From Flavobacteria bacterium MS024-3C (GTDB lineage: Bacteria; Bacteroidota; Bacteroidia; Flavobacteriales; Flavobacteriaceae), in the NCBI GenBank assembly GCA_000173115.1, contig ABVW01000002.1, positions 1-64,000 of the forward strand: a stretch of DNA of 64,000 nt. Reading direction: 5' to 3'. The notes below the pieces were generated by a model. The model was not told the origin of the DNA. It saw only the letters and a program-made list of their open reading frames with translations, and searched no databases. The position numbers and the translations under genes were made by a program. Position 1 is the first letter of the stretch. Every line of letters starts with the position of its first letter. Of the stretch, positions 1 to 64,000 are shown piece after piece.

Positions 1-588
1 TTGGCCTTCCGAGAGTACCACTATATCTAGCGGGCTCCAATAGGGGGCTACTATTTTCCAATGTTCTGTGAAATCATATCTGAATCGAGATGCGGTGACC
101 GGGCCGCTCCCGTCTAACTGAATAGATATTCCAGGATTGCCCTGGGCATTGGTGGTTGCTACCGCCTTGAGTGCTTGAATTTGCGTGGGAGCCGGCAAGC
201 CCATTGGGCTTGAGGCATACGCCTCCCCGGTCACTGTGGTAATTTCCAATTGGTAGTTTACCCCCGCTTTAGCCGCAAATGCTGCTATAGATTTGTAAAC
301 CCCATTAGGGGTTTCATAAAAGGAATAAAGGGATCCATCTGAACCACTCACGCTTACAGCTGCGTCTGTTTCATACCTAGGACCCGCATTTTCAAAGGTG
401 TAAGACCTTGAGAGTTGCACCAGCTGTTTTTTATACTCGTCTGTCAAGAGACCATTTACCACCAATACCTCAGAAGAACCCCCAATAGTTCCCTGATAAT
501 CTGTAATACAAGAGCTGGTGAAAAGCACTAAAAGGCCCGTAAACCAAACCGTTAATATTTTTTTAAAGCCGTTAAACGCAATGCTCAT
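1..588 (-). CDS. DUF4249 family outer-membrane-associated lipoprotein (C-terminus beyond window)
   Basis: The reading frame is open from an ATG at 588 to the window edge, so only the first 196 residues are visible. The N-terminus has basic residues, a hydrophobic stretch and a lipobox-like LFTSSC, so the protein is probably lipidated at Cys27. The segment that follows (VLVVNGLLTDE, QLVQLSRSY, YQLEITT) matches my memory of DUF4249 proteins, which sit directly after TonB receptors in Bacteroidetes operons. An in-frame ATG at 654 would add 22 residues and almost touch the receptor stop, but it gives a poorer signal peptide, so 588 is preferred. The gene follows the receptor on the same strand and probably encodes a surface partner of it. 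The substrate is unknown. Confidence 0.75.
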   Translation of the reverse strand, partial: MSIAFNGFKKILTVWFTGLLVLFTSSCITDYQGTIGGSSEVLVVNGLLTDEYKKQLVQLSRSYTFENAGPRYETDAAVSVSGSDGSLYSFYETPNGVYKSIAAFAAKAGVNYQLEITTVTGEAYASSPMGLPAPTQIQALKAVATTNAQGNPGISIQLDGSGPVTASRFRYDFTEHWKIVAPYWSPLDIVVLSEGQ

Positions 589-657
589 AAGCCCAAATTT
601 AAAGTGCTTTTGTAGCCGCTTGACAAGTATATGTGCTAAAGGAGTGATAAGCATGGC

Positions 658-3474
658 TTAAAAATTAACGGTATAAGTGAGTGATGGGACGGCTACAGCA
701 AAAACACTGCTTTGCAGGGCTTTAATTTCGCCACCTTCATTGACAAAAAATATAGAATAGGGATTGTTTCTGCCCAGTGCGTTGTACACAGACAGGCTCC
801 AAAACCCATTGAAAGTTTTATTTTTCCTATGGTTTCCCTCTAAATTAATGCCTAGGTCTAAACGGTAATAGTCTGGAATTCTATAGCTGTTTCTGTCACT
901 GTAAAGTACAAATTCAGACCCGTTAAATTGATAATTCCCTATGGGAAAAGTAACGGGCCTACCGGTTTGGTATATCAGGTTGGCAGAAAAACTCCATCTT
1001 TTGGAAAACTGATAGTTTAACACCCCACTAAAATCATGTGGCTTGTCAAAATTACTTGGAAAATAGGCGCCATTGTTAATCTCTAAATTTCTGAAATCAC
1101 TCGCTAACTGAAGCAGTGATCTTGAAAAAGTATAGGAAAGCCATCCGTTTAATTTCCCTATGTTTTTTTGAAGAAATAACTCCACTCCATAAGATTTACC
1201 TAGCCCTTGTATGACTTCTTGCTCTACCCTTGGGTTTAAAACCAAAGAAGCACCTGTTTTAAAATCTAACAGGTTTTCTTGTTTCTTGTAAAAACCCTCC
1301 GCACTGGCCGTATATTTTTGAGAGGCACTATTGTGGTATATACCAAGCGAAACTTGCTGAGAGGCCTGAGGCTTAATATTGTTGTCAGACAATTTCCAGG
1401 AGTCGTTAGGCGCGGGAGTAGTAGCGTTAGAAAGGGTATGAATAAACTGAAATGCTTTGTTGTAACTGGCTTTTATGGAATTGTTTTCATTGAGTAAATA
1501 CCTAAAAGAAATTCTAGGAGCTAGTCCAGTATAAGTGGCTGCTATTTGGCCTTTATCTATAACTTCCTCTGCATTTAAACTACCGTTATTAAAAGGACTA
1601 TTGGGTTCATATATCCGTTGTGTAATGGCGCCAAGTTGTGCATAAACATTATATCTCAGCCCCAATTCTACGGCAGTTTTATCTGAGAGATTTATGAGGT
1701 CAGCAGCAAATACGGCCATTTCTAAAGCCTGTTCCGCTTCCAAATCTACCAAAGAGGTAAGGTCATTTATACCATAGGGGTTGTTAAAACCTGGTTTCAT
1801 ACGGTAGTTTTTAGCCATAACACCATAGGTAATACTGTGCTTTGGGTAAAGTTGGATTTTACTGTCTAATAGTAGTTGGGTGTCTGAGAGATCATACCCT
1901 TGTTTAAACCCATTGTTTCGGTCCCCTCATAATCTATGGTAAAACCATAACGACTGTGTGTTATAGCGGTATTCAAAAATTGTTTGTTGGCCAGTTGTCT
2001 CTGCCATTGTATGGATATGGCTGTATTGGTATAGCCATAAATAGAGTCTGAATTAATACTAAAGGCATCTTTTGAATGGTAGAGGGTGGTTTTTAAGATA
2101 TTTTTTTTGTTTAGCTGATGTTGATATTTTATGATGCCGTCATAAAACAAGGCCGTACTATTGGCCACGCTTTCCTGTTTTAGTGCACCCAGTACCCAGT
2201 TGGCGTGTGCAGAGCGTCCTCCAATTAAAATAGAGGCACTGTCTTTTTGGAGTGGAATTTCTAGCATGAGGTTGGCGGTAATTGGGCCTAAAGATGCTTC
2301 CCCTTTAACAGACTGATTGTTTGGTGGTTTGGTTTCCATATTAAAACAGCAGAGAGTCTTCCGCCGTATTTTACCGGTATAGAGCCCTTATAAACATTTA
2401 GTGCTGCAACTGCAAAAGGATTTAATGCGGGAAACAAGCCAAAAAAATGGGTGGGATTGTACACCACCGCCCTATCTAAAAGAATTAGGTTTTGGTCTGT
2501 TTTACCTCCCCTAACGTTAAAACCAGCAGCGCCCTCTCCTGCCGTACTTACACCCGGCAAAGTGGTGGCTACCTTAAATAGGTCTCGCTCTCCCAATATT
2601 AAAGGAATGTTTTTATTCTCTTCAGGCGTAAAAGAGCTTCCACCGCTTCCTACCTCTTGAACCGCTTTTTTTTGTCCCCCGCTTTCACCACAACCTCTTC
2701 TAGTGCCTCAAATGATTCTTGAAGGCTTAGATTCACTGTACCGTTATTGAATACTTTTATGGGCTGTTCAATATTTTGGTAGCCTACAATGGAAACTTTA
2801 AGGAGCTGTGTTCCGTATGAAATTCCTTCAAAGTCAAAGGCCCCTGACCCATCAGTGGAGGTGTAATCTTCTTGATTATTTAAAATTATTGTAGCGTTTG
2901 GGATGGGGGTAATTTCGTCTGCCTCAGTGATTTTTCCAGTGATCGTATAACCGTTTGCCGCAATATAATTCGTTTGTTTTCCAATGGTTATGAGTGATTT
3001 TTTAAGGGGATTCTTAGTGGGTTTTGTTTTGCTATTAAAACTAATTTCCAATGGCAGCTTTAAAGAAGACTCCTTTGGCAGTTTTGAAGATAATTCTTTA
3101 ATCTCAGCATCAGGACTGTTCGCTTTTTGAAATTCGCCCCTGTAAAAGGAAGCCACAATATCTGGGTATATTAGGGTATTTTGGGTAATGATATACTGCG
3201 TCTCCCATTCAAATACGTTTAGGTTGGTGCCACTGAGAAGGGCTTCTAAAAGGATTTTTGGTGTATTCCCAGAATAAGAGCCATTGACCACTAGGTCCTT
3301 GACCCAATCTTGTGCATAATAGATTTTGGCACCCGTACGCTGAACCACTGAATCCAAAGCCTTATTTAAAGGAACTTCTTTAAACACAATAGTGTTTGTA
3401 GGGCCTTGGGCCAAGGCCTCTAAAGCGCCCAATGTTACAATACAAAAGACCAGTAAAGTGAGTGATTTTTTCAT
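658..3474 (-). pseudogene. STN-domain TonB-dependent receptor broken by three frameshifts
   Basis: Read on the minus strand, four consecutive open segments (3474-2650, about 2655-2288, 2339-1866, about 1880-658) form one receptor of about 938 residues. In order they give a signal peptide (LGALEALAQ), an STN domain (residues 25-105), a carboxypeptidase-regulatory-like repeat (ITGKITEADEITPIPNAT), a plug (VATTLPGVSTAGEGAAGFNV, LLDRAVVYNPTHFFG) and a beta-barrel ending in TVNF. The shifts lie at an A8 run near 2668, near 2344 (TTTTAATATGG where TTTTAAATATGG would keep frame) and near 1920 (GAAACAATGGG where GAAAACAATGGG would). Each is repaired by adding one A, and the flanking peptide then reads through smoothly. 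The intact family imports ligands across the outer membrane with TonB energy. The change is either real decay or homopolymer error. Confidence 0.85.
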
Positions 3475-4067
3475 TCTTCTCTTTTGATTTTTGCAATGCG
3501 CATGGCCTCTAATTCTGGAGACATTTTCTTTATCACACTATAGACACCGTTTTCGTAATACAGGTAATATGGGGCTTGTTTAAACTCGTAATAAGCCAAT
3601 CCACTGGCTTGTTTTCTTTGAATTCTTGCACGGTGCTTTTTTAATAGCGCTATATGGCTATTCGCCGCCAATAACTCAAAATAACCTTGGGCACCTTTAA
3701 GGCCTTCTTCATGAATAAAATGAAATGATTTTTCCCCTAGTTTAAATTGGCTGGCCCTATTTGAATTGACAATAACAGTAGGTGCTCCAGGAGCAGTAGG
3801 GTGTTTTAATAAGAGTAAATCTTGGTAAGTATCGTATTTGATCTCTATGCTTTCCTGCCATATACCGTCAAAATAAACACTGCCTTGTTGAAATTCGTAA
3901 GGGCCTAAGAATTTGTGTCTTTCATTGATGGTTCGGTGAATATCTGCATAAGTGGGTCCTTCAAATAAAGTACTGCTACTGTCTTGAGACCAAAGCGTAA
4001 GTGAACTAAAAAGGCTTAAAAAACCAAGGAGTGTTAATTTTAAAAAGATAAAAGGATTAAGATACAT
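3471..4067 (-). CDS. Secreted protein of unknown function, coupled to the TonB receptor
   Basis: This 198-residue protein has a clear signal peptide (hydrophobic FLKLTLLGFLSLFSSLTLW, likely cut after LWSQ) and no membrane segment in the mature part. I do not recognise a named domain. The mature chain has short beta-rich stretches (YEFQQGSVYFDG, YYLYYENGVYSVI) and a basic patch (LLKKHRARIQRKQ). Its stop overlaps the receptor ATG by four bases (3471-3474), so the two genes are probably translationally coupled. It is the first gene of the receptor and DUF4249 operon. A periplasmic accessory role is an inference from position only. Confidence 0.7.
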   Translation of the reverse strand: MYLNPFIFLKLTLLGFLSLFSSLTLWSQDSSSTLFEGPTYADIHRTINERHKFLGPYEFQQGSVYFDGIWQESIEIKYDTYQDLLLLKHPTAPGAPTVIVNSNRASQFKLGEKSFHFIHEEGLKGAQGYFELLAANSHIALLKKHRARIQRKQASGLAYYEFKQAPYYLYYENGVYSVIKKMSPELEAMRIAKIKREE

Positions 4068-4121
4068 TTAAGACCACTTAAAGCGTGATTTTAAAGGTAT
4101 AAATAAAAAAATCAAATATAA

Positions 4122-4295
4122 TTATCCTTTCTTCTTTTCCTCTTCAATGCTCGCAGGTGTAATGTCTGCGTCATAAGACCTGTAATACATTTCTAAAAGA
4201 TTCATAATGGCGTTAAGCAGGCCCCTTGTTTCTGTGAGTATGGAGAAATAAAGTGTGGTATTTTTTGGACTTGTTTCTTCTGAACTAAAAGGGTA
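4122..4295 (-). pseudogene. C-terminal remnant resembling a PiT-type phosphate transporter
   Basis: A minus-strand frame of 57 codons ends in TAA at 4122-4124 and is bounded upstream by a stop at 4296-4298, with no suitable start codon. The peptide (TTLYFSILTETRGLL, NAIMNLLEMYYRSYDADI, charged EEEKKKG tail) resembles, from memory, the C-terminus of Bacteroidetes inorganic phosphate transporters with a fused regulatory domain. The rest of the gene is absent: the sequence upstream on this strand has stops in all frames. It is best read as the surviving 3' end of a deleted gene. The family assignment is tentative. Confidence 0.4.
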
Positions 4296-4770
4296 TTATA
4301 CTCTCAATCTATTAATATTATTAGTTATTAATAGAGAAGACCTAATCCATTAAGCGGAAAAGAGGCATTGAACAAAGAATTTCTAATTGATTAGATTGTT
4401 GTTGTGCCAGGTTGCGGAGAAGTGTGTTGGTTTTCAGGGTATATATAAAGGATGAAAAGCGACAATTAGTTGACTGATTTAACATAATCACTCACAGATA
4501 ATCCAATGAACTTTTGGCTATGAGATAGGTCAAAGGACTTCAGCCACAGCGCTCAGAGCCAATACCAGTGAAATGATGCTTAGATACAGGTTTTAGGTTA
4601 TATGTAGATATCACAACCAAACTCAAAAAAGAAAACGGTTTCTATAAAACCCACACCTCTGCTAAAATCTAGCGATGCACTAGAACTTTTTGGGTTTTTA
4701 TATAGGCATGAGCAAGCGACCTATTTTTATGACTCACAATACAATAATCGTACAAAAAATTATCCTTAAA
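4296..4770. other. Intergenic stretch without a recognisable gene
   Basis: About 475 bases between the remnant and the tRNA terminator. All six frames are interrupted by frequent stops, no tRNA-like or riboswitch-like fold was noticed, and there are no terminal inverted repeats. With the remnant beside it, this looks like decayed DNA left after loss of a gene. Confidence 0.5.
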
Positions 4771-4809
4771 ACAAAAAACCCTTCATAATCAAAGGATTAC
4801 AAAGGGTTT
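4771..4809 (-). terminator. Rho-independent terminator after the tRNA-Gly/tRNA-Leu pair
   Basis: On the minus strand the arm AAACCCTTT (4809-4801) pairs with GAAGGGTTT, and the second arm runs into TTTTTTG. It begins only four bases downstream of the tRNA-Leu 3' end, as expected for a short tRNA transcript. Confidence 0.75.
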
Positions 4810-4812
4810 AAG

Positions 4813-4896
4813 TACTCGAGGCGGGACTTGAACCCGCACGGACTAATGTCCATTGGATTTTAAGTCCAACGTGTCTACCAATTCCACCACTCGAGC
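4813..4896 (-). tRNA. tRNA-Leu (anticodon TAA)
   Basis: The 84-base minus-strand sequence folds as a class II tRNA. The acceptor GCTCGAG pairs with CTCGAGT (with a G-T closing pair), the D arm has GGTAGACAC, the anticodon stem TTGGA/TCCAA encloses CTTAAAA giving anticodon TAA, there is a long variable arm, and the T arm carries GGTTCAAGTCC. CCA is not encoded. It is the second gene of a two-tRNA transcript. Confidence 0.95.
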
Positions 4897-4924
4897 CTAA
4901 TTGCTTGCGCAATATGGACGGTTA

Positions 4925-4999
4925 TGGAGCGAAAAAAGGGATTCGAACCCTCGACCTCCACCTTGGCAAGGTGATGCTCTACCCCTGAGCTACTTTCGC
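4925..4999 (-). tRNA. tRNA-Gly (anticodon GCC)
   Basis: The minus-strand sequence begins GCGAAAGTAGCTCAG, has the anticodon stem CACCT/AGGTG enclosing a loop with GCC, and the T arm GGTTCGAATCC. It ends TCGC-T-CCA, so the CCA tail is encoded here, unlike in the adjacent tRNA-Leu. It lies first in the transcript, 28 bases upstream of the tRNA-Leu gene. Confidence 0.95.
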
Positions 5000-5042
5000 A
5001 TTTTATATCATTAAAGATCGTGCATTACTACTAATGCGAGGG

Positions 5043-5072
5043 CAAATTTAAGACTTTTATCTAAAACCCAAA
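5043..5072 (-). promoter_or_regulatory. Bacteroidetes-type promoter for the tRNA pair
   Basis: On the minus strand a TTTG -33 element (5072-5069) is separated by 18 bases from TAAATTTG (5050-5043), an exact match to the TAnnTTTG -7 consensus of Bacteroidetes primary sigma promoters. The predicted start lies about 40 bases before tRNA-Gly. Confidence 0.7.
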
Positions 5073-5140
5073 GTAAAAATGCATAAAATTAAAGAAAATA
5101 AAGGGCTCTTTTTTTAAGGCAGACATAAAGGGTCTGAACC

Positions 5141-7759
5141 TTAGTGAGATGCGTCTTTTCCGACAATTAGTTTTTTTATCTCTTCCAGTTTTAACAGTGC
5201 TGCAACAGGGGTTAAGCTATTGATGTCTAGATCTAAGATTTCTTCTTTGATTTGCTCTAAAATAGGGTCGTCTAATTTGAAAATACTGAGTTGCATGTCA
5301 GAGGGAATCTCTTGAAGCTTACCGGTGAGTTGCTCGCTGCTGTGACTTTTCTCTAGCTTCTTTAATATGCTATTGGCTTTTTGCAGTACTTCATTAGGCA
5401 TCCCGGCCATTTTAGCCACATGAATTCCAAAACTATGTGCACTACCTCCAGGACTTAATGTCCTAATAAAAAGCACCGTGTCTTTTAGTTCTTTCACGGC
5501 CACATTAAAGTTTTTTATTCGCTCAAAACTCGCACTCATCTCGTTGAGTTCGTGATAGTGGGTGGCAAAAAGGGTTTTGGCTTTAGAGCTGTGCTGGTGT
5601 AAATACTCTGTTATGGCCCAAGCAATAGAGATACCGTCATAAGTACTAGTCCCACGACCAATTTCATCTAATAATACCAGGCTTCTTTCAGAAAGGTTGT
5701 TCAGAATACTTGCGGTCTCGTTCATTTCTACCATAAAAGTAGAAGCACCTTGACTAATATTGTCAGAGGCACCTACTCGGGTAAAAATTTTGTCTACTAT
5801 GCCAATTTTCGCAGAACTGGCTGGAACAAAAGAGCCCATTTGCGCCATAAGCACCACCAAAGCGGTTTGTCTTAATAAAGCAGATTTACCACTCATATTA
5901 GGCCCAGTGATCATAATGATTTGTTGGCTTTCTCTGTCTAGGAAAAGATCGTTAGCTACATATTTTTCATCGACAGCTAATTGCTGTTCTATAACAGGGT
6001 GTCTAGCGCCTTTAAGGTCTAAAGAGCATCCTTGGTCTAAGTATGGGAGGCAATAATTTTGTTCACGAGCCAAAATACTGAAACCACACAGGCAATCTAG
6101 GGTAGCCACCTGATGCGCATTTTTTTGAACGGGCACAATAAACGCCTGTGCTTTAGAGACCAATTCTTCAAATAGGGCTTGTTCAATACTTAAAATTTCT
6201 TCTTGGGCACCGAGTATTTTAGTTTCGTATGTTTTGAGTTCTTCTGTAATATAACGCTCCGCATTGACCAAAGTTTGTTTTCTGATCCAGTCCTCAGGCA
6301 CCTTGTCTTTATGGGTATTTCTCACTTCTATATAATACCCAAACACATTGTTAGATGCAATTTTTAAGCTGCTAATTCCTGTGCGTTCCATTTCTCTTGC
6401 GAGCATGGCGTCTAAATGTTTTTTTCCTGCGCTGGATAGGTCTCTTAATTCATCTAAAGCGTTGTGGTAGCCTGGGGCAATGGTGGTTCCTTTTCCAATA
6501 ACAACAGGTGCCTCCTCAGCAAGGCAAGCCATAATAGATTGGGTAAACGGTTCCAAAGGATCTATACCTTCTGCCAAATGCGCCAAAGCTTTTTGGCCTG
6601 AAGCAGCAGCGAGAGATTTAATAGGCCCAAGGGCCAGAAGAGTATTCTTTAACTGCACCATCTCTCTAGGGCTTATTTTGGTGGTGGCTACCTTAGAAAT
6701 AAGCCTTTCTAGGTCTCCAATACTTTTTAAAGCCTGTTCAAATCGCTGTTCTAATGCTGTATTTTCTTGAAGGTGAGACACAATTTGGTGCCTGGCCTCA
6801 ATAGCTTTTTGGTCTTTTAGAGGTAGGGCCAACCATCTTTTTAACAGCCTACCACCCATTGGGGTAGTGGTCTTATCGATCACTTCTAATAAACTAATCC
6901 CATCGGGAGCGTTGGACTGAAAAAGTTCTAAATTTTTAATGGTAAAACGATCCATCCAAACATAGGCGTCTGCTGCAATTCTGTTGAGACGGCTTATATG
7001 ACTCAATTTGTCATGCCTGGTTTCTGACAAATAATGCAAAGCAACTCCAGCGGCAATGACACCTAAGGGTAAATTTTCTACACCAAAGCCAGCCAGCGTT
7101 TTTGTGTTGAATTGCTTGTTGAGACTTTCTTTGGCGTAATGTTCTTGAAAAACCCAGTCTTCCACAAAAAAATAATGCCAATGCCCGCCAAAAGAGGCTT
7201 GTATGTTTTTTCGTTCTGGTTTGGAAACCAATACTTCAGAAGGAGAAAAATTTTGTAATAGTTTGTCAATATACTCTTCAGTGCCTTGTGCACATAGAAA
7301 CTCTCCAGTACTAATGTCTAAAAAAGCCACCCCAAATCCCTTATTGGTTTTATGAAGCGCTGCAAGGAAATTATTGGATTTGGCAGAGAGAATGTCGTCA
7401 TTGAAAGCTACTCCGGGTGTAATGAGTTCGGTGACCCCTCTTTTGACAATAGTTTTGGTTTGCTTGGGATCTTCTAATTGGTCGCAAATGGCCACCCTTT
7501 GTCCCGCTTTCACCAATTTTGGCAAATAAGTGTTTAAAGAGTGGTGTGGGAAGCCAGCCAATTCCGTTTTGTCTCCACCATTGTTTCTATGGGTGAGCAC
7601 AATCCCTAAAATCCTCGCTGCTTTAATAGCGTCTTCTCCGAAAGTCTCATAGAAATCACCTACCCTGAAAAGCAGCAAAGCGTCAGGGTATTTGGTTTTA
7701 ATTCCATTGTATTGTTTCATCAATGGACTAATTTTTTTTGGTGTTTCTGTTGGTTTCAA
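5141..7759 (-). CDS. mutS: DNA mismatch repair ATPase MutS
   Basis: MutS binds base-base mismatches and small loops and uses ATP to recruit MutL. Visible features are the N-terminal mismatch-wedge motif GDFYETFGEDA, the connector and lever regions, a Walker A GPNMSGKSALLRQ, the family hallmark FMVEMNETA, Walker B SLVLLDEIGRGTSTYDG and the ATHYHEL switch. The first ATG (7834) would add an odd 25-residue lead (MFCKAWENSTLLLYL) and leave no promoter room before the divergent methyltransferase. A TTG at 7759 yields MKPTETPKKISPLMKQYN, close to the start I expect for this family, giving 872 residues. The start is therefore inferred and the identity is certain. It is transcribed alone. Confidence 0.95.
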   Translation of the reverse strand: MKPTETPKKISPLMKQYNGIKTKYPDALLLFRVGDFYETFGEDAIKAARILGIVLTHRNNGGDKTELAGFPHHSLNTYLPKLVKAGQRVAICDQLEDPKQTKTIVKRGVTELITPGVAFNDDILSAKSNNFLAALHKTNKGFGVAFLDISTGEFLCAQGTEEYIDKLLQNFSPSEVLVSKPERKNIQASFGGHWHYFFVEDWVFQEHYAKESLNKQFNTKTLAGFGVENLPLGVIAAGVALHYLSETRHDKLSHISRLNRIAADAYVWMDRFTIKNLELFQSNAPDGISLLEVIDKTTTPMGGRLLKRWLALPLKDQKAIEARHQIVSHLQENTALEQRFEQALKSIGDLERLISKVATTKISPREMVQLKNTLLALGPIKSLAAASGQKALAHLAEGIDPLEPFTQSIMACLAEEAPVVIGKGTTIAPGYHNALDELRDLSSAGKKHLDAMLAREMERTGISSLKIASNNVFGYYIEVRNTHKDKVPEDWIRKQTLVNAERYITEELKTYETKILGAQEEILSIEQALFEELVSKAQAFIVPVQKNAHQVATLDCLCGFSILAREQNYCLPYLDQGCSLDLKGARHPVIEQQLAVDEKYVANDLFLDRESQQIIMITGPNMSGKSALLRQTALVVLMAQMGSFVPASSAKIGIVDKIFTRVGASDNISQGASTFMVEMNETASILNNLSERSLVLLDEIGRGTSTYDGISIAWAITEYLHQHSSKAKTLFATHYHELNEMSASFERIKNFNVAVKELKDTVLFIRTLSPGGSAHSFGIHVAKMAGMPNEVLQKANSILKKLEKSHSSEQLTGKLQEIPSDMQLSIFKLDDPILEQIKEEILDLDINSLTPVAALLKLEEIKKLIVGKDASH

Positions 7760-7876
7760 AAGCGGTTTAATTAGTGTATTTTTGGTCCTTAAATAAAGAA
7801 GCAATGTACTATTTTCCCATGCTTTACAAAACATTTGTTAATATCTATAGGGGTTTATAGGATAAAAAAACTCAAA

Positions 7877-8410
7877 ATGCAGAAAACAACTAACGAGGCT
7901 TTGGAAAGGTTAGATGTGGCTGGTTTTAAAGCAGCACAGAAAACGCCATTGATATTAATCTTAGACAACATTAGAAGCCTCAATAATATTGGATCTGTCT
8001 TTAGAACAGCAGACGCATTTTTAGTCACTAAAATTTACCTCTGCGGCATAACAGCGCAGCCACCACATAAAGACATTAATAAAACTGCTTTGGGCGCCAC
8101 GGAAACGGTTGCCTGGGAATACAGAGAAAACACCTTGGAATTGGTCAAAGAATTGCAGGCACAGTCCATAGCGGTGTGGTCTGTTGAACAAGCTCAAGGG
8201 GCTACTTTTCTAGATAAAATGTCGCTACAGCCAGAAACAACCTATGCACTTATTTTTGGGAATGAGGTCAAAGGGGTACAGCAAGCGGTGGTTAATGAGA
8301 GTGATGGTGTGGTAGAAATACCTCAATTTGGTACCAAACACTCATTGAATATCTCTGTAAGTGCAGGTGTAGTGGTTTGGGACTTTTGGAAAAAGTTATC
8401 GGCTTTTTAA
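7877..8410 (+). CDS. SpoU/TrmH family RNA 2'-O-methyltransferase
   Basis: This 177-residue SPOUT methyltransferase would transfer a methyl group from SAM to a ribose in tRNA or rRNA; the exact target cannot be read from sequence. The three family motifs are present: NIRSLNNIGSVFRTADAF (motif 1), IFGNEVKGV (motif 2) and IPQFGTKHSLNISVSAGVV (motif 3, the knot and SAM pocket). The ATG at 7877 is chosen over an upstream TTG at 7835, whose 14 extra codons do not resemble the family. The gene diverges from mutS and its last 15 bases overlap the 3' end of the convergent folK-dNK gene, within a 16-base palindrome at 8401-8416. Confidence 0.88.
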   Translation: MQKTTNEALERLDVAGFKAAQKTPLILILDNIRSLNNIGSVFRTADAFLVTKIYLCGITAQPPHKDINKTALGATETVAWEYRENTLELVKELQAQSIAVWSVEQAQGATFLDKMSLQPETTYALIFGNEVKGVQQAVVNESDGVVEIPQFGTKHSLNISVSAGVVVWDFWKKLSAF

Positions 8411-9544
8411 AAAGCCAAACAGGGCTATTTTTTTAATAATCCATTGGTAATCTTCTGGATTTGACACAAAGTCCCGATCGGAAACATCTATGATGAGTTG
8501 GTGGTTTTGGTGGTGTGTTTTAATAAAGTCCAAATAGCCCTGATTAATCTTTTCTAGGTATTCAGCATCAATTGTTTTTTCATAATCACGGCCTCTTTTC
8601 GCTATATTTTCTAACAAGCGCTCCGTATTTTGATACAAGTAAATATAAGCGTCTGGAACCTTAGCGTCTTGGTACATGAACCCAAATAATTTTCGGTACA
8701 AAGCGAATTCCTCCTTTCCAAGGGTGATTTGGGCAAAAATGAGTGATTTGTAAATGTCGTAATCACTGACCATGAAATTTTTAAAGAGATCTAGTTGAGA
8801 GGTGCTCTCTGTGAATTGTTGGTATCTTTCTGCTAGGAAAGACATTTCTAAAGGAAAGGCATACCGGGCCTGATCTTCATAGAATTTAGGCAGAAACGGA
8901 TTGTCTGCAAAGCCCTCTAGAATTAATTTGGCATTAAAATCTTCAGATATCATGGAAGAAAGGGTGGTTTTGCCAGCCCCTATATTCCCTTCAATAGCTA
9001 TAAAGGTAAGCCCGCTATCTTGTAAGCTTAGGGTTTTTTTAAGTACAATATCAGTAAGTTCCAACGCACTTGAATCTTCAGATTCGTTCAAGAGTGACTG
9101 CACAGATTTATCAAAAATAGGGTGTATGGCCTTAGCGGCAATTTGGGCCAAAGGCAGGAGCACAAAAGCCCTTTTTTCCATCTGCGGGTGTGGCAACTGT
9201 AAACGCTCGTCCAGGTGAATTTCTGTGCCGTAGAGCAGTAGGTCAATATCTATGGTTCTTGGGGCATAACCCTCTTGCTCAAAGCGTTTTCTTCCCAAGT
9301 TGTTTTCTATCTCTAAGATAGTGTCTAACACCTTTAAAGGAGTCATAGTGACTGCTATAGATACGCAACAATTTAGAAAGTCCTCAGAATCAAAACCCCA
9401 AGCGGCTGTTTTATACACAGGGGAGATGGCGATAATACTTCCGAGCCTATCTTCTAAAAGATAAATGGCTTTTTGGAGCATTAATGCTTTATTTCCTCGG
9501 TTGCTGCCCAATGAAAAATGGGCGATATGGGTATTTTTTTTCAT
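8396..9544 (-). CDS. folK: FolK-deoxynucleoside kinase fusion
   Basis: A two-domain protein of 382 residues. The N-terminal part (about 1-150) is HPPK, the folate-pathway pyrophosphokinase that acts on 6-hydroxymethyl-dihydropterin (FSLGSNRGNK, SPVYKTAAWGF, LGRKRFEQEGYAPRTIDIDLL, LPHPQMEKRAFVLLPL). After a linker, the C-terminal part (about 178-382) is a deoxynucleoside kinase with P-loop AIEGNIGAGKTTLS, SFLAERYQQF and the lid RGRDYE. The start is ATG 9544 rather than 9562 because the upstream six residues look non-coding. I know this fusion from other Flavobacteriia. A stand-alone paralogue of the kinase half lies at 38680-39294. Pairing folate and thymidine salvage in one chain is consistent with dTMP supply. 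Confidence 0.92.
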   Translation of the reverse strand: MKKNTHIAHFSLGSNRGNKALMLQKAIYLLEDRLGSIIAISPVYKTAAWGFDSEDFLNCCVSIAVTMTPLKVLDTILEIENNLGRKRFEQEGYAPRTIDIDLLLYGTEIHLDERLQLPHPQMEKRAFVLLPLAQIAAKAIHPIFDKSVQSLLNESEDSSALELTDIVLKKTLSLQDSGLTFIAIEGNIGAGKTTLSSMISEDFNAKLILEGFADNPFLPKFYEDQARYAFPLEMSFLAERYQQFTESTSQLDLFKNFMVSDYDIYKSLIFAQITLGKEEFALYRKLFGFMYQDAKVPDAYIYLYQNTERLLENIAKRGRDYEKTIDAEYLEKINQGYLDFIKTHHQNHQLIIDVSDRDFVSNPEDYQWIIKKIALFGFLKSR

Positions 9545-9579
9545 GAGAAAACAAAGTAACAAAAGAATTTAAGAATCGG

Positions 9580-9587
9580 TATCTTTG
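9580..9587 (+). promoter_or_regulatory. Candidate -7 element for sppA
   Basis: TATCTTTG matches TAnnTTTG exactly and lies 21 bases before the sppA ATG. A convincing TTG -33 element is not visible, so this is a partial promoter call. Confidence 0.4.
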
Positions 9588-9607
9588 TTCTTATAAAAGA
9601 TTGTGCT

Positions 9608-11368
9608 ATGGCTTTTTTAAGAAATTTTTTTGCCTCATGTTTGGGGACCTTAGTCGCATTTGGAGTGGCTTTTTTTATGTTCTTCTCTATCATAACGGCT
9701 TTATCAGATATGGAACCTCAGACCGTGATTGGCAACAAAGTCGTGTTGGAATTGGATTTTCAAGGATCCGTAAAGGATAGGGTAGTAGACCAAAGCCAAG
9801 ATCCTTTTGGTGCATTTGGCAACCCACAAATGGGGCTTGATCAGATTCTATTGGCCATTGAAGTGGCTAAAGAAGACAGCAGGGTTCAGGGGATTAGTAT
9901 TAGAAATGCATATTTCATGGCAGGTTGGTCTCAGGTGAAAGCGATTAGAGATGCCTTGTCGGATTTTAAAACCTCTGGAAAGAAGGTTTTTTCCTATGCG
10001 GAGTTTTACGATCAGAAAGATTATTATTTGGCCTCAGTGGCAGATTCAATTTTTCTTACACCAACTGGAATTGTAGACTTAAAAGGCCTTAGCTCAGAAG
10101 TGTTGTTCCTCAAAGATTTTCAAGATAAATCTGGATTAAAAATGGAGGTTATTAGGCATGGTAAATACAAGAGCGCTGTAGCGCCTTATTTAGATAATGA
10201 AATGGGTGTGGCTCAAAAAACCCAGCTTACAGCACTGTTAGACGGGCTTTGGCAAGTGATGGCTCAAGATATGGCTCAGGATAGAAGCATGACTTTAGCG
10301 CAACTCAATGGATTTGTAACGGCCATGGGCGCCGGAACCCCTTTAAAGGCCCTAGAAAACGGATTTATAGATGGATTGTTATACGAAGATGAGTACGATT
10401 TGGCCCTAAAAAAAGCGTTTGATTTACCCCTTCCCAATAAGCCAAAAACAGTTGCTTTAAGTGACTATATTCGTCATTCAGCGACCAAACGTCCTTACAG
10501 CTCAAAAGAAAATATTGCTGTGGTTTACGCCCAAGGAGAAATTTTGTACGGCCAGGGTAATGCAGATTATATTGGGCAGGAACTCACTATAGAAGGTATT
10601 GAGGCCGCAGTTGAAAACAGCAGTGTTAAGGCCATTGTGCTCAGGGTGAATTCTCCAGGAGGGAGTGCATTGGTTTCAGACCTTATCTGGCACGCTATTG
10701 AAAAGGCAAAAGCTGTGAAACCTGTAGTGGTTTCTATGGGAGATGTAGCCGCCTCTGGCGGATACTACATTGCAGCTGGGGCAAACAAAATATTTGCTTC
10801 TCCTGCTACAATCACAGGTTCTATAGGTGTTTTTGGAGTATTGCCCAATATGTCTCAATTGGCAAAAGAGTGGGGGGTGAACGCCCAAGAAGTTGCCACC
10901 CACGACAACGGCGCTACTTACTCTGTGTTTAGGCCTATGTCTGAAAAGTTCAAGGCACTGACGGTTCAAAGTATAGAAGACACCTACCAGACTTTTTTAA
11001 GTAGGGTCAGTTCAGGTAGGGGTATGACTGTAGACCAGGTAGACGCCCTTGCGCAAGGAAGGGTTTGGACTGCAGAGGCTGCCTTAGCAGGGGGGCTTAT
11101 AGATGGCATTGGAGACTTAGACGTGGCTATAGCAGAAGCGGCTTTATTGGGTGGCGCATCTGATTATGGCATTAGAAACTATCCCAAGTACAAGTCTCCG
11201 TTTGAGCAATTAATAGAAGACTTGTCTGGCGTGAGCACATCTATTAAATCACTGGCTTCCTTGTCTCAGAATCATCTAGATGCAGCTGGCTTCTTAAATA
11301 CAGTGCGTCTGCGCATAAAGCAAGAAGGCATTCAGGCAAGAATGCCCTTTGCGTTAGAGATTAAGTAG
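9608..11368 (+). CDS. sppA: Signal peptide peptidase SppA (long, 67K type)
   Basis: SppA degrades signal peptides left in the inner membrane after secretion. An N-terminal membrane anchor (FFASCLGTLVAFGVAFFMFF) precedes two crotonase-fold protease repeats. The catalytic pair is visible: the lysine in HGKYKSAVAPY (Lys188 by analogy with the long-type family) and Ser383 in DVAASGGYYIAAGA. The second repeat carries LRVNSPGGSAL and the GSIGVFG strand. At 586 residues it is full length. It sits alone between the divergent folK-dNK gene and the downstream queuosine precursor transporter. Confidence 0.95.
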   Translation: MAFLRNFFASCLGTLVAFGVAFFMFFSIITALSDMEPQTVIGNKVVLELDFQGSVKDRVVDQSQDPFGAFGNPQMGLDQILLAIEVAKEDSRVQGISIRNAYFMAGWSQVKAIRDALSDFKTSGKKVFSYAEFYDQKDYYLASVADSIFLTPTGIVDLKGLSSEVLFLKDFQDKSGLKMEVIRHGKYKSAVAPYLDNEMGVAQKTQLTALLDGLWQVMAQDMAQDRSMTLAQLNGFVTAMGAGTPLKALENGFIDGLLYEDEYDLALKKAFDLPLPNKPKTVALSDYIRHSATKRPYSSKENIAVVYAQGEILYGQGNADYIGQELTIEGIEAAVENSSVKAIVLRVNSPGGSALVSDLIWHAIEKAKAVKPVVVSMGDVAASGGYYIAAGANKIFASPATITGSIGVFGVLPNMSQLAKEWGVNAQEVATHDNGATYSVFRPMSEKFKALTVQSIEDTYQTFLSRVSSGRGMTVDQVDALAQGRVWTAEAALAGGLIDGIGDLDVAIAEAALLGGASDYGIRNYPKYKSPFEQLIEDLSGVSTSIKSLASLSQNHLDAAGFLNTVRLRIKQEGIQARMPFALEIK

Positions 11369-11421
11369 GTTTTAATTCCTATTGGACTTATATTGAGAAT
11401 TAATAAGGGTTTTTATTTTAG

Positions 11422-12150
11422 ATGAAACAAGAAGGGGTATTTGTATTAGAAGGGAAACAAAAAGGGCATGCGCAAAAGATTTACCTTTTATTAGGGGCGT
11501 TATTTATTACTTCTTTGGTGGTGTCTAATTTAATTTTTCAGAAATTTTTCTCTTGGCAACCCTTTGGAGATATTAGCCTTTTTGGCGTGCCTTTGTTTCA
11601 GGTTTCCGTAGGTATTTTGCCTTATCCCATCACTTTTTTAATCACAGACCTGATCTCTGAAATTTACGGTGCCAAAAAAGCCAATGCTATAGTGGGTGCA
11701 GGTATATTTGCCTCGGTATTTTCTATGGGTATTATCTTGCTGGCTAATGCAGTGCCTGCCATGGACGCTTCTCCTGTAGATAATGTTGTTTTTGAACAAG
11801 TTTTTGCCCTTTCACCGGTAGCTGTTTTAGCCTCTATGTTGGCATATTTGGCGGCACAATACATAGATATCAGTCTCTATCACTTTTGGAAAAAATTAAC
11901 TGCAGGCAAACATTTGTGGTTGCGCAATAATTTCTCTACATTTTTATCTCAATTCGCAGACACATTTTTAGTGGTGTTATTGTTGTGTGTATTTGGTATT
12001 TTACCTTGGAATTTATTTATGGGATTGGTCGCTAGTGGCTTTATTTTTAAAGTGATTGTAGCGGCTTTGGACACCCCTTTTTTATATCTCTTTGTGGGTA
12101 TATTCAGAAAGAAATTTAATTTACCGCAGGGAGCTGAGATCACTTGGTAA
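11422..12150 (+). CDS. Queuosine precursor transporter, YhhQ/VUT family
   Basis: A 242-residue integral membrane protein with about six hydrophobic segments (LLLGALFITSLVVSNLIF, VSVGILPYPITFLITDL, the stretch around FSMGIILLANAV, LASMLAYLAAQYID, and two near the C-terminus). The signature ITDLISEIYG and the QYIDISLYHFWKKLT and RNNFSTFLSQFADT stretches are typical of the family that imports preQ0/preQ1-type precursors for tRNA queuosine. The queA gene at the end of the window acts in the same pathway, although it is far away. It lies 53 bases after sppA; co-transcription is possible. Confidence 0.88.
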   Translation: MKQEGVFVLEGKQKGHAQKIYLLLGALFITSLVVSNLIFQKFFSWQPFGDISLFGVPLFQVSVGILPYPITFLITDLISEIYGAKKANAIVGAGIFASVFSMGIILLANAVPAMDASPVDNVVFEQVFALSPVAVLASMLAYLAAQYIDISLYHFWKKLTAGKHLWLRNNFSTFLSQFADTFLVVLLLCVFGILPWNLFMGLVASGFIFKVIVAALDTPFLYLFVGIFRKKFNLPQGAEITW

Positions 12151-12203
12151 AAAGTTTTTAGGTAAATTTTTAAGCCTTCTTTAGATTAATTAAAGGGGTC
12201 TTT

Positions 12204-12995
12204 TTAAAATGAAAGCTTCACAATATAGCCTTCATGGCTTCTCACATTAAAAACCCGCTGGTCTTCAAAAATTAAATACTGGCCCTTTATACCGCTGAGC
12301 ATGCCACTAAAAGAAGGGGTTTTACCTAGGTTTGTAGACTGCACTTTTTCAGGGTATTGGCTCACAGGAAAGTCCATGTGTTGTTCTTTGCTTTGATCTA
12401 AAAAATAAGGCAGGGCTTCCTGAGGAATGTATTGTTTCAGTTGGTCTCTTACAGTGGCGAGATCTTCATCCTGGGTCTGACCAGTAAGCATTTTTCTCCA
12501 GTTGGTTTTGTCTGCTACATGATCTTTGAGGGCTACTTCTGTAATTCCCGCCAGGTACCTGTTGGGTGCCTCCAAAATTTCTATGGCTTCATGTGCCCCT
12601 TGGTCAATCCATCTTGTGGGTATTTGTGACCCTCTAGTTACCCCAACTTTTAAGTGGCTGGAGTTCGCTAAATACACAATATGGGGTTGTAACTGAACCT
12701 TCTGCTCATAGGCCAAATCTCGGTCTTCTATGCCCAAATGTGCCTTGCTCAATTCTGGTCGCATGATCCAGTCTCCAGCTTGGGGGGTGTCAAAAAAACA
12801 ATTTTTACAAAATCCTTGCCTAAAGATGGGTTTGTCTTCATGACAATTCAAACATTCATAGCCATGAAAGTCTATATTTATAACCCTTCCTAGAAGGGTG
12901 TTGAGGTGCACAAAATCTTCTTTAAAAACCAAATAATACTGGATTGGTGCGCCCAATTCTGTTTGCATTTTTTTTAAAACACCCTGATATGTCAT
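12204..12995 (-). CDS. DUF2797 family protein
   Basis: This 263-residue protein has two CxxC pairs spaced like a zinc ribbon (YECLNCHEDKP and FCKNCFFDTP, residues about 47-68). A central segment, HIVYLANSSHLKVGVTRGSQ, followed by IPTRWIDQGAHEAI, recalls the GIY-YIG fold in motif order. I recognise the family as DUF2797 but no function is established to my knowledge. The gene is single, converging with the transporter and diverging from the GH3-like gene. Confidence 0.75.
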   Translation of the reverse strand: MTYQGVLKKMQTELGAPIQYYLVFKEDFVHLNTLLGRVINIDFHGYECLNCHEDKPIFRQGFCKNCFFDTPQAGDWIMRPELSKAHLGIEDRDLAYEQKVQLQPHIVYLANSSHLKVGVTRGSQIPTRWIDQGAHEAIEILEAPNRYLAGITEVALKDHVADKTNWRKMLTGQTQDEDLATVRDQLKQYIPQEALPYFLDQSKEQHMDFPVSQYPEKVQSTNLGKTPSFSGMLSGIKGQYLIFEDQRVFNVRSHEGYIVKLSF

Positions 12996-13073
12996 CTTTG
13001 TTTAAAACTGCTTTGCGGTTGGTGAAAACCAAATTAAAACCTATTTTTAAGCAAGCTACAAAATATACCGTAA

Positions 13074-14582
13074 ATGCCCATACCAATCATTAATACTGTA
13101 GCCTCTTGGCTGCTTAAAAAGAGGCTCCACCAGATTGAATTTTTTTTAAAGTACCCTATTGAGGTGCAGGAAGAGTTGCTCATGGGACTGGTAGACTTTG
13201 CTAAAGACACAGAAATAGGTAAAAGTTTTGATTTTCGATCTATTAAAAACTATTCAGATTTTGCTGCTCGTGTGCCCATAACCAACTATGAAGGCATGGA
13301 GCATTTAATAGATCAAGCCAGGAGAGGTACGGCTAATTTATTCTGGCCAACCCCTATAAAATGGTTTGCCAAAAGTAGTGGAACCACCAATGCCAAAAGT
13401 AAATTTATTCCTGTGAGTCAGGAATCTTTAGAAGACTGTCACTATAAGTCCAGCAAAGATCTTTTGTCTATTTATCTCAATAACAACGAGAATTCTCAAT
13501 TGTTTACGGGGAAAAGTTTGCGGCTGGGGGGGTCAAAGGAATTGTACGAATCTCATGGCAGTGTTTTTGGAGACCTTTCTGCCATTCTTATTGACAATAT
13601 GCCCTTTTGGGCAGAGTTTAGTTCTACGCCTTCTAATAAGGTGTCCTTAATGCCTGATTGGAACACCAAACTCGCTGCGGTTATTGCGGAGACTACTAAG
13701 GAAAACGTGACCAGTATGGCCGGTGTACCTTCTTGGATGTTGGTGCTTTTAAATGAACTCTTAGATACAACTGGGAATGAGCATTTGTTTCAAGTTTGGG
13801 ACCAGTTAGAGGTGTATTTTCACGGTGGCGTAAGTTTCAGTCCATATAAGGATCAATTTAAAAAGCTACTGCCCAGAAAATCGTTTAATTATTACGAGAT
13901 ATATAATGCTTCGGAAGGTTTTTTTGCCATTCAAGACCGCAACAAAGCCTCTGACTTAATGCTTATGTTGGACTATGGTATTTTTTATGAATTTATCCCA
14001 ATGAATGCCTACGGTAAAGAAGCGGAATACGCCATTCCCTTGTCAGAAGTGACCCTTCATACAAATTATGCTATTGTGATTACCACCAATGCTGGATTGT
14101 GGCGCTATAAGGTTGGAGATACCGTGCGCTTTACTTCATTGAGTCCGCACAGGATAAAAGTTACAGGAAGAACCAGACACCACATCAATGTATTTGGAGA
14201 AGAGCTTATCATAGAAAATGCAGAGGAAGCTTTGAAGATTGTCTGTAAAAAAACCAAGACAGAAATTATAGAGTATACGGCTGCCCCCATTTTTATGGAG
14301 GGAAAGAATAAGGGCGGCCACGAATGGCTCATAGAATTTAGGACCCCTCCTCAGGATTTGGGTCATTTTACGGCCCTTTTAGATAATGCTTTAAAATCCC
14401 TCAACTCAGATTATGAAGCAAAACGGTATAATAATATGACTTTAAATGAGCCCTTAGTGCACAAGGCTAGAGCAGGACAGTTTCATGATTGGTTGGCGGG
14501 AAAAGACAAATTAGGTGGGCAGCATAAAATACCTAGGCTTTCCAACTCCAGGCAATACCTGGAGGAGTTAATGGCTTTGTAG
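13074..14582 (+). CDS. GH3 family acyl-adenylate-forming enzyme
   Basis: A 502-residue member of the GH3 superfamily, named for plant auxin-amido synthetases. These belong to the ANL group, which activates a carboxylate with ATP. The nucleotide-binding motif FAKSSGTTNAKSKFIPVS (residues about 101-118) and YEIYNASEGFFAIQD (the second ATP motif) are clear, and LWRYKVGDTVRF plus TGRTRHHINVFGEEL mark the hinge to the C-terminal cap. Bacterial GH3 proteins are common in Bacteroidetes; substrate and product are unknown. The ATG at 13074 gives an N-terminus typical of the family (MPIPIINTVASWLLKKR). It is monocistronic. Confidence 0.85.
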   Translation: MPIPIINTVASWLLKKRLHQIEFFLKYPIEVQEELLMGLVDFAKDTEIGKSFDFRSIKNYSDFAARVPITNYEGMEHLIDQARRGTANLFWPTPIKWFAKSSGTTNAKSKFIPVSQESLEDCHYKSSKDLLSIYLNNNENSQLFTGKSLRLGGSKELYESHGSVFGDLSAILIDNMPFWAEFSSTPSNKVSLMPDWNTKLAAVIAETTKENVTSMAGVPSWMLVLLNELLDTTGNEHLFQVWDQLEVYFHGGVSFSPYKDQFKKLLPRKSFNYYEIYNASEGFFAIQDRNKASDLMLMLDYGIFYEFIPMNAYGKEAEYAIPLSEVTLHTNYAIVITTNAGLWRYKVGDTVRFTSLSPHRIKVTGRTRHHINVFGEELIIENAEEALKIVCKKTKTEIIEYTAAPIFMEGKNKGGHEWLIEFRTPPQDLGHFTALLDNALKSLNSDYEAKRYNNMTLNEPLVHKARAGQFHDWLAGKDKLGGQHKIPRLSNSRQYLEELMAL

Positions 14583-14636
14583 GTCGTTTTCTTGGCTAAT
14601 TATATACAGGAATTTATTTCTTAAGGGTGTATTGCC

Positions 14637-15869
14637 TTATGAAACCGCTTTTAAAGATTTGGCTGTTTCAAAGCGCAATTTTTTTTCTGCATAAGCCCTG
14701 TCTACCTTAAATTCTTTTTCCTCTGAACTCGGCAGGCTAAACATGGCGTCTGTAAAGACAGATTCACACAAAGACCTCAGTCCTCTAGCGCCTAATTTGT
14801 ATTCTAGCGCTTTTTCTACCAAGAAGTCTAAAGCTTCCTCATTGATTTCTAGGGCAATATGATCCATTTCAAAAAGCTTTTCATACTGCTTTATAATGGC
14901 GTTCTTTGGTTGGGTTAAAATAGCCCTGAGTGTTTTCTTATCTAAAGGATTCATGTGGGTGAGCACAGGAAGTCTTCCAATAATCTCTGGAATTAAACCA
15001 AAATCTTTAAGGTCTTTTGGGGTAATGTATTGAAGGATGTTTTCATTGTCCAATCCTTCGTCTGCTTTGGAGGCACTGTAACCTAAGGCTTGTAAGTTCA
15101 GTCTCTTACTAATTTTTTTCTCAATACCGTCAAAAGCACCTCCGGCAATAAAAAGAATATTTTCTGTGTTTACTTCAATGAATTTTTGGTCTGGATGCTT
15201 CCTACCTCCTTTTGGTGGTACGTTAACAACGGTACCCTCTAAGAGTTTAAGCAATCCCTGTTGTACGCCTTCTCCAGAGACATCTCTGGTGATAGAAGGG
15301 TTGTCACTTTTTCTAGCAATTTTATCTATCTCGTCAATAAATACAATACCTCTTTCTGCTTTTTCTAGGTCGTAATCTGCCGCTTGTAAGAGCCTGGTTA
15401 GAATACTCTCCACGTCTTCTCCAACATAGCCTGCTTCTGTTAGTACAGTGGCGTCTACAATAGCGAGTGGAACATTTAACATCTTGGCGATGGTTTTTGC
15501 CATGAGTGTTTTTCCAGTACCTGTTTGTCCTACCATGATGATATTGGATTTTTGAATTTCCACGTCGTCTTTGGTATTCTGTTGTAAGAGTCTTTTGTAG
15601 TGGTTGTAGACCGCTACAGACAGCACCTTTTTGGTGCGGTCTTGACCAATGATAAATTGGTCTAAAAAGTCTTTAATTTCTATGGGCTTTTTTAAGGTAA
15701 GTTCCTCTGATAAGTCATTTACTTGGTCTTGTTTTGTCTCTTCAGCAACAATACCATTTGCCTGGGCAATACACCTGTCACATATGTGGGCGTCTATCCC
15801 TGCAATAAGTAAGTTGGTTTCTGGTTTTTTTCTACCACAAAAAGAACATTCAAGATTGTCTTTAGCCAT
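14637..15869 (-). CDS. clpX: ClpX, ATP-binding unfoldase of ClpXP
   Basis: ClpX recognises, unfolds and feeds proteins to ClpP. The 410-residue chain has the N-terminal zinc domain ([10 protein letters not shown] and HICDRC), Walker [14 protein letters not shown], Walker [12 protein letters not shown], the pore loop [10 protein letters not shown], the [20 protein letters not shown] stretch, and the sensor 2 motif GARGLRS. It follows clpP by five bases on the same strand, so the tig-clpP-clpX order is a single unit. Confidence 0.97.
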
Positions 15870-15874
15870 GTTGT

Positions 15875-16555
15875 TTATTTTTTATCTCTCGATAATATTT
15901 CATCTATCATTCCGTAAGATTTGGCTTGTTCTGCTTTCATCCAGTAATCACGGTCTGAATCCTGGTATACCTTATCAAAAGTTTGTCCAGAGTGATTGGA
16001 AATAATCGTATATAATTCGTCTTTGATTTTCAATACCTCTTTGGCGGCAATTTCAATATCACTTGCCTGTCCCTGAGCACCAGATAATGGTTGGTGTATC
16101 ATGACCCTTGAATGGGTAAGGCCAGATCTTTTTCCTTTTTCCCCAGCACATAATAATACTGCGGCCATAGAGGCTGCAATACCAGTACATATGGTGGCTA
16201 CATCTGGTTTAATGAACTGCATGGTGTCGTAAATTCCCAAACCAGCATACACACTTCCCCCTGGGGAGTTAATATATATTTGAATGTCCTTAGCCGCGTC
16301 TGCACTTTCTAAAAACAGCAATTGTGCCTGAACAATATTAGCTACTTGGTCGTTAATACCTGTGCCTAAAAAAATAATGCGATCCATCATTAACCTAGAA
16401 AAAACATCCATAGCAATGGCGTTTAGCTGTCTTTCTTCAATAATATTAGGGGTCATTCCCACCGGATACATGCTGGTCATAATAGCGTCGTAATAGTTGC
16501 CATTAATACCCTGGTCTTTGATCGCAAAATGCTTAAACTCTTGTGCGTAATTCAT
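15875..16555 (-). CDS. clpP: ClpP, proteolytic subunit of ClpXP
   Basis: A serine protease that forms the degradation chamber for ClpX. The catalytic residues are visible: Ser in [14 protein letters not shown], His in [14 protein letters not shown], and an Asp further on in the IKDEL/SDRDYW region. The 226-residue length includes an N-terminal extension of about 35 residues ([20 protein letters not shown]) before the core; such propeptides occur in the phylum. It lies between tig and clpX, with an inverted repeat in the gap before it. Confidence 0.96.
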
Positions 16556-16581
16556 ATGAGGTGCTTAATTGATAAATAAAT

Positions 16582-16613
16582 ACGGTGCTAATAGCATGAG
16601 CTTTTAGCACCGT
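16582..16613 (-). promoter_or_regulatory. Inverted repeat between tig and clpP
   Basis: Perfect 10-base arms ACGGTGCTAA and TTAGCACCGT flank a 12-base spacer. On the minus strand a TATCTTTA box (16620-16613), one base off TAnnTTTG, abuts the repeat, so a start site at this promoter would fall inside the repeat. It could be an operator, a 5' leader hairpin of clpP or a weak tig terminator, although no T-run follows. Confidence 0.5.
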
Positions 16614-16657
16614 AAAGATAGGTAATTTATACGATTGCAGATAGAGCGCCGGGCTAA

Positions 16658-17986
16658 TTATGCGCCGTAAACTTCTTTTACAAAATCTTCATAAGAAAGC
16701 GTTTTTTCTTTAAGGTTGGCTTTCTCTTTGTATAGTGTGATTAATTTTTGGCTCATCATCTGTTCTGAAAGTCGTTTTACTTCTTCCTGGTTAGACAATA
16801 CCCTAGCAGCAATGCCGTCAAGTTCCTCATCCTTAGGATCTAACTGACCGTATTGTGCCATCTGTTCTTTGATCAAATCTTTGGCAAAACTTTTAAGGTC
16901 TTCAAAACTCACTTGAAGCGCATTGGCCTCTATGATTTTCGCTTCGATAAGTTGGTATCTAAGGCCTTGTTCAGATCTTTCGTACTCTGCTTTGGCTTCT
17001 TGGTCTGTAAGGGGCTTTTCTCCGCTTGTTTGGATCCATCTGGTTAAGAATTCACCAGGTAAGTCAAATTTAGTTTGGGCAATTAAGGCTTCAGTAACAT
17101 CATTCAAAAGCTTTTGGTCTGCTTGTTGTACGAATTGCTTTTCAGCGTCTTCTTTTATTTTTTGCCCCAATTCCTTTTCAGACTTCACTACATCTTTACC
17201 AAAAAGTTTGTCAAATAATTCCTGGTCTAATGCAGCAGGAGTTCGTTCGTTAATTTCTTCAATGGTAAAAACAACAGTTGTTTTAAGGTCTTTGGCTTCA
17301 GCAGCTTCTAATCCAAAAGCGCCAGCAACAGCAGCGTCTTCTTTGAAAAGTCCTTTTGTGTCTAAGCTAATTGAAGCACCTACTTCTGCTCCTTGAAGAG
17401 ATGTGATTGCTTTTTTTGCTTTTAACTGGTCTAAAGTAATGGTCGTTTTTTTATCTATACCTGCTTCTTCAGAGAAGAATAAACCTGTTATTTCACTGCT
17501 AGCGGTAACGGCTTTTTCAGGACTGATTTTTCCGTATTGTTTGCGGATAGATAATACCTGATCTGCAACCATTTTTTTGTCTGCTTCTACCTTGTAGTTA
17601 GTCACTGATTTTTTAGTCTTTAGAGACACTTCAAATTCAGGAGAGAGTCCTAGTTCAAAGTCAAATGAAAGTGTGTCTGCATTCCAGTCAAAAGTTTCAG
17701 ATAAAACTTTAGGCAATGGATTTCCAAGAATAGATAATTTCTCTTCAGTGAGGTAGCTATTTAATTTTTCTTGTAAAAGTTTGTTTACTTCTTCAACTAA
17801 AACTGATTTACCATACTGTTTTTTGATCATTCCCATAGGCACCTGACCTTTTCTGAAACCTGGGATGTTGGCTTTCTTTTTGTAGTCCAATAAGATAGTG
17901 TCTACCTTAGGTTGGAAATCTGCTTGGTCAAGTGTAATGTTAATCTCTGCGTTTAACGTATCTAACTGTTTCTTGGTGATCTTCAT
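16658..17986 (-). CDS. tig: Trigger factor, ribosome-associated chaperone
   Basis: Trigger factor meets nascent chains at the ribosome exit. The 442-residue protein begins with a divergent ribosome-binding domain containing the signature IPGFRKGQVPMGMIKKQYG (residues about 40-58; canonical GFRxGxxP). The central PPIase-like region is degenerate and the C-terminal half is helical and charged (TPAALDQELFDKLFG, KLLNDVTEALI). It is the first gene of tig-clpP-clpX and has a good promoter at 18023-18053. Confidence 0.95.
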   Translation of the reverse strand: MKITKKQLDTLNAEINITLDQADFQPKVDTILLDYKKKANIPGFRKGQVPMGMIKKQYGKSVLVEEVNKLLQEKLNSYLTEEKLSILGNPLPKVLSETFDWNADTLSFDFELGLSPEFEVSLKTKKSVTNYKVEADKKMVADQVLSIRKQYGKISPEKAVTASSEITGLFFSEEAGIDKKTTITLDQLKAKKAITSLQGAEVGASISLDTKGLFKEDAAVAGAFGLEAAEAKDLKTTVVFTIEEINERTPAALDQELFDKLFGKDVVKSEKELGQKIKEDAEKQFVQQADQKLLNDVTEALIAQTKFDLPGEFLTRWIQTSGEKPLTDQEAKAEYERSEQGLRYQLIEAKIIEANALQVSFEDLKSFAKDLIKEQMAQYGQLDPKDEELDGIAARVLSNQEEVKRLSEQMMSQKLITLYKEKANLKEKTLSYEDFVKEVYGA

Positions 17987-18022
17987 GCGCTTACTGCTTT
18001 TTTAAAGGCTTTTAATGGGGGG

Positions 18023-18053
18023 CAAAAGTAGTGCTTTTTAATAAGTACAACAA
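18023..18053 (-). promoter_or_regulatory. Promoter for tig-clpP-clpX
   Basis: On the minus strand TTGTTG (18053-18048) is followed after 17 bases (20 from the first TTG) by TACTTTTG (18030-18023), an exact TAnnTTTG. The predicted start lies about 30 bases before the tig ATG. Confidence 0.7.
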
Positions 18054-18105
18054 TTTTTGAGTTCTCTTTTTAAATGGGTGTTATATTTTTTTAAGCTGGG
18101 GAGAA

Positions 18106-18876
18106 CTAGACCCTAAGAAAGGCCAATGTGTCTGCAAAGAAATCCTTTGGGTTTTCTGCATGTAGCCAATGTCCTGCATTTGAAATGGACTTGAATTGGG
18201 CTTGTGGAAATTGTCTTAAGATACTCAGATGGTCTTCTGGGAGAATGTAATCAGATTGCGCACCAGATAAAAACATGCTGGGCTTCTCGAAAATAAATTC
18301 AGAAGGGAGTGCTTCACCAATAGCATCCATAGCGCCAGAAAGTACAGGAATGTTAGCCCTGAATCCAAAAGTTTCAGGGGTTTTTCTGTAAAGATTTTTA
18401 AGAAGGAATTGCCTTATCCCAGCTGATTTAATGTGGACAGACAAGATTTCTTCTGCCTGCGACCGACTGTTTAGCGGGCTGTTGTATAAGATGCTCAAGG
18501 CGTCTAATATGGTTTTGTGGTGCGGTGGGTAAGCCTTTGGCCCTATGTCTGCAACGAGTAGTTTTTGTACTTTTTCTGGAGCTATGCCTGCAAGGTACAT
18601 GGCGGTTTTACCTCCCATGGAATGCCCTAGAACCTTTGCTTTTTCAATGCCATGCTCAAGGAGGTAGTCCAAGACGTCTTCTGCCATAAGGGTGTAAGAA
18701 AATTGTGAGCTGTGAAAACTTCTACCGTGGTTTCTTTGGTCTAAAAGGTGGAGGCGAAAACCAGCATCGGCGTAAGCCTTACCTAAGCTCTTCCAGTTGT
18801 CACTGGTCCCTAAAAAACCATGGAGAATAACAAGGTCTTCTCCACTTCCAAAACTATTGGCGTGTAGTAAAGGCAT
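18106..18876 (-). CDS. Alpha/beta hydrolase, YbfF-like esterase family
   Basis: A 256-residue alpha/beta hydrolase. The oxyanion loop VILHGFLGTSDNWKSLG, nucleophile elbow GHSMGGKTAMYLAG, an Asp region (SGAQSDYILPEDH) and a C-terminal His (ISNAGHWLHAENP) give a complete catalytic triad. The best relatives I know are YbfF-type acyl-CoA or general esterases; the substrate is unknown. The ATG at 18876 is chosen because it overlaps the pdxJ stop as TAATG, indicating translational coupling; the longer upstream start would overlap pdxJ by 63 bases. Confidence 0.85.
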   Translation of the reverse strand: MPLLHANSFGSGEDLVILHGFLGTSDNWKSLGKAYADAGFRLHLLDQRNHGRSFHSSQFSYTLMAEDVLDYLLEHGIEKAKVLGHSMGGKTAMYLAGIAPEKVQKLLVADIGPKAYPPHHKTILDALSILYNSPLNSRSQAEEILSVHIKSAGIRQFLLKNLYRKTPETFGFRANIPVLSGAMDAIGEALPSEFIFEKPSMFLSGAQSDYILPEDHLSILRQFPQAQFKSISNAGHWLHAENPKDFFADTLAFLRV

Positions 18877-19592
18877 TAGGAAAGTGCTTTTAAGTACATG
18901 GGAATGACATTTTCTAGGCCCAAATAAAGGGATTCGCAAATGAGCGCGTGGCCTATAGAAACCTCGTCCAGTTCTTTAATTTCTGCCTTAAAAAAGCCAA
19001 TGTTGTCTAGAGACAGGTCATGGCCTGCATTTACGCCTAAGCCTAAAGACCTGGCCTTGGTTGCAGCTGCCTTATAGGGCGCAATAGCGGCTTCTTTATT
19101 CCCTTGGTCAAACCCCTTTGCATAGGCTTCTGTGTACAACTCTACTCGGTCTGTACCTGTAGCTGCCGCTGCTTCTATTTGTGTTATTACAGGGTCTATA
19201 AAAATAGAGGTTCTTATACCTGCTGCTTTAAACCGTGCTATGGTATTTTTTAAAAAGTCTGCATGGGTAATAGCATCCCAACCTGCATTAGAGGTTATGG
19301 CGTCTACTGCATCTGGAACTAAAGTAACCTGGGTAGGTTTTACGTCTAATACCAGAGCAATAAATTTTTCGTTTGGATTGCCTTCTATATTGTATTCTGT
19401 GGTCACCACATTTTTAAGTTCTCTGGCGTCTTTGTAACGAATATGGCGTTCGTCTGGTCTTGGGTGAATGGTAATGCCCTCAGCACCAAATCGTTCTATG
19501 TCAGATGCAGACACGAGAAGGTCTGGCACATTTCCGCCACGTGCATTTCTGAGTGTGGCTAATTTGTTTATGTTTACGCTTAATTTTGTCAT
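18876..19592 (-). CDS. pdxJ: Pyridoxine 5'-phosphate synthase PdxJ
   Basis: PdxJ condenses 3-amino-2-oxopropyl phosphate and 1-deoxyxylulose 5-phosphate in the DXP-dependent route to vitamin B6. The 238-residue TIM barrel shows [16 protein letters not shown], the active-site [30 protein letters not shown] and [18 protein letters not shown]. The start at 19592 matches the family N-terminus ([20 protein letters not shown]); an in-frame ATG at 19619 adds only MFPNNCNEF. It heads a two-gene unit with the hydrolase. Confidence 0.96.
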
Positions 19593-19616
19593 GAATTCAT
19601 TGCAATTGTTCGGGAA

Positions 19617-19624
19617 CAAAAATA
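19617..19624 (-). promoter_or_regulatory. Candidate -7 element for pdxJ
   Basis: The minus strand reads TATTTTTG, an exact TAnnTTTG, 25 bases before the chosen pdxJ start. No clear TTG lies at the expected -33 distance. Confidence 0.4.
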
Positions 19625-19790
19625 CAAATAAGCGAGGGCTATTCCATTTTTTAATTAGTAATTTGCAAAAAAAACAAGCGCATATTTATTTATTTAAATA
19701 ATAAGGCCATTTTGAACCAATTTAAGTAGTTGTCACAGTTGTTGTTTGAGGTCTTATTTTAAGAAGTATCCACCCATTTTAGCTCAGTAT

Positions 19791-20435
19791 ATGGAGTCAT
19801 TGATAGTATATAACCTGCCTTTTTTGAATCTTCAAGATTCTAAAGAGATTGTTTTAGGCCGCTTTGAGCAGGCCCAATGCGATTGGTTGGCTGTTATTGA
19901 TCAAGAACGGTTTTTAGGAATGGTTTCTTTGAAAGTTTTATGTGAACTTGATTTTAATGCCATAGATGAATTGTCTTATACTTTTATGCCAGACAGTATC
20001 TCATCAGAAACCCATTGGTTTAATTATGGGTTGGGCTTTAAAAAATTACAAGTATCCGTGGCTGCTGTGGTCACTAAAGAGGGACGCTTTGTGGGTTATG
20101 TTTTTGAAAAAGATTTTATAACAGCCACGGCTTCTCTGTCGCTTTTCGAACAGGATGGCATTGTGATTGAAGTAAAAATGGCACAGTTGGATTTTTCTTT
20201 AACGCGTTTGATCACTATTTTTGAGCAAACACAACAGCAAATTTTGGGCTTAGTTACTTGGGAATGGGACAGGGAGATGAATGTATTGATAAAAATAGCG
20301 CCAAACCCTATTCAAGATACTTTGGCAGGTTTAAGGCGTTTTGGTTTTGAGATAACCTTTATTGAAGGGGAAGATCTTTTTGCCAGTATACTCAAAGATA
20401 ATGCCGCTTACTTAGATACTTATTTAAATATATAA
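19791..20435 (+). CDS. CBS-domain protein next to nadK
   Basis: A 214-residue soluble protein whose first half (residues about 5-125) reads as a divergent CBS pair (CDWLAVIDQERFLGMVSLKV, VSVAAVVTKEGRFVGYVFEK), and whose second half contains an ACT-like alternation (GLVTWEWDREMNVLIKI, RRFGFEITFIEGED). CBS modules usually sense adenosine nucleotides. In Bacteroidetes a gene of this kind regularly stands just before nadK. The ATG at 19791 is preferred over a TTG at 19746. It lies one base before nadK, so the two are probably co-translated. Confidence 0.75.
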   Translation: MESLIVYNLPFLNLQDSKEIVLGRFEQAQCDWLAVIDQERFLGMVSLKVLCELDFNAIDELSYTFMPDSISSETHWFNYGLGFKKLQVSVAAVVTKEGRFVGYVFEKDFITATASLSLFEQDGIVIEVKMAQLDFSLTRLITIFEQTQQQILGLVTWEWDREMNVLIKIAPNPIQDTLAGLRRFGFEITFIEGEDLFASILKDNAAYLDTYLNI

Positions 20436-20436
20436 T

Positions 20437-21345
20437 ATGGTGCAATTAAACGTAGCACTTTTTGGCTATTTACCCTCTGAAATTACCGTTAAAGCTTTGG
20501 TGGGTATATTAGAGGCTATTGAAGCTGTAGGGGGAAAAGCCTCTATTGAAAATAATTTCAAGGAAGCCATAGCTTCGTTCAATGAAACATCGCTACATGC
20601 ATTATTGTCCCCTTTAGGCACTTTTTCTAGTCAAGAAGAAGTGCCAAAGGAGACCTCTTTGTTTGTGAGTTTTGGTGGGGATGGGACTATGCTAAAGGCC
20701 ATCACTTATATTAAAGATTCTGGCATTCCATTGGTTGGAGTCAATACTGGGAGATTGGGTTTTTTGTCTACCATAGATGTGGGTGCTGTTCAGAAAGTGA
20801 TTACTGATTTTGTAGCAGGCGCTTACACCATTGAAGAAAGAAGCATGGTAGGCTTGTACACAAACCATCCTATTGACGCATTTAGAGAGGTAAATGTAGC
20901 GCTCAATGAAATTACTGTCAGCAGGAAAGATACCACAGCCATGATTACGGTAGCTACTTATTTAGATGGAGAATACCTTACTTCTTATTGGGCAGACGGT
21001 TTAATTATTGCTACGCCTACAGGTTCAACAGGCTACTCTTTGTCTTGTGGAGGTCCTGTAATGGCACCAGGGACTAATTCACTTATCTTAACACCCATTG
21101 CACCACATAATCTGAATGCAAGGCCACTGATTATAACGGACCATACAGAGATTAGGCTTGTAGTGTCCGGAAGGGAACAGCAGCATTTGGTTTCACTAGA
21201 TTCTCGTATCGCGAGTATAGACAACGGCACAGAATTGGTTATTAAAAAAGCACCTTATACCCTTAAGATGGTGGCTTATACTTCGGAGAGTTTCCTAAAA
21301 ACACTCCGTAAAAAACTTTTATGGGGAGAAGACAAAAGGAATTAA
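20437..21345 (+). CDS. nadK: NAD kinase
   Basis: Phosphorylates NAD to NADP with ATP. The 302-residue protein contains the GGDGT motif (LFVSFGGDGTMLKAI, Asp as catalytic base), the VGVNTGRLGFLS loop, the NEITVSRKDTTAMI strand, and the glycine-rich TPTGSTGYSLSCGGPV segment that binds the dinucleotide. It follows the CBS gene by one base. Confidence 0.96.
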   Translation: MVQLNVALFGYLPSEITVKALVGILEAIEAVGGKASIENNFKEAIASFNETSLHALLSPLGTFSSQEEVPKETSLFVSFGGDGTMLKAITYIKDSGIPLVGVNTGRLGFLSTIDVGAVQKVITDFVAGAYTIEERSMVGLYTNHPIDAFREVNVALNEITVSRKDTTAMITVATYLDGEYLTSYWADGLIIATPTGSTGYSLSCGGPVMAPGTNSLILTPIAPHNLNARPLIITDHTEIRLVVSGREQQHLVSLDSRIASIDNGTELVIKKAPYTLKMVAYTSESFLKTLRKKLLWGEDKRN

Positions 21346-21426
21346 GTCACAATAAAAATTCTGATTAGTTGTTTTATACTTAGGCAGGCCTTAACGGTCT
21401 TTAATGACACCCTTTAAGCTTAGCAC

Positions 21427-22110
21427 ATGCGTTTCTATTTATGTATATTTTTGCTGTCTATTACTTTGGTTCAAGCCCAGACCTATGAGGCTGGCGTAAT
21501 ATTAGGTGGGACAAATGCCTTATCTGATGTGGGGTCTCAAAAACACTTAAGTCCTTCTAATTTTGGTTTTGGTTTATTGTTTAAATGGAATAAAAGCCAG
21601 CGATACGCCTGGAGGGCTGGTTTAAGTTATACCAATTTGAGTTTTAATGATAAAGAAGCACAAGACCCCGCTAGAATTTTAAGAAATTTAAATGGGAATA
21701 CTGGTTTACTGGAACTATCCACCGGTTTAGAAGTCAATTTCTTGCCTTATAACCTTCATAGGTTTGGACCGGTATTTACCCCTTATATATACTCAGGTCT
21801 CACTGTTTTTAGGTATGATTATAATTATTTTGATTCTGGAAATCTGATGGATACCCAGAAAAAAGACATTTCTTTTGCCCTCCCAATTCATTTTGGACTT
21901 AAAGCCAGGGTGGGTTCAAATAGCATTTTAGGAGCAGAATTTGGAGTTAGATACACATTTACCGATAATTTAGATGGAAGTAACCCAATAAATTCTAATT
22001 TTGCCGTCTACCAATTTGGAAACATTAATAACAACGATTGGTATGTGTTTTCTGGAATAAGTTTCACCTATACTTTTACTAGAAAACCTTGTAGGGATTG
22101 TTTTGATTAA
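21427..22110 (+). CDS. porG: PorG-like outer-membrane beta-barrel (DUF6089 family)
   Basis: A 227-residue exported protein with a signal peptide (CIFLLSITLVQAQ) and alternating aromatic strands ending SGISFTYTF. The sequence YEAGVILGGTNALSDVG near the mature N-terminus and its place directly before uppS-bamA match PorG, a barrel required in the type IX secretion system of Bacteroidetes. No other T9SS gene is in the window, so the functional claim rests on family resemblance and synteny. Confidence 0.8.
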   Translation: MRFYLCIFLLSITLVQAQTYEAGVILGGTNALSDVGSQKHLSPSNFGFGLLFKWNKSQRYAWRAGLSYTNLSFNDKEAQDPARILRNLNGNTGLLELSTGLEVNFLPYNLHRFGPVFTPYIYSGLTVFRYDYNYFDSGNLMDTQKKDISFALPIHFGLKARVGSNSILGAEFGVRYTFTDNLDGSNPINSNFAVYQFGNINNNDWYVFSGISFTYTFTRKPCRDCFD

Positions 22111-22112
22111 AA

Positions 22113-22856
22113 ATGGAAAAAGAGATTGTACTTCATAAGGACCGCTTGCCCAAACACTTAGCCATTATAATGGATGGTAATGGACGTTGGGCTAAGGCTA
22201 AGGGAATGCCAAGAACTTTTGGTCATGAGCAAGGGGTTAAAACGGTGCGTGCCACTGTAGAGCATTGTGTGTCATTGGGTATTAAATACTTAACACTCTA
22301 TACTTTTTCTACAGAAAACTGGAACCGTCCTAAATTTGAGATAGATTTATTGATGAAACTCTTGATACGATCCCTTAAAAAAGAGTTAAAAACCTTCGAG
22401 ACCAACAACATTCGTTTGAACGCTATTGGAGACCTTTCTGCCCTGCCAAAGAAAGCGGTTCAAGAGTTAGAAGAAGTGATAGAAAAGACCCGAAACAACA
22501 GTGGTATGACGCTGAGTTTGGCCCTTAGTTATGGAAGTCGAGAGGAGCTTATTCAAGCCGTAAAAGCCATTAGCGTCAAAGTTAAAAATAATATAATTTC
22601 ACCAGATATCATTGATGAAACCATTATAAATACCCATCTTTACACGCATGATTTGCCAGAGGTAGATTTGTTGGTGCGAACCAGTGGGGAACACAGAATT
22701 AGTAATTTTTTGCTGTGGCAAATTGCCTATGCAGAATTGTATTTTATTTCAGCTTGTTGGCCAGACTTTAGTAAAGCGCATTTAGAGTCTGCCCTAGCTA
22801 ATTATCAGAATAGAGAAAGAAGATTTGGAAAAACAAGCGAACAACTTAGCAAATAA
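22113..22856 (+). CDS. uppS: Isoprenyl transferase (undecaprenyl diphosphate synthase)
   Basis: Makes the C55 lipid carrier for peptidoglycan and O-antigen from IPP and FPP. The 247-residue chain has the catalytic HLAIIMDGNGRWAKAKG, YLTLYTFSTENWNRP and the C-terminal VDLLVRTSGEHRISNFLLWQ. It starts two bases after porG, and its last 32 bases overlap the putative bamA start. Confidence 0.96.
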   Translation: MEKEIVLHKDRLPKHLAIIMDGNGRWAKAKGMPRTFGHEQGVKTVRATVEHCVSLGIKYLTLYTFSTENWNRPKFEIDLLMKLLIRSLKKELKTFETNNIRLNAIGDLSALPKKAVQELEEVIEKTRNNSGMTLSLALSYGSREELIQAVKAISVKVKNNIISPDIIDETIINTHLYTHDLPEVDLLVRTSGEHRISNFLLWQIAYAELYFISACWPDFSKAHLESALANYQNRERRFGKTSEQLSK

Positions 22857-25446
22857 AAATTTTATTGCATCAATAACCAATGCCTTTATGGTATTGGTTC
22901 TTTTTTTTAGCAGCACCCTCCTTTTAGCCCAAGAGGGCGGATACGACGACGGTAAAAAATATATCCTTGGGGGTATTGAAGTCGTTGGCTTACAAAGCTA
23001 CAATGCCCAGACTGTGAAAACTTTTACAGGATTAAGGGTAGGGCAACCCATTACTTTACCAGGAGAAGAAATAGGCGAAGTGATCAGTAAATTATGGGAC
23101 TTAGAACTCTTTAGCGATATTAATTTTTTCATCACTAATATTGAAGACGAAAAAGTTTTCTTGGAATTAGAGATTATTGAAAGACCTACTTTATCTCAGG
23201 TAACTGTGTACGGCGTGAAGTCTAGAAAAGTAGACGCAATATTAACCGATACGGATTTAAAGAAAGGAAAGAAGATTACGGAGAGTTTAATTGCAAATTC
23301 AAAAAATTATCTTCAAAATAAATATAAGAAAGAGGGGTATTTAAATACTAAAGTGACTATTGCAACGGCTGCAGACACTACGGAGACCAATGCGCAGAAA
23401 ATGGTCATTAACATTAACAAAGGCGCTAAGGTTAAGATTTCAGAGATTGAGTTCGAAGGAAATGACGCCTTGGGTGCGGCAAGACTTAAAAAAGCCTTAA
23501 AGAAAACTAAGGAAAAGGCTTTTTACAGGTTTTGGAAAAAATCTAAATACATTCCAGAAGATTATCAGACCGACTTGCAAAGCCTTAAAGATGCTTATGC
23601 TGAAAATGGTTACAGGGATGCTAGAATTCTCATGGATACCTTCACTAAGGTAAACGATGAAAACATTGCATTAAAAATTAAAGTAGAAGAAGGCGATAAA
23701 TACTACTTTGGAGACATTAATTTCGTAGGAAACACTGTTTATACGGATAGGGGCTTGTCTCAAGTATTGGGTATTAAAAAAGGAGACACCTACAATGGAG
23801 TGCTGCTTAGAAAGCGTATCGCAGACAATACCAAACCAGACGGAGAAGATATTACCAATTTGTATCAGAACAATGGTTATTTGTTTTCTAGTATTAATCC
23901 AGTGGAAGTTTCTGCGGCCAATGATACCATTGATTTTGAAATTAGAATTATAGAAGGAAAAGAAACTTTCTTAGATCACGTCACTATTAATGGGAATGAT
24001 AAGACCAATGACCATGTTATTTTCAGAGAACTCAGGACCCGTCCTGGTCAGAAATACTCTAAAGACAATATTATTAGAAGTATTAGAGAATTGGGGCAGC
24101 TGGGCTTTTTTGACGCCGAGCAAATATCGCCAGATGTTCAAAATGCAGACCCCAATACAGGTACCGTAGATTTGGCTTATAGTTTGGTAGAGGCGGGATC
24201 CAGCCAAATTGAACTCCAAGGGGGTTATGGTGGTGGTGGTTTTATTGGAACCTTAGGACTTTCTTTTAGTAATTTTTCATTGCAAAATATTTTTGACAAG
24301 GAAGCGTACAAGCCGGTTCCTATGGGTGATGGACAAACTTTTGCACTTCGTTTACAGGCGAGTAGGACTTTTAAGGTATACAGTTTAAACTTTTCTGAGC
24401 CCTGGATGGGGGGTAAAAAACCGATTAGATTCAATGTCTCTCTTTCCAGAACACAGCAGTACTCCTTTGATTTTGTTGCTAGAGATGTAGATAAGGACAG
24501 GCAGTTTTCCATTACGGGTATTTCTCTTGGGTTGGCCAAGCGCCTTCAGTGGCCAGACGATTACTTTTCTGTGTCTCACGCATTGGGCTACCAACAATAC
24601 GATTTTCAAAACTACAATATAGGATTGTTTAATTTTGGTAATGGAACTTCTAACTCTTTGACCTATACTTTTGGCCTTTCAAGAAAATCTTCTGGGCCTA
24701 ATCCAATCTTCCCAACAGGAGGATCTAGTTTTGAGTTTTTGGCTAAGTTTACGCCACCTTTCTCTTTATTAGGATCTAAAGATTTTAAGTCTATTAAAGA
24801 AGAGAGTGATGAGATTATAGGTTTAAGGTCTGTTGGAGAAGCTTCTGCAAGCCAATTAAGGCGCTTAGAAACCCTAGAAGAATCTCGTTTTAAGTGGTTG
24901 GAATTTTACAAATTAAACTTCAAAGGAGACTGGTATAGCAGAATAGTTGGTAAATTAATTTTAAGAACCAATACGGAATTTGGTTTCTTGGGCAACTACA
25001 ATCCAGACATTGGTAATGTGCCTTTCGAGCGTTTCTTTGTTGGAGGAGACGGGCTTGGTAACTTTACATTAGACGGTAGGGAAGTGGTTCAATTGAGGGG
25101 TTATGAAAATCAATCTCTTACCCCAATAGATCCTACCACAAACCAACAAGAAGGTGGGGTAGTGTACAATAAGTTCTCTATGGAAATGCGTTATCCCATT
25201 ACATTAAAACCATCTGCATCTATTTATGGATTGGCTTTTGTGGAGGGTGGAAACGCCTTTAATACCATTCAGGAATTTAATCCCTTTGATATAAAAAGAT
25301 CAGCTGGAGTAGGGGTGCGTATTTTTATGCCTGCTTTTGGTTTGTTGGGAATAGACTTTGGTTATGGTTTTGACGCAGACAATCAGCCTGGTTCTGTGGG
25401 ACCATCAGGATGGCAGACACACTTTATCATTGGACAGCGTTTTTAA
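22825..25446 (+). CDS. bamA: BamA, outer-membrane beta-barrel assembly protein
   Basis: BamA inserts beta-barrel proteins into the outer membrane. A signal peptide (VLVLFFSSTLLLAQ) is followed by five POTRA-like repeats (GGIEVVGLQSYN, LSQVTVYGVKS, ISEIEFEGNDAL, YFGDINFVGNT, LDHVTINGNDK; residues about 45-450) and a 16-strand barrel with VRIFMPAFGLLGIDFGYGF near the end and a terminal Phe. No ATG precedes the signal peptide in this frame. The TTG at 22825, with purine-rich AGAAAGAAG upstream and inside uppS, is the most plausible canonical start; a second skp-type gene problem follows. At 873 residues it is full length. Confidence 0.93.
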   Translation: MEKQANNLANKNFIASITNAFMVLVLFFSSTLLLAQEGGYDDGKKYILGGIEVVGLQSYNAQTVKTFTGLRVGQPITLPGEEIGEVISKLWDLELFSDINFFITNIEDEKVFLELEIIERPTLSQVTVYGVKSRKVDAILTDTDLKKGKKITESLIANSKNYLQNKYKKEGYLNTKVTIATAADTTETNAQKMVININKGAKVKISEIEFEGNDALGAARLKKALKKTKEKAFYRFWKKSKYIPEDYQTDLQSLKDAYAENGYRDARILMDTFTKVNDENIALKIKVEEGDKYYFGDINFVGNTVYTDRGLSQVLGIKKGDTYNGVLLRKRIADNTKPDGEDITNLYQNNGYLFSSINPVEVSAANDTIDFEIRIIEGKETFLDHVTINGNDKTNDHVIFRELRTRPGQKYSKDNIIRSIRELGQLGFFDAEQISPDVQNADPNTGTVDLAYSLVEAGSSQIELQGGYGGGGFIGTLGLSFSNFSLQNIFDKEAYKPVPMGDGQTFALRLQASRTFKVYSLNFSEPWMGGKKPIRFNVSLSRTQQYSFDFVARDVDKDRQFSITGISLGLAKRLQWPDDYFSVSHALGYQQYDFQNYNIGLFNFGNGTSNSLTYTFGLSRKSSGPNPIFPTGGSSFEFLAKFTPPFSLLGSKDFKSIKEESDEIIGLRSVGEASASQLRRLETLEESRFKWLEFYKLNFKGDWYSRIVGKLILRTNTEFGFLGNYNPDIGNVPFERFFVGGDGLGNFTLDGREVVQLRGYENQSLTPIDPTTNQQEGGVVYNKFSMEMRYPITLKPSASIYGLAFVEGGNAFNTIQEFNPFDIKRSAGVGVRIFMPAFGLLGIDFGYGFDADNQPGSVGPSGWQTHFIIGQRF

Positions 25447-25464
25447 TATTTATTATATTTAAGT

Positions 25465-26268
25465 ATCACAAAGACAATTACATACCTACTATTTGTTTTT
25501 TGGCTTGGTTTGAGTAGCGTTCACGCTCAAAGACAGGCCAGGGTAGCCTATATAGATATGGATTATATATTGTCTAAATTGCCTTCTTATTTGGAGGCAC
25601 AACGTTCTTTAGAAGACCGCGTAGGAGGCTGGCAAATGGAAATAGCCGCTAGAAAATTAGCCCTGGAGACATTAGAGAATGACTTGTCTGCGCAAAAAGC
25701 ACTACTCACGCCAAGCCTGGTTGAGGAAAAAGAATTAGAAATTCAATCTGCCAAGGCATCTTTGGTCGCTTACCAGCAACAGCGATTTGGGGTTCAAGGA
25801 GATTTATTCGCCTTGAGAACTTCTATTGTTCAACCCATACAGGATTTGGTCTTTAATGAGGTGCAGCGATTGGGAAAAGAAAAAGGGTATGACCTCATCC
25901 TGGATAAGTCAGATGGAAGTACTACTATTTTATTCGCGAACGAACGTTTTAATTTGAGTAATTTAGTCATTAGAGCTTTGAGTAGGCAAGACATGAGTGC
26001 CAATGTGGTGCTTAGTGATGCAGAAATAAATCAAGGTTCAGAAGAAGACGCTCCTGTAAATGAAGCCTTAGAAGATAAGGCGGCAGAAGAACTTGAAAAG
26101 ATAAATTCAAAGGAACAACAGATTGCCGAAAAGAAAGCAGCACAGCAAAAATTGAGGGAAGATAGGTTAAAAGCCTACGAGTTTCGGAAGCAAAAACTAA
26201 AAGAAGCAAGAGAAAAAAAGAAATCTGACAAACTTCCTGCCCAACAAAAAGACAGTATACCAGAATAA
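25465..26268 (+). CDS. OmpH/Skp family periplasmic chaperone, first copy
   Basis: Skp-type chaperones hold unfolded outer-membrane proteins in the periplasm. The mature part (ARVAYIDMDYILSKLPSYLE, long coiled-coil, FNEVQRLGKEKGYDLILD) is typical, with a charged tail (QKLREDRLKAYEFRKQ, EAREKKKSDK). The N-terminus is odd: the frame is open from the bamA stop and encodes a good signal peptide (KTITYLLFVFWLGLSSVHAQ), but no ATG, GTG or TTG precedes it. ATC at 25465 would give the natural start; the first conventional codon, TTG at 25510, would cut the signal peptide. The start given is provisional. Confidence 0.82.
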   Translation: MTKTITYLLFVFWLGLSSVHAQRQARVAYIDMDYILSKLPSYLEAQRSLEDRVGGWQMEIAARKLALETLENDLSAQKALLTPSLVEEKELEIQSAKASLVAYQQQRFGVQGDLFALRTSIVQPIQDLVFNEVQRLGKEKGYDLILDKSDGSTTILFANERFNLSNLVIRALSRQDMSANVVLSDAEINQGSEEDAPVNEALEDKAAEELEKINSKEQQIAEKKAAQQKLREDRLKAYEFRKQKLKEAREKKKSDKLPAQQKDSIPE

Positions 26269-26272
26269 ATTT

Positions 26273-26280
26273 TATATTTG
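26273..26280 (+). promoter_or_regulatory. Candidate -7 element for the second skp gene
   Basis: TATATTTG matches TAnnTTTG exactly and lies just after the first skp stop, 53 bases before the second skp start. No TTG lies at the -33 distance. Confidence 0.4.
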
Positions 26281-26332
26281 AACACTAGATTTAACAACAA
26301 ACAAAAAATTAACACTCAATTTAATTAACACG

Positions 26333-26842
26333 ATGAAGAATTTAAAGAAAATAGCCGTTGCATTATTCCTATTTGTAGCTGCGACAAGTTTTGCGCAAGC
26401 CCAAAGCAAAGTAGCGCATATTAATGTACAAGCGTTATTATCTGAGATGCCAGAGATGAAGGCGGCAGATGCTGAATTAAAGAAATTGCAGGAAACTTAC
26501 AGAGCAGATATTGAAGATTCAATGACTGAGTTGAGAAACAAATACACTTTGTATTCGAATGAGTCTGCTTCAAAGACACAAGAAGAAAACGAAAAAAGAG
26601 CTTTAGAGCTTCAAGGTTTTGAAAAATCAATTAACGAAGCACAACAAGCTGCACAGCAGGAATTGCAAAAAAAGCAGGCTGAGTTATTTGCTCCTATCTC
26701 TGAAAAAGCTAAAGCAGCCATTGAAAAAGTGGCTACCGCACAAGGTTTTGACTATGTTTTAGACGCTACTCAAGGATATGGTTTATTGGTGTCTAGAGGT
26801 AAAAACTTAATGACAGACGTTAAAAAAGAATTGGGATTCTAA
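26333..26842 (+). CDS. OmpH/Skp family periplasmic chaperone, second copy
   Basis: A 169-residue protein with a clean signal peptide (KIAVALFLFVAATSFAQAQ) and the Skp fold: KVAHINVQALLSEMPEM, a coiled-coil rich in E, K and Q (residues 45-110), then ATAQGFDYVLDATQGYG. It is a shorter paralogue of the gene before it; such tandem pairs behind bamA are usual in Bacteroidetes. A strong terminator follows, closing the envelope cluster before murI. Confidence 0.92.
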   Translation: MKNLKKIAVALFLFVAATSFAQAQSKVAHINVQALLSEMPEMKAADAELKKLQETYRADIEDSMTELRNKYTLYSNESASKTQEENEKRALELQGFEKSINEAQQAAQQELQKKQAELFAPISEKAKAAIEKVATAQGFDYVLDATQGYGLLVSRGKNLMTDVKKELGF

Positions 26843-26870
26843 GATAATTTCCCATCTTTGTTCAGATAAA

Positions 26871-26898
26871 GCCGCCTCTTTAGAGGCGGTTTTTTTAT
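26871..26898 (+). terminator. Strong rho-independent terminator after the skp pair
   Basis: CCGCCTC and GAGGCGG form a GC-rich stem with a short loop, followed by TTTTTTT. It separates skp from murI, which starts ten bases later. Confidence 0.9.
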
Positions 26899-26907
26899 TT
26901 TAGTAGT

Positions 26908-27739
26908 ATGAGTAATTCTTTTGGTCCTATTGGTTTTTTTGATTCTGGAGTAGGGGGCACTTCTGTTTGGTCTGCCGTGAACAACCTATTGCCTAATGAA
27001 TCTACCATTTACGTGGCAGACAGTGCCAACGCACCCTATGGAGAAAGAAGCGCAGAAACTATTTTAGCTTTATCTATTAAAAACACAGACTTTCTAATCA
27101 GCAAAGGTTGTAAGCTGATTGTGGTGGCTTGTAATACTGCTACAACCAATGCAATAGCCGTACTCAGAGAAAAATATATAATTCCTTTTATAGGTATTGA
27201 GCCCGCAATTAAACCAGCAGCTTTGCAAACACTCACTGGGAAAGTGGGCCTGTTGGCTACCAAGGGCACCCTTGGTAGTGCACTGTTTCATAAAACAGTC
27301 CTTGAGAATGCAGGGGGGGGTTGAAATTATTGAGCAGGAAGGTACTGGATTGGTCGCTTTAATCGAAGGTGGTTTTGCAGACGGAGAGGAGGTGGCTGAG
27401 GTTTTGAAATCCTATTTATTACCTATGCAGGAAAAAGGGATTGACCGCCTCGTCTTAGGTTGTACGCACTATCCTTATTTAATCCCTGCCATAAAAAAAA
27501 TACTGTCGTCTCGGATAGAAATAATAGATGCTGCTGGCGCTGTGGCCAAGCAAACCAAAAAGGTATTGGAAAAGGAAGGGCTATTGGTCCGTGAAACAGT
27601 TACAGAAGAATTGACCGCAAATGATCTAATATCTAAAGCAGCTAGCTATGAATTTTACTCGAATGGCGCTACGGATGTATTGAAAAGTTTTTTGCCTTCA
27701 TGTCCTCGTACGACACTTCATTACAGCACTGACTTTTAA
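26908..27739 (+). pseudogene. murI: Glutamate racemase MurI with a +1 shift at a G8 run
   Basis: MurI supplies D-glutamate for peptidoglycan. The first 138 codons (GFFDSGVGGTSVW, VADSANAPYGERS, catalytic Cys in VVACNTATTNAI) and the remainder in the next frame (GCTHYPYLIPAIKK with the second catalytic Cys) make one complete enzyme of about 277 residues. They part at eight G bases (27313-27320); with seven G the chain reads TVLENAGGVEIIEQE without a break. The gene is normally essential, so a sequence error or a slippage-prone run is more likely than loss. It ends converging with folA. Confidence 0.88.
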
Positions 27740-27745
27740 ACCCAG

Positions 27746-28243
27746 TTAGGCAAGTCTTTCGTATCGTTCAAAAGTATATGCATAGGCATGTTTTTCATCT
27801 GCAGGCATAGGAGTTTTTTGAATGCACTCGAAATCTTTGGTTAAAATTTCAGGGAAAAAGACGTGGGCCGGGAGGCTCACATGTACCCGAGTGAGTTCAA
27901 TGGTGGTGGCTAAAGGATATCCTATTTTGTATATTTCCCCACCCCCAATGATAAATACCTTTACTTCTGTTTTACAGGCCTCTAAAGCGGCTTCTAGTGA
28001 GAAGTGAACGGCACAGTCTGGATGGTCAATCTGGTAGTCTTTATTTCTTGTAATGACCAAATGTTTCCTATTGGGCAGTGGTTTTGGAAAACTCTCAAAG
28101 GTCTTACGTCCCATGATAATGGTATGGCCACTGGTGAGGGTTTTAAAGTGCTTAAAGTCCAAAGGAAGGTGCCACAGCAAGTCATTGTCTTTTCCAATGG
28201 CATTGTTCTCTGCAGCTGCAGCAATCATACAAATTTCTCTCAT
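27746..28243 (-). CDS. folA: Dihydrofolate reductase
   Basis: Reduces dihydrofolate, which thymidylate synthase produces next door, to tetrahydrofolate with NADPH. The 165-residue protein shows NNAIGKDNDLLWHLPLDFKH (with the active-site Asp), TIIMGRKTFESFPKPLPNR and VFIIGGGEIYKIG. It starts three bases after the thyA stop, so the two enzymes of the dTMP cycle form one operon. Confidence 0.96.
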   Translation of the reverse strand: MREICMIAAAAENNAIGKDNDLLWHLPLDFKHFKTLTSGHTIIMGRKTFESFPKPLPNRKHLVITRNKDYQIDHPDCAVHFSLEAALEACKTEVKVFIIGGGEIYKIGYPLATTIELTRVHVSLPAHVFFPEILTKDFECIQKTPMPADEKHAYAYTFERYERLA

Positions 28244-28246
28244 AGC

Positions 28247-29071
28247 TTAAATGGCTACTGCGCCTTTAATGTGGGGGTGTGGATCGTAATTTTCTAGGGT
28301 GAAATCTTCAAAGTCAAAATCAAAAATATCTTTAATTTCAGGATTTAAAGTCATTTTTGGCAGGTCTTTGGGTGTTCTGCTGAGTTGAAGTTCAATTTGC
28401 TCCATGTGGTTGTTGTAAATATGGGCGTCACCGAAAGTATGAATAAAATCTCCTGCTTCAAGCCCACAAACCTGTGCCATCATCATGGTGAGTAGGGCAT
28501 AGGAGGCAATGTTAAAGGGGACGCCTAAAAAAATGTCGGCAGATCGTTGGTAGAGTTGGCAGGATAGTTTCCCTTCTGCCACATAGAATTGAAAAAATGC
28601 ATGGCAAGGCGGGAGTGCCGCTTTTCCCTTGGCTACATTCTCTTCAAAAGAAGTTTTAGGATCTGGAAGGACACTTGGGTTCCAGGCAGAAACAATCATT
28701 CTTCTGCTATTTGGATTTTCTTTTATGCTTTGAATGACTTCTTTGATCTGATCAATTTCTTCTCCATTCCAGTTGCGCCACTGCTTGCCATAAACTGGAC
28801 CTAGGTCGCCATTGCTGTCTGCCCATTCATTCCAAATACGCACTCCATTCTCCTGCAGATAGCCAATATTGGTGTCTCCTTTTAAGAACCATAGAAGTTC
28901 ATATACTATTGATTTAAGGTGAAGTTTTTTAGTGGTTACCATAGGAAAACCTTTACTGAGGTTAAACCTCATCTGGTATCCAAAAACACTGAGGGTTCCT
29001 GTACCTGTTCTGTCTCCTTTTTGAACACCGTTTTTTAAGACGTGATTCAATAAATCGTGGTATTGCTTCAT
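28247..29071 (-). CDS. thyA: Thymidylate synthase ThyA
   Basis: Makes dTMP from dUMP and methylene-THF. The 274-residue chain has [38 protein letters not shown], the catalytic Cys in [12 protein letters not shown], and [18 protein letters not shown]. It is first in thyA-folA and has its own promoter at 29090-29121. Confidence 0.97.
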
Positions 29072-29089
29072 GGGTTATTTTTTCTTCTA

Positions 29090-29121
29090 TAAAGGTATAA
29101 GCTGTAAGCAGAAAATGCCAA
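29090..29121 (-). promoter_or_regulatory. Promoter for thyA-folA
   Basis: On the minus strand TTG (29121-29119) precedes TACCTTTA (29097-29090) by 21 bases. The -7 element differs from TAnnTTTG only at its last base. It is 18 bases before the thyA ATG. Confidence 0.5.
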
Positions 29122-29232
29122 GGTTTAAGCGCAGATTATTAAAAACTTATTAACGAAAACCCTTTGTTAAATTGAGTTTACTCAAAGAGATTGCTTAGGT
29201 AGTTGGGCTAGCTTTGCTATAAGAAAATGGGC

Positions 29233-30708
29233 TTACCCTAAAATCATTCCAGCTATTGTAGCAGAAAGTAAAGAGGCCAATGAACCGCCTAAAACAGCCT
29301 TCAAGCCAAAGGCAGATAAGGTTTTTCTCTGTCCTGGGGCAAGTGATCCAATCCCACCAATCTGAATACCTATTGAGGCAAAATTGGCAAAGCCACATAG
29401 CATATAAGTGGCCATTATAACTGATTTACTATAACTAAAATGAGTGGCACTACTCACTTCCTTGAGTGTAGCCAACTGTGTGTAGCCTACAAATTCGCTA
29501 GAGGCTAATTTAATACCTAATAATTGTCCCATAAGAAACATGTCTTCTGCCGCAACGCCAATGACCCACATGAGTGGCCCAAATACGGTTCCAAGGATAG
29601 CCTCAAGAGAAAGACTAGAGTAGCTGCTGTTTGCGGCTATCCATTCATTGAGTGAGGTGACGTCTCCAACCCAGTTAAAAATTCCATTGAAAAGGGCTAT
29701 AAAAGCTACAAACACCAATAACATGGCGCCTACATTTACTGCAAGCTTTAATCCTTCGGAAGTTCCATTAGATATGGCGTCTAAAAAGTTAGATCCAATT
29801 TTCTCAGTAGAGACATGTACGTCAGTACTAATTTTTTCTGTCTGTGGGTATAATATTTTAGAAATAATAATGGCTCCGGGTGCTGCCATGACTGATGCTG
29901 CCAATAAGTGACGGGCAAATTCTAACCTTAACACAGGGTCGTCTCCACCTAAAAAACCAATATAAGCAGCCAGTACGCCTCCTGCCACCGTAGCCATTCC
30001 GCCTATCATTACCAATAGAATTTCAGACTTGCTCATCTTTTCTAAATAAGCCTTAATGAGCAAAGGGGCTTCTGTTTGTCCTAGGAAAATATTCCCGGCA
30101 ACAGACAGGCTTTCCGCTCCAGAAATCCCTAAAGACTTAGTGAGCAGCCATGCAAGGCCTTTGACTACTTTCTGTATTACACCAAGGTAAAAAAGCACTG
30201 AGGTTAAAGCAGAGAAAAATATAATGGTAGGGAGTATTTGGAACGCAAAGATATAGCCAATAGAGGGGTTGTTGAGGTCCAATAAGTTGCCTAGTAAAAA
30301 CTTACTTCCCACTAGGGTGTAATCTAGGATATTGACAAAAATTTGTCCTACGAAGCTAAACCCTTTTTGTATCAGAGGTATTTTTAATATTCCAATAGCC
30401 AAGATTATTTGGATACTGAGACCAATACCGACCATCTTCCAATTAATAGCGCGTTTGTTAGAGGAAAACACAAAGGAAATTCCAATTAAAAAGAGCATTC
30501 CCAGCAAACCCCTCCCCAAACTTTTCATAGAAAAAGAGGCATTTGGAATAATGGTTTCAGGGCCCGATTGGGTTTGAATGTCAATAGTGTTTAGGCTGGT
30601 TTCAACAACAGACAGTGCAGTGGGTGCTGCTTCTAAAGTGGCGCTGCCAAGACCAATGAATAGAACAAGAACAGCAGTTAAAATAGAAAACTTCAAGTAT
30701 TTTGACAT
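29233..30708 (-). CDS. Concentrative nucleoside transporter, NupC/CNT family
   Basis: A cation-coupled nucleoside importer of 492 residues. After an N-terminal hydrophobic segment (TAVLVLFIGLGSATLEAAP) that may be a cleaved signal, about ten membrane segments follow. CNT signatures include SLSVAGNIFLGQTEAPLLIK, MIGGMATVAGGVLAAYIG, VIGVAAEDMFLMGQLLGIKL and MLCGFANFASIGIQIGGIGS. The ATG at 30708 is chosen because it falls one base after the stop of the upstream nuclease gene; the longer start at 30732 overlaps that gene. Neighbouring thyA and folA suggest nucleotide supply. Confidence 0.92.
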   Translation of the reverse strand: MSKYLKFSILTAVLVLFIGLGSATLEAAPTALSVVETSLNTIDIQTQSGPETIIPNASFSMKSLGRGLLGMLFLIGISFVFSSNKRAINWKMVGIGLSIQIILAIGILKIPLIQKGFSFVGQIFVNILDYTLVGSKFLLGNLLDLNNPSIGYIFAFQILPTIIFFSALTSVLFYLGVIQKVVKGLAWLLTKSLGISGAESLSVAGNIFLGQTEAPLLIKAYLEKMSKSEILLVMIGGMATVAGGVLAAYIGFLGGDDPVLRLEFARHLLAASVMAAPGAIIISKILYPQTEKISTDVHVSTEKIGSNFLDAISNGTSEGLKLAVNVGAMLLVFVAFIALFNGIFNWVGDVTSLNEWIAANSSYSSLSLEAILGTVFGPLMWVIGVAAEDMFLMGQLLGIKLASSEFVGYTQLATLKEVSSATHFSYSKSVIMATYMLCGFANFASIGIQIGGIGSLAPGQRKTLSAFGLKAVLGGSLASLLSATIAGMILG

Positions 30709-30709
30709 C

Positions 30710-31303
30710 TTAATTTCTTTTGGATATTTCATCTCTGATTCTAGCAGCTTTTTCGTAATCTTCTGCTTTAACTGCTTTGTCTAAAGCTGCTTCTAGTCCG
30801 TTTAGGTCTAACTTTTTTAAATTATTTTCTGGAGCTATTTCATTCATAGCGTCTGTAGGTATTTCTCCAAGATCAGTCGGTATTTCTTTTACGGATAGGT
30901 TTATTCCCGCTTTACTCAATATGCTTTCATAAGTAAAAATAGGGGCGTTAAAGCGTAAGGCCAATGCTATGGCATCACTAGTTCTGGCGTCAAAAACAGC
31001 TTCAACACCTTCTTGTTCACAAACAATATTGGCGTAAAATACGCCGTCTATAAGTTTGTGAATGATTACTTTTTTTAAGCCAATATGAAAGTGCTGCGCA
31101 AAATTTTTAAATAAATCGTGGGTCAAGGGCCTAGGAGGACTAATTTCCTTTTCAAGGGCTATGGCAATGGATTGAGCCTCAAAGGCACCAATAACTATGG
31201 GGAGTTTTCGGTCTCCCTCCATTTCATTGAGGATTAGTGCATAGGCCCCATTTTGGGTTTGACTATACGAGATCCCTTTTATTTTTAATGGAATTAAGGT
31301 CAT
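30710..31303 (-). CDS. Bifunctional nuclease-like protein (DUF151) with a UVR motif
   Basis: A 197-residue protein with an N-terminal DUF151 domain (residues 1-130: LPIVIGAFEAQSIAIALE, FDARTSDAIALALRFNAPIF) and a C-terminal UvrB/UvrC-type helical hairpin (LEAALDKAVKAEDYEKAARI). DUF151 proteins are often called bifunctional nucleases, but the biochemical basis is thin. It is directly upstream of the nucleoside transporter with a one-base gap, which would fit release and re-uptake of nucleosides; that link is an inference. Confidence 0.85.
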   Translation of the reverse strand: MTLIPLKIKGISYSQTQNGAYALILNEMEGDRKLPIVIGAFEAQSIAIALEKEISPPRPLTHDLFKNFAQHFHIGLKKVIIHKLIDGVFYANIVCEQEGVEAVFDARTSDAIALALRFNAPIFTYESILSKAGINLSVKEIPTDLGEIPTDAMNEIAPENNLKKLDLNGLEAALDKAVKAEDYEKAARIRDEISKRN

Positions 31304-31391
31304 AGTTTAAAGGTCATAAAAAAAGGCCAATTAATAAAATAATCAGCCTTGTATGGTGTGGCCCAGTTTAAGGGGCGCAATTTAATAAATT

Positions 31392-32360
31392 TTAAGCGTT
31401 CTGTGCTTTAAAAGCTTTTAATTTTTCAATTAGTTCAGGGACAACCGTAAAGGCGTCTCCTACTATTCCGTAGTCTGCCGCTTTAAAGAATGGTGCTTCT
31501 GGATCTGTATTAATCACCACTTTTACTTTTGAGGCACTCACCCCTGCTAAATGTTGTATGGCTCCAGAGATTCCAATGGCAATGTATAGGTTAGTGGCTA
31601 CAGGCTTTCCTGTCTGTCCTACATGTTCTCCATGAGGCCTCCATCCAAGGTCTGATACTGGTTTTGAACAAGCAGTAGCTGCTCCTAAGACATTGGCTAA
31701 ATCTTCAATTAAACCCCAATTTTCTGGTCCTTTAAGTCCCCTTCCTCCAGATACAACCACATCTGCGTCTGCAATGGTTGCTTTTCCGCTTACTTTATCT
31801 ACTGAGGTTGTTTTAGTGGCAAATAAACGATCTTCTAAATTGGGTGAAAAAGCTGTGACACTAGCGCTGGTTTCTTTTTCATGAATGCCATAAGAGTTGT
31901 TGGCTACGCCAATCATTTTAATGGATCCAGTGAGTTCTGTGTGGGCAAAGCCTTTGTTGCTAAAAGCAGTTCTCTTCACAACAAAAGGGGCAGTGCTCTC
32001 TGGAAGAGCCACTACATTGGGGGCAAAACTTGCACCCAATTGAGCCGCTAAAAGAGGGCTTAAGAACTTACTGTCTGCAGAGCTACTCACAAGTACTACT
32101 TGTGCGTTAGCCTCTTTGGCTGCTTGGGCTATAGCTGTTGCGTATGCCTTGGCATTAAAAGTATTTAACTTGGCTTCTTTAATGGCTAATATTTTAGCCA
32201 CTCCATAAGACTGTAGTTGGCTCGCATCTGATGGATTTATAGCAACAGCGACACAATCAGTGCCCAATTGCTCTGCTAATGCAGCGCCATAAGAAGCCAC
32301 TTCAAATGCATTTTTCTTAAAAACCCCTTTTTCTGTTTCGGTATATATGAGTACGGACAT
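31392..32360 (-). CDS. etfA: Electron transfer flavoprotein alpha subunit
   Basis: EtfA binds the redox FAD and passes electrons from acyl-CoA dehydrogenases to the quinone pool. The C-terminal FAD domain is clear: [40 protein letters not shown]-like segment at about residues 233-253, [15 protein letters not shown] and [19 protein letters not shown]. The 322-residue length is normal. It follows etfB by 22 bases. Confidence 0.97.
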
Positions 32361-32382
32361 AATAATGTGTTTTATGGCTAGG

Positions 32383-33129
32383 TTATAAAACCTTGGCTTC
32401 GTTGTGTAATAAAGAAATGAGCTGGTCTATATTGGTTGGATCAATCATTGTTACAGCGCCTTTGGCCTCTGGTTTACTAAAAGATATCTCTTTGGTATGC
32501 GACTCAGAAGTAGTTGCAGGTCTAACGTGAAGCGGCTTTTGTCTGGCCATCATAATTCCCCTCATATTTGGAATGCGTAGATCGCTTTCTTCTACCAATC
32601 CCTTTTGCCCTCCAATAACCAGTGGAAGTTGGGTGCCCAATGTTTCTTTACCACCATCTATCTCTCTTATAGCTGTAGCGTTATTTCCATCTATCTCTAA
32701 AGAGATACAATTGGTTACGTATTGGTAATCCAATGCGCTCGCTAAAAACCCTGGTACCATTCCGCCATTGTAATCTATAGATTCTCTTCCAGCAATCACC
32801 AAGTCAAAACCTATTTCTTTTACTAGTGCAGCCAATTCTTGGGCAACAAAAAATCCATCTGTCGCAGGAGCATCTATTCTATAAGCTTCATCTGCACCAA
32901 TGGCAAGTGCTTTCCTTAGGGTAGGTTCTACAGAGGCATCACCCACGGTAACTACTGCTACACTAGCGCCTTGCTTTTCTTTAAACCACATGGCTCTGGT
33001 GAGTCCAAATTCATCATTTGGATTAATGACAAATTGAACACCAGCTGTATCAAAAGCGGTGTTGTTATCTTTAAAATTGATTTTAGAAGTAGTGTCTGGG
33101 ACATTACTTATACACACGAGTATCTTCAT
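32383..33129 (-). CDS. etfB: Electron transfer flavoprotein beta subunit
   Basis: The partner of EtfA, carrying AMP. The 248-residue protein has the family start KILVCISNVPDTTSKINF, FVINPNDEFGLTRAM, RESIDYNGGMVPGFLA and RGIMMARQKPL. It is first in etfBA. A TATCTTAG box (near TAnnTTTG) about 30 bases upstream and the palindrome at 33178-33203 form its control region. Confidence 0.97.
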   Translation of the reverse strand: MKILVCISNVPDTTSKINFKDNNTAFDTAGVQFVINPNDEFGLTRAMWFKEKQGASVAVVTVGDASVEPTLRKALAIGADEAYRIDAPATDGFFVAQELAALVKEIGFDLVIAGRESIDYNGGMVPGFLASALDYQYVTNCISLEIDGNNATAIREIDGGKETLGTQLPLVIGGQKGLVEESDLRIPNMRGIMMARQKPLHVRPATTSESHTKEISFSKPEAKGAVTMIDPTNIDQLISLLHNEAKVL

Positions 33130-33177
33130 CTCAAATTATGCTTTAAATTCTGAACCACTAAGATAAGAATAATTTAT

Positions 33178-33203
33178 AATTTACTATGCATGCATAGTAA
33201 ATT
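33178..33203. promoter_or_regulatory. Perfect 26-bp palindrome between etfBA and pdhB-like gene
   Basis: The half-site AATTTACTATGCA is followed at once by its exact reverse complement TGCATAGTAAATT. The palindrome sits 49 bases before the etfB ATG, around the -33 region of its likely promoter, and 78 bases before the pdhB-like gene. Size and perfect symmetry suggest a dimeric repressor site (TetR or MarR type); the regulator is not in the window. Confidence 0.7.
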
Positions 33204-33252
33204 TTATTGTTTTTTTAATCTTTATGAATTCCCAAATAAGATATTTATTGCT

Positions 33253-33260
33253 TATTTTTG
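33253..33260 (+). promoter_or_regulatory. Candidate -7 element for the pdhB-like gene
   Basis: TATTTTTG is an exact TAnnTTTG 21 bases before the ATG at 33282. A TTG at the proper -33 distance was not found. Confidence 0.45.
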
Positions 33261-33281
33261 CGTGCGTTTTAAGACATACCT

Positions 33282-34265
33282 ATGAAAACATTACAGTTTA
33301 GAGAAGCCATAGCAGAAGCTATGTCAGAAGAAATGAGAAAAGACCCTTCTATTTATTTAATGGGAGAAGAAGTAGCGGAATACAATGGTGCTTACAAAGC
33401 TTCAAAAGGAATGCTAGATGAATTTGGTCCAGAGAGGGTGATAGATACGCCTATTTCTGAACTAGGATTTGCTGGAATTGGTATAGGGTCTGCTATGAAT
33501 GGGAACAAACCTATCATAGAATTCATGACTTTTAACTTTGCCTTAGTAGGGATTGACCAAATTATTAACAATGCGGCTAAGATCAGACAAATGTCTGGAG
33601 GTCAGTTTAACTGTCCTATAGTCTTTAGAGGACCTACTGGCTCAGCGGGTCAATTGGGTGCAACCCACTCACAAGCCTTTGAAAATTGGTTTGCTAACAC
33701 CCCTGGTTTAAAAGTAGTGGTGCCTTCTAATCCAAAAGACGCTAAAGGTTTATTAAAAGCAGCCATCCAAGATCCAGATCCTGTTATTTTCATGGAATCT
33801 GAGCAAATGTATGGAGATAAAGGAGAAGTTCCTGAGGGAGAATACACCATCCCATTAGGTGTAGCAGATGTGATTAGAAATGGATCAGATGTCACGGTAG
33901 TTTCATTTGGTAAAATTTTAAAAGAGGCTCTAAAAGCTGCAGACACGCTGTCTGGGCAAGGGATCTCTTTAGAGATCATAGATTTAAGGACCATCCGTCC
34001 TTTAGACATGGACACCATTATTAGCTCTGTTAAAAAAACCAACAGATTGGTTATTCTTGAAGAAGCTTGGCCTTTTGGAAGTATTGCTTCTGAAATTGCC
34101 TTCCAGGTTCAAGACAAAGCCTTTGATTACTTAGATGCTCCAGTACAGAAGATTAACACAGCAGACACGCCAGCACCATATTCTCCCGTCTTGTTGAAAG
34201 AATGGTTGCCTAGTGCACAAGATGTGATAGACGCGGTAAACCGTGTCATGTATACCAAAGCATAA
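33282..34265 (+). CDS. pdhB: Pyruvate dehydrogenase E1 component, beta subunit
   Basis: The beta subunit of the thiamine-diphosphate-dependent E1 that decarboxylates pyruvate (or a related 2-oxoacid). The 327-residue chain has MGEEVAEYNGAYKASKG, ELGFAGIGIGSAMNG, FNFALVGIDQIINNAAKIR and ATHSQAFENWFANTPGLKVV. The wording matches pyruvate rather than branched-chain enzymes in Bacteroidetes. The alpha subunit and E2 are not adjacent. A strong terminator follows, so it is transcribed alone. Confidence 0.92.
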   Translation: MKTLQFREAIAEAMSEEMRKDPSIYLMGEEVAEYNGAYKASKGMLDEFGPERVIDTPISELGFAGIGIGSAMNGNKPIIEFMTFNFALVGIDQIINNAAKIRQMSGGQFNCPIVFRGPTGSAGQLGATHSQAFENWFANTPGLKVVVPSNPKDAKGLLKAAIQDPDPVIFMESEQMYGDKGEVPEGEYTIPLGVADVIRNGSDVTVVSFGKILKEALKAADTLSGQGISLEIIDLRTIRPLDMDTIISSVKKTNRLVILEEAWPFGSIASEIAFQVQDKAFDYLDAPVQKINTADTPAPYSPVLLKEWLPSAQDVIDAVNRVMYTKA

Positions 34266-34280
34266 GATATAATAAATTAC

Positions 34281-34306
34281 AAGCCCTCCTCACGGAGGGC
34301 TTTTTT
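34281..34306 (+). terminator. Terminator after the pdhB-like gene
   Basis: AAGCCCTCC, the loop TCAC and GGAGGGCTT, followed by a T-run. It begins 15 bases after the stop codon. Confidence 0.92.
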
Positions 34307-34369
34307 AGCCTTCGATTCCCCAGTCTGTCCACTTATTGTTTGGTGTTTATGAACCCATTCAAACCTACT

Positions 34370-34837
34370 ATGAAAAAATATATTCTATTTCTTTTGTGGC
34401 TTACAGGCATGGTCCTACAAGCCCAAACTAAGGTCAGCGGAAACGTAAAAGATACAGACGGCTTTCCTATCGCATTTGCCAATGTACTTTTTCCGGGGAG
34501 CACCATTGGAACCATTACCAATGACGACGGTTCCTTTTATGTAGCGTCTGACCAGACCTACACCCAACTTTCCGTTTCATTTATTGGATTTAAAACCGTC
34601 CTTTTGGTTTTGGATAAAGGAAGTAATTACGGGCTAGAAATTGTTCTGGAGGCCGCTGCGGAACAACTACAGTCTGTGACACTAGTTTCAGGAAAGCAGT
34701 CAAAAAAGAACAATCCCGCAATTGATATTTTACGAAAAATTTGGGCCAAAAAACGCAGCAATGGACTGGGTAATTACCTTGATGTACCAGGAGCCAGGCC
34801 TTTTAGCATAACCGGAAGTTTTGGTTTTGGGTTTTAA
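34370..34837 (+). pseudogene. Internally deleted DUF5686/carboxypeptidase-regulatory-like outer-membrane protein
   Basis: The frame encodes 155 residues. A signal peptide (YILFLLWLTGMVLQAQ) and a carboxypeptidase-regulatory-like domain (VSGNVKDTDGFPIAFANVLF, SVSFIGFKTVLL; residues 22-105) are followed by NPAIDILRKIWAKKRSNGL, which in full proteins of about 800 residues opens the DUF5686 part. Here the sequence jumps to a short tail, VPGARPFSITGSFGFGF, that resembles a final outer-membrane beta-strand. The simplest reading is loss of about 650 codons in frame. ATG 34370 is preferred over an upstream TTG. No terminator or further coding trace appears in the 256 bases that follow. Confidence 0.6.
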
Positions 34838-35056
34838 GAATTTTATTGGAGGTTACAAAGAGGTCTTCATTGCACAAAAATAATCTATCACCTTTATGGC
34901 GTGGATTAATTTAAATGGATCCTGCATTCTTCTAATAGCGCTATTACATAGGCGATGAATATTTCATTATAAGCTGCTTTAGAACAGCAGTTGGCCTCTA
35001 GGAATTTGAAGACAAAAAAAACAGCAAAGTAGTTAGTATAAACCAAGGATTGGACG

Positions 35057-35064
35057 TATTTTTG
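35057..35064 (+). promoter_or_regulatory. Candidate -7 element for ppa
   Basis: TATTTTTG, an exact TAnnTTTG, lies 29 bases before the ppa ATG. No convincing TTG -33 element is at the usual distance. Confidence 0.45.
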
Positions 35065-35093
35065 CCCCCTGAAAAATAAATAGATTAAAGATT

Positions 35094-35621
35094 ATGAGCG
35101 AGAAAAATATAACCTCTTTTGATGTCTTAATTGAGATACCTAAAGGAAGTAGAAATAAATACGAGTACGACTTTAAGTTAAAGAAAATTCGTTACGACCG
35201 AATGATATTTTCTTCTATGATGTATCCAGCAGATTACGGATTTGTGCCAGAAACATTGGCTTTAGATGGAGATCCATTAGATGTTTTGGTCTTGGTTACA
35301 GAACCTACCTTTCCTGGCTGTGTCATGGAAGTGAAACCTATTGGTGTATTCCATATGGCAGATGAAAAAGGCCCAGATGAAAAAATAGTTTGCGTACCGG
35401 TTTCTGATCCAAATTGGAATAAAGCCAATGATTTGTCTGACTTAAACCCACATTTGATCAAAGAAATAGAGCACTTCTTTAAGGTGTACAAAGACCTTGA
35501 AAAGAAAAAAGTAGATGTTGGCGGATGGGGAGACGTTCACGAGGCCAAAGAAATTGTGGCCAAGTGCTTGAATCGTTTTAAAGATTCAGACGTTCCATTA
35601 GCTGAGGTAACTATTAAGTAG
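35094..35621 (+). CDS. ppa: Soluble inorganic pyrophosphatase, family I
   Basis: Hydrolyses pyrophosphate to phosphate in the cytoplasm. The 175-residue protein has the family I motifs: EIPKGSRNKYEYD, MIFSSMMYPADYGFVPETL and DGDPLDVLVL (metal-binding aspartates). A GC-rich terminator follows, and the next gene is a membrane-bound pyrophosphatase, so soluble and energy-conserving enzymes are neighbours but separately transcribed. Confidence 0.97.
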   Translation: MSEKNITSFDVLIEIPKGSRNKYEYDFKLKKIRYDRMIFSSMMYPADYGFVPETLALDGDPLDVLVLVTEPTFPGCVMEVKPIGVFHMADEKGPDEKIVCVPVSDPNWNKANDLSDLNPHLIKEIEHFFKVYKDLEKKKVDVGGWGDVHEAKEIVAKCLNRFKDSDVPLAEVTIK

Positions 35622-35640
35622 ACTGAGCAAAAAAAATTCA

Positions 35641-35672
35641 AAAAGGCGCCCCGCAGGGGCGCCTTTTTTTTT
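35641..35672 (+). terminator. Strong terminator after ppa
   Basis: AAAAGGCGCCCC and GGGGCGCCTTTT form a 12-bp stem with a GCA loop, running into a tract of T bases. Confidence 0.95.
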
Positions 35673-35742
35673 AACGCATATTTTGCTACATTAGGGGGTT
35701 TATAACATAAACTAAACTAAACTTAAACTCAATTACTTATTT

Positions 35743-38148
35743 ATGGAATCTAATATTATTTTTCTTCCTATAGCCTTAGCTGTTTTAGGATTATTATTCA
35801 TGTTTGTTAAAATGGCATGGGTTAAAAAACAGCCCGCTGGCGATGAAAAAATGCAAGGCATTTCTAAAGCCATCAAGGAAGGAGCGCTCGCCTTTTTAGG
35901 AGCAGAATACAGGCTTTTAGCCATTTTTGTGGTTATTGCCTCTGTGGCATTATACGGAATATCATTGGTGGTAGAAACCACCAGTTGGATGATTGTGCCC
36001 GCTTTTATTTTTGGGGCCATTCTATCTGCTTTAGCGGGAAATATAGGGATGAGAATTGCCACAGATTCCAACGCAAGAACAGCAGAAGCAGCCAAGACCA
36101 GCTTACCACAAGCATTAAAAGTATCTTTTAGTGGTGGTACCGTAATGGGTTTAGGGGTGGCTAGTTTAGCGGTTTTAGGACTCAGTTTATTGTTCTTATT
36201 TTTCTTAGGCCAATTTATGGGTGCAGATGGAAGCTTTTACGAGAATATGACCGTAGTACTAGAAACGCTCGCCGGATTCTCCTTAGGAGCAGAATCTATT
36301 GCACTTTTCGCTCGTGTGGGTGGGGGTATTTATACCAAAGCGGCAGACGTAGGCGCAGATTTAGTAGGAAAAGTAGAAGCAGGGATTCCTGAAGACGACC
36401 CAAGAAACCCAGCCACTATTGCAGACAACGTAGGAGACAATGTAGGCGACGTTGCCGGAATGGGGGCAGACCTTTTTGGCTCTTATGTAGCAACCGTATT
36501 GGCCGCAATGGTATTGGGTAATTACTTAATTAAAGACATGTCTGCTGGAGGATCATTCACAGATGTATTTAACAATATGGGCCCTATTTTATTGCCTATT
36601 GTGATAGCAGGTGTAGGGATTTTAGCCTCTATAGTAGGAACTTTCTTAGTGAGAATTTCCTCAAACGATGCTAAAGAATCTCAAGTGCAACGCGCATTAG
36701 ACACGGGTAACTGGGTAGCCATTGCACTGACCTTAGTAGCCTCTTGGTTTTTAATAGATTGGATGCTTCCAGCCACCCTTCAGATGAATTTCTTTGGCGA
36801 GGGTATTAAAGACATTCCTTCCATTAACGTATTTTATGCAGCCTGTATTGGACTGGCGGTAGGTGCCTTAATTTCTTTTGTTACAGCATATTACACTTCA
36901 TTGGGTAAAAAACCTGTCATGGATATAGTGGAGAACAGTTCTACAGGGGCTGCCACCAACATTATTGCAGGATTAGCGGTGGGAATGAAATCTACCTTTT
37001 CTTCGGTTATTTTATTCGCAGCCGCCATATACGGATCTTATGAATTGGCCGGTTTTTATGGGGTGGCGCTTGCGGCATCGGCCATGATGGCCACCACAGC
37101 CATGCAATTAGCCATAGACGCATTTGGACCCATTGCAGACAACGCAGGAGGGGTAGCAGAAATGAGTGAATTGGCCCCAGAAGTAAGGGAGCGTACAGAC
37201 ATTTTAGACTCGGTAGGAAACACTACTGCAGCCGTTGGTAAAGGTTTTGCTATTGCCTCTGCAGCACTAACTGCCTTGGCCTTATTTGCTGCCTACGTGA
37301 CTTTCACCGGGATTGACGGTATCAATATATTTAAAGCAGACGTGTTGGCCATGCTATTTGTAGGAGGAATGATCCCAGTGGTCTTCTCTGCATTGGCCAT
37401 GCAATCTGTAGGAAAAGCTGCGATGGAAATGGTACAAGAGGTGAGAAGACAGTTCCGTGAAATTCCAGGAATCATGGAAGGAACTGGTACGCCAGAATAC
37501 GCTAAATGTGTAGACATTTCTACCAAAGCAGCCCTTAGAGAAATGATCTTGCCAGGTTTAATTACCATCATTACCCCAATTTTTATTGGACTGGTTTTTG
37601 GTGCAGAACCTTTAGGAGGGTATATGGCTGGTGTTTGTGTGAGTGGTGTTATGTGGGCTATTTTCCAAAACAATGCTGGAGGTGCTTGGGACAACGCTAA
37701 AAAGTCTTTTGAGGCTGGTGTAATGATTAACGGAGAAATGACTTATAAAGGTTCAGACGCGCACAAAGCTGCGGTTACTGGAGATACGGTGGGAGATCCT
37801 TTTAAGGATACCTCAGGACCTTCTATGAATATTTTAATTAAGTTAACCTGCCTTGTAGGTCTGGTGATTGCCCCTATTTTGGGAGAAGGACATACCTCAG
37901 AAGGATTGCATGAATCTCACCAAGAGATCTCAGTTTCTGTGAATGCGACTTCTAACGACCAAGACCAGGTGTCTGCAAGTGTAGTTTACACCATTACTGA
38001 AAATGGTGAAACTAAAACAGTAGAGCGTGTATTTGAAGGTACAGAAGCCAGTGTGCAGGAAGAGTTGGCTGCCTTTCAGGCCGACATAGACAGCCAATCC
38101 GGTAGTGAGATTAGCATTGAAATTCAAAAAATGGACGTGCGTAAATAA
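35743..38148 (+). CDS. hppA: Membrane-bound ion-pumping pyrophosphatase
   Basis: Couples pyrophosphate hydrolysis to H+ or Na+ export across the inner membrane. The 801-residue chain has about 16 membrane segments and the substrate motifs [18 protein letters not shown] and [20 protein letters not shown]. The [10 protein letters not shown] segment has Ala where K+-independent enzymes have Lys, pointing to the K+-dependent class; whether H+ or Na+ is pumped cannot be decided. After the last membrane segment there is an unusual tail of about 85 residues, acidic and serine-rich ([20 protein letters not shown], then a lysine-rich end). Confidence 0.96.
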
Positions 38149-38174
38149 ACACTCAAACATAAGGGCTTAGCCCC

Positions 38175-38210
38175 AAAAAGCCCATGGCCATTTGGTTATG
38201 GGCTTTTTTA
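38175..38210 (+). terminator. Terminator after hppA
   Basis: AAAAAGCCCAT and ATGGGCTTTTT pair across a 13-base loop and are followed by a few more T/A bases. It lies only 15 bases before the ATG of the next gene. Confidence 0.85.
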
Positions 38211-38224
38211 TACAACAGAAAAAT

Positions 38225-38677
38225 ATGTCATTGATTAAAACAGCCGTCTACCACCACTGTGAATCTTATTTGCGTCAAAAAGCCAAAGGCTATTTAAGTC
38301 AAGACCAATCTTTACTTGAATCTCTAGATAGTGAAGGGAAAAGCTCTGCCGGAGACAAACACGAAACCGGTCGTGCCATGATTCAGCTAGAGCGAGAAAA
38401 ATTAGCACAACAACGCGAACGCAATGATCAAGATATAAAGACACTGGACGCTTTGAAAAATAAGACCACTACAGTACATATAGCTCCTGGTGCCTTAGTG
38501 AATACCAGTTTGGCTAGTTATTTTTTGGCCGTCCCGGCCGATGCCTTCTCCCACAACGACAAAAAAATCTACTGCATCTCTCCCCAAAGTCCCATAGGGC
38601 AATTACTACTCGGCAAAAAAGCTGGAGAATCCTTATCCTTTAGAGGAAATAGTATAAAGGTGTTGGAGGTTCTTTGA
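38225..38677 (+). CDS. GreA/GreB-like C-terminal domain protein
   Basis: A 150-residue protein with a charged helical N-terminal half (SLLESLDSEGKSSAGDKHET, LEREKLAQQRERNDQDIKTL) and a C-terminal fold like the FKBP-type domain of Gre factors (IYCISPQSPIGQLLLGKKAG, then a final beta strand). Related Flavobacterial proteins have been labelled 3-oxoacyl-ACP synthase, which the sequence does not support. An RNA polymerase-associated role is plausible but unproven. ATG 38225 is preferred over 38192, which sits inside the hppA terminator. Confidence 0.65.
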   Translation: MSLIKTAVYHHCESYLRQKAKGYLSQDQSLLESLDSEGKSSAGDKHETGRAMIQLEREKLAQQRERNDQDIKTLDALKNKTTTVHIAPGALVNTSLASYFLAVPADAFSHNDKKIYCISPQSPIGQLLLGKKAGESLSFRGNSIKVLEVL

Positions 38678-38679
38678 GT

Positions 38680-39294
38680 TTAAAACAAACCATTAATCTC
38701 CGCGTCTATTTTTTCAATGATGGTTCCCAAGTCTTCTGGTTTGGATACAAAATCTAAAGGGTCTACATCTATGACCAATAATTTACTATTGGTGTATCCG
38801 TGTGCCCACGCTTCATAGCGTTCGTTTAGTCTACTGAGGTAGTCTATAGAGATGGTATTTTCGTATTCACGGCCTCTTTTTTGAATTTGACTGACCAAAT
38901 TGGGTACAGAGCTCCTAAGGTAGATCACTAGCTCTGGTGGTTGCACTAATTTTTCCATCAGTTCAAACAACTGTTTGTAGTTGTTAAAATCTCTATTGGT
39001 CATTAGCCCCATAGCGTGTAAGTTAGGGGCAAATATAAAGGCGTCTTCATAAATGGTCCTGTCTTGGATAATATTTTTACCGGATTCTCTAATCTCTAGA
39101 ATTTGTCTGTACCTGCTGTTGAGAAAGAAAATTTGGAGGTTAAAACTCCACCTTTCCATTTGATTGTAGAAGTCATCTAAGTATGGATTGTCTTCTACTT
39201 CTTCAAAGTGTGCATCCCAGTTATAGTGCTTAGAGAGTAATTGTGTGAGCGTGGTTTTTCCAGCTCCAATGTTTCCGGCAATGGCTACATGCAT
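38680..39294 (-). CDS. Deoxynucleoside kinase
   Basis: A 204-residue salvage kinase. Motifs are the P-loop AIAGNIGAGKTTLTQLLS, the substrate-binding FNLQIFFLNSRYRQ, QDRTIYEDAFIFA (DRT/S catalytic arginine) and the lid KRGREYENTISIDYL. It is closely similar in motif order to the C-terminal half of the folK fusion at 8396-9544, so the window holds two kinases of this family, possibly with different specificity. It converges on the GreA-like gene with a two-base gap. Confidence 0.92.
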   Translation of the reverse strand: MHVAIAGNIGAGKTTLTQLLSKHYNWDAHFEEVEDNPYLDDFYNQMERWSFNLQIFFLNSRYRQILEIRESGKNIIQDRTIYEDAFIFAPNLHAMGLMTNRDFNNYKQLFELMEKLVQPPELVIYLRSSVPNLVSQIQKRGREYENTISIDYLSRLNERYEAWAHGYTNSKLLVIDVDPLDFVSKPEDLGTIIEKIDAEINGLF

Positions 39295-39500
39295 ACTTTT
39301 TGGTATTTGGTTAGGTTATTGTCTTCCTATATAATGGGGCAACAAGATACCTAAATTCTACAATTTTATAAAATCTAAATGACTAAAAGTATTTGCCATT
39401 TTTGGATGATAGGCTTTTTTCTATTTTGAAGGAGGATTTTTTTTATTTTAGATTAAACTTTTCACAAATCCTTTAGTCAAAGGTTAAACACTTAATCATT

Positions 39501-40426
39501 ATGAACATATTTTTTAAGACGCTTTTTATAATCATAGTAGTGCAAACAGTTGGAGCTGCTCAAGACTTTCAGGGGACGGCTACCTATATGTCCAAATCAA
39601 CGGTAGACATGAATTTCGGAGGCAGACAAATGCCTGAAGCCCAAAAGAAGCTGATTCAAGAGCGCATGAAGTCTATGCTTGAAAAGACTTTTGTGTTGAA
39701 TTTTGACCGAACCAAATCCACTTATCAAGAGGAGCAAAAATTAGATCAGCCTGGTGCAGGAGGCGGAGGCGGAATGCGGTTTATGGGTTTAGGTGGTGGT
39801 TCTGGAGCCTATTATAAAGACATACAGGCCCAAAACCTATACAAACGAGACAGACATTTTTGGAAAGCCCTTTTTGGTAGAGGATACTTTTAAAGCCCTT
39901 GGCTTGGACCATGACCGCAGAAACAAAGCAAATAGGACAATACACCTGCTATAAAGCCACTGCTGTCAAACCACTAGACACCACCATGAGATCTATGTTT
40001 GGTAGAATGAGGCCAGGACAAAGGGGTAATAGCACAGCTGAAAATGAAAAAGGGCTTACTACTGAAAAGGATTCAACTAAAACCAATAAAGAAGGAGAAA
40101 ATTCTTTGGCATCCAGAATAGAGATGCCCAGTGAAGTAATCGTGACCGCCTGGTATACTTTGGATATTCCAATTAGCCAAGGACCTGGAGAATATTGGGG
40201 ATTACCGGGACTTATCTTGGAGGTTTCTGAAGGTAGAACCGCTATTTTATGTTCTAAAATCACTTTAAACCCCAAGGAAACTTTAACGATAGAGGCCCCT
40301 AAAAAGGGTAAGAAAATTTCACAAAAAGAATACCAAGAGACCATGACTAAAAAGGCATTGGAAATGTCGGAACAATTTAGAGGCAGGGGTAGGTCTGGAG
40401 GTCGCAGTATTATGATTCGCAATTAA
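39501..40426 (+). pseudogene. GLPGLI family secreted protein, frameshifted
   Basis: A signal peptide (FFKTLFIIIVVQTVGAAQ) opens the first segment (to 39893) and the second segment (from about 39899) carries the naming motif YWGLPGLILEV and a basic Gly/Arg-rich tail. Around 39845-39895 the frame changes twice: GAC ATT TTT GGA AAG CCC TTT TTG GTA GAG GAT lies in a third frame between the two. Removing one A near 39853 and one T near 39890 yields KRDDIFGKPFLVEDT then LKPLAWTMTAET. GLPGLI proteins are exported and usually pair with a large outer-membrane protein, as here (TAATG overlap with the next gene). Function unknown. Confidence 0.78.
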
Positions 40427-43113
40427 TGAAAAAAAGTTTAAAATATGTCTTGGCTACACTTTTGTTTGGCTTTGTACAATTGGTTCAAGCACAAAAAGTA
40501 ACCATTACAGGAGTCGTTAAAGATTCTTTGGGTGTGGGTTTAGATATGGCCAATGTAGTGGCTATTAATGAGGCCACTAAAGCCTTAGATGGTTTTGGTA
40601 TTACGGATCCAAATGGCCGCTATAAAATTATAGTCAATGCCAATACCACTTATAGGGTCAAGGTGAGTTATATTGGTTTCACACCAAAAGAGTATCTGGT
40701 TACGACCACTTTACAGGATTTTTTAAAGGATGTGTCACTAGACCCCCAGGCAGAGGCCTTAGATGAGGTGGAGCTTACTTATGAAATTCCAGTGACCATT
40801 CAGGGCGATACTATCGTGTACAATACAGATTCTTTTGTAAGTGGCACTGAGAAAAAATTAGCAGACGTCATTAAGAAGCTTCCAGGTTTAGAAATAAATG
40901 ACGAGGGAGAAATAGAAGCAGAAGGCAAAAAGGTGGGTAAAATTATGGTGAACGGTAAAGATTTCTTTGACGGAGACACCAAATTGGCTACAAAAAATAT
41001 TCCGGCAAACGCCATTTCCAAAGTAGAGGTGCTTAGAAACTATTCCGAGGTGAGCCAATTGAGTGGGGTGACTAATAACCAAGATAATGTGGCTATTAAT
41101 ATTAAACTCAAAGAAGGTAAAGAAAGATTTTGGTTTGGGGAAATTACCGCAGGTAAAGGTTTGGAGGACACTTTTTTAGCCCATCCTAAAGTGTTTTATT
41201 ACAGCCCCAAATTTTCAGTAAATCTTATTACGGATGTTAATAATATTGGAGAATTGCCTTTTACACCAAGAGATTTTTTCAATTTTACTGGGGGCATGGC
41301 TAATTTTAGTAGGGCAGGGGGTACTCAGTTTAATGCCACTAATAATTCATTGGGCATATCATTGTTGCAAAATAACAGGGCCAAAGCCATAGACACTAAA
41401 TTTGGTGCAGCCAATTTTAACTACGCTGCTACTCCTGCATTAGACTTGAGTGGTTTTGCTATTTACTCTTATACAGGAACCTTGTTAGAAACCATTACCG
41501 CTAGGCAGTTTATTGTGTCTAACCAAACGGAGCAATCTACCACCAATACGAACCAGAAAGCTAGCTTGGGATTGGGTAAGTTTAGTGCCAGGTATAAGCC
41601 CTCTTCACAATTACAGTGGGACTATGATGTGCTGCTAAAACAATCTTCTCAAGAAGAGGAGCGTATGCTTTCCTCTAGGGCTTTAGTCAATGAAGATATT
41701 GTAGAGAACAATACCCAAGATCCTATTACAATTACCCAAAATACAGGCTTGTATTACACCTTGTCAGACGCGCATATATTTGCTTTTCAAGGGCAGCATA
41801 TGTACCAAAAAGAAGATCCATTTTACAATGCCGTGAGGACGCAGGAGCCCTTTAATGGTGTGTTACCTTTGGTAGGAAACGGTTTGGGTTTTAATATTAA
41901 CCAAGGACAGGAAGTGACCACTAATAAATTAGACGCCAAGCTAGATTATTATTTAGTGACTGGTCCAAAGAGCAATTTAAATTTCACTTTAGGAACAACG
42001 CTTAGCCAACAAGATTTTAACTCAGATATTTTTGAAACCCTTTCTGGAGGCGCCATAAATAGTCTAGATGAAAACCTTTTTAAAAACAGGGTTTCTTTTA
42101 GTTTTAATGACATTTATGCCGGTTTTCACTACAAGGTGATTACAGGAAAATTTACTTTTAACCCAGGCTTTAATATACACCAATACAGTGCAAAAAATAC
42201 TCAATTAGGTAGTACTGTGACAGACAATCTAACCAATATTGTACCGGATTTGTTTGTTAATTTTCAGATGAGAAAGTCCGAGAATATTCGTTTGAATTAC
42301 AGTATTTCTAGAGAGTTTACGGACATCAATAACCTGGCTGCGGGTTATGTGTTTAGCAACTACAACGCTATTTATCAAGGAAATAGAGATCTAGAGAGCG
42401 CTTTATACCACAGTGCAAGTTTGAATTTTTTTAGTTTTAATATGTTTAATTTTCAAAACATATTTGCCAATTTTGCTTACAACAAAAGAATAGATGCTTT
42501 CAAAAATGCAGGAGTCATTACTGGGATAAACCAAGTAAATACGACCATTAATGCGGCTTTGCCAGATGAGACTTTTACGGGTTCTGCCAATTACCAGAGA
42601 ACTTTTGGAAAACTTAAGGTCAGTAGTAGGGCCAATTTTTCTCAGTCTATACTAAACAATGTCATTAACAATACCCCTAGAGTGTCTAAATCTTTTACCC
42701 AGACGTATAGGGGGTCTTTAGCAACAAATTTCAGAGCGGCACCTAATTTAGAATTGGGTTATTCTTATACCGTAAATGATTATAACAATGCAGGTAGGTT
42801 GAGTACTTTTTATACAGACAGGCCTTTTGCTAAGTTGGATATGCTGTTTTTAAAATCGTTTATTTTTACGGCAGACTACGATTATTACCACTACAGAGAT
42901 GCCGCTAAAACAGCAGACAACGAGTATGCCTTTTTAAATGCCAATCTGTCTTACCAGAAAAAAGACAGTAAATGGGAATACAATATTCAAGTAACCAATG
43001 CCCTGAATACAGATGCGTTGAACCAAGATGGATTCAATGATTTATTCATCAGTTCTTCTGCTTATATGGTACAGCCTAGGTATGTGGTGTTTAAGCTTAA
43101 ATACGATTTGTAA
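40426..43113 (+). CDS. Outer-membrane beta-barrel protein with carboxypeptidase-regulatory-like domain, GLPGLI partner
   Basis: An 895-residue outer-membrane protein. A signal peptide (YVLATLLFGFVQLVQAQ) is followed by a carboxypeptidase-regulatory-like domain (TITGVVKDSLGVGLDMANVV, residues 24-110), a plug-like region (LADVIKKLPGLEINDEGEIE, IMVNGKDFFDGDTKLATKNI) and a long beta-barrel with alternating aromatic residues, ending FKLKYDL. It resembles TonB receptors but its plug is of the barrel-3 type often found after GLPGLI genes. Its ATG overlaps the GLPGLI stop (TAATG), so they are coupled. Ligand unknown. Confidence 0.88.
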   Translation: MKKSLKYVLATLLFGFVQLVQAQKVTITGVVKDSLGVGLDMANVVAINEATKALDGFGITDPNGRYKIIVNANTTYRVKVSYIGFTPKEYLVTTTLQDFLKDVSLDPQAEALDEVELTYEIPVTIQGDTIVYNTDSFVSGTEKKLADVIKKLPGLEINDEGEIEAEGKKVGKIMVNGKDFFDGDTKLATKNIPANAISKVEVLRNYSEVSQLSGVTNNQDNVAINIKLKEGKERFWFGEITAGKGLEDTFLAHPKVFYYSPKFSVNLITDVNNIGELPFTPRDFFNFTGGMANFSRAGGTQFNATNNSLGISLLQNNRAKAIDTKFGAANFNYAATPALDLSGFAIYSYTGTLLETITARQFIVSNQTEQSTTNTNQKASLGLGKFSARYKPSSQLQWDYDVLLKQSSQEEERMLSSRALVNEDIVENNTQDPITITQNTGLYYTLSDAHIFAFQGQHMYQKEDPFYNAVRTQEPFNGVLPLVGNGLGFNINQGQEVTTNKLDAKLDYYLVTGPKSNLNFTLGTTLSQQDFNSDIFETLSGGAINSLDENLFKNRVSFSFNDIYAGFHYKVITGKFTFNPGFNIHQYSAKNTQLGSTVTDNLTNIVPDLFVNFQMRKSENIRLNYSISREFTDINNLAAGYVFSNYNAIYQGNRDLESALYHSASLNFFSFNMFNFQNIFANFAYNKRIDAFKNAGVITGINQVNTTINAALPDETFTGSANYQRTFGKLKVSSRANFSQSILNNVINNTPRVSKSFTQTYRGSLATNFRAAPNLELGYSYTVNDYNNAGRLSTFYTDRPFAKLDMLFLKSFIFTADYDYYHYRDAAKTADNEYAFLNANLSYQKKDSKWEYNIQVTNALNTDALNQDGFNDLFISSSAYMVQPRYVVFKLKYDL

Positions 43114-43133
43114 AAAAAAAATTAGATATTGTG

Positions 43134-43164
43134 TTGTTTTTAAAAAAAACCTAGCATACATTTG
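43134..43164 (+). promoter_or_regulatory. Promoter for metK
   Basis: TTG (43134-43136), a 20-base spacer and TACATTTG (43157-43164), an exact TAnnTTTG. The predicted start at about 43170 leaves a leader of roughly 160 bases that contains the SAM-II-like element. Confidence 0.7.
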
Positions 43165-43177
43165 TGCTTTATTTATT

Positions 43178-43255
43178 AAGAGGAAGGATTTGACTGATTG
43201 CAACCTCTTTACAAAGCTTCATAAGGCTTGTGTAAAAAAAAGTGCTAAAGCAGTT
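43178..43255 (+). promoter_or_regulatory. SAM-II-type riboswitch with a long loop, upstream of metK
   Basis: P1 pairs AAGAGG (43178-43183) with CCTCTT (43204-43209) and encloses GATTTGACTGATTGCAA, the characteristic SAM-II core. The second half AGTGCTAAAGCAGTT supplies the conserved GCTAAA and a pseudoknot arm: GACTG of the P1 loop can pair with CAGTT. Between them an inserted hairpin (TTTACA with TGTAAA, AAGC with GCTT) makes the long loop known from a Bacteroidetes variant of SAM-II. A hairpin TCACTAC/GTAGTGA follows at about 43255-43276. No T-run follows, so control is probably at translation. SAM made by MetK would switch its own synthesis off. Confidence 0.8.
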
Positions 43256-43332
43256 CACTACGTTTTTCAATGTAGTGACAAACCCCCGCTAAAAAGTCAA
43301 ATTCGCACTCGTCAACTTTAAAAATTGATGCT

Positions 43333-44589
43333 ATGGCTTATTTATTTACTTCAGAATCTGTTAGTGAGGGACACCCAGATAAAATTGCTGATCAAATATC
43401 AGATGCCTTATTGGATAATTTTTTGGCCTTTGATCCTCAGAGTAAAGTGGCTTGTGAAACCCTTGTGACTACTGGACAAGTGGTCTTGGCAGGAGAAGTG
43501 AAAAGCAATACGTATTTAGACGTTCAGCAAATAGCCAGAGATGTAATCAACAAAATTGGCTATACCAAAGGGGCGTACCAGTTTAGTGGAGACTCTTGTG
43601 GGGTAATTTCTTTAATACATGAGCAGTCTCAGGATATTAATCAAGGAGTAGACAGGGCAACTAAGGAAGAGCAGGGTGCAGGAGATCAGGGAATGATGTT
43701 TGGCTATGCGACCAAAGAAACAGAGAACTTCATGCCTTTGGCGCTAGATATTTCTCATAAAATCTTAGAGGAACTGGCTGCCATGAGAAGGGAAGCAACA
43801 GAGATTCCTTACCTCAGGCCAGATGCCAAGGCCCAAGTAACTATTGAATATTCAGACGACAATACACCGCAGCGAATAGACACGATTGTAGTTTCTACAC
43901 AGCACGATCCCTTTTTAGAAGATGATCAGGCCATGTTAGACACTATTAAAAAAGATATTATTGAAAAGCTTTTTCCAAGAGTGATTGCGCAATTTCCCAC
44001 CCATGTGCAGGCCTTGTTTAATGACCAGATCACCTATTATATTAACCCTACGGGCAAGTTTGTGATTGGTGGTCCTCATGGAGATACTGGCCTAACTGGA
44101 AGAAAAATTATCGTAGATACCTACGGCGGTAAAGGGGCCCATGGAGGTGGTGCTTTTAGCGGTAAAGACCCTTCTAAGGTAGACCGTTCGGCTGCCTATG
44201 CAGCCAGACATGCGGCTAAGAATTTAGTGGCAGCTGGAGTGGCTTCAGAAATCCTGGTGCAACTCAGTTACGCTATTGGTGTGGTGGAGCCTACGAGTAT
44301 TTATGTAGACACTTATGGGACATCGGCCACAGGCCTAACAGATGGTGAAATAGCTAAAAAAGTAAGTGAAATTTTTGACATGCGTCCGCATGCTATTGAA
44401 GAGCGATTACAATTGCGTAATCCTATTTATTTAGAAACGGCTGCTTACGGTCATATGGGAAAAACCCCTAGAAAAGTAACCAAAGTTTTTGAGTCTCCTT
44501 ACAACGGGAGGGTAGAGAAAGAAGTGACCCTATTTACATGGGAACAATTAGATAAAGTGTCAGAGGTACAAAAAGCCTTTGATTTGTGA
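43333..44589 (+). CDS. metK: S-adenosylmethionine synthase
   Basis: Makes SAM from methionine and ATP. The 418-residue enzyme has SEGHPDKIADQISDA, GEVKSNTYLDV, EQGAGDQGMMFGYA, GGPHGDTGLTGRKIIVDTYG and GGGAFSGKDPSKVDRSAAY. Its long leader carries a SAM-II-type riboswitch. It is followed at once by the SAM-I-controlled methionine operon, so SAM synthesis and methionine supply are adjacent and both SAM-responsive. Confidence 0.98.
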   Translation: MAYLFTSESVSEGHPDKIADQISDALLDNFLAFDPQSKVACETLVTTGQVVLAGEVKSNTYLDVQQIARDVINKIGYTKGAYQFSGDSCGVISLIHEQSQDINQGVDRATKEEQGAGDQGMMFGYATKETENFMPLALDISHKILEELAAMRREATEIPYLRPDAKAQVTIEYSDDNTPQRIDTIVVSTQHDPFLEDDQAMLDTIKKDIIEKLFPRVIAQFPTHVQALFNDQITYYINPTGKFVIGGPHGDTGLTGRKIIVDTYGGKGAHGGGAFSGKDPSKVDRSAAYAARHAAKNLVAAGVASEILVQLSYAIGVVEPTSIYVDTYGTSATGLTDGEIAKKVSEIFDMRPHAIEERLQLRNPIYLETAAYGHMGKTPRKVTKVFESPYNGRVEKEVTLFTWEQLDKVSEVQKAFDL

Positions 44590-44628
44590 TATAAGTTGCT
44601 GTGAGTGGGTGTTTTAACTCACTTGCGG

Positions 44629-44636
44629 TATCTTTG
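44629..44636 (+). promoter_or_regulatory. Candidate -7 element for the SAM-I riboswitch operon
   Basis: TATCTTTG, an exact TAnnTTTG, about 25 bases before the riboswitch P1 stem. No clear TTG at -33. Confidence 0.45.
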
Positions 44637-44659
44637 AAATAAGTTCAAACAATTATTGA

Positions 44660-44806
44660 ATAGTTATCAAGAAAGGTGGAGGGATTAGACCCTGTGAAGC
44701 CTTAGCAACCCTTTGTATTGTTCAAAGAAGGTGCTACATTCTATCTCATTTGAGAATAGATAACCGGAATGCTTACCGTCTGTAAGCGAACTTTCTTATA
44801 TAACTT
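44660..44806 (+). promoter_or_regulatory. SAM-I (S-box) riboswitch upstream of metY
   Basis: The core is unmistakable: TTATCAAGAAAGGTGGAGGG, then GACCCTGTGAAGCCTTAGCAACC and AAGGTGCTA..ATTC. P1 pairs AGTTATCAAGAAAG (44662-44675) with CTTTCTTATATAACT (44791-44805), with two small bulges. Behind it lie CTAGTGGCGCCGCTAG (44823-44838), a near-perfect palindrome, and T-rich sequence to about 44870, a possible expression platform. It is expected to lower transcription of the methionine operon when SAM is plentiful. Confidence 0.93.
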
Positions 44807-44888
44807 TTTCGATTTTTACCCATCTAGTGGCGCCGCTAGAAGGGGTTTGGCTTTTTAATTATTTTTTTAACATTAAAAAACAAAAATC

Positions 44889-46190
44889 ATGAGTACCGAA
44901 AAAAACAAACAATTTGCCACAAACGCATTACACGCTGGGCACGATCCAAAATTAACTGGAGGCACAAGGGCTGTACCCATTTATCAGAGTACTGCCTATG
45001 TCTTTGACAGCGCAGAGCATGCGGCTAATTTATTTTCTTTGGCAGAGCCAGGAAATATTTACACCAGAATTAACAACCCTACCACAGACATTTTAGAACA
45101 GCGTTTGGCTGCTTTAGAAGGCGGTATTGCTTCTGTAGTAACTGCATCTGGAACCGCAGCCATTGCGACCTCCTTACTAGTGCTTTTAAAAGCGGGAGAC
45201 CATATTGTGGCCTCTAATAGTTTGTACGGGGGAACCTATAATTTACTTAACGTAACCCTACCTAGATTGGGGATTACAACCACTTTTGTAGACCCTTCAG
45301 ATCCTGCCAATTTTGAGTTGGCGGTACAGGAAAATACCAGGGCTTTCTTTGCAGAGTCTTTGGGAAATCCAAAATTAGATGTATTGGATTTAAAGGCTAT
45401 TGCAGCTTATGCTAAAGCAGCTAAAGTACCCTTTATTGTAGACAATACCGTGGCTACTCCAGCACTGTTAAACCCTATTGCGCATGGGGCTAATATTGTG
45501 ATTCATTCGCTGACCAAGTATATTAACGGAAATGGAACCGCTTTGGGTGGGGCCATTATAGACGCTGGAACCTTTGATTGGAGCAATGGGAAATTCCCAG
45601 AATTTACAGAACCTTCTGCGGGCTATCACGGACTTATTTATCACGAGGCTTTGGGGGCAGCGTCATTTATTGCTAAAGTGAGGATTGAAGGTCTTAGAGA
45701 TTATGGGGCGGCCATTAGTCCTTTCAATGCCTTTCAGATTTTGCAAGGTTTAGAAACCTTGACCATTAGAATTGCCAAGCACTCTGAAAACGCATTGGCA
45801 TTGGCTTCTTGGCTAGAAGCGCAAGAGCTGGTTTCTTGGGTGAATTATCCAGGATTGGATTCAAGCGCCTACCGTGAAATAGCAAAAACTTACTTGCCTA
45901 AAGGGCAGAGTGGTATTGTGACTTTTGGGGTAAAAGGCGGTTTTGAGTCTGCAAAAAAAGTAGCCAATGAAACCAAATTATTCTCTTTATTGGCGAATAT
46001 TGGTGACAGCAAATCACTGATTATTCACCCTGCGAGTACTACACACCAGCAATTATCTCCAGACGCTCAATTGACAACTGGCGTAACGCAAGATCTCATT
46101 AGGTTGTCTGTGGGATTAGAAGATATAGAAGATTTAAAGGCAGATTTAACTGCTGTTTTTGAAACTATTAAAGCCACACAATTGGTGTAA
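44889..46190 (+). CDS. metY: O-acetylhomoserine sulfhydrylase
   Basis: A PLP enzyme that joins sulfide and O-acetylhomoserine to homocysteine. The 433-residue protein has the family start FATNALHAGHDP, YTRINNPTTDILEQRLAALE, SLYGGTYNLL, FIVDNTVATPALLNPIAHGA and the PLP lysine in VIHSLTKYINGNG. It is the first gene behind the SAM-I riboswitch, and the next gene makes its substrate. Confidence 0.95.
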   Translation: MSTEKNKQFATNALHAGHDPKLTGGTRAVPIYQSTAYVFDSAEHAANLFSLAEPGNIYTRINNPTTDILEQRLAALEGGIASVVTASGTAAIATSLLVLLKAGDHIVASNSLYGGTYNLLNVTLPRLGITTTFVDPSDPANFELAVQENTRAFFAESLGNPKLDVLDLKAIAAYAKAAKVPFIVDNTVATPALLNPIAHGANIVIHSLTKYINGNGTALGGAIIDAGTFDWSNGKFPEFTEPSAGYHGLIYHEALGAASFIAKVRIEGLRDYGAAISPFNAFQILQGLETLTIRIAKHSENALALASWLEAQELVSWVNYPGLDSSAYREIAKTYLPKGQSGIVTFGVKGGFESAKKVANETKLFSLLANIGDSKSLIIHPASTTHQQLSPDAQLTTGVTQDLIRLSVGLEDIEDLKADLTAVFETIKATQLV

Positions 46191-46241
46191 TTATTTTGTG
46201 CCTACTTTTTTAAAAGGGGTAGGCACTTTATTTTATTTTTT

Positions 46242-49200
46242 ATGAAAAAACTCGCTATTAAAGCCTTTAAAACACAGTCGAATCATACTCAAGACATTAT
46301 CTTGAGCTATGAGCACTTTGGTCTTCCATTAAATCAGGCCCCTGTTGTATTGGTTAACCATGCCCTTACAGGAAACTCAAATGTGGCTGGAGAGGGTGGT
46401 TGGTGGTCTGCCCTTATAGGACCAGATAAATGCATTGATACGAATCGTTTTGCCGTCTTGGCTTTTAATATTCCAGGCAATGGATACGACGGTTTTGTCA
46501 TAGAGGAGTACAAACAATTTGTAGCCAAAGACATGGCTCAGTTATTTTTATTGGGACTGGAAGCCTTAGAAATTTCAAAACTTTACGCCATTATTGGTGG
46601 TTCTCTCGGTGGTGGAATTGCTTGGGAAATGGCTGCTTTAAATCCAGTGGTTACGTCGCATTTAATTCCAGTAGCGTCTGATTGGAAATCTACCGATTGG
46701 CTCATTGCCAATTGTCAAATACAAGAACAATTTTTATTAAATTCTAAGCAGCCGGTACACGACGCACGCATGCACGCCATGTTGTGTTACAGAACACCGG
46801 AATCTTTTAACCAGCGTTTTAACAGAAGTACCAATGAAGCACTTCAGGTATTTAATGTGGAGAGTTGGCTCACCCATCATGGGGAGAAATTACAATCTAG
46901 GTTTCAGTTGTCTGCCTATAAATTGGTGAATCAGTTGTTGCGATCCATAGATATTACTAAAAACGGCCCAGAGGCCTTTAAAAAATTACAAGAAAGCGAT
47001 ACCCATATTCACATTATAGGGGTAGACTCAGATTTGTTTTTTACGGCCAGTGAAAATAAAGAAACCTTTAAGCAACTGGCGCAATCTCAGTCCAATGTAA
47101 CCTATGGAGAAATTACTTCTGTGCATGGGCACGATGCCTTTTTGTTAGAATTTGAGCAGTTAGAGGTACTTTTAACTGGTGTATTTAAGCCCCAAGCGGC
47201 AAAGGCCAAGGTGCAGGTGTTAAAGTTTGGAGGCACTTCCTTGGCTAATGGAGAGGGCCTTTCCAAAGTAATTGACATTGTGGCTGCTAAAAAAGAAGCC
47301 CAACAACCCGTTGCCTTAGTGGTTTCTGCCAGAGACAATGCCACTGACCAGCTAGAGCGTTTGTTGGAACTGGCGTCCCAAGGCCAGGATTACCATCCTG
47401 CCCTGAACTTTTTCAAAGCTCAACAAACCACGCCATTAAAGGAGCCTATTTTGGCCCATGACTTTGAACAACTGAGTCAGATTTTAGCCGGGGTAGCCCT
47501 CATTAAAGATTACAGTGAAAAGACCAAAGACCAAGTCATGTCTTTTGGAGAATTGCTCGCTGCAAAAACACTGGTTTATTTACTTTCACAGGAAGGAATA
47601 CCCGCACAGCTTTTAGATACTAGAAATCTTATTAAAACCAATAGTGACTTTGGCAATGCATCTGTAAAAGAGTCCCTTTCTAAGCAATGTGTATTGGAAG
47701 CTTATGATGGATTGCAAGCAGGTGTTATTCCTGTATTTACTGGTTTTATAGGATCGAATGAAAAAGGAGAAACTACAACGCTAGGTCGTAATGGCAGCAA
47801 TTATTCAGCCGCTTTATTGGCCAGTTTCCTGGAGGCTGGAGAGCTACAGAATTTCACCCATGTAGACGGAATTTACACTGCAGATCCGGGCTTAGTACCA
47901 GAGGCAGAAAAGATTGCAGCACTTTCTTACAGTGAGGCCAACGAATTGGCAAATTTTGGGGCAACCATACTCCATGCCAAAACCATTATCCCACTTATAG
48001 AAAAAAACATCCCCCTTAGAATTTTAAATACTTTCAAGGCAGACAACGAAGGGACTCTTATCAGTGCAACGCCTACTAAGGCTGGTATTAAATCACTGTC
48101 AGTCATTGCAGATGTGACCCTTATAAACATAGAAGGACGTGGGCTGTTGGGAAAAGCAGGTGTAGATGCCCGTATATTTAAAACCCTGGGGAATGCCCAT
48201 ATTAGTGTCAGTATTATTTCTCAGGGTTCTTCTGAAAGAGGCATTGGTTTGGTGGTTGCTGCAAAGGACGCAACCGAGGCGATTATTTCCTTAGAGCGAG
48301 AATTTGAACAAGATTTTTACGCCCAAGATGTCAATAGAATATATGCGGTAGATCAGGTGTCTGTTATTTCAATAGTAGGCCAAGACTTGAGTTCTTTTCA
48401 CAAACCTTATAATGCACTTATCAACAATCAAATAGTGCCTTTGCTATTTAACAATACGGTCACGGGTAAAAATGTTTCCATGGTATTGCTTAAAAAAGAC
48501 TTGAATAAGGCACTGAATGTCATGCATGCCCAGATTTTTGGTCAAGCTAAAAAGGTAAATATTGTCGTTGTAGGGGTGGGTCAGGTTGGCGGTGCATTGG
48601 TAGATCAGATTCTGAAGACAGCCCCACAAATAGAAGAGAGAAAAGGGATTAAACTTCAGATTTTTGCTCTTGTAAATTCTAATAAAATGTTGTTAGATGC
48701 TAAGGGTATTGGAAAAGCCACTAAAGATTGGCGGGCAGATCTGGCCAATTCAACAACTCTTTTGGATTTTGAAGCCCTCTTTTTGTTCGCACAGGAGCAG
48801 CATTTGGAAAATTTATTACTCGTAGATAATACGGCAAGCAGTACTTTTGTGCAACATTATGAAGGCTTTGTACGCCATGGTTATGACTTGGTTTCTTCTA
48901 ATAAAATTGCCAATACACTGCCTTTTACACAATATAAAGCACTGAGAAAAACCCTTGGGGAATATCAAAAGCAATATCTGTATGAGACCAATGTAGGTGC
49001 GGGATTACCACTCATAGACACCATTAAATTACTGCATCTTTCCGGCGAGAACATCACTCAGATTAGGGGGGTATTCTCTGGCTCGCTCAGTTATATATTC
49101 AATACTTTTTCTACCACAGACCTTCCCTTCTCACAAGTTGTTCAAGAGGCTTTAGAGAAAGGTTATACAGAGCCAGACCCAAGAGAAGACCTCAGTGGAA

Positions 49201-49634
49201 ATGACGTAGGGAGAAAACTGCTTATTTTAGCTAGAGAATTAGACTTAAAGAACGAATTTTCAGAGGGCGTTATTGAAAATCTAATCCCAGAGGCATTACA
49301 AGGCCTAGATGCCCCGGATTTCTTAGCACAAATGTCTAAATTAGATCCTATATTTGCAAAGATTAAAGCTGGTTTAGCTCCAGATGAGGTACTTCGTTAT
49401 ATGGGAGTTTTAGGAGGCGATTTGCAAAAGGATAAAGGACAGCTTAGTGCGGGATTGAGTAAAGTGCCCAAGCAAAGTCCCTTAGGGCAAGTTAAAGGCG
49501 CAGATTCTATTATAGAAATATATACAGAATCTTATGGAAATAGGCCTATAGTGATTCAAGGAGCTGGTGCTGGAGCAACAGTAACAGCAAGAGGGGTCTT
49601 TGGAGACATTTTAAGAATTGTGGAAAAGAATTAG
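46242..49634 (+). CDS. Trifunctional homoserine acetyltransferase-aspartokinase-homoserine dehydrogenase
   Basis: One frame of 1130 residues. Residues 1-318 form a MetX-type alpha/beta hydrolase that acetylates homoserine: NHALTGNSNVAGEGGWW, Ser121 in IIGGSLGGGIAWEM, Asp264 in VDSDLFF and His297 in VHGHDAFLLEFE complete a triad. Residues 323-600 are aspartokinase (KVQVLKFGGTSLANGEG, FTGFIGSNEKGETTTLGRNG), about 610-760 are ACT domains (GRGLLGKAGVDARIFKTLGN), and 770-1130 are homoserine dehydrogenase (VNIVVVGVGQVGGALVD, TNVGAGLPLIDTIK, GYTEPDPREDLSGNDVGRKL). The chain thus covers the first and third steps from aspartate and the acetylation step towards methionine. It sits between metY and metZ under SAM-I control. 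Confidence 0.95.
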   Translation: MKKLAIKAFKTQSNHTQDIILSYEHFGLPLNQAPVVLVNHALTGNSNVAGEGGWWSALIGPDKCIDTNRFAVLAFNIPGNGYDGFVIEEYKQFVAKDMAQLFLLGLEALEISKLYAIIGGSLGGGIAWEMAALNPVVTSHLIPVASDWKSTDWLIANCQIQEQFLLNSKQPVHDARMHAMLCYRTPESFNQRFNRSTNEALQVFNVESWLTHHGEKLQSRFQLSAYKLVNQLLRSIDITKNGPEAFKKLQESDTHIHIIGVDSDLFFTASENKETFKQLAQSQSNVTYGEITSVHGHDAFLLEFEQLEVLLTGVFKPQAAKAKVQVLKFGGTSLANGEGLSKVIDIVAAKKEAQQPVALVVSARDNATDQLERLLELASQGQDYHPALNFFKAQQTTPLKEPILAHDFEQLSQILAGVALIKDYSEKTKDQVMSFGELLAAKTLVYLLSQEGIPAQLLDTRNLIKTNSDFGNASVKESLSKQCVLEAYDGLQAGVIPVFTGFIGSNEKGETTTLGRNGSNYSAALLASFLEAGELQNFTHVDGIYTADPGLVPEAEKIAALSYSEANELANFGATILHAKTIIPLIEKNIPLRILNTFKADNEGTLISATPTKAGIKSLSVIADVTLINIEGRGLLGKAGVDARIFKTLGNAHISVSIISQGSSERGIGLVVAAKDATEAIISLEREFEQDFYAQDVNRIYAVDQVSVISIVGQDLSSFHKPYNALINNQIVPLLFNNTVTGKNVSMVLLKKDLNKALNVMHAQIFGQAKKVNIVVVGVGQVGGALVDQILKTAPQIEERKGIKLQIFALVNSNKMLLDAKGIGKATKDWRADLANSTTLLDFEALFLFAQEQHLENLLLVDNTASSTFVQHYEGFVRHGYDLVSSNKIANTLPFTQYKALRKTLGEYQKQYLYETNVGAGLPLIDTIKLLHLSGENITQIRGVFSGSLSYIFNTFSTTDLPFSQVVQEALEKGYTEPDPREDLSGNDVGRKLLILARELDLKNEFSEGVIENLIPEALQGLDAPDFLAQMSKLDPIFAKIKAGLAPDEVLRYMGVLGGDLQKDKGQLSAGLSKVPKQSPLGQVKGADSIIEIYTESYGNRPIVIQGAGAGATVTARGVFGDILRIVEKN

Positions 49635-49680
49635 TCATGGTTTAGGTCCAGTTGAAGGAAAATTAGTTGAACAAATCTAT

Positions 49681-50862
49681 ATGGAAGAAAGAGAATTTGA
49701 AACCAATGCCATAAGAATGCAAATGGACCGAAGCGGGAACCTAGAGCATTCAGCTCCTTTGTATTTAACTTCTAGTTTTGTGTTTGAAGACGCAGAAGAC
49801 ATGCGCGCTTCCTTTGCTGAAGAAAAAGACCGCAATATTTATTCTAGATATGCGAATCCGAACACTTCTGAATTAATCAGTAAGGTTTGTCAGATGGAAG
49901 GGGCAGAAGCAGGTTTTGCGTTTGCGTCTGGAATGGCTGCAGTATACAGTACTTTTGCTGCCTTATTAGAAAGCGGAGACCATATAGTATCTTGTAGTAG
50001 TGTGTTTGGTTCTACACTGAGCTTGTACCAGAATTTCTTCCCAAAATGGAAAATAAGCACAGATCTCTTCAATGTAAATGATTCTGCCGCAGCCATAGAG
50101 GCATTAATTAAACCCAATACAAAAGTGATCTATGTGGAGTCTCCTACCAATCCAGGCGTAGACATTTTAGACCTTCAAATGATTGGTGATATAGCAGCGA
50201 AACACGGTCTTATTTTAATTGTAGACAATTGTTTTGCTTCTCCATACTTACAACAACCCATTTCTTTTGGGGCTCATTTGGTGGTTCATTCTGCCACCAA
50301 ACTCATAGATGGTCAAGGAAGGGTCCTAGGAGGAATTACTGTAGGGGAAGCGACTTTAATAGATAAAATTTATAGATTTTCAAGAATATCAGGACCAGCT
50401 ATGTCTCCTTTTAATGCTTGGGTACTTTCTAAAAGTTTGGAAACCTTGGCGGTAAGAGTAGACCGTCATTGTGAGAATGCCCTAGGTTTGGCTCAATTTT
50501 TAGAAGCCCATGATTCGGTAAAAATGGTCAAGTATCCTTTCTTGAAATCTCATCCTAAATACGAGATAGCTAAAAAGCAAATGAAGGCCGGTGGTGCTGT
50601 AGTTGCTTTTGAATTAGAAGGTGGTTTAGAGACTGGAAAGGAATTCTTTAACAACATTCAAATGCTATCTCTCTCTGCAAATTTAGGAGATGCGAGGAGT
50701 ATTGTTACCCATCCTGCCAGTACAACACATGCCAAGCTGAGCCCCGAAGCTAGGTTGGAGGCAGGTATTACAGATGGTCTAATTAGGGTATCTGTAGGAT
50801 TAGAAAATATTGCAGACATTATCAAAGACGTATCACAAGCCATTGAAAAAGCGACCCTTTAA
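49681..50862 (+). CDS. metZ: Trans-sulfuration PLP enzyme, O-succinylhomoserine sulfhydrylase-like
   Basis: A second Cys/Met-metabolism PLP enzyme of 393 residues: [59 protein letters not shown], the PLP lysine in [18 protein letters not shown] and [20 protein letters not shown]. It groups by memory with MetZ-type sulfhydrylases, but cystathionine gamma-synthase activity cannot be excluded. The ATG at 49681 is preferred; an upstream start at 49618 overlaps the fusion gene and adds unrelated residues. The gap to metH is eleven bases. Confidence 0.85.
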
Positions 50863-50873
50863 AAAATATTATT

Positions 50874-53800
50874 TTGAGTAACACACCCCAATCTACCCTA
50901 GAGAAGCCATTAGTAAAAGACCTTATTAGAGAAAAGGTCCTGGTATTGGACGGTGCTATGGGTACCATGATTCAGGAGTATAAATTTACAGAGGAAGATT
51001 ATAGAGGGAGCCGGTTTGCCACTTACGAGCATCCGCTTCAAGGAAATAATGACTTACTCACCCTCACCCAACCAGAGGCCATTCAAACCATTCATGAAAA
51101 GTATTTGGCTGCGGGTGCAGATATTATAGAAACCAATACCTTCTCGTGTACCACCATTGCTATGGCAGATTATTACATGGAAGATTTGGTGTATGAGCTC
51201 AATTATGAGGCCACTAGAATTGCTTTAAAGGCAGCGGAAAAATACACCCTTTTGGATCCTTCAAAGCCCCGTTATGTGGCCGGAAGTATAGGCCCTACCA
51301 ACAGAACGGCAAGTTTGTCTCCAGATGTAAACAATCCAGGATACAGAGCGGTTAGTTTTGAAGACCTTAGAATTGCTTACAGGCAGCAAGTAGAAGCCTT
51401 ATTAGATGCAGGGGTAGATATTTTATTGGTAGAAACGGTTTTTGATACCTTAAATGCAAAAGCGGCATTATACGCTATAGATGAGGTAAAAGCAGAGAGA
51501 AATATAGCCACTCCAGTCATGGTAAGTGGTACTATTACAGATGCCTCAGGAAGAACCCTTTCTGGGCAAACAGCAGAAGCATTTTTAATCTCTATAGCAC
51601 ATTCAGACCTTTTGTCTGTTGGTTTTAACTGTGCTTTAGGAGCAAAAGCCTTATTGCCTCATTTAGAAGTCCTAGCTAAAAAAGCCCCATTTGGTGTTTC
51701 TGCACACCCAAATGCAGGCTTGCCAAACGCTTTTGGAGGCTATGATGAAAGTGCAGCTGAAATGGCCGCTCAAATTCAAGAATATGTAGATTTAGGATTG
51801 GTAAACATTGTAGGAGGTTGTTGTGGAACAAGGCCATCACATATAGAAGCTATAGCCGCCATAGCCGCCAAAGCGTCTCCCAGAAAAATAATTCAAAAAC
51901 AACTGGGCCCTATGCAGTTGTCTGGATTAGAGCCTTTGATTCTCACTCCAGATTTGAATTTTGTCAATGTAGGGGAGCGCACTAATGTGGCAGGTTCTAA
52001 AATGTTCCTAAGACTCATCAAAGAGGAATTATATGACCAGGCCCTGGCAGTAGCCAGAGAGCAGGTAGAAAATGGCGCTCAAATTATAGATATTAACATG
52101 GACGACGGACTCATAGACGGAGAAGAAGCCATGGTTAATTTCTTGAATTTGGTTGTTGCTGAACCAGATATTTCTAGAGTGCCTATCATGATTGACAGTT
52201 CTAAATGGCCTATCATAGAAGCCGGGCTTCGCGTGGTTCAAGGAAAATGTGTGGTAAATTCCATTTCTTTAAAAGAGGGTGAAGCAGCCTTTTTAGCACA
52301 GGCCTTAAAAATAAAAAATTACGGTGCAGCCGTAATAATTATGGCCTTTGATGAGGTAGGACAGGCAGACAATTACCATAGAAGAATAGAAATTGCCAAA
52401 CGCTCATACGACCTATTGGTTTCACAAATAGACTTCCCTGCCCAAGACATTATTTTTGATTTAAATATATTTCCTGTGGCTACAGGAATGGACGAGCATA
52501 AATTAAATGCTATAGATTTTATTAAAGCGACCAAATGGGTCAGAGAAAACCTTCCAGGAGTTTCTGTAAGTGGTGGGGTGAGTAATGTGTCTTTTAGCTT
52601 TAGGGGAAACAACCCGGTAAGAGAAGCCATGCACTCGGTATTTTTGTACCACGCCGTTAAGGCGGGCATGAATATGGGAATTGTAAACCCTGCTATGTTG
52701 GAGGTGTATTCAGACATTCCAAAAGACCTTTTAGCACATGTAGAAGACGTAATTCTCAATAGAAGAGAAGACGCTACCGAACGCTTATTGGATTTTGCAG
52801 AGGGATTTGTGGGCGCAAAGAAGGAAAGTAAGGTAGACCTTTCATGGAGGGAGGAACCACTTCAGAATAGAATTACCAGAGCACTTGTAAAAGGATTAGA
52901 TGCCTATATTATAGAAGATGTAGAAGCCGCTAGAAATTCTGTGTCTGCGCCTATTCAAGTCATAGAAGGGCATTTAATGACAGGAATGAATGTGGTGGGA
53001 GATCTTTTTGGCAGTGGAAAAATGTTCTTGCCACAGGTAGTAAAGTCTGCCAGGGTCATGAAAAAAGCAGTCGCATATTTACTACCCTATATAGAAGAAG
53101 CTAAAAAATTACAAGTAGATTATGACGCTACGGCCTCGCAATCTGCTGGAAAGATACTCATGGCCACCGTGAAAGGAGATGTACATGATATTGGGAAAAA
53201 TATAGTGAGTGTGGTATTGGCTTGTAATAATTACGAGATCATAGATTTGGGGGTGATGGTGCCACCAGATAAAATTATTGCCGCAGCAAAAGAACACCAG
53301 GTAGACGCCATAGGACTTAGTGGGCTCATTACCCCTTCTTTAGACGAGATGGTTTTCTTGGCAGAAGCCATGCAACGTGAAGGTTTTACTATGCCTTTAT
53401 TAATTGGAGGAGCAACTACTTCTAAGGCGCACACTGCAGTGAAAATTGCCCCTCAGTATGGACAGACCGTGGTACATGTCAATGACGCCTCTAGAGCGGT
53501 CACTGTGGTAGGAGATTTACTGCAACCAGACACCTCAGCGGCTTATAAAACAAAACTTAAAGAAGACTACGATCAGTTTAGAACGCAATTTTTAAACAGG
53601 TCAAAAACCAAAGAATATGTTTCTTTAGCAGTGGCTAGAGAAAATGCCTTACAATTGGACTTTAAAAACACCCTTCCCAAAGCACCTAATACGATGGGTA
53701 TTCAAGTCATTGAAAAGCAAGATTTAAGGGCCTTGGTACCCTTTATAGATTGGACCCCATTCTTTAGAAGTTGGGAGTTGCACGGACGCTTTCCAGATAT

Positions 53801-54587
53801 TCTAACAGATGCCGTGGTGGGAGAACAGGCAAGCACTCTTTTTGAGGAAGCCCAAGCCATGTTGGAAAAAATTATCTCAGAAGAGCGATTTACCGCAAAA
53901 GCGGTGTTTGGATTATTTCCTGCGGAACGTTCTGGCTCAGACGACATCTCCATTCAAAAAGACGCCAATACTTCTTATGTTTTCAGAACCCTTAGACAGC
54001 AAATCAAGAAAAAAGAAGGGGTAGCTCACAGGGCCCTTTCAGATTATATAGCCCCTCCAAGTGAGGGCGTTCATGACCATATGGGTGCCTTTTGTGTGAC
54101 CGCAGGTTTTGGATCAGAAGAAATGGCTCTGACCTATCAGGCTGCTTTAGACGACTACAACTCCATCATGGTAAAAGCATTGGCAGACAGACTTGCAGAG
54201 GCCTTTGCAGAATACTTACATTTAGAAGTGAGAAAAGAGCATTGGGGGTATGCAGCTCAGGAATCCTTAGACCCCAATGCATTAATAGCAGAAGAGTACA
54301 AAGGGATCAGACCAGCCCCAGGATACCCTGCCTGTCCAGATCATTTAGAGAAAACCACGCTTTGGGAACTACTAGAGGTAGAAGAAAAGATAGGTGTTAG
54401 TCTAACAGAGAGTTTGGCAATGTGGCCAGCAGCCTCTGTATCAGGGTATTATTTTGCCCACCCAGAAGCCAAATACTTTGGTGTGGGTAAGATTACCCAA
54501 GACCAATTGGAAGATTTTGCCTCCAGAAAAGACATTTCACTAGCCACCGCCAAGAAGTGGTTGGCCCCAAATTTAGCAGACCTATAG
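50874..54587 (+). CDS. metH: Cobalamin-dependent methionine synthase, full length
   Basis: Transfers the methyl group from methyl-THF to homocysteine through cobalamin. All four modules lie in one chain of 1237 residues: homocysteine domain with zinc cysteines Cys253, Cys316 and Cys317 ([20 protein letters not shown]), pterin domain ([20 protein letters not shown]), cobalamin domain with His771 in [10 protein letters not shown], and the reactivation domain ([19 protein letters not shown]). The start must be non-ATG: a TTG at 50874 gives a normal N-terminus and the first ATG lies inside the conserved DGAMGTM. It continues the SAM-I operon. Confidence 0.97.
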
Positions 54588-54589
54588 AT

Positions 54590-55543
54590 ATGAAGATTAC
54601 CCAGCACATAGCAGCCGCAAAAGGGAAAACATTGTTTTCTTTTGAAATAGTACCCCCAGTTAAAGGCGGGAATATTCAGGAGCTTTACAATAATATAGAC
54701 CCACTGATGGCCTTTAATCCCCCCTTTATAGATGTGACCACCTCAAGAGAGGAATTTGTCTATTTAAAGAAGGAGGGCTTGTTAGAAAAAAAACTCACCA
54801 GAATGAGACCAGGTACCGTAGGTATTTGCGCTTCTATTAAACATAAATATGGGGTAGACACGGTTCCTCATGTACTCTGTGGTGGTTTCACCAAAGAAGA
54901 AACGGAGTATTTATTGGTAGATTGCCAGTACTTAGGCATTGAAAATGTTATGGCCCTTAGGGGCGATGCCATGGCCGGACAACGTTATTTTGAACCCACT
55001 CCAGGGGGGCATACTTATGCCAAGGAACTGGTGGGGCAAATAAAAGATTTGGGTACTGGAAAGTACCTGCATGAAGAAATTGAAAGTGCCCATTCAAGCT
55101 CCTTTTGTATTGGTGTAGCAGGGTATCCTGAGAAACACATGGAAGCACCTTCTCTGCAGCAAGACCTCAAAAGACTTAAAGAAAAGGTAGACGCAGGCGC
55201 AGACTACGTAGTGACCCAAATGTTTTTTGACAACCAAAAATACTTTGAGTTCGTTGCTGCTGCTAAAGAAATGGGCATAGATGTACCTATTATTCCAGGG
55301 ATTAAACCCATTGCGGTGGAAAAGCACCTACAACTACTACCTCAGGTATTTAGTTTAGACTTGCCGCAGGATCTCATAGACGCTGTCTCTGATGCAAAAG
55401 ACAAAGCCGCCGTAAGACAGGTAGGAATTGAGTGGGCCATTGCGCAGTCTAAAGAACTCTTAGCTGCTGGAGTACCTGTTTTACACTATTATTCCATGGG
55501 AAAATCCAGCAATATAGAAGCCATTGCCGCTGAGGTGTTTTAG
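54590..55543 (+). CDS. metF: 5,10-methylenetetrahydrofolate reductase
   Basis: Supplies methyl-THF to MetH. The 317-residue flavoprotein has FSFEIVPPVKGGNIQELYNN, FIDVTTSREE, ENVMALRGDAMAGQRYFEP, KVDAGADYVVTQMFFDN and IPIIPGIKPIAVEKHLQLL. The ATG at 54590 lies two bases after the metH stop; an upstream TTG overlaps metH. It ends the methionine operon; no strong terminator is seen in the 170 bases that follow before the aromatic leader. Confidence 0.96.
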   Translation: MKITQHIAAAKGKTLFSFEIVPPVKGGNIQELYNNIDPLMAFNPPFIDVTTSREEFVYLKKEGLLEKKLTRMRPGTVGICASIKHKYGVDTVPHVLCGGFTKEETEYLLVDCQYLGIENVMALRGDAMAGQRYFEPTPGGHTYAKELVGQIKDLGTGKYLHEEIESAHSSSFCIGVAGYPEKHMEAPSLQQDLKRLKEKVDAGADYVVTQMFFDNQKYFEFVAAAKEMGIDVPIIPGIKPIAVEKHLQLLPQVFSLDLPQDLIDAVSDAKDKAAVRQVGIEWAIAQSKELLAAGVPVLHYYSMGKSSNIEAIAAEVF

Positions 55544-55713
55544 ACGTATTACTTTTATTTAATTAAGTCCGGCTTCTATTATTCTCAGTTATAAAAGTGA
55601 TTTGTGTTTAAATCCTCAATAAAAATTGTTTAAATAAGGTAATTCTAAAAAAATCATTTGAATTCAGTATATTTTAAATATAATAATTACATTAGCTTTT
55701 TGTAAAATAAATT

Positions 55714-55788
55714 ATGACACTTAGTACGAATTTCTGGAGCCGTTTTTACTTCTACTTCTATTTTAATAGAAGTACGGGACTTTTCTAG
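55714..55788 (+). CDS. Aromatic leader peptide of the pheA-tyrA operon attenuator
   Basis: A 24-codon frame, ATG 55714 to TAG 55786-55788, in the gap between metF and pheA. It begins MTLSTNFWSR, continues with seven aromatic residues in a row, FYFYFYF (codons 11-17), and ends NRSTGLF. In all 10 of 24 residues are aromatic (six Phe, three Tyr, one Trp), far more than chance, and the genes that follow are precisely those for Phe and Tyr synthesis. Its codons overlap the RNA hairpins of the attenuator. It is probably translated only to sense charged tRNA-Phe and tRNA-Tyr. It is too short for usual gene finders. Confidence 0.88.
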   Translation: MTLSTNFWSRFYFYFYFNRSTGLF

Positions 55789-55843
55789 GATATTGTGAAC
55801 TATATACCTTATTAAGAGTCCCGCTATTGCGGGATTTTTTTTT
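55753..55843 (+). promoter_or_regulatory. Ribosome-mediated transcription attenuator of the aromatic operon
   Basis: Three competing stems are visible. Stem 1:2 pairs TACTTCTATT (55753-55762, inside the Phe/Tyr codons) with AATAGAAGTA (55765-55774). Antiterminator 2:3 pairs CGGGACTTTT (55775-55784) with AAGAGTCCCG (55814-55823), ten pairs with one G-U. Terminator 3:4 pairs TCCCGC (55819-55824) with GCGGGA (55829-55834), loop TATT, followed by nine T bases (55835-55843). A ribosome stalled on the aromatic codons would block stem 1:2 and leave region 2 free for the antiterminator. One reaching the stop would cover region 2 and let the terminator form. Confidence 0.87.
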
Positions 55844-55850
55844 GATTAAA

Positions 55851-56687
55851 ATGAAAGAAAAAATGAAAATAGCCATTCAGGGCATAAAGGGATCTAACCA
55901 CCATCAGGTGGCGATTGATTGCTATGGAGCTAACCAAGAGATGCTTCCTTGTATGTCCTTTCCTGCTTTGGTTCAAGCGCTTATTGAAGGAAGGGCAGAC
56001 AAGGGTATCATGGCTATTGAGAATTCCATTGCGGGTTCAATTATTCCAAATTACGCTTTGGTGTATGACCATCATTTAAATATCATTGGAGAATACTACT
56101 TAAATATTCACCACCACCTTATGGCGCTTGAGGGTCAAGAATTAACAGATATTAAAGCGGTACATTCCCATCCAATGGCTCTATTGCAGTGCCATGAGTT
56201 TTTTAAAAAGCATCCCCACATTCAATTGGTAGAAGATGTAGATACGGCAGAAACTGCTCAGCGTATTCAATCTGGTCAGCTAAAAGGAATAGCCGCAATA
56301 GCACCTAAAGTAGCTGCTGGGTTATATGGCCTAGAAGTTTTGGCTTCGGACATACAGACCATTAAAAACAACGCTACCCGTTTTATTATTGTAAAAACGA
56401 CTTCTAAGGAATTACCTCAGGAGCAAATAAATAAGGCCTCGCTTCGTTTTGTGTTAGATCACAAAAGGGGGAGCTTGGCGGCAGTACTCAATGTGATGAG
56501 TGACTGCCATTTGAATTTAACAAAAATCCAATCTTTACCTGTGATAGATGTTCCATGGAAGTATGCTTTTTTTGTAGACGTCACTTTTGACCATTATGAA
56601 GACTATACAAAAGCGAGGGCTATTTTAGAAATAATGGCTAATGAGTTTAGGGTATTGGGAGAATATAATAATGCGAGAGAATTATGA
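55851..56687 (+). CDS. pheA: Prephenate dehydratase
   Basis: Converts prephenate to phenylpyruvate for phenylalanine. The 278-residue protein shows IAIQGIKGSNHHQVAID, IMAIENSIAGSIIPNYAL, HSHPMALLQCHEFF and the catalytic NNATRFIIV, followed by a C-terminal ACT domain (about 200-275). The ACT motifs GALV and ESRP of Phe-inhibited enzymes appear as GSLA and QSLP, so feedback control may differ. A second ATG (55863, MKIAIQGIKGS) is an equally good start. It begins eight bases after the attenuator T-run and overlaps the next gene by four bases. Confidence 0.94.
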   Translation: MKEKMKIAIQGIKGSNHHQVAIDCYGANQEMLPCMSFPALVQALIEGRADKGIMAIENSIAGSIIPNYALVYDHHLNIIGEYYLNIHHHLMALEGQELTDIKAVHSHPMALLQCHEFFKKHPHIQLVEDVDTAETAQRIQSGQLKGIAAIAPKVAAGLYGLEVLASDIQTIKNNATRFIIVKTTSKELPQEQINKASLRFVLDHKRGSLAAVLNVMSDCHLNLTKIQSLPVIDVPWKYAFFVDVTFDHYEDYTKARAILEIMANEFRVLGEYNNAREL

Positions 56688-57832
56688 AAACAGCTATACG
56701 TTTAAATACGGTACAGGAATACTACTTCTCTAGAAAGCTAAGAGAGGTACGTGGCCTAATGGCAGCGGGAAAACCTATTATTAATATGGGTATTGGTAGT
56801 CCAGACTTGGCACCAGATCCAACGGTTACTGAGGCTTTAATAGCTGCCACGGCCGCGGAGAATGCACACCAGTATCAATCGTATCAGGGACTGCCTGAGC
56901 TCAGAGAAGCCATGGCTTCTTTCTATAAAAAACACTTTGGTGTTTCTTTGGATGCTGCCACTGAGATTCTGCCATTGATGGGTTCAAAAGAAGGGATCAT
57001 GCATATTAGTATGGCCTTTTTGAATCCAGGAGATGGGGTACTTATTCCAGACCCAGGCTATCCTACGTATCAGTCGGTTTCTGATTTGGTTGGCGCTAAG
57101 GTCATTCCTTACAGGCTAAGAAAAGAAACTAATTGGTTGCCAGATATTGTGGCTTTAGAGCAATTAGATCTCACTCAAGTAAAACTCATGTGGCTGTCTT
57201 ATCCTCATATGCCAACAGGAGCAGTGGCTTCTGAAGCAGCGCTTACTGAATTGGTGGCATTTGCTAAAAAACATGATATTCTCTTAGTCAATGACAACCC
57301 TTATGGTTTTATATTAAACAATGCTCCTCAGAGTATCTTGTCTATTCCTGGAGCTAAAGGACATGTGTTGGAGTTAAATTCCTTAAGCAAGACCTTTAAT
57401 ATGGCCGGCTGGCGCGTAGGAATGGTTTTAGGAGATTCGGAAATTATTAATGCCGTGCTTAAAGTGAAGAGTAATATGGATTCAGGAATGTTTTATCCTG
57501 TTCAAAAGGGGGCCATAGCAGCTCTTGAAGTGGCTGACGACTGGTACACAGCATTAAACAAAATATATGAAGTGCGAAGGACATTCACTTATGAATTGGC
57601 AGACGCTTTGGGCTGTACATACGATCTAAATGCGGTGGGCTTGTTTGTGTGGGCAGAATTGCCAGAGGACGTAACAGATGCAGAAGCTTTTATAGAGGCG
57701 TTATTACACGAAAAAGATTTATTTATTACACCAGGGACCATTTTTGGAGCAGGGGGCGCGGGCTATGTTCGTTTCTCCCTCTGTGTAGACGCATCGTTAA
57801 TTCAAGAGGCTATTAAACGCGTAAAAAATTAG
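56684..57832 (+). CDS. Class I PLP aminotransferase (probable aromatic aminotransferase)
   Basis: A 382-residue fold-type I aminotransferase with INMGIGSPDLAPDP, GVLIPDPGYPTYQSV, VNDNPYGFILNN and the PLP lysine in ELNSLSKTFNMAGWRVG. It stands between pheA and tyrA, overlapping the pheA stop by ATGA, so it probably transaminates phenylpyruvate and 4-hydroxyphenylpyruvate. Specificity is inferred from context. Its start is fixed by the overlap. Confidence 0.9.
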   Translation: MKTAIRLNTVQEYYFSRKLREVRGLMAAGKPIINMGIGSPDLAPDPTVTEALIAATAAENAHQYQSYQGLPELREAMASFYKKHFGVSLDAATEILPLMGSKEGIMHISMAFLNPGDGVLIPDPGYPTYQSVSDLVGAKVIPYRLRKETNWLPDIVALEQLDLTQVKLMWLSYPHMPTGAVASEAALTELVAFAKKHDILLVNDNPYGFILNNAPQSILSIPGAKGHVLELNSLSKTFNMAGWRVGMVLGDSEIINAVLKVKSNMDSGMFYPVQKGAIAALEVADDWYTALNKIYEVRRTFTYELADALGCTYDLNAVGLFVWAELPEDVTDAEAFIEALLHEKDLFITPGTIFGAGGAGYVRFSLCVDASLIQEAIKRVKN

Positions 57833-57834
57833 TT

Positions 57835-58698
57835 ATGAAAGTAGTTTGTGTCATAGGAGTTGGTTTGATTGGGGGTTCTTTTTCTAAAGACATTCAAGCG
57901 CATTATCCAGAGGTGAAACGTATTGGGATAGACACAAATGACCACTACTTAGCGGAGGCTTTAAAGTTGGGTGTCATAGATGAAATAGGGCATTTAGAAG
58001 ACGTAGCACTGGCAGATTTGGTGTTTATAGCCATTCCCGTAGATGCTACTTTAAAAATCTTGCCACAGGTATTGGATTTAGTGGCAGACCATACGGTCGT
58101 AATAGATGCAGGTTCTACCAAAGCAAGCTTGTGTGAGGCGGTTCAAAACCATCCTAAACGGAGGCATTATTTGTCTGCACATCCCATTGCTGGGACGGAA
58201 TTTTCAGGGCCATCGGCCGCGATAGCGGGCCTATTTAAGGGAAAGACACAGATCATTTGTGAAGTGGAACAAACGGCTTTTAAATTACAGGAAAAGGCCC
58301 TCGAAGTATTTCATGCCTTGGGGATGCGAATTCGCTATATGAATGCAGCGGCTCACGATGTACACATTGCATATGTGTCTCATCTGTCACATATTAGCGC
58401 CTTTATGTTGGGAAAGACAGTCATGGAGAAAGAAGAAAATGAAAGGGATATCTTTGATATGGCTGGGAGTGGGTTTGAAAGCACGGTGCGTTTGGCGAAG
58501 AGTTCCCCTGCTATGTGGGCACCTATTTTTAAAGATAATAAAACCGCTGTGGTTGCAGCGCTCTCTGAGTATATAGATAATTTACAACGCTTTAAATCTC
58601 TGGTAGAAGCCAATGATTTTGAAGGCGTGTATGCGCAAATGGATCAGACCAACAGGATTAAGGATATTTTAAATGGGCTTACCCATCAAAACAAATAG
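57835..58698 (+). CDS. tyrA: Prephenate dehydrogenase
   Basis: Oxidises and decarboxylates prephenate to 4-hydroxyphenylpyruvate for tyrosine. The 287-residue protein has an NAD-binding start VCVIGVGLIGGSFSKDI, VFIAIPVDATLKILPQVL, DAGSTKASLCEAV and the substrate motif HPIAGTEFSGPSAA. It begins two bases after the aminotransferase stop. Confidence 0.95.
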   Translation: MKVVCVIGVGLIGGSFSKDIQAHYPEVKRIGIDTNDHYLAEALKLGVIDEIGHLEDVALADLVFIAIPVDATLKILPQVLDLVADHTVVIDAGSTKASLCEAVQNHPKRRHYLSAHPIAGTEFSGPSAAIAGLFKGKTQIICEVEQTAFKLQEKALEVFHALGMRIRYMNAAAHDVHIAYVSHLSHISAFMLGKTVMEKEENERDIFDMAGSGFESTVRLAKSSPAMWAPIFKDNKTAVVAALSEYIDNLQRFKSLVEANDFEGVYAQMDQTNRIKDILNGLTHQNK

Positions 58699-58742
58699 GG
58701 CATTAGGCCTTTTAAAACCTAACAAGATTAAATAAACAAATA

Positions 58743-59825
58743 ATGGAGAATTCAAAAGAAATGAGAAATTGGTTAGACGCCATGAACTTAGACCATCCGC
58801 TCGTAATTGCGGGTCCCTGCAGCGCTGAGACGGAAGAGCAGGTATTAAAGATTGCACACGAATTAAAAGACACAGATGTAAATTATTTTAGAGCAGGTAT
58901 TTGGAAACCTCGTACCAAACCAGGAATGTTTGAAGGAGTAGGAGCACTAGGGTTAAAATGGCTTCAAAAAGTAAAAAAAGAAACTGGTCTAAAAACAGCT
59001 ACTGAAGTGGCTAATAGAGCCCATGTTGAATTGGCTTTGGAGCACGACGTAGATCTTTTATGGATTGGCGCTCGTTCTACAGTAAGTCCTTTTATTATTC
59101 AAGAAATTGCAGACGCCTTAGCGGGTACCGACAAGATTGTATTGGTGAAAAACCCAGTAAATCCAGATTTAGCCCTTTGGTTAGGAGCAGTGGAGCGTTT
59201 GGCCAATGCCAATATTAAGAATTTAGGGGTTATTCACAGGGGTTTTTCTACCTATGAGAAAACCAAATATAGAAATATTCCGGAATGGCAAATTGCGATT
59301 GAATTGCAGCAGAAATTTCCAGATTTGCCTATTATTAACGATCCTTCTCACATTACTGGGAAGCGAGACATGATCTTTGACGTGTCTCAAACAGCTTTGG
59401 ACTTAAATTTTGACGGTCTTATGATCGAAACGCATTTTGATCCAGACAATGCTTGGAGTGACGCAGCACAGCAAGTTACCCCAACGGCATTGGTTCAGAT
59501 CATGAAAGACCTCAAGATTAGAAAAGAGTCTTCTGCTGAAACAGATTACAACGTGGAGTTAAATACTTTGAGGGCTCAAATAGATGTCATTGACAACCAG
59601 CTTATTGAGATACTTTCAAAAAGAATGAAAGTAGCAGATGCTATTGGAGGGATTAAGAAATCTCAAAATGTGGCGGTCTTACAGAGCAACCGCTGGAACG
59701 AGATTTTAGGAAAGATGATTTTAGAGGGAGAGGCCAAAGGACTCAGTGAAGAGTTTGTTTTGAAAATGTTTAAAGCCATTCACCAAGAGTCAATTAACCA
59801 CCAAGAGAAAATCTTAAAAGCTTAA
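58743..59825 (+). CDS. DAHP synthase-chorismate mutase fusion
   Basis: The entry enzyme of the shikimate pathway fused to the enzyme at the Phe/Tyr branch. Residues 1-265 are the type I-beta DAHP synthase (PLVIAGPCSAETEEQV, RAGIWKPRTKPGMFEGVG, LLWIGARSTVSPF, PIINDPSHITGKRDM). Residues about 275-360 are an AroQ-type chorismate mutase (LRAQIDVIDNQLIEILSKRM, IKKSQNVAVLQSNRW). The fusion is common in Bacteroidetes. As last gene of the attenuated operon, it puts pathway entry under the same Phe/Tyr signal as pheA and tyrA. Confidence 0.95.
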   Translation: MENSKEMRNWLDAMNLDHPLVIAGPCSAETEEQVLKIAHELKDTDVNYFRAGIWKPRTKPGMFEGVGALGLKWLQKVKKETGLKTATEVANRAHVELALEHDVDLLWIGARSTVSPFIIQEIADALAGTDKIVLVKNPVNPDLALWLGAVERLANANIKNLGVIHRGFSTYEKTKYRNIPEWQIAIELQQKFPDLPIINDPSHITGKRDMIFDVSQTALDLNFDGLMIETHFDPDNAWSDAAQQVTPTALVQIMKDLKIRKESSAETDYNVELNTLRAQIDVIDNQLIEILSKRMKVADAIGGIKKSQNVAVLQSNRWNEILGKMILEGEAKGLSEEFVLKMFKAIHQESINHQEKILKA

Positions 59826-59908
59826 GCTGTAACATATCCTTAAAACACTTGTCTTTATTAGGTAATGATTTAATAACTTGCAACCTATGGTTGTGAAAAA
59901 CAAAACCT

Positions 59909-60583
59909 ATGAAAAAATATATTGTTTTAGTGACTTTTCTTTGCGGATTCTTTGCCATGGGCCAGGGGCTTTTGGAGCGAAATGTGGGAGATTTTCACGA
60001 AATTAAAGTGTATGATTTAATTGCAGTAAACCTCATTAAATCCAATGATAATAAGGTAATGATTAAAGGGCCTCATGCGAATGACATTCAATTGATCAAC
60101 AAGGATGGGGTCTTAAAAGTGCGTATGATGTTGGAGAAGAAATTCCAAGGAGAGAACACTTTTGTAGAAGTCTATTACAAAGATTTAGATGTAATAGATG
60201 GGAACGAAGGGGCTCGCATTACGGCCAATGAATTAATTGCTCAAACATCCTTAAATTTAAGGGTGCAAGAGGGCGCAGAGATTCGCTTAGGTCTTGAGGT
60301 AGATTATTTGTCTTCCAAAGCAGTAACTGGCGGTATTATAGAAGTATCTGGAATGGTAGATGTACACGATGTCAATATGAATACCGGTGCTATTTTAAGG
60401 GCAAAAGAGCTCAGGAGCAGTATCACTAATATCAGACTAACCGCTGGCGGTGAAGCAGCAATTTTTGCTACAAAAAGAGTAGACATTAATGTCAGGGCTG
60501 GGGGAGATGTAGACGTTTATGGTAACCCAAAAGAAGTGACTAAAAAACAATTTGCAGGAGGTAGGATCCGTTTTAGGTCTTAA
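59909..60583 (+). CDS. DUF2807 (head GIN domain) secreted protein
   Basis: A 224-residue protein with a signal peptide (YIVLVTFLCGFFAMGQG) and a right-handed beta-helix-like DUF2807 fold in which short repeats alternate (FHEIKVYDLIAVNLIKS, IDGNEGARITANELI, EVSGMVDVHDVNMNTGAILR, VRAGGDVDVYG). Family members are abundant in Bacteroidetes; the function is unknown. It begins 83 bases after the aromatic operon and lies 12 bases before rsgA. Confidence 0.8.
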   Translation: MKKYIVLVTFLCGFFAMGQGLLERNVGDFHEIKVYDLIAVNLIKSNDNKVMIKGPHANDIQLINKDGVLKVRMMLEKKFQGENTFVEVYYKDLDVIDGNEGARITANELIAQTSLNLRVQEGAEIRLGLEVDYLSSKAVTGGIIEVSGMVDVHDVNMNTGAILRAKELRSSITNIRLTAGGEAAIFATKRVDINVRAGGDVDVYGNPKEVTKKQFAGGRIRFRS

Positions 60584-60595
60584 TACGAATCATTT

Positions 60596-61558
60596 ATGAA
60601 GGGAACCGTTTATAAATCCACAGGAAGCTGGTATACCGTTAAAGGTAGAGACGGTTCGTTTTACGAATGTAGAATTAAGGGGAAGTTTAGGATGGAAGGC
60701 ATTAAAAGTACCAATCCAATTGCCGTAGGAGACGGCATCTCTTTTGAGTTAGAGCCTCAAGGAAGTATGGATGAGTCTGCCCCTCAGGGGATTATTCACG
60801 CCATTGATGATCGAAAAAATTATATTGTTAGAAAATCGGTTAATCTCTCTAAGCAAACCCATATTATTGCGGCTAATTTGGATCGGGTTTTTTTGATGAT
60901 TACATTGAATAATCCACCAACACATACGGCTTTTATAGACCGTTTTTTGGTTTCTGCAGAAGCTTATGGAATTGAAGCCGTACTCTTGTTTAATAAAATA
61001 GACAGTTACACCCAAGACGAACTTTACGAAATAAAATATTTAACACATCTATACACCCAAATTGGTTATCAGTGTTTAGAGGTGTCTGCTTTGACAGGGC
61101 ATAATGTAGACAAATTAAAAGCACTCATGAAAGATAAGGTGACCCTTTTTTCTGGGCATTCTGGGGTGGGTAAATCTACCTTAGTGAACGCTATTGAAAA
61201 TAGGTTAGACCTTAAAACTGCAGCAATTTCAATGCAGCATATGCAGGGGCAGCACACCACTACTTTTGCTGAGATGTATGACCTGAGTTTTGGAGGGCAT
61301 ATTATAGACACTCCTGGAATTAAAGGTTTTGGTATTGTAGACTTGGAACCTCAAGATATTGGCAACTTCTTTCCGGAGTTTTTTGCTGTGAAACAAAATT
61401 GTAAGTTTCACAATTGCCTGCATTTAGAAGAACCTAAGTGTGCTGTAAAGCAGGGAGTAGAAGCGGAAACCCTATCCACTTCAAGATACAGGAGTTATGT
61501 GCAAATGTTACAAGATGAGGAAGGTAATTACAGACAAGATATTCACCAAGGATCATGA
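60596..61558 (+). CDS. rsgA: Ribosome small-subunit-dependent GTPase RsgA
   Basis: Matures the 30S subunit. A circularly permuted GTPase of 320 residues: an OB domain (to about 70), G4 LLFNKIDSYT, G1 FSGHSGVGKSTLVNAIE, G3 HIIDTPGIKGFG, then a C-terminal zinc site with CKFHNCLHLEEPKC. It overlaps dtd by the ATGA arrangement. Confidence 0.96.
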   Translation: MKGTVYKSTGSWYTVKGRDGSFYECRIKGKFRMEGIKSTNPIAVGDGISFELEPQGSMDESAPQGIIHAIDDRKNYIVRKSVNLSKQTHIIAANLDRVFLMITLNNPPTHTAFIDRFLVSAEAYGIEAVLLFNKIDSYTQDELYEIKYLTHLYTQIGYQCLEVSALTGHNVDKLKALMKDKVTLFSGHSGVGKSTLVNAIENRLDLKTAAISMQHMQGQHTTTFAEMYDLSFGGHIIDTPGIKGFGIVDLEPQDIGNFFPEFFAVKQNCKFHNCLHLEEPKCAVKQGVEAETLSTSRYRSYVQMLQDEEGNYRQDIHQGS

Positions 61559-62007
61559 GGGTAGTTGTTCAAAGGGTATTGGAAGCTAGTGTGGTGGTTT
61601 CGAACACTGCAGTAGCGGTTATTTCAAAAGGGCTTTTGGTGCTGTTGGGGGTTGCGCATACAGATACCCAAGAAGACATAGATTGGTTGGTAAAAAAAAT
61701 AAGCCAACTTAGAATTTTTGAAGACGCTTCAGGACAAATGAATGCTTCTTTACAAGATGTTCAAGGAGAGCTAATAGTGGTGAGTCAGTTTACTTTATTG
61801 GCTGCTACTAAAAAAGGGAATAGGCCCTCTTATATTAAGGCAGCAAAACCTGAGGTGGCAGAACCGCTTTATGAAGCTTTTGCTTTAGCTATGGAACAAG
61901 CCCTTGGTAAAAAAATTGGAAGGGGTATTTTTGGTGCAGATATGAAAGTGTCATTGATCAATGATGGTCCTGTGACCATTGTAATAGATAGCCAACAAAA
62001 AGAATAA
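61555..62007 (+). CDS. dtd: D-aminoacyl-tRNA deacylase
   Basis: Removes D-amino acids mischarged on tRNA. The 150-residue protein starts RVVVQRVLEASVVV and has the active-site motifs SQFTLLAATKKGNRPSY and SLINDGPVTIVID. It overlaps rsgA by four bases and is two bases before the mazG-like gene. Confidence 0.95.
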   Translation: MRVVVQRVLEASVVVSNTAVAVISKGLLVLLGVAHTDTQEDIDWLVKKISQLRIFEDASGQMNASLQDVQGELIVVSQFTLLAATKKGNRPSYIKAAKPEVAEPLYEAFALAMEQALGKKIGRGIFGADMKVSLINDGPVTIVIDSQQKE

Positions 62008-62009
62008 TT

Positions 62010-62336
62010 ATGGATATTAAAAATGCGCAAGAAGTGGTAGACCACTGGATTAAAAATCATGGGGTGCGTTACTTTAATGAACTCACCAATATGGCACAGC
62101 TCACGGAAGAAGTAGGTGAGGTGGCTAGAATTATTGCCAGGCGTTATGGAGAACAATCTGAGAAACCCTCTGACAAGGACAAAGATTTAGGAGAAGAGCT
62201 GGCAGACGTGCTTTTTGTAGTATTGTGTTTGGCCAATCAGACGGGTGTAAATCTGCAAGATGCCTTTGACAAAAAGCTAGCTGTAAAGACAGAAAGGGAC
62301 CATGACAGGCACCAAAACAACCAAAAATTAAAATAA
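62010..62336 (+). CDS. MazG-like nucleotide pyrophosphohydrolase
   Basis: A 108-residue all-helical protein with the metal-binding pattern LTEEVGEVARIIARRYGE and LGEELADVLFVVLCLANQTG, typical of small MazG-type or dUTPase-like NTP pyrophosphatases. It would hydrolyse a non-canonical or surplus nucleotide; the substrate is not known. It is part of the rsgA-dtd run. Confidence 0.88.
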   Translation: MDIKNAQEVVDHWIKNHGVRYFNELTNMAQLTEEVGEVARIIARRYGEQSEKPSDKDKDLGEELADVLFVVLCLANQTGVNLQDAFDKKLAVKTERDHDRHQNNQKLK

Positions 62337-62424
62337 GTATTTACCCTTTTTTTAAGACAGTTCTGATTCGTATTTTAGGGTCATTGCACTGTATTTAAAC
62401 CGCTCATTTCAAGGCATTATTTTT

Positions 62425-63678
62425 ATGACGTATCCTACATTTTCTTTACAAGGTCCTAGCAAAAACTTGTTAAAAGCACAGATTGCCATTACTGGATCTA
62501 AAAGTGAAACCAATAGATTGTTATTGTTACAAGCGCTTTTTCCTGTACTAAGCATAGATAATTTGTCCAATTCTGAGGACGCTCAGGCCATGCAAAGAGG
62601 GGTGGCTAGTTCAAAGGGTACGGTAGATATTTACCATGCTGGAACTGCCATGCGTTTTTTAACCGCATATTACGCCACACAGCCAGGAGTTTCTATAATA
62701 CTTACTGGATCTGAGAGAATGCAAGAAAGACCTATTGGCATTTTAGTAGACGCACTGAGAAATTTGGGTGCAGAGATTTCGTATGTTAAAAACGAAGGGT
62801 ATCCGCCTTTGGCGATAAAAGGAAGTGAAATTACCCAGGACAGCGTGCAACTCAACGCGGGGGTGAGCAGCCAATATATTTCTGCTTTATTACTTGTGGG
62901 CGCTCGTTTAAAAAATGGATTAACCCTAGCGCTAGAGGGTAAAATCACTTCAGTGCCTTATATAAAAATGACCCTTAAGTTATTGGAAAAAATTGGAGTT
63001 AAAACGAAGTTTGAGGGCCAAGAAATTAAAGTATTTCCAGCCAGCGATGTCTTTTCACAAAGCATGGTCGTGGAGTCTGATTGGAGCTCTGCTTCTTATT
63101 ATTATTCATTGATCGCCTTGTCAGATGTTGGGAGTGAAGTTTCCTTGAGTTCCTATACCCCTGACAGTTTACAAGGAGACGCAGTGCTCCGGGATATTTA
63201 CAGTCATTTAGGGGTTCAAACTACTTTTAAAAAGGACCAACTAGTATTGGCTAAAGTAGCCGCTCCAAGCGACGCCATTTTGGAAAAGGGTCTTGCTTGG
63301 GACTTGTCCAATGCACCAGATATTGCACAAACCATCGCAGTGAGTTGTTTTGGCTTGGGAGTGGCTTGTGATCTGACGGGATTACATACCCTTAAAATTA
63401 AAGAGACGGATCGTTTGGTGGCTTTAGAGAATGAACTGAGTAAACTGGGTGCTGGGCTTCATATCACAGAAAAGAGTTTGCATTTAGCTGCTTTTAATGG
63501 AAGTATAAAAGCGCATGTGACCATTGGTACTTATCACGATCACAGAATGGCCATGGCCTTTGCTCCCCTCGCATTAAGGGTGCCAATTGCCATTGAAGAC
63601 GCAGGGGTGGTGAATAAATCATACCCTGATTTTTGGACAGATATGAAAACGCTTGGAATACAAGTAGTTCCGGTATAG
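62425..63678 (+). CDS. aroA: 3-phosphoshikimate 1-carboxyvinyltransferase (EPSP synthase)
   Basis: Makes EPSP, the penultimate step to chorismate. The 417-residue protein has ITGSKSETNRLLLLQALFP (phosphate-binding Lys), YHAGTAMRFLTAYYA, GSERMQERPIGILVDALRNL and the C-terminal DHRMAMAFAPLALRV. The canonical LPGSKS is changed to ITGSKS and the NAGTA-type motif to HAGTA, the latter seen elsewhere in Bacteroidetes. It is separate from the attenuated aromatic operon. Confidence 0.93.
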   Translation: MTYPTFSLQGPSKNLLKAQIAITGSKSETNRLLLLQALFPVLSIDNLSNSEDAQAMQRGVASSKGTVDIYHAGTAMRFLTAYYATQPGVSIILTGSERMQERPIGILVDALRNLGAEISYVKNEGYPPLAIKGSEITQDSVQLNAGVSSQYISALLLVGARLKNGLTLALEGKITSVPYIKMTLKLLEKIGVKTKFEGQEIKVFPASDVFSQSMVVESDWSSASYYYSLIALSDVGSEVSLSSYTPDSLQGDAVLRDIYSHLGVQTTFKKDQLVLAKVAAPSDAILEKGLAWDLSNAPDIAQTIAVSCFGLGVACDLTGLHTLKIKETDRLVALENELSKLGAGLHITEKSLHLAAFNGSIKAHVTIGTYHDHRMAMAFAPLALRVPIAIEDAGVVNKSYPDFWTDMKTLGIQVVPV

Positions 63679-63731
63679 GCCTTTGGTAGGCCCTATGAAT
63701 CCTCATAATACGCAATTAAACCCGCTTTTGC

Positions 63732-63763
63732 TTGACAAGGCTATGCCTTGGGTTGTATATTTG
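63732..63763 (+). promoter_or_regulatory. Promoter for queA with a palindrome in the spacer
   Basis: TTG (63732-63734), a 21-base spacer and TATATTTG (63756-63763), an exact TAnnTTTG. The spacer contains CAAGGC-TAT-GCCTTG (63736-63750), a 15-base hyphenated palindrome that a regulator bound between the elements would touch. Confidence 0.65.
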
Positions 63764-63790
63764 CATTCTTTAAATTAGATAAAAAACACT

Positions 63791-64000
63791 ATGAAATTAT
63801 CCGCCTTTGGTTTTGAATTGCCTGAAGAACTTTTATCAGAGTACCCTGCAGAAAATAGAGATGAGTCTAAATTAATGGTGATTGATAGGGCTAAAGGTAC
63901 TATTGAACACAAAATGTTTAAGGACATTATTGATTATTTCGATGAAGGAGATGTAATGGTGCTTAATAATACGAAAGTGTTTCCAGCGCGTTTATACGGT
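63791..64000 (+). CDS. queA: QueA, SAM:tRNA ribosyltransferase-isomerase (C-terminus beyond window)
   Basis: Seventy codons are visible, beginning [19 protein letters not shown], then [13 protein letters not shown] and [16 protein letters not shown], which are diagnostic of QueA. The enzyme transfers the ribosyl part of SAM to 7-deazaguanine in tRNA to form epoxyqueuosine. It fits with the queuosine precursor transporter at 11422-12150. The frame is open at the window end. Confidence 0.95.

Follow-up and report, generated by a model that had tools for sequence, protein, structure and literature searches.

Is transcription of the phenylalanine and tyrosine operon of Flavobacteria bacterium MS024-3C controlled by the short stretch of DNA in front of its first gene, pheA, and if so, what does this stretch sense? 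A first-pass annotation of the 64,000-nucleotide stretch analysed here (contig ABVW01000002.1, hereafter the window) had proposed a leader-peptide attenuator at this place. Our analysis supports that proposal by the conservation of the element, its alternative pairings, its terminator and compensatory changes in them, and we consider it highly probable (about 0.93) that the element is a ribosome-mediated transcription attenuator of the Phe/Tyr operon. All features are listed in Table 1.

Table 1. Features of the pheA leader region and of the operon behind it (window coordinates)
Feature	Position	Strand	Basis or remark
Bacteroidota-type -7 promoter element TACATTAG, predicted	55688..55695	+	compare TAnnTTTG
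Leader peptide ORF, predicted translated	55714..55788	+	24 codons + TAG, MTLSTNFWSRFYFYFYFNRSTGLF; kept in relatives
Control codons FYFYFYF	55744..55764	+	read from leader ORF sequence
Regions 1:2 hairpin TACTTCTAT/ATAGAAGTA	55753..55774	+	55753-55761 with 55766-55774; overlaps control codons
Region 2 antiterminator strand CGGGACTTTT	55775..55784	+	pairs with 55814-55823
Region 3 AAGAGTCCCG	55814..55823	+	common to antiterminator and terminator
Regions 3:4 intrinsic terminator hairpin + nine T	55814..55843	+	folding, alignment
pheA, prephenate dehydratase, C-terminal ACT-like region	55851..56687	+	Pfam PDT 1.3e-57; ACT match under curated cut-off
Class I/II aminotransferase (AT)	56684..57832	+	Pfam PF00155
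tyrA, prephenate dehydrogenase	57835..58698	+	Pfam PDH_N, PDH_C
DAHP synthase fused to chorismate mutase (CM)	58743..59825	+	Pfam DAHP_synth_1, CM_2

Leader peptide, alternative stems and predicted start signals

On re-reading, the 24-codon ORF with its FYFYFYF run and ten aromatic codons proved exact to the base, aromatic residues making up 10/24 of the peptide MTLSTNFWSRFYFYFYFNRSTGLF and the stop codon TAG occupying 55786-55788. Among 28,470 random open ORFs of 24 codons, matched in base composition, at least ten aromatics were present in 164 and an aromatic run of seven in 3. The aromatic-rich peptide is by itself unusual, not decisive; the decisive property is its conservation.

The three mutually exclusive stems (1:2, antiterminator, and terminator with nine T) likewise lie where the first-pass annotation had placed them. 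The core of the terminator (55819-55834) extends to 55814-55839, the nine T follow at 55835-55843, and pheA begins 8 bases past the terminator. Established ribosome footprints put the leading edge some 15 nt beyond the first base in the P site; with the last aromatic codon in the A site, a ribosome would therefore reach about 9 nt past that codon. In all 28 leaders analysed the segment that pairs best with region 3 starts 8-13 nt past the last aromatic codon, and in 24 of them it ends within the leader ORF. At this distance region 2 would be left free by a stall anywhere in the run and covered by a ribosome that has reached the stop codon. Region 1 and the control codons overlap, and the edge of the stalled ribosome would lie just short of region 2.

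Upstream of the ORF we noticed TACATTAG, which resembles the Bacteroidota -7 box TAnnTTTG (PMC7366714). At least five of six matches to this box were present within 50 nt upstream of the leader ATG in 95 of 100 distinct leaders, against about 46 of 100 expected from letter shuffles, and the usual distance from the TACNTTNG-like element to the leader start is 18 nt, the spacing seen here too. We infer promoter activity of TACATTAG, and the leader RNA is predicted to start shortly after it, a few bases before the leader ORF; such proximity would keep the 5' end short and let a ribosome load promptly. No Shine-Dalgarno site was seen at the leader ORF. An A at -3, a Kozak-like initiation determinant in F. 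johnsoniae (PMC6847099), occurs in 83/106 leaders, which is consistent with the predicted translation of the leader.

Conservation and covariation in Flavobacteriaceae

PheA was used as the anchor in 60 related genomes, and 30 loci were examined. In 28 of these there is, 60-215 nt upstream of pheA, an ORF rich in aromatic codons with a GC hairpin and T run behind it; a 29th (L020) has the leader and terminator displaced about 650 nt upstream. At this last locus, upstream of 1501, they occupy about 650-530 nt from pheA, and repeat-like DNA is inserted between. The sole relative of the 30 lacking the leader (L025) does possess pheA, and its genome gave no match for hisG, trpE or ilvD either. A second set, of named genomes, comprised 80 loci, 79 of them with enough upstream DNA. 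The same rule found leader and terminator at 78 of the 79, and the remaining one, of Flavobacterium branchiophilum (L083), has its leader displaced upstream, with a GTG start; a short ORF with clustered codons for the operon's own products is accordingly present in 79/79. Applied as a control to 2963 other stretches of these loci, the rule found none. Genera with the leader include Maribacter, Arenibacter, Zobellia, Flagellimonas, Tenacibaculum, Polaribacter, Cellulophaga and Flavobacterium, the last with many loci (L072-L110). One contig in this group (L109) is labelled Rhizobium sp. Q54 (MAG) and carries a Flavobacterium-like pheA operon with its leader; it is probably mis-binned.

The first-pass annotation had made its proposal depend on whether relatives preserve the aromatic ORF and the alternative pairings. 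They keep both, as well as the terminator, with compensatory changes. Across 22 distinct leaders, region 3 pairs more stably with region 2 of the same leader than with region 2 of other species (-11.4 vs -8.4 +/- 0.5 kcal/mol after permutation; the own-partner fit is matched by 0 of 20,000 permutations), and it likewise fits its own region 4 better than those of other leaders, in permutations which, like the shuffles below, take no account of relatedness among leaders. The core changes in step across the three regions (GGGAC/GTCCC/GGGA, GAGAC/GTCTC/GAGAC, AAGGAC/GTCCT/AGGAC). In an alignment of 49 sequences the covariation of the 2:3 helix amounts to 0.245 vs 0.194 +/- 0.011, above all 500 shuffles, with 9/10 pairs changed on both sides, while two of five pair-count measures for this helix are unremarkable (reached by 39/500 and 168/500 shuffles). 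For the 1:2 plus 3:4 helices the value is 0.333 vs 0.238 +/- 0.008, again above all shuffles, and the terminator helix is 90% paired across the 49 sequences, with changes on both sides. Compared with shuffles, the 2:3 pairing of single leaders is modest (p 0.003-0.09; 5/28 below 0.01). This per-sequence test is too weak alone, and the permutation between species was used instead; the case for the 2:3 pairing therefore rests on the whole set, which points to an antiterminator that uses the 5' arm of the terminator and is mutually exclusive with it, this arm covarying with both of its partners.

In the window metH and metF are located upstream of the element, metF directly so and on the same strand, and an ordinary metF terminator accompanied by a chance or unrelated small peptide could be imagined. 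Across loci, however, only 13/74 have metF in the roughly 4.5 kb upstream, the nearest long upstream ORF is oppositely oriented in 41/74, and the element stays with pheA; moreover, the antiterminator covaries, so that we find this explanation hardly credible. The element as a metF terminator is ruled out by turnover of the upstream genes, and the metF-pheA gap, earlier taken as the usual setting of the element, has no special link to it. The methionine genes of the window have regulatory elements upstream of them: SAM-II and SAM (S-box) riboswitches at 43174-43258 and 44661-44766, 1.4 kb apart.

A short ORF preceding a first gene might also boost translation of pheA by letting ribosomes re-initiate there, an effect proposed for short leader genes, which have been reported in Bacteroidetes (PMC4833913). 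Their distances in that phylum peak at 11-14 nt (PMC4833913), whereas 62 nt separate the leader stop from the pheA start here, often far more elsewhere, and a terminator stands between the two; we give re-initiation almost no weight.

Proposed mechanism and the amino acids probably sensed

The gene order pheA-AT-tyrA-aroG/CM was found in 79/80 loci, the remaining one being cut by a contig end, and leaders always stand before this same four-gene Phe+Tyr operon. In the attenuator as we propose it, transcription would begin a few bases before the leader ORF, where a ribosome would initiate without a Shine-Dalgarno site. When charged tRNA-Phe or tRNA-Tyr is scarce, this ribosome would stall in FYFYFYF and cover region 1; region 2, left free, would pair with region 3, no terminator would form, and pheA-AT-tyrA-DAHP synthase/CM would be transcribed. 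With both charged tRNAs ample, the ribosome would reach the stop codon and cover region 2, so that 3:4 forms and transcription ends at 55843. With no ribosome loaded, 1:2 and 3:4 would form and transcription would also end.

The mixed run had been taken to suggest one sensor for both products. Its universality is in keeping with this: Phe and Tyr codons both occur among the final seven codons of the run in 91/91 distinct leaders, always before a Phe+Tyr operon, and from these two facts a single sensor follows naturally. Shared sensing by one leader fits the data, which do not amount to proof. The same attenuator may effectively respond to one amino acid, most likely Phe, with Tyr codons tolerated as suiting the region 1 pairing. 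Phe codons outnumber Tyr twofold across leaders (median 6 vs 3), E. coli pheL carries Phe codons only, and region 1 has to pair with region 2, which constrains the control codons. Against this stand the Tyr codons in the control run of every distinct leader, the constant presence of tyrA in the operon, and the codon differences among leaders, which are mostly aromatic-for-aromatic swaps or synonymous. We regard a one-amino-acid sensor as unlikely, though deserving attention.

The leader RNA is strongly folded (-36.9 vs -23.2 kcal/mol for dinucleotide shuffles, 4.0 sd lower, reached by 0/200) and its terminator is strong, properties which would also suit another kind of regulated terminator, one with an incidental ORF that responds to a different signal as a T-box or riboswitch or through an RNA-binding protein; SAM-type riboswitches are, besides, present in the same window. 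However, no T-box or riboswitch reaches its Rfam gathering score at 55600-55900, nor does any other Rfam family at the element, and at gathering and relaxed E-value thresholds there were chance-level matches only, Leu_leader (24.6 bits) and Phe_leader (16.7 bits), both far below cut-off. Upstream of region 2 nothing is conserved but the aromatic ORF, which brings its own start context. In addition, HHHH leaders precede hisG (20/20) and WWW leaders precede trpE (21/21), and these parallel cases indicate that the coded residue tracks the product of the operon. A sensor of another kind is in our estimation very improbable.

Leaders of other operons and other families

Returning to the leader-peptide attenuator, we examined other amino-acid operons of Flavobacteriaceae. 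At hisG (L189-L208) an HHH or HHHH leader with a terminator is present in all 20 loci, e.g. MITKFIHTHHHFTSYAQAR (L204), and the 2:3 pairing is present as well, in regions so nearly invariant that covariation is uninformative. At trpE (L209-L229; own genome L225) a terminator was detected in most of the 21 loci with the WWW leader, its 5' arm being the nearly invariant GGCTTGTC, and the same pairing analysis gave no clear 2:3 antiterminator at these loci. An Ile/Val-rich leader with a terminator precedes ilvD (L240-L256) in roughly half of the genomes, e.g. MKLRVVIISVIVIIIIPW in L253, and in none of the checked members of the window's genus. Upstream of thrA (L292-L310) there are Thr-rich short ORFs ending TPLG or TPWG, and a conserved ACCCCTTTGGGGT hairpin with a TCCGTC motif downstream; these regions mostly have no intrinsic terminator, and the four loci tested gave no Rfam match.

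A covariance model of the pheA element was run on a 296-genome sample of the phylum. Among the genomes listed the element was found in every one of Flavobacteriaceae, and on this basis all 30 members of the family in the sample appear to match. Weak matches in other families are real pheA leaders (L132, L139, L141). The pheA upstream regions were also read in 40 genomes of other families, where aromatic leaders were present in 5/5 of f17, 4/4 of f18, 5/5 of f19, 3/6 of f22 and 2/2 of f23; one f18 leader (L155) showed no terminator by simple scan. In this reading no aromatic leader was found in f5, nor in genomes with the distant PheA type. Four genomes outside class Bacteroidia (L173-L176; one each in f33, f42, f30 and f48) have a Bacteroidia-type PheA and an aromatic leader, which suggests that operon and attenuator were transferred together.

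The conservation of the leader throughout the family and beyond makes attenuation of the E. coli type, in all probability, the norm in a phylum from which it has scarcely been described. We lean, by a small margin, towards a wider reading: that the operon, pathway entry included, opens as an OR-gate when either Phe or Tyr is scarce; that this device is ancestral and Bacteroidota-wide; and that it is one of the leader-peptide attenuators (Phe/Tyr, His, Trp, partly Ile/Val) forming the default control of amino-acid operons, with tight coupling. Were this true, default attenuation in a phylum without Shine-Dalgarno initiation would mean that ribosome and polymerase must couple tightly there.

Relation to known attenuators

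Little was found in the literature on attenuators of Bacteroidetes, some of which Vitreschak 2004 and Lopatovskaya 2010 may have predicted. The earlier statement that attenuation is little described in Bacteroidetes is somewhat overstated: a transcriptome of Flavobacterium psychrophilum from 2021 (PMC9723704) gave hints that amino-acid operons are controlled by leader-peptide attenuation. It also reported that pheA and hisG are preceded by structured 5' elements, kept in other Flavobacteriaceae genera and lacking an Rfam hit. The F. psychrophilum pheA element agrees with ours in gene, family, conservation across genera and absence from Rfam, and, matched by this description, it is very likely the same; the main text presents neither its sequence nor a peptide, alternative pairing or covariation. 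To this extent, novelty is limited, the pheA 5' element and the clues for attenuation having been published. New are the anatomy to the base, the covariation and geometry, the presence of both Phe and Tyr codons, the occurrence in several families and the parallel His, Trp and (partly) Ile/Val leaders.

According to a 2013 survey of attenuator families in Rfam, amino-acid attenuators may have arisen in gamma-proteobacteria and been transferred only very few times (PMC3766115). We find a covarying Phe/Tyr attenuator in nearly all Flavobacteriaceae examined and in several other Bacteroidota families, beside His and Trp leaders, and such breadth shows that this picture reflects missing models. 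The His_leader (RF00514) and Trp_leader (RF00513) of Proteobacteria follow the same principle as the Flavobacteriaceae HHHH/hisG and WWW/trpE leaders; unlike them, the latter gave no Rfam match in the two loci tested, and the trp leaders lack the clear antiterminator.

The closest known system is enterobacterial pheL-pheA (Rfam RF01859, Phe_leader), which shares the residue-rich leader peptide, the alternative antiterminator and terminator, and the position before pheA; both pairings of E. coli pheL were recovered under our analysis. The two have no sequence similarity: with RF01859 the element scores 16.7 bits against a gathering score of 55, while E. coli pheL, as a positive control, scores 132.3 bits. 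Region 2 ends 13 nt past the stop codon in E. coli pheL and usually within the ORF here, and the control codons are those of Phe only there, and of Phe and Tyr here. Leader-peptide attenuation requires an early-loading ribosome that keeps pace with the polymerase. The element described here differs from pheL-pheA also in its operon (pheA, AT, tyrA, DAHP synthase/CM) and in initiation without Shine-Dalgarno sites, and it would provide a natural, ready-made reporter of how transcription and translation are coupled in bacteria which initiate in this way.
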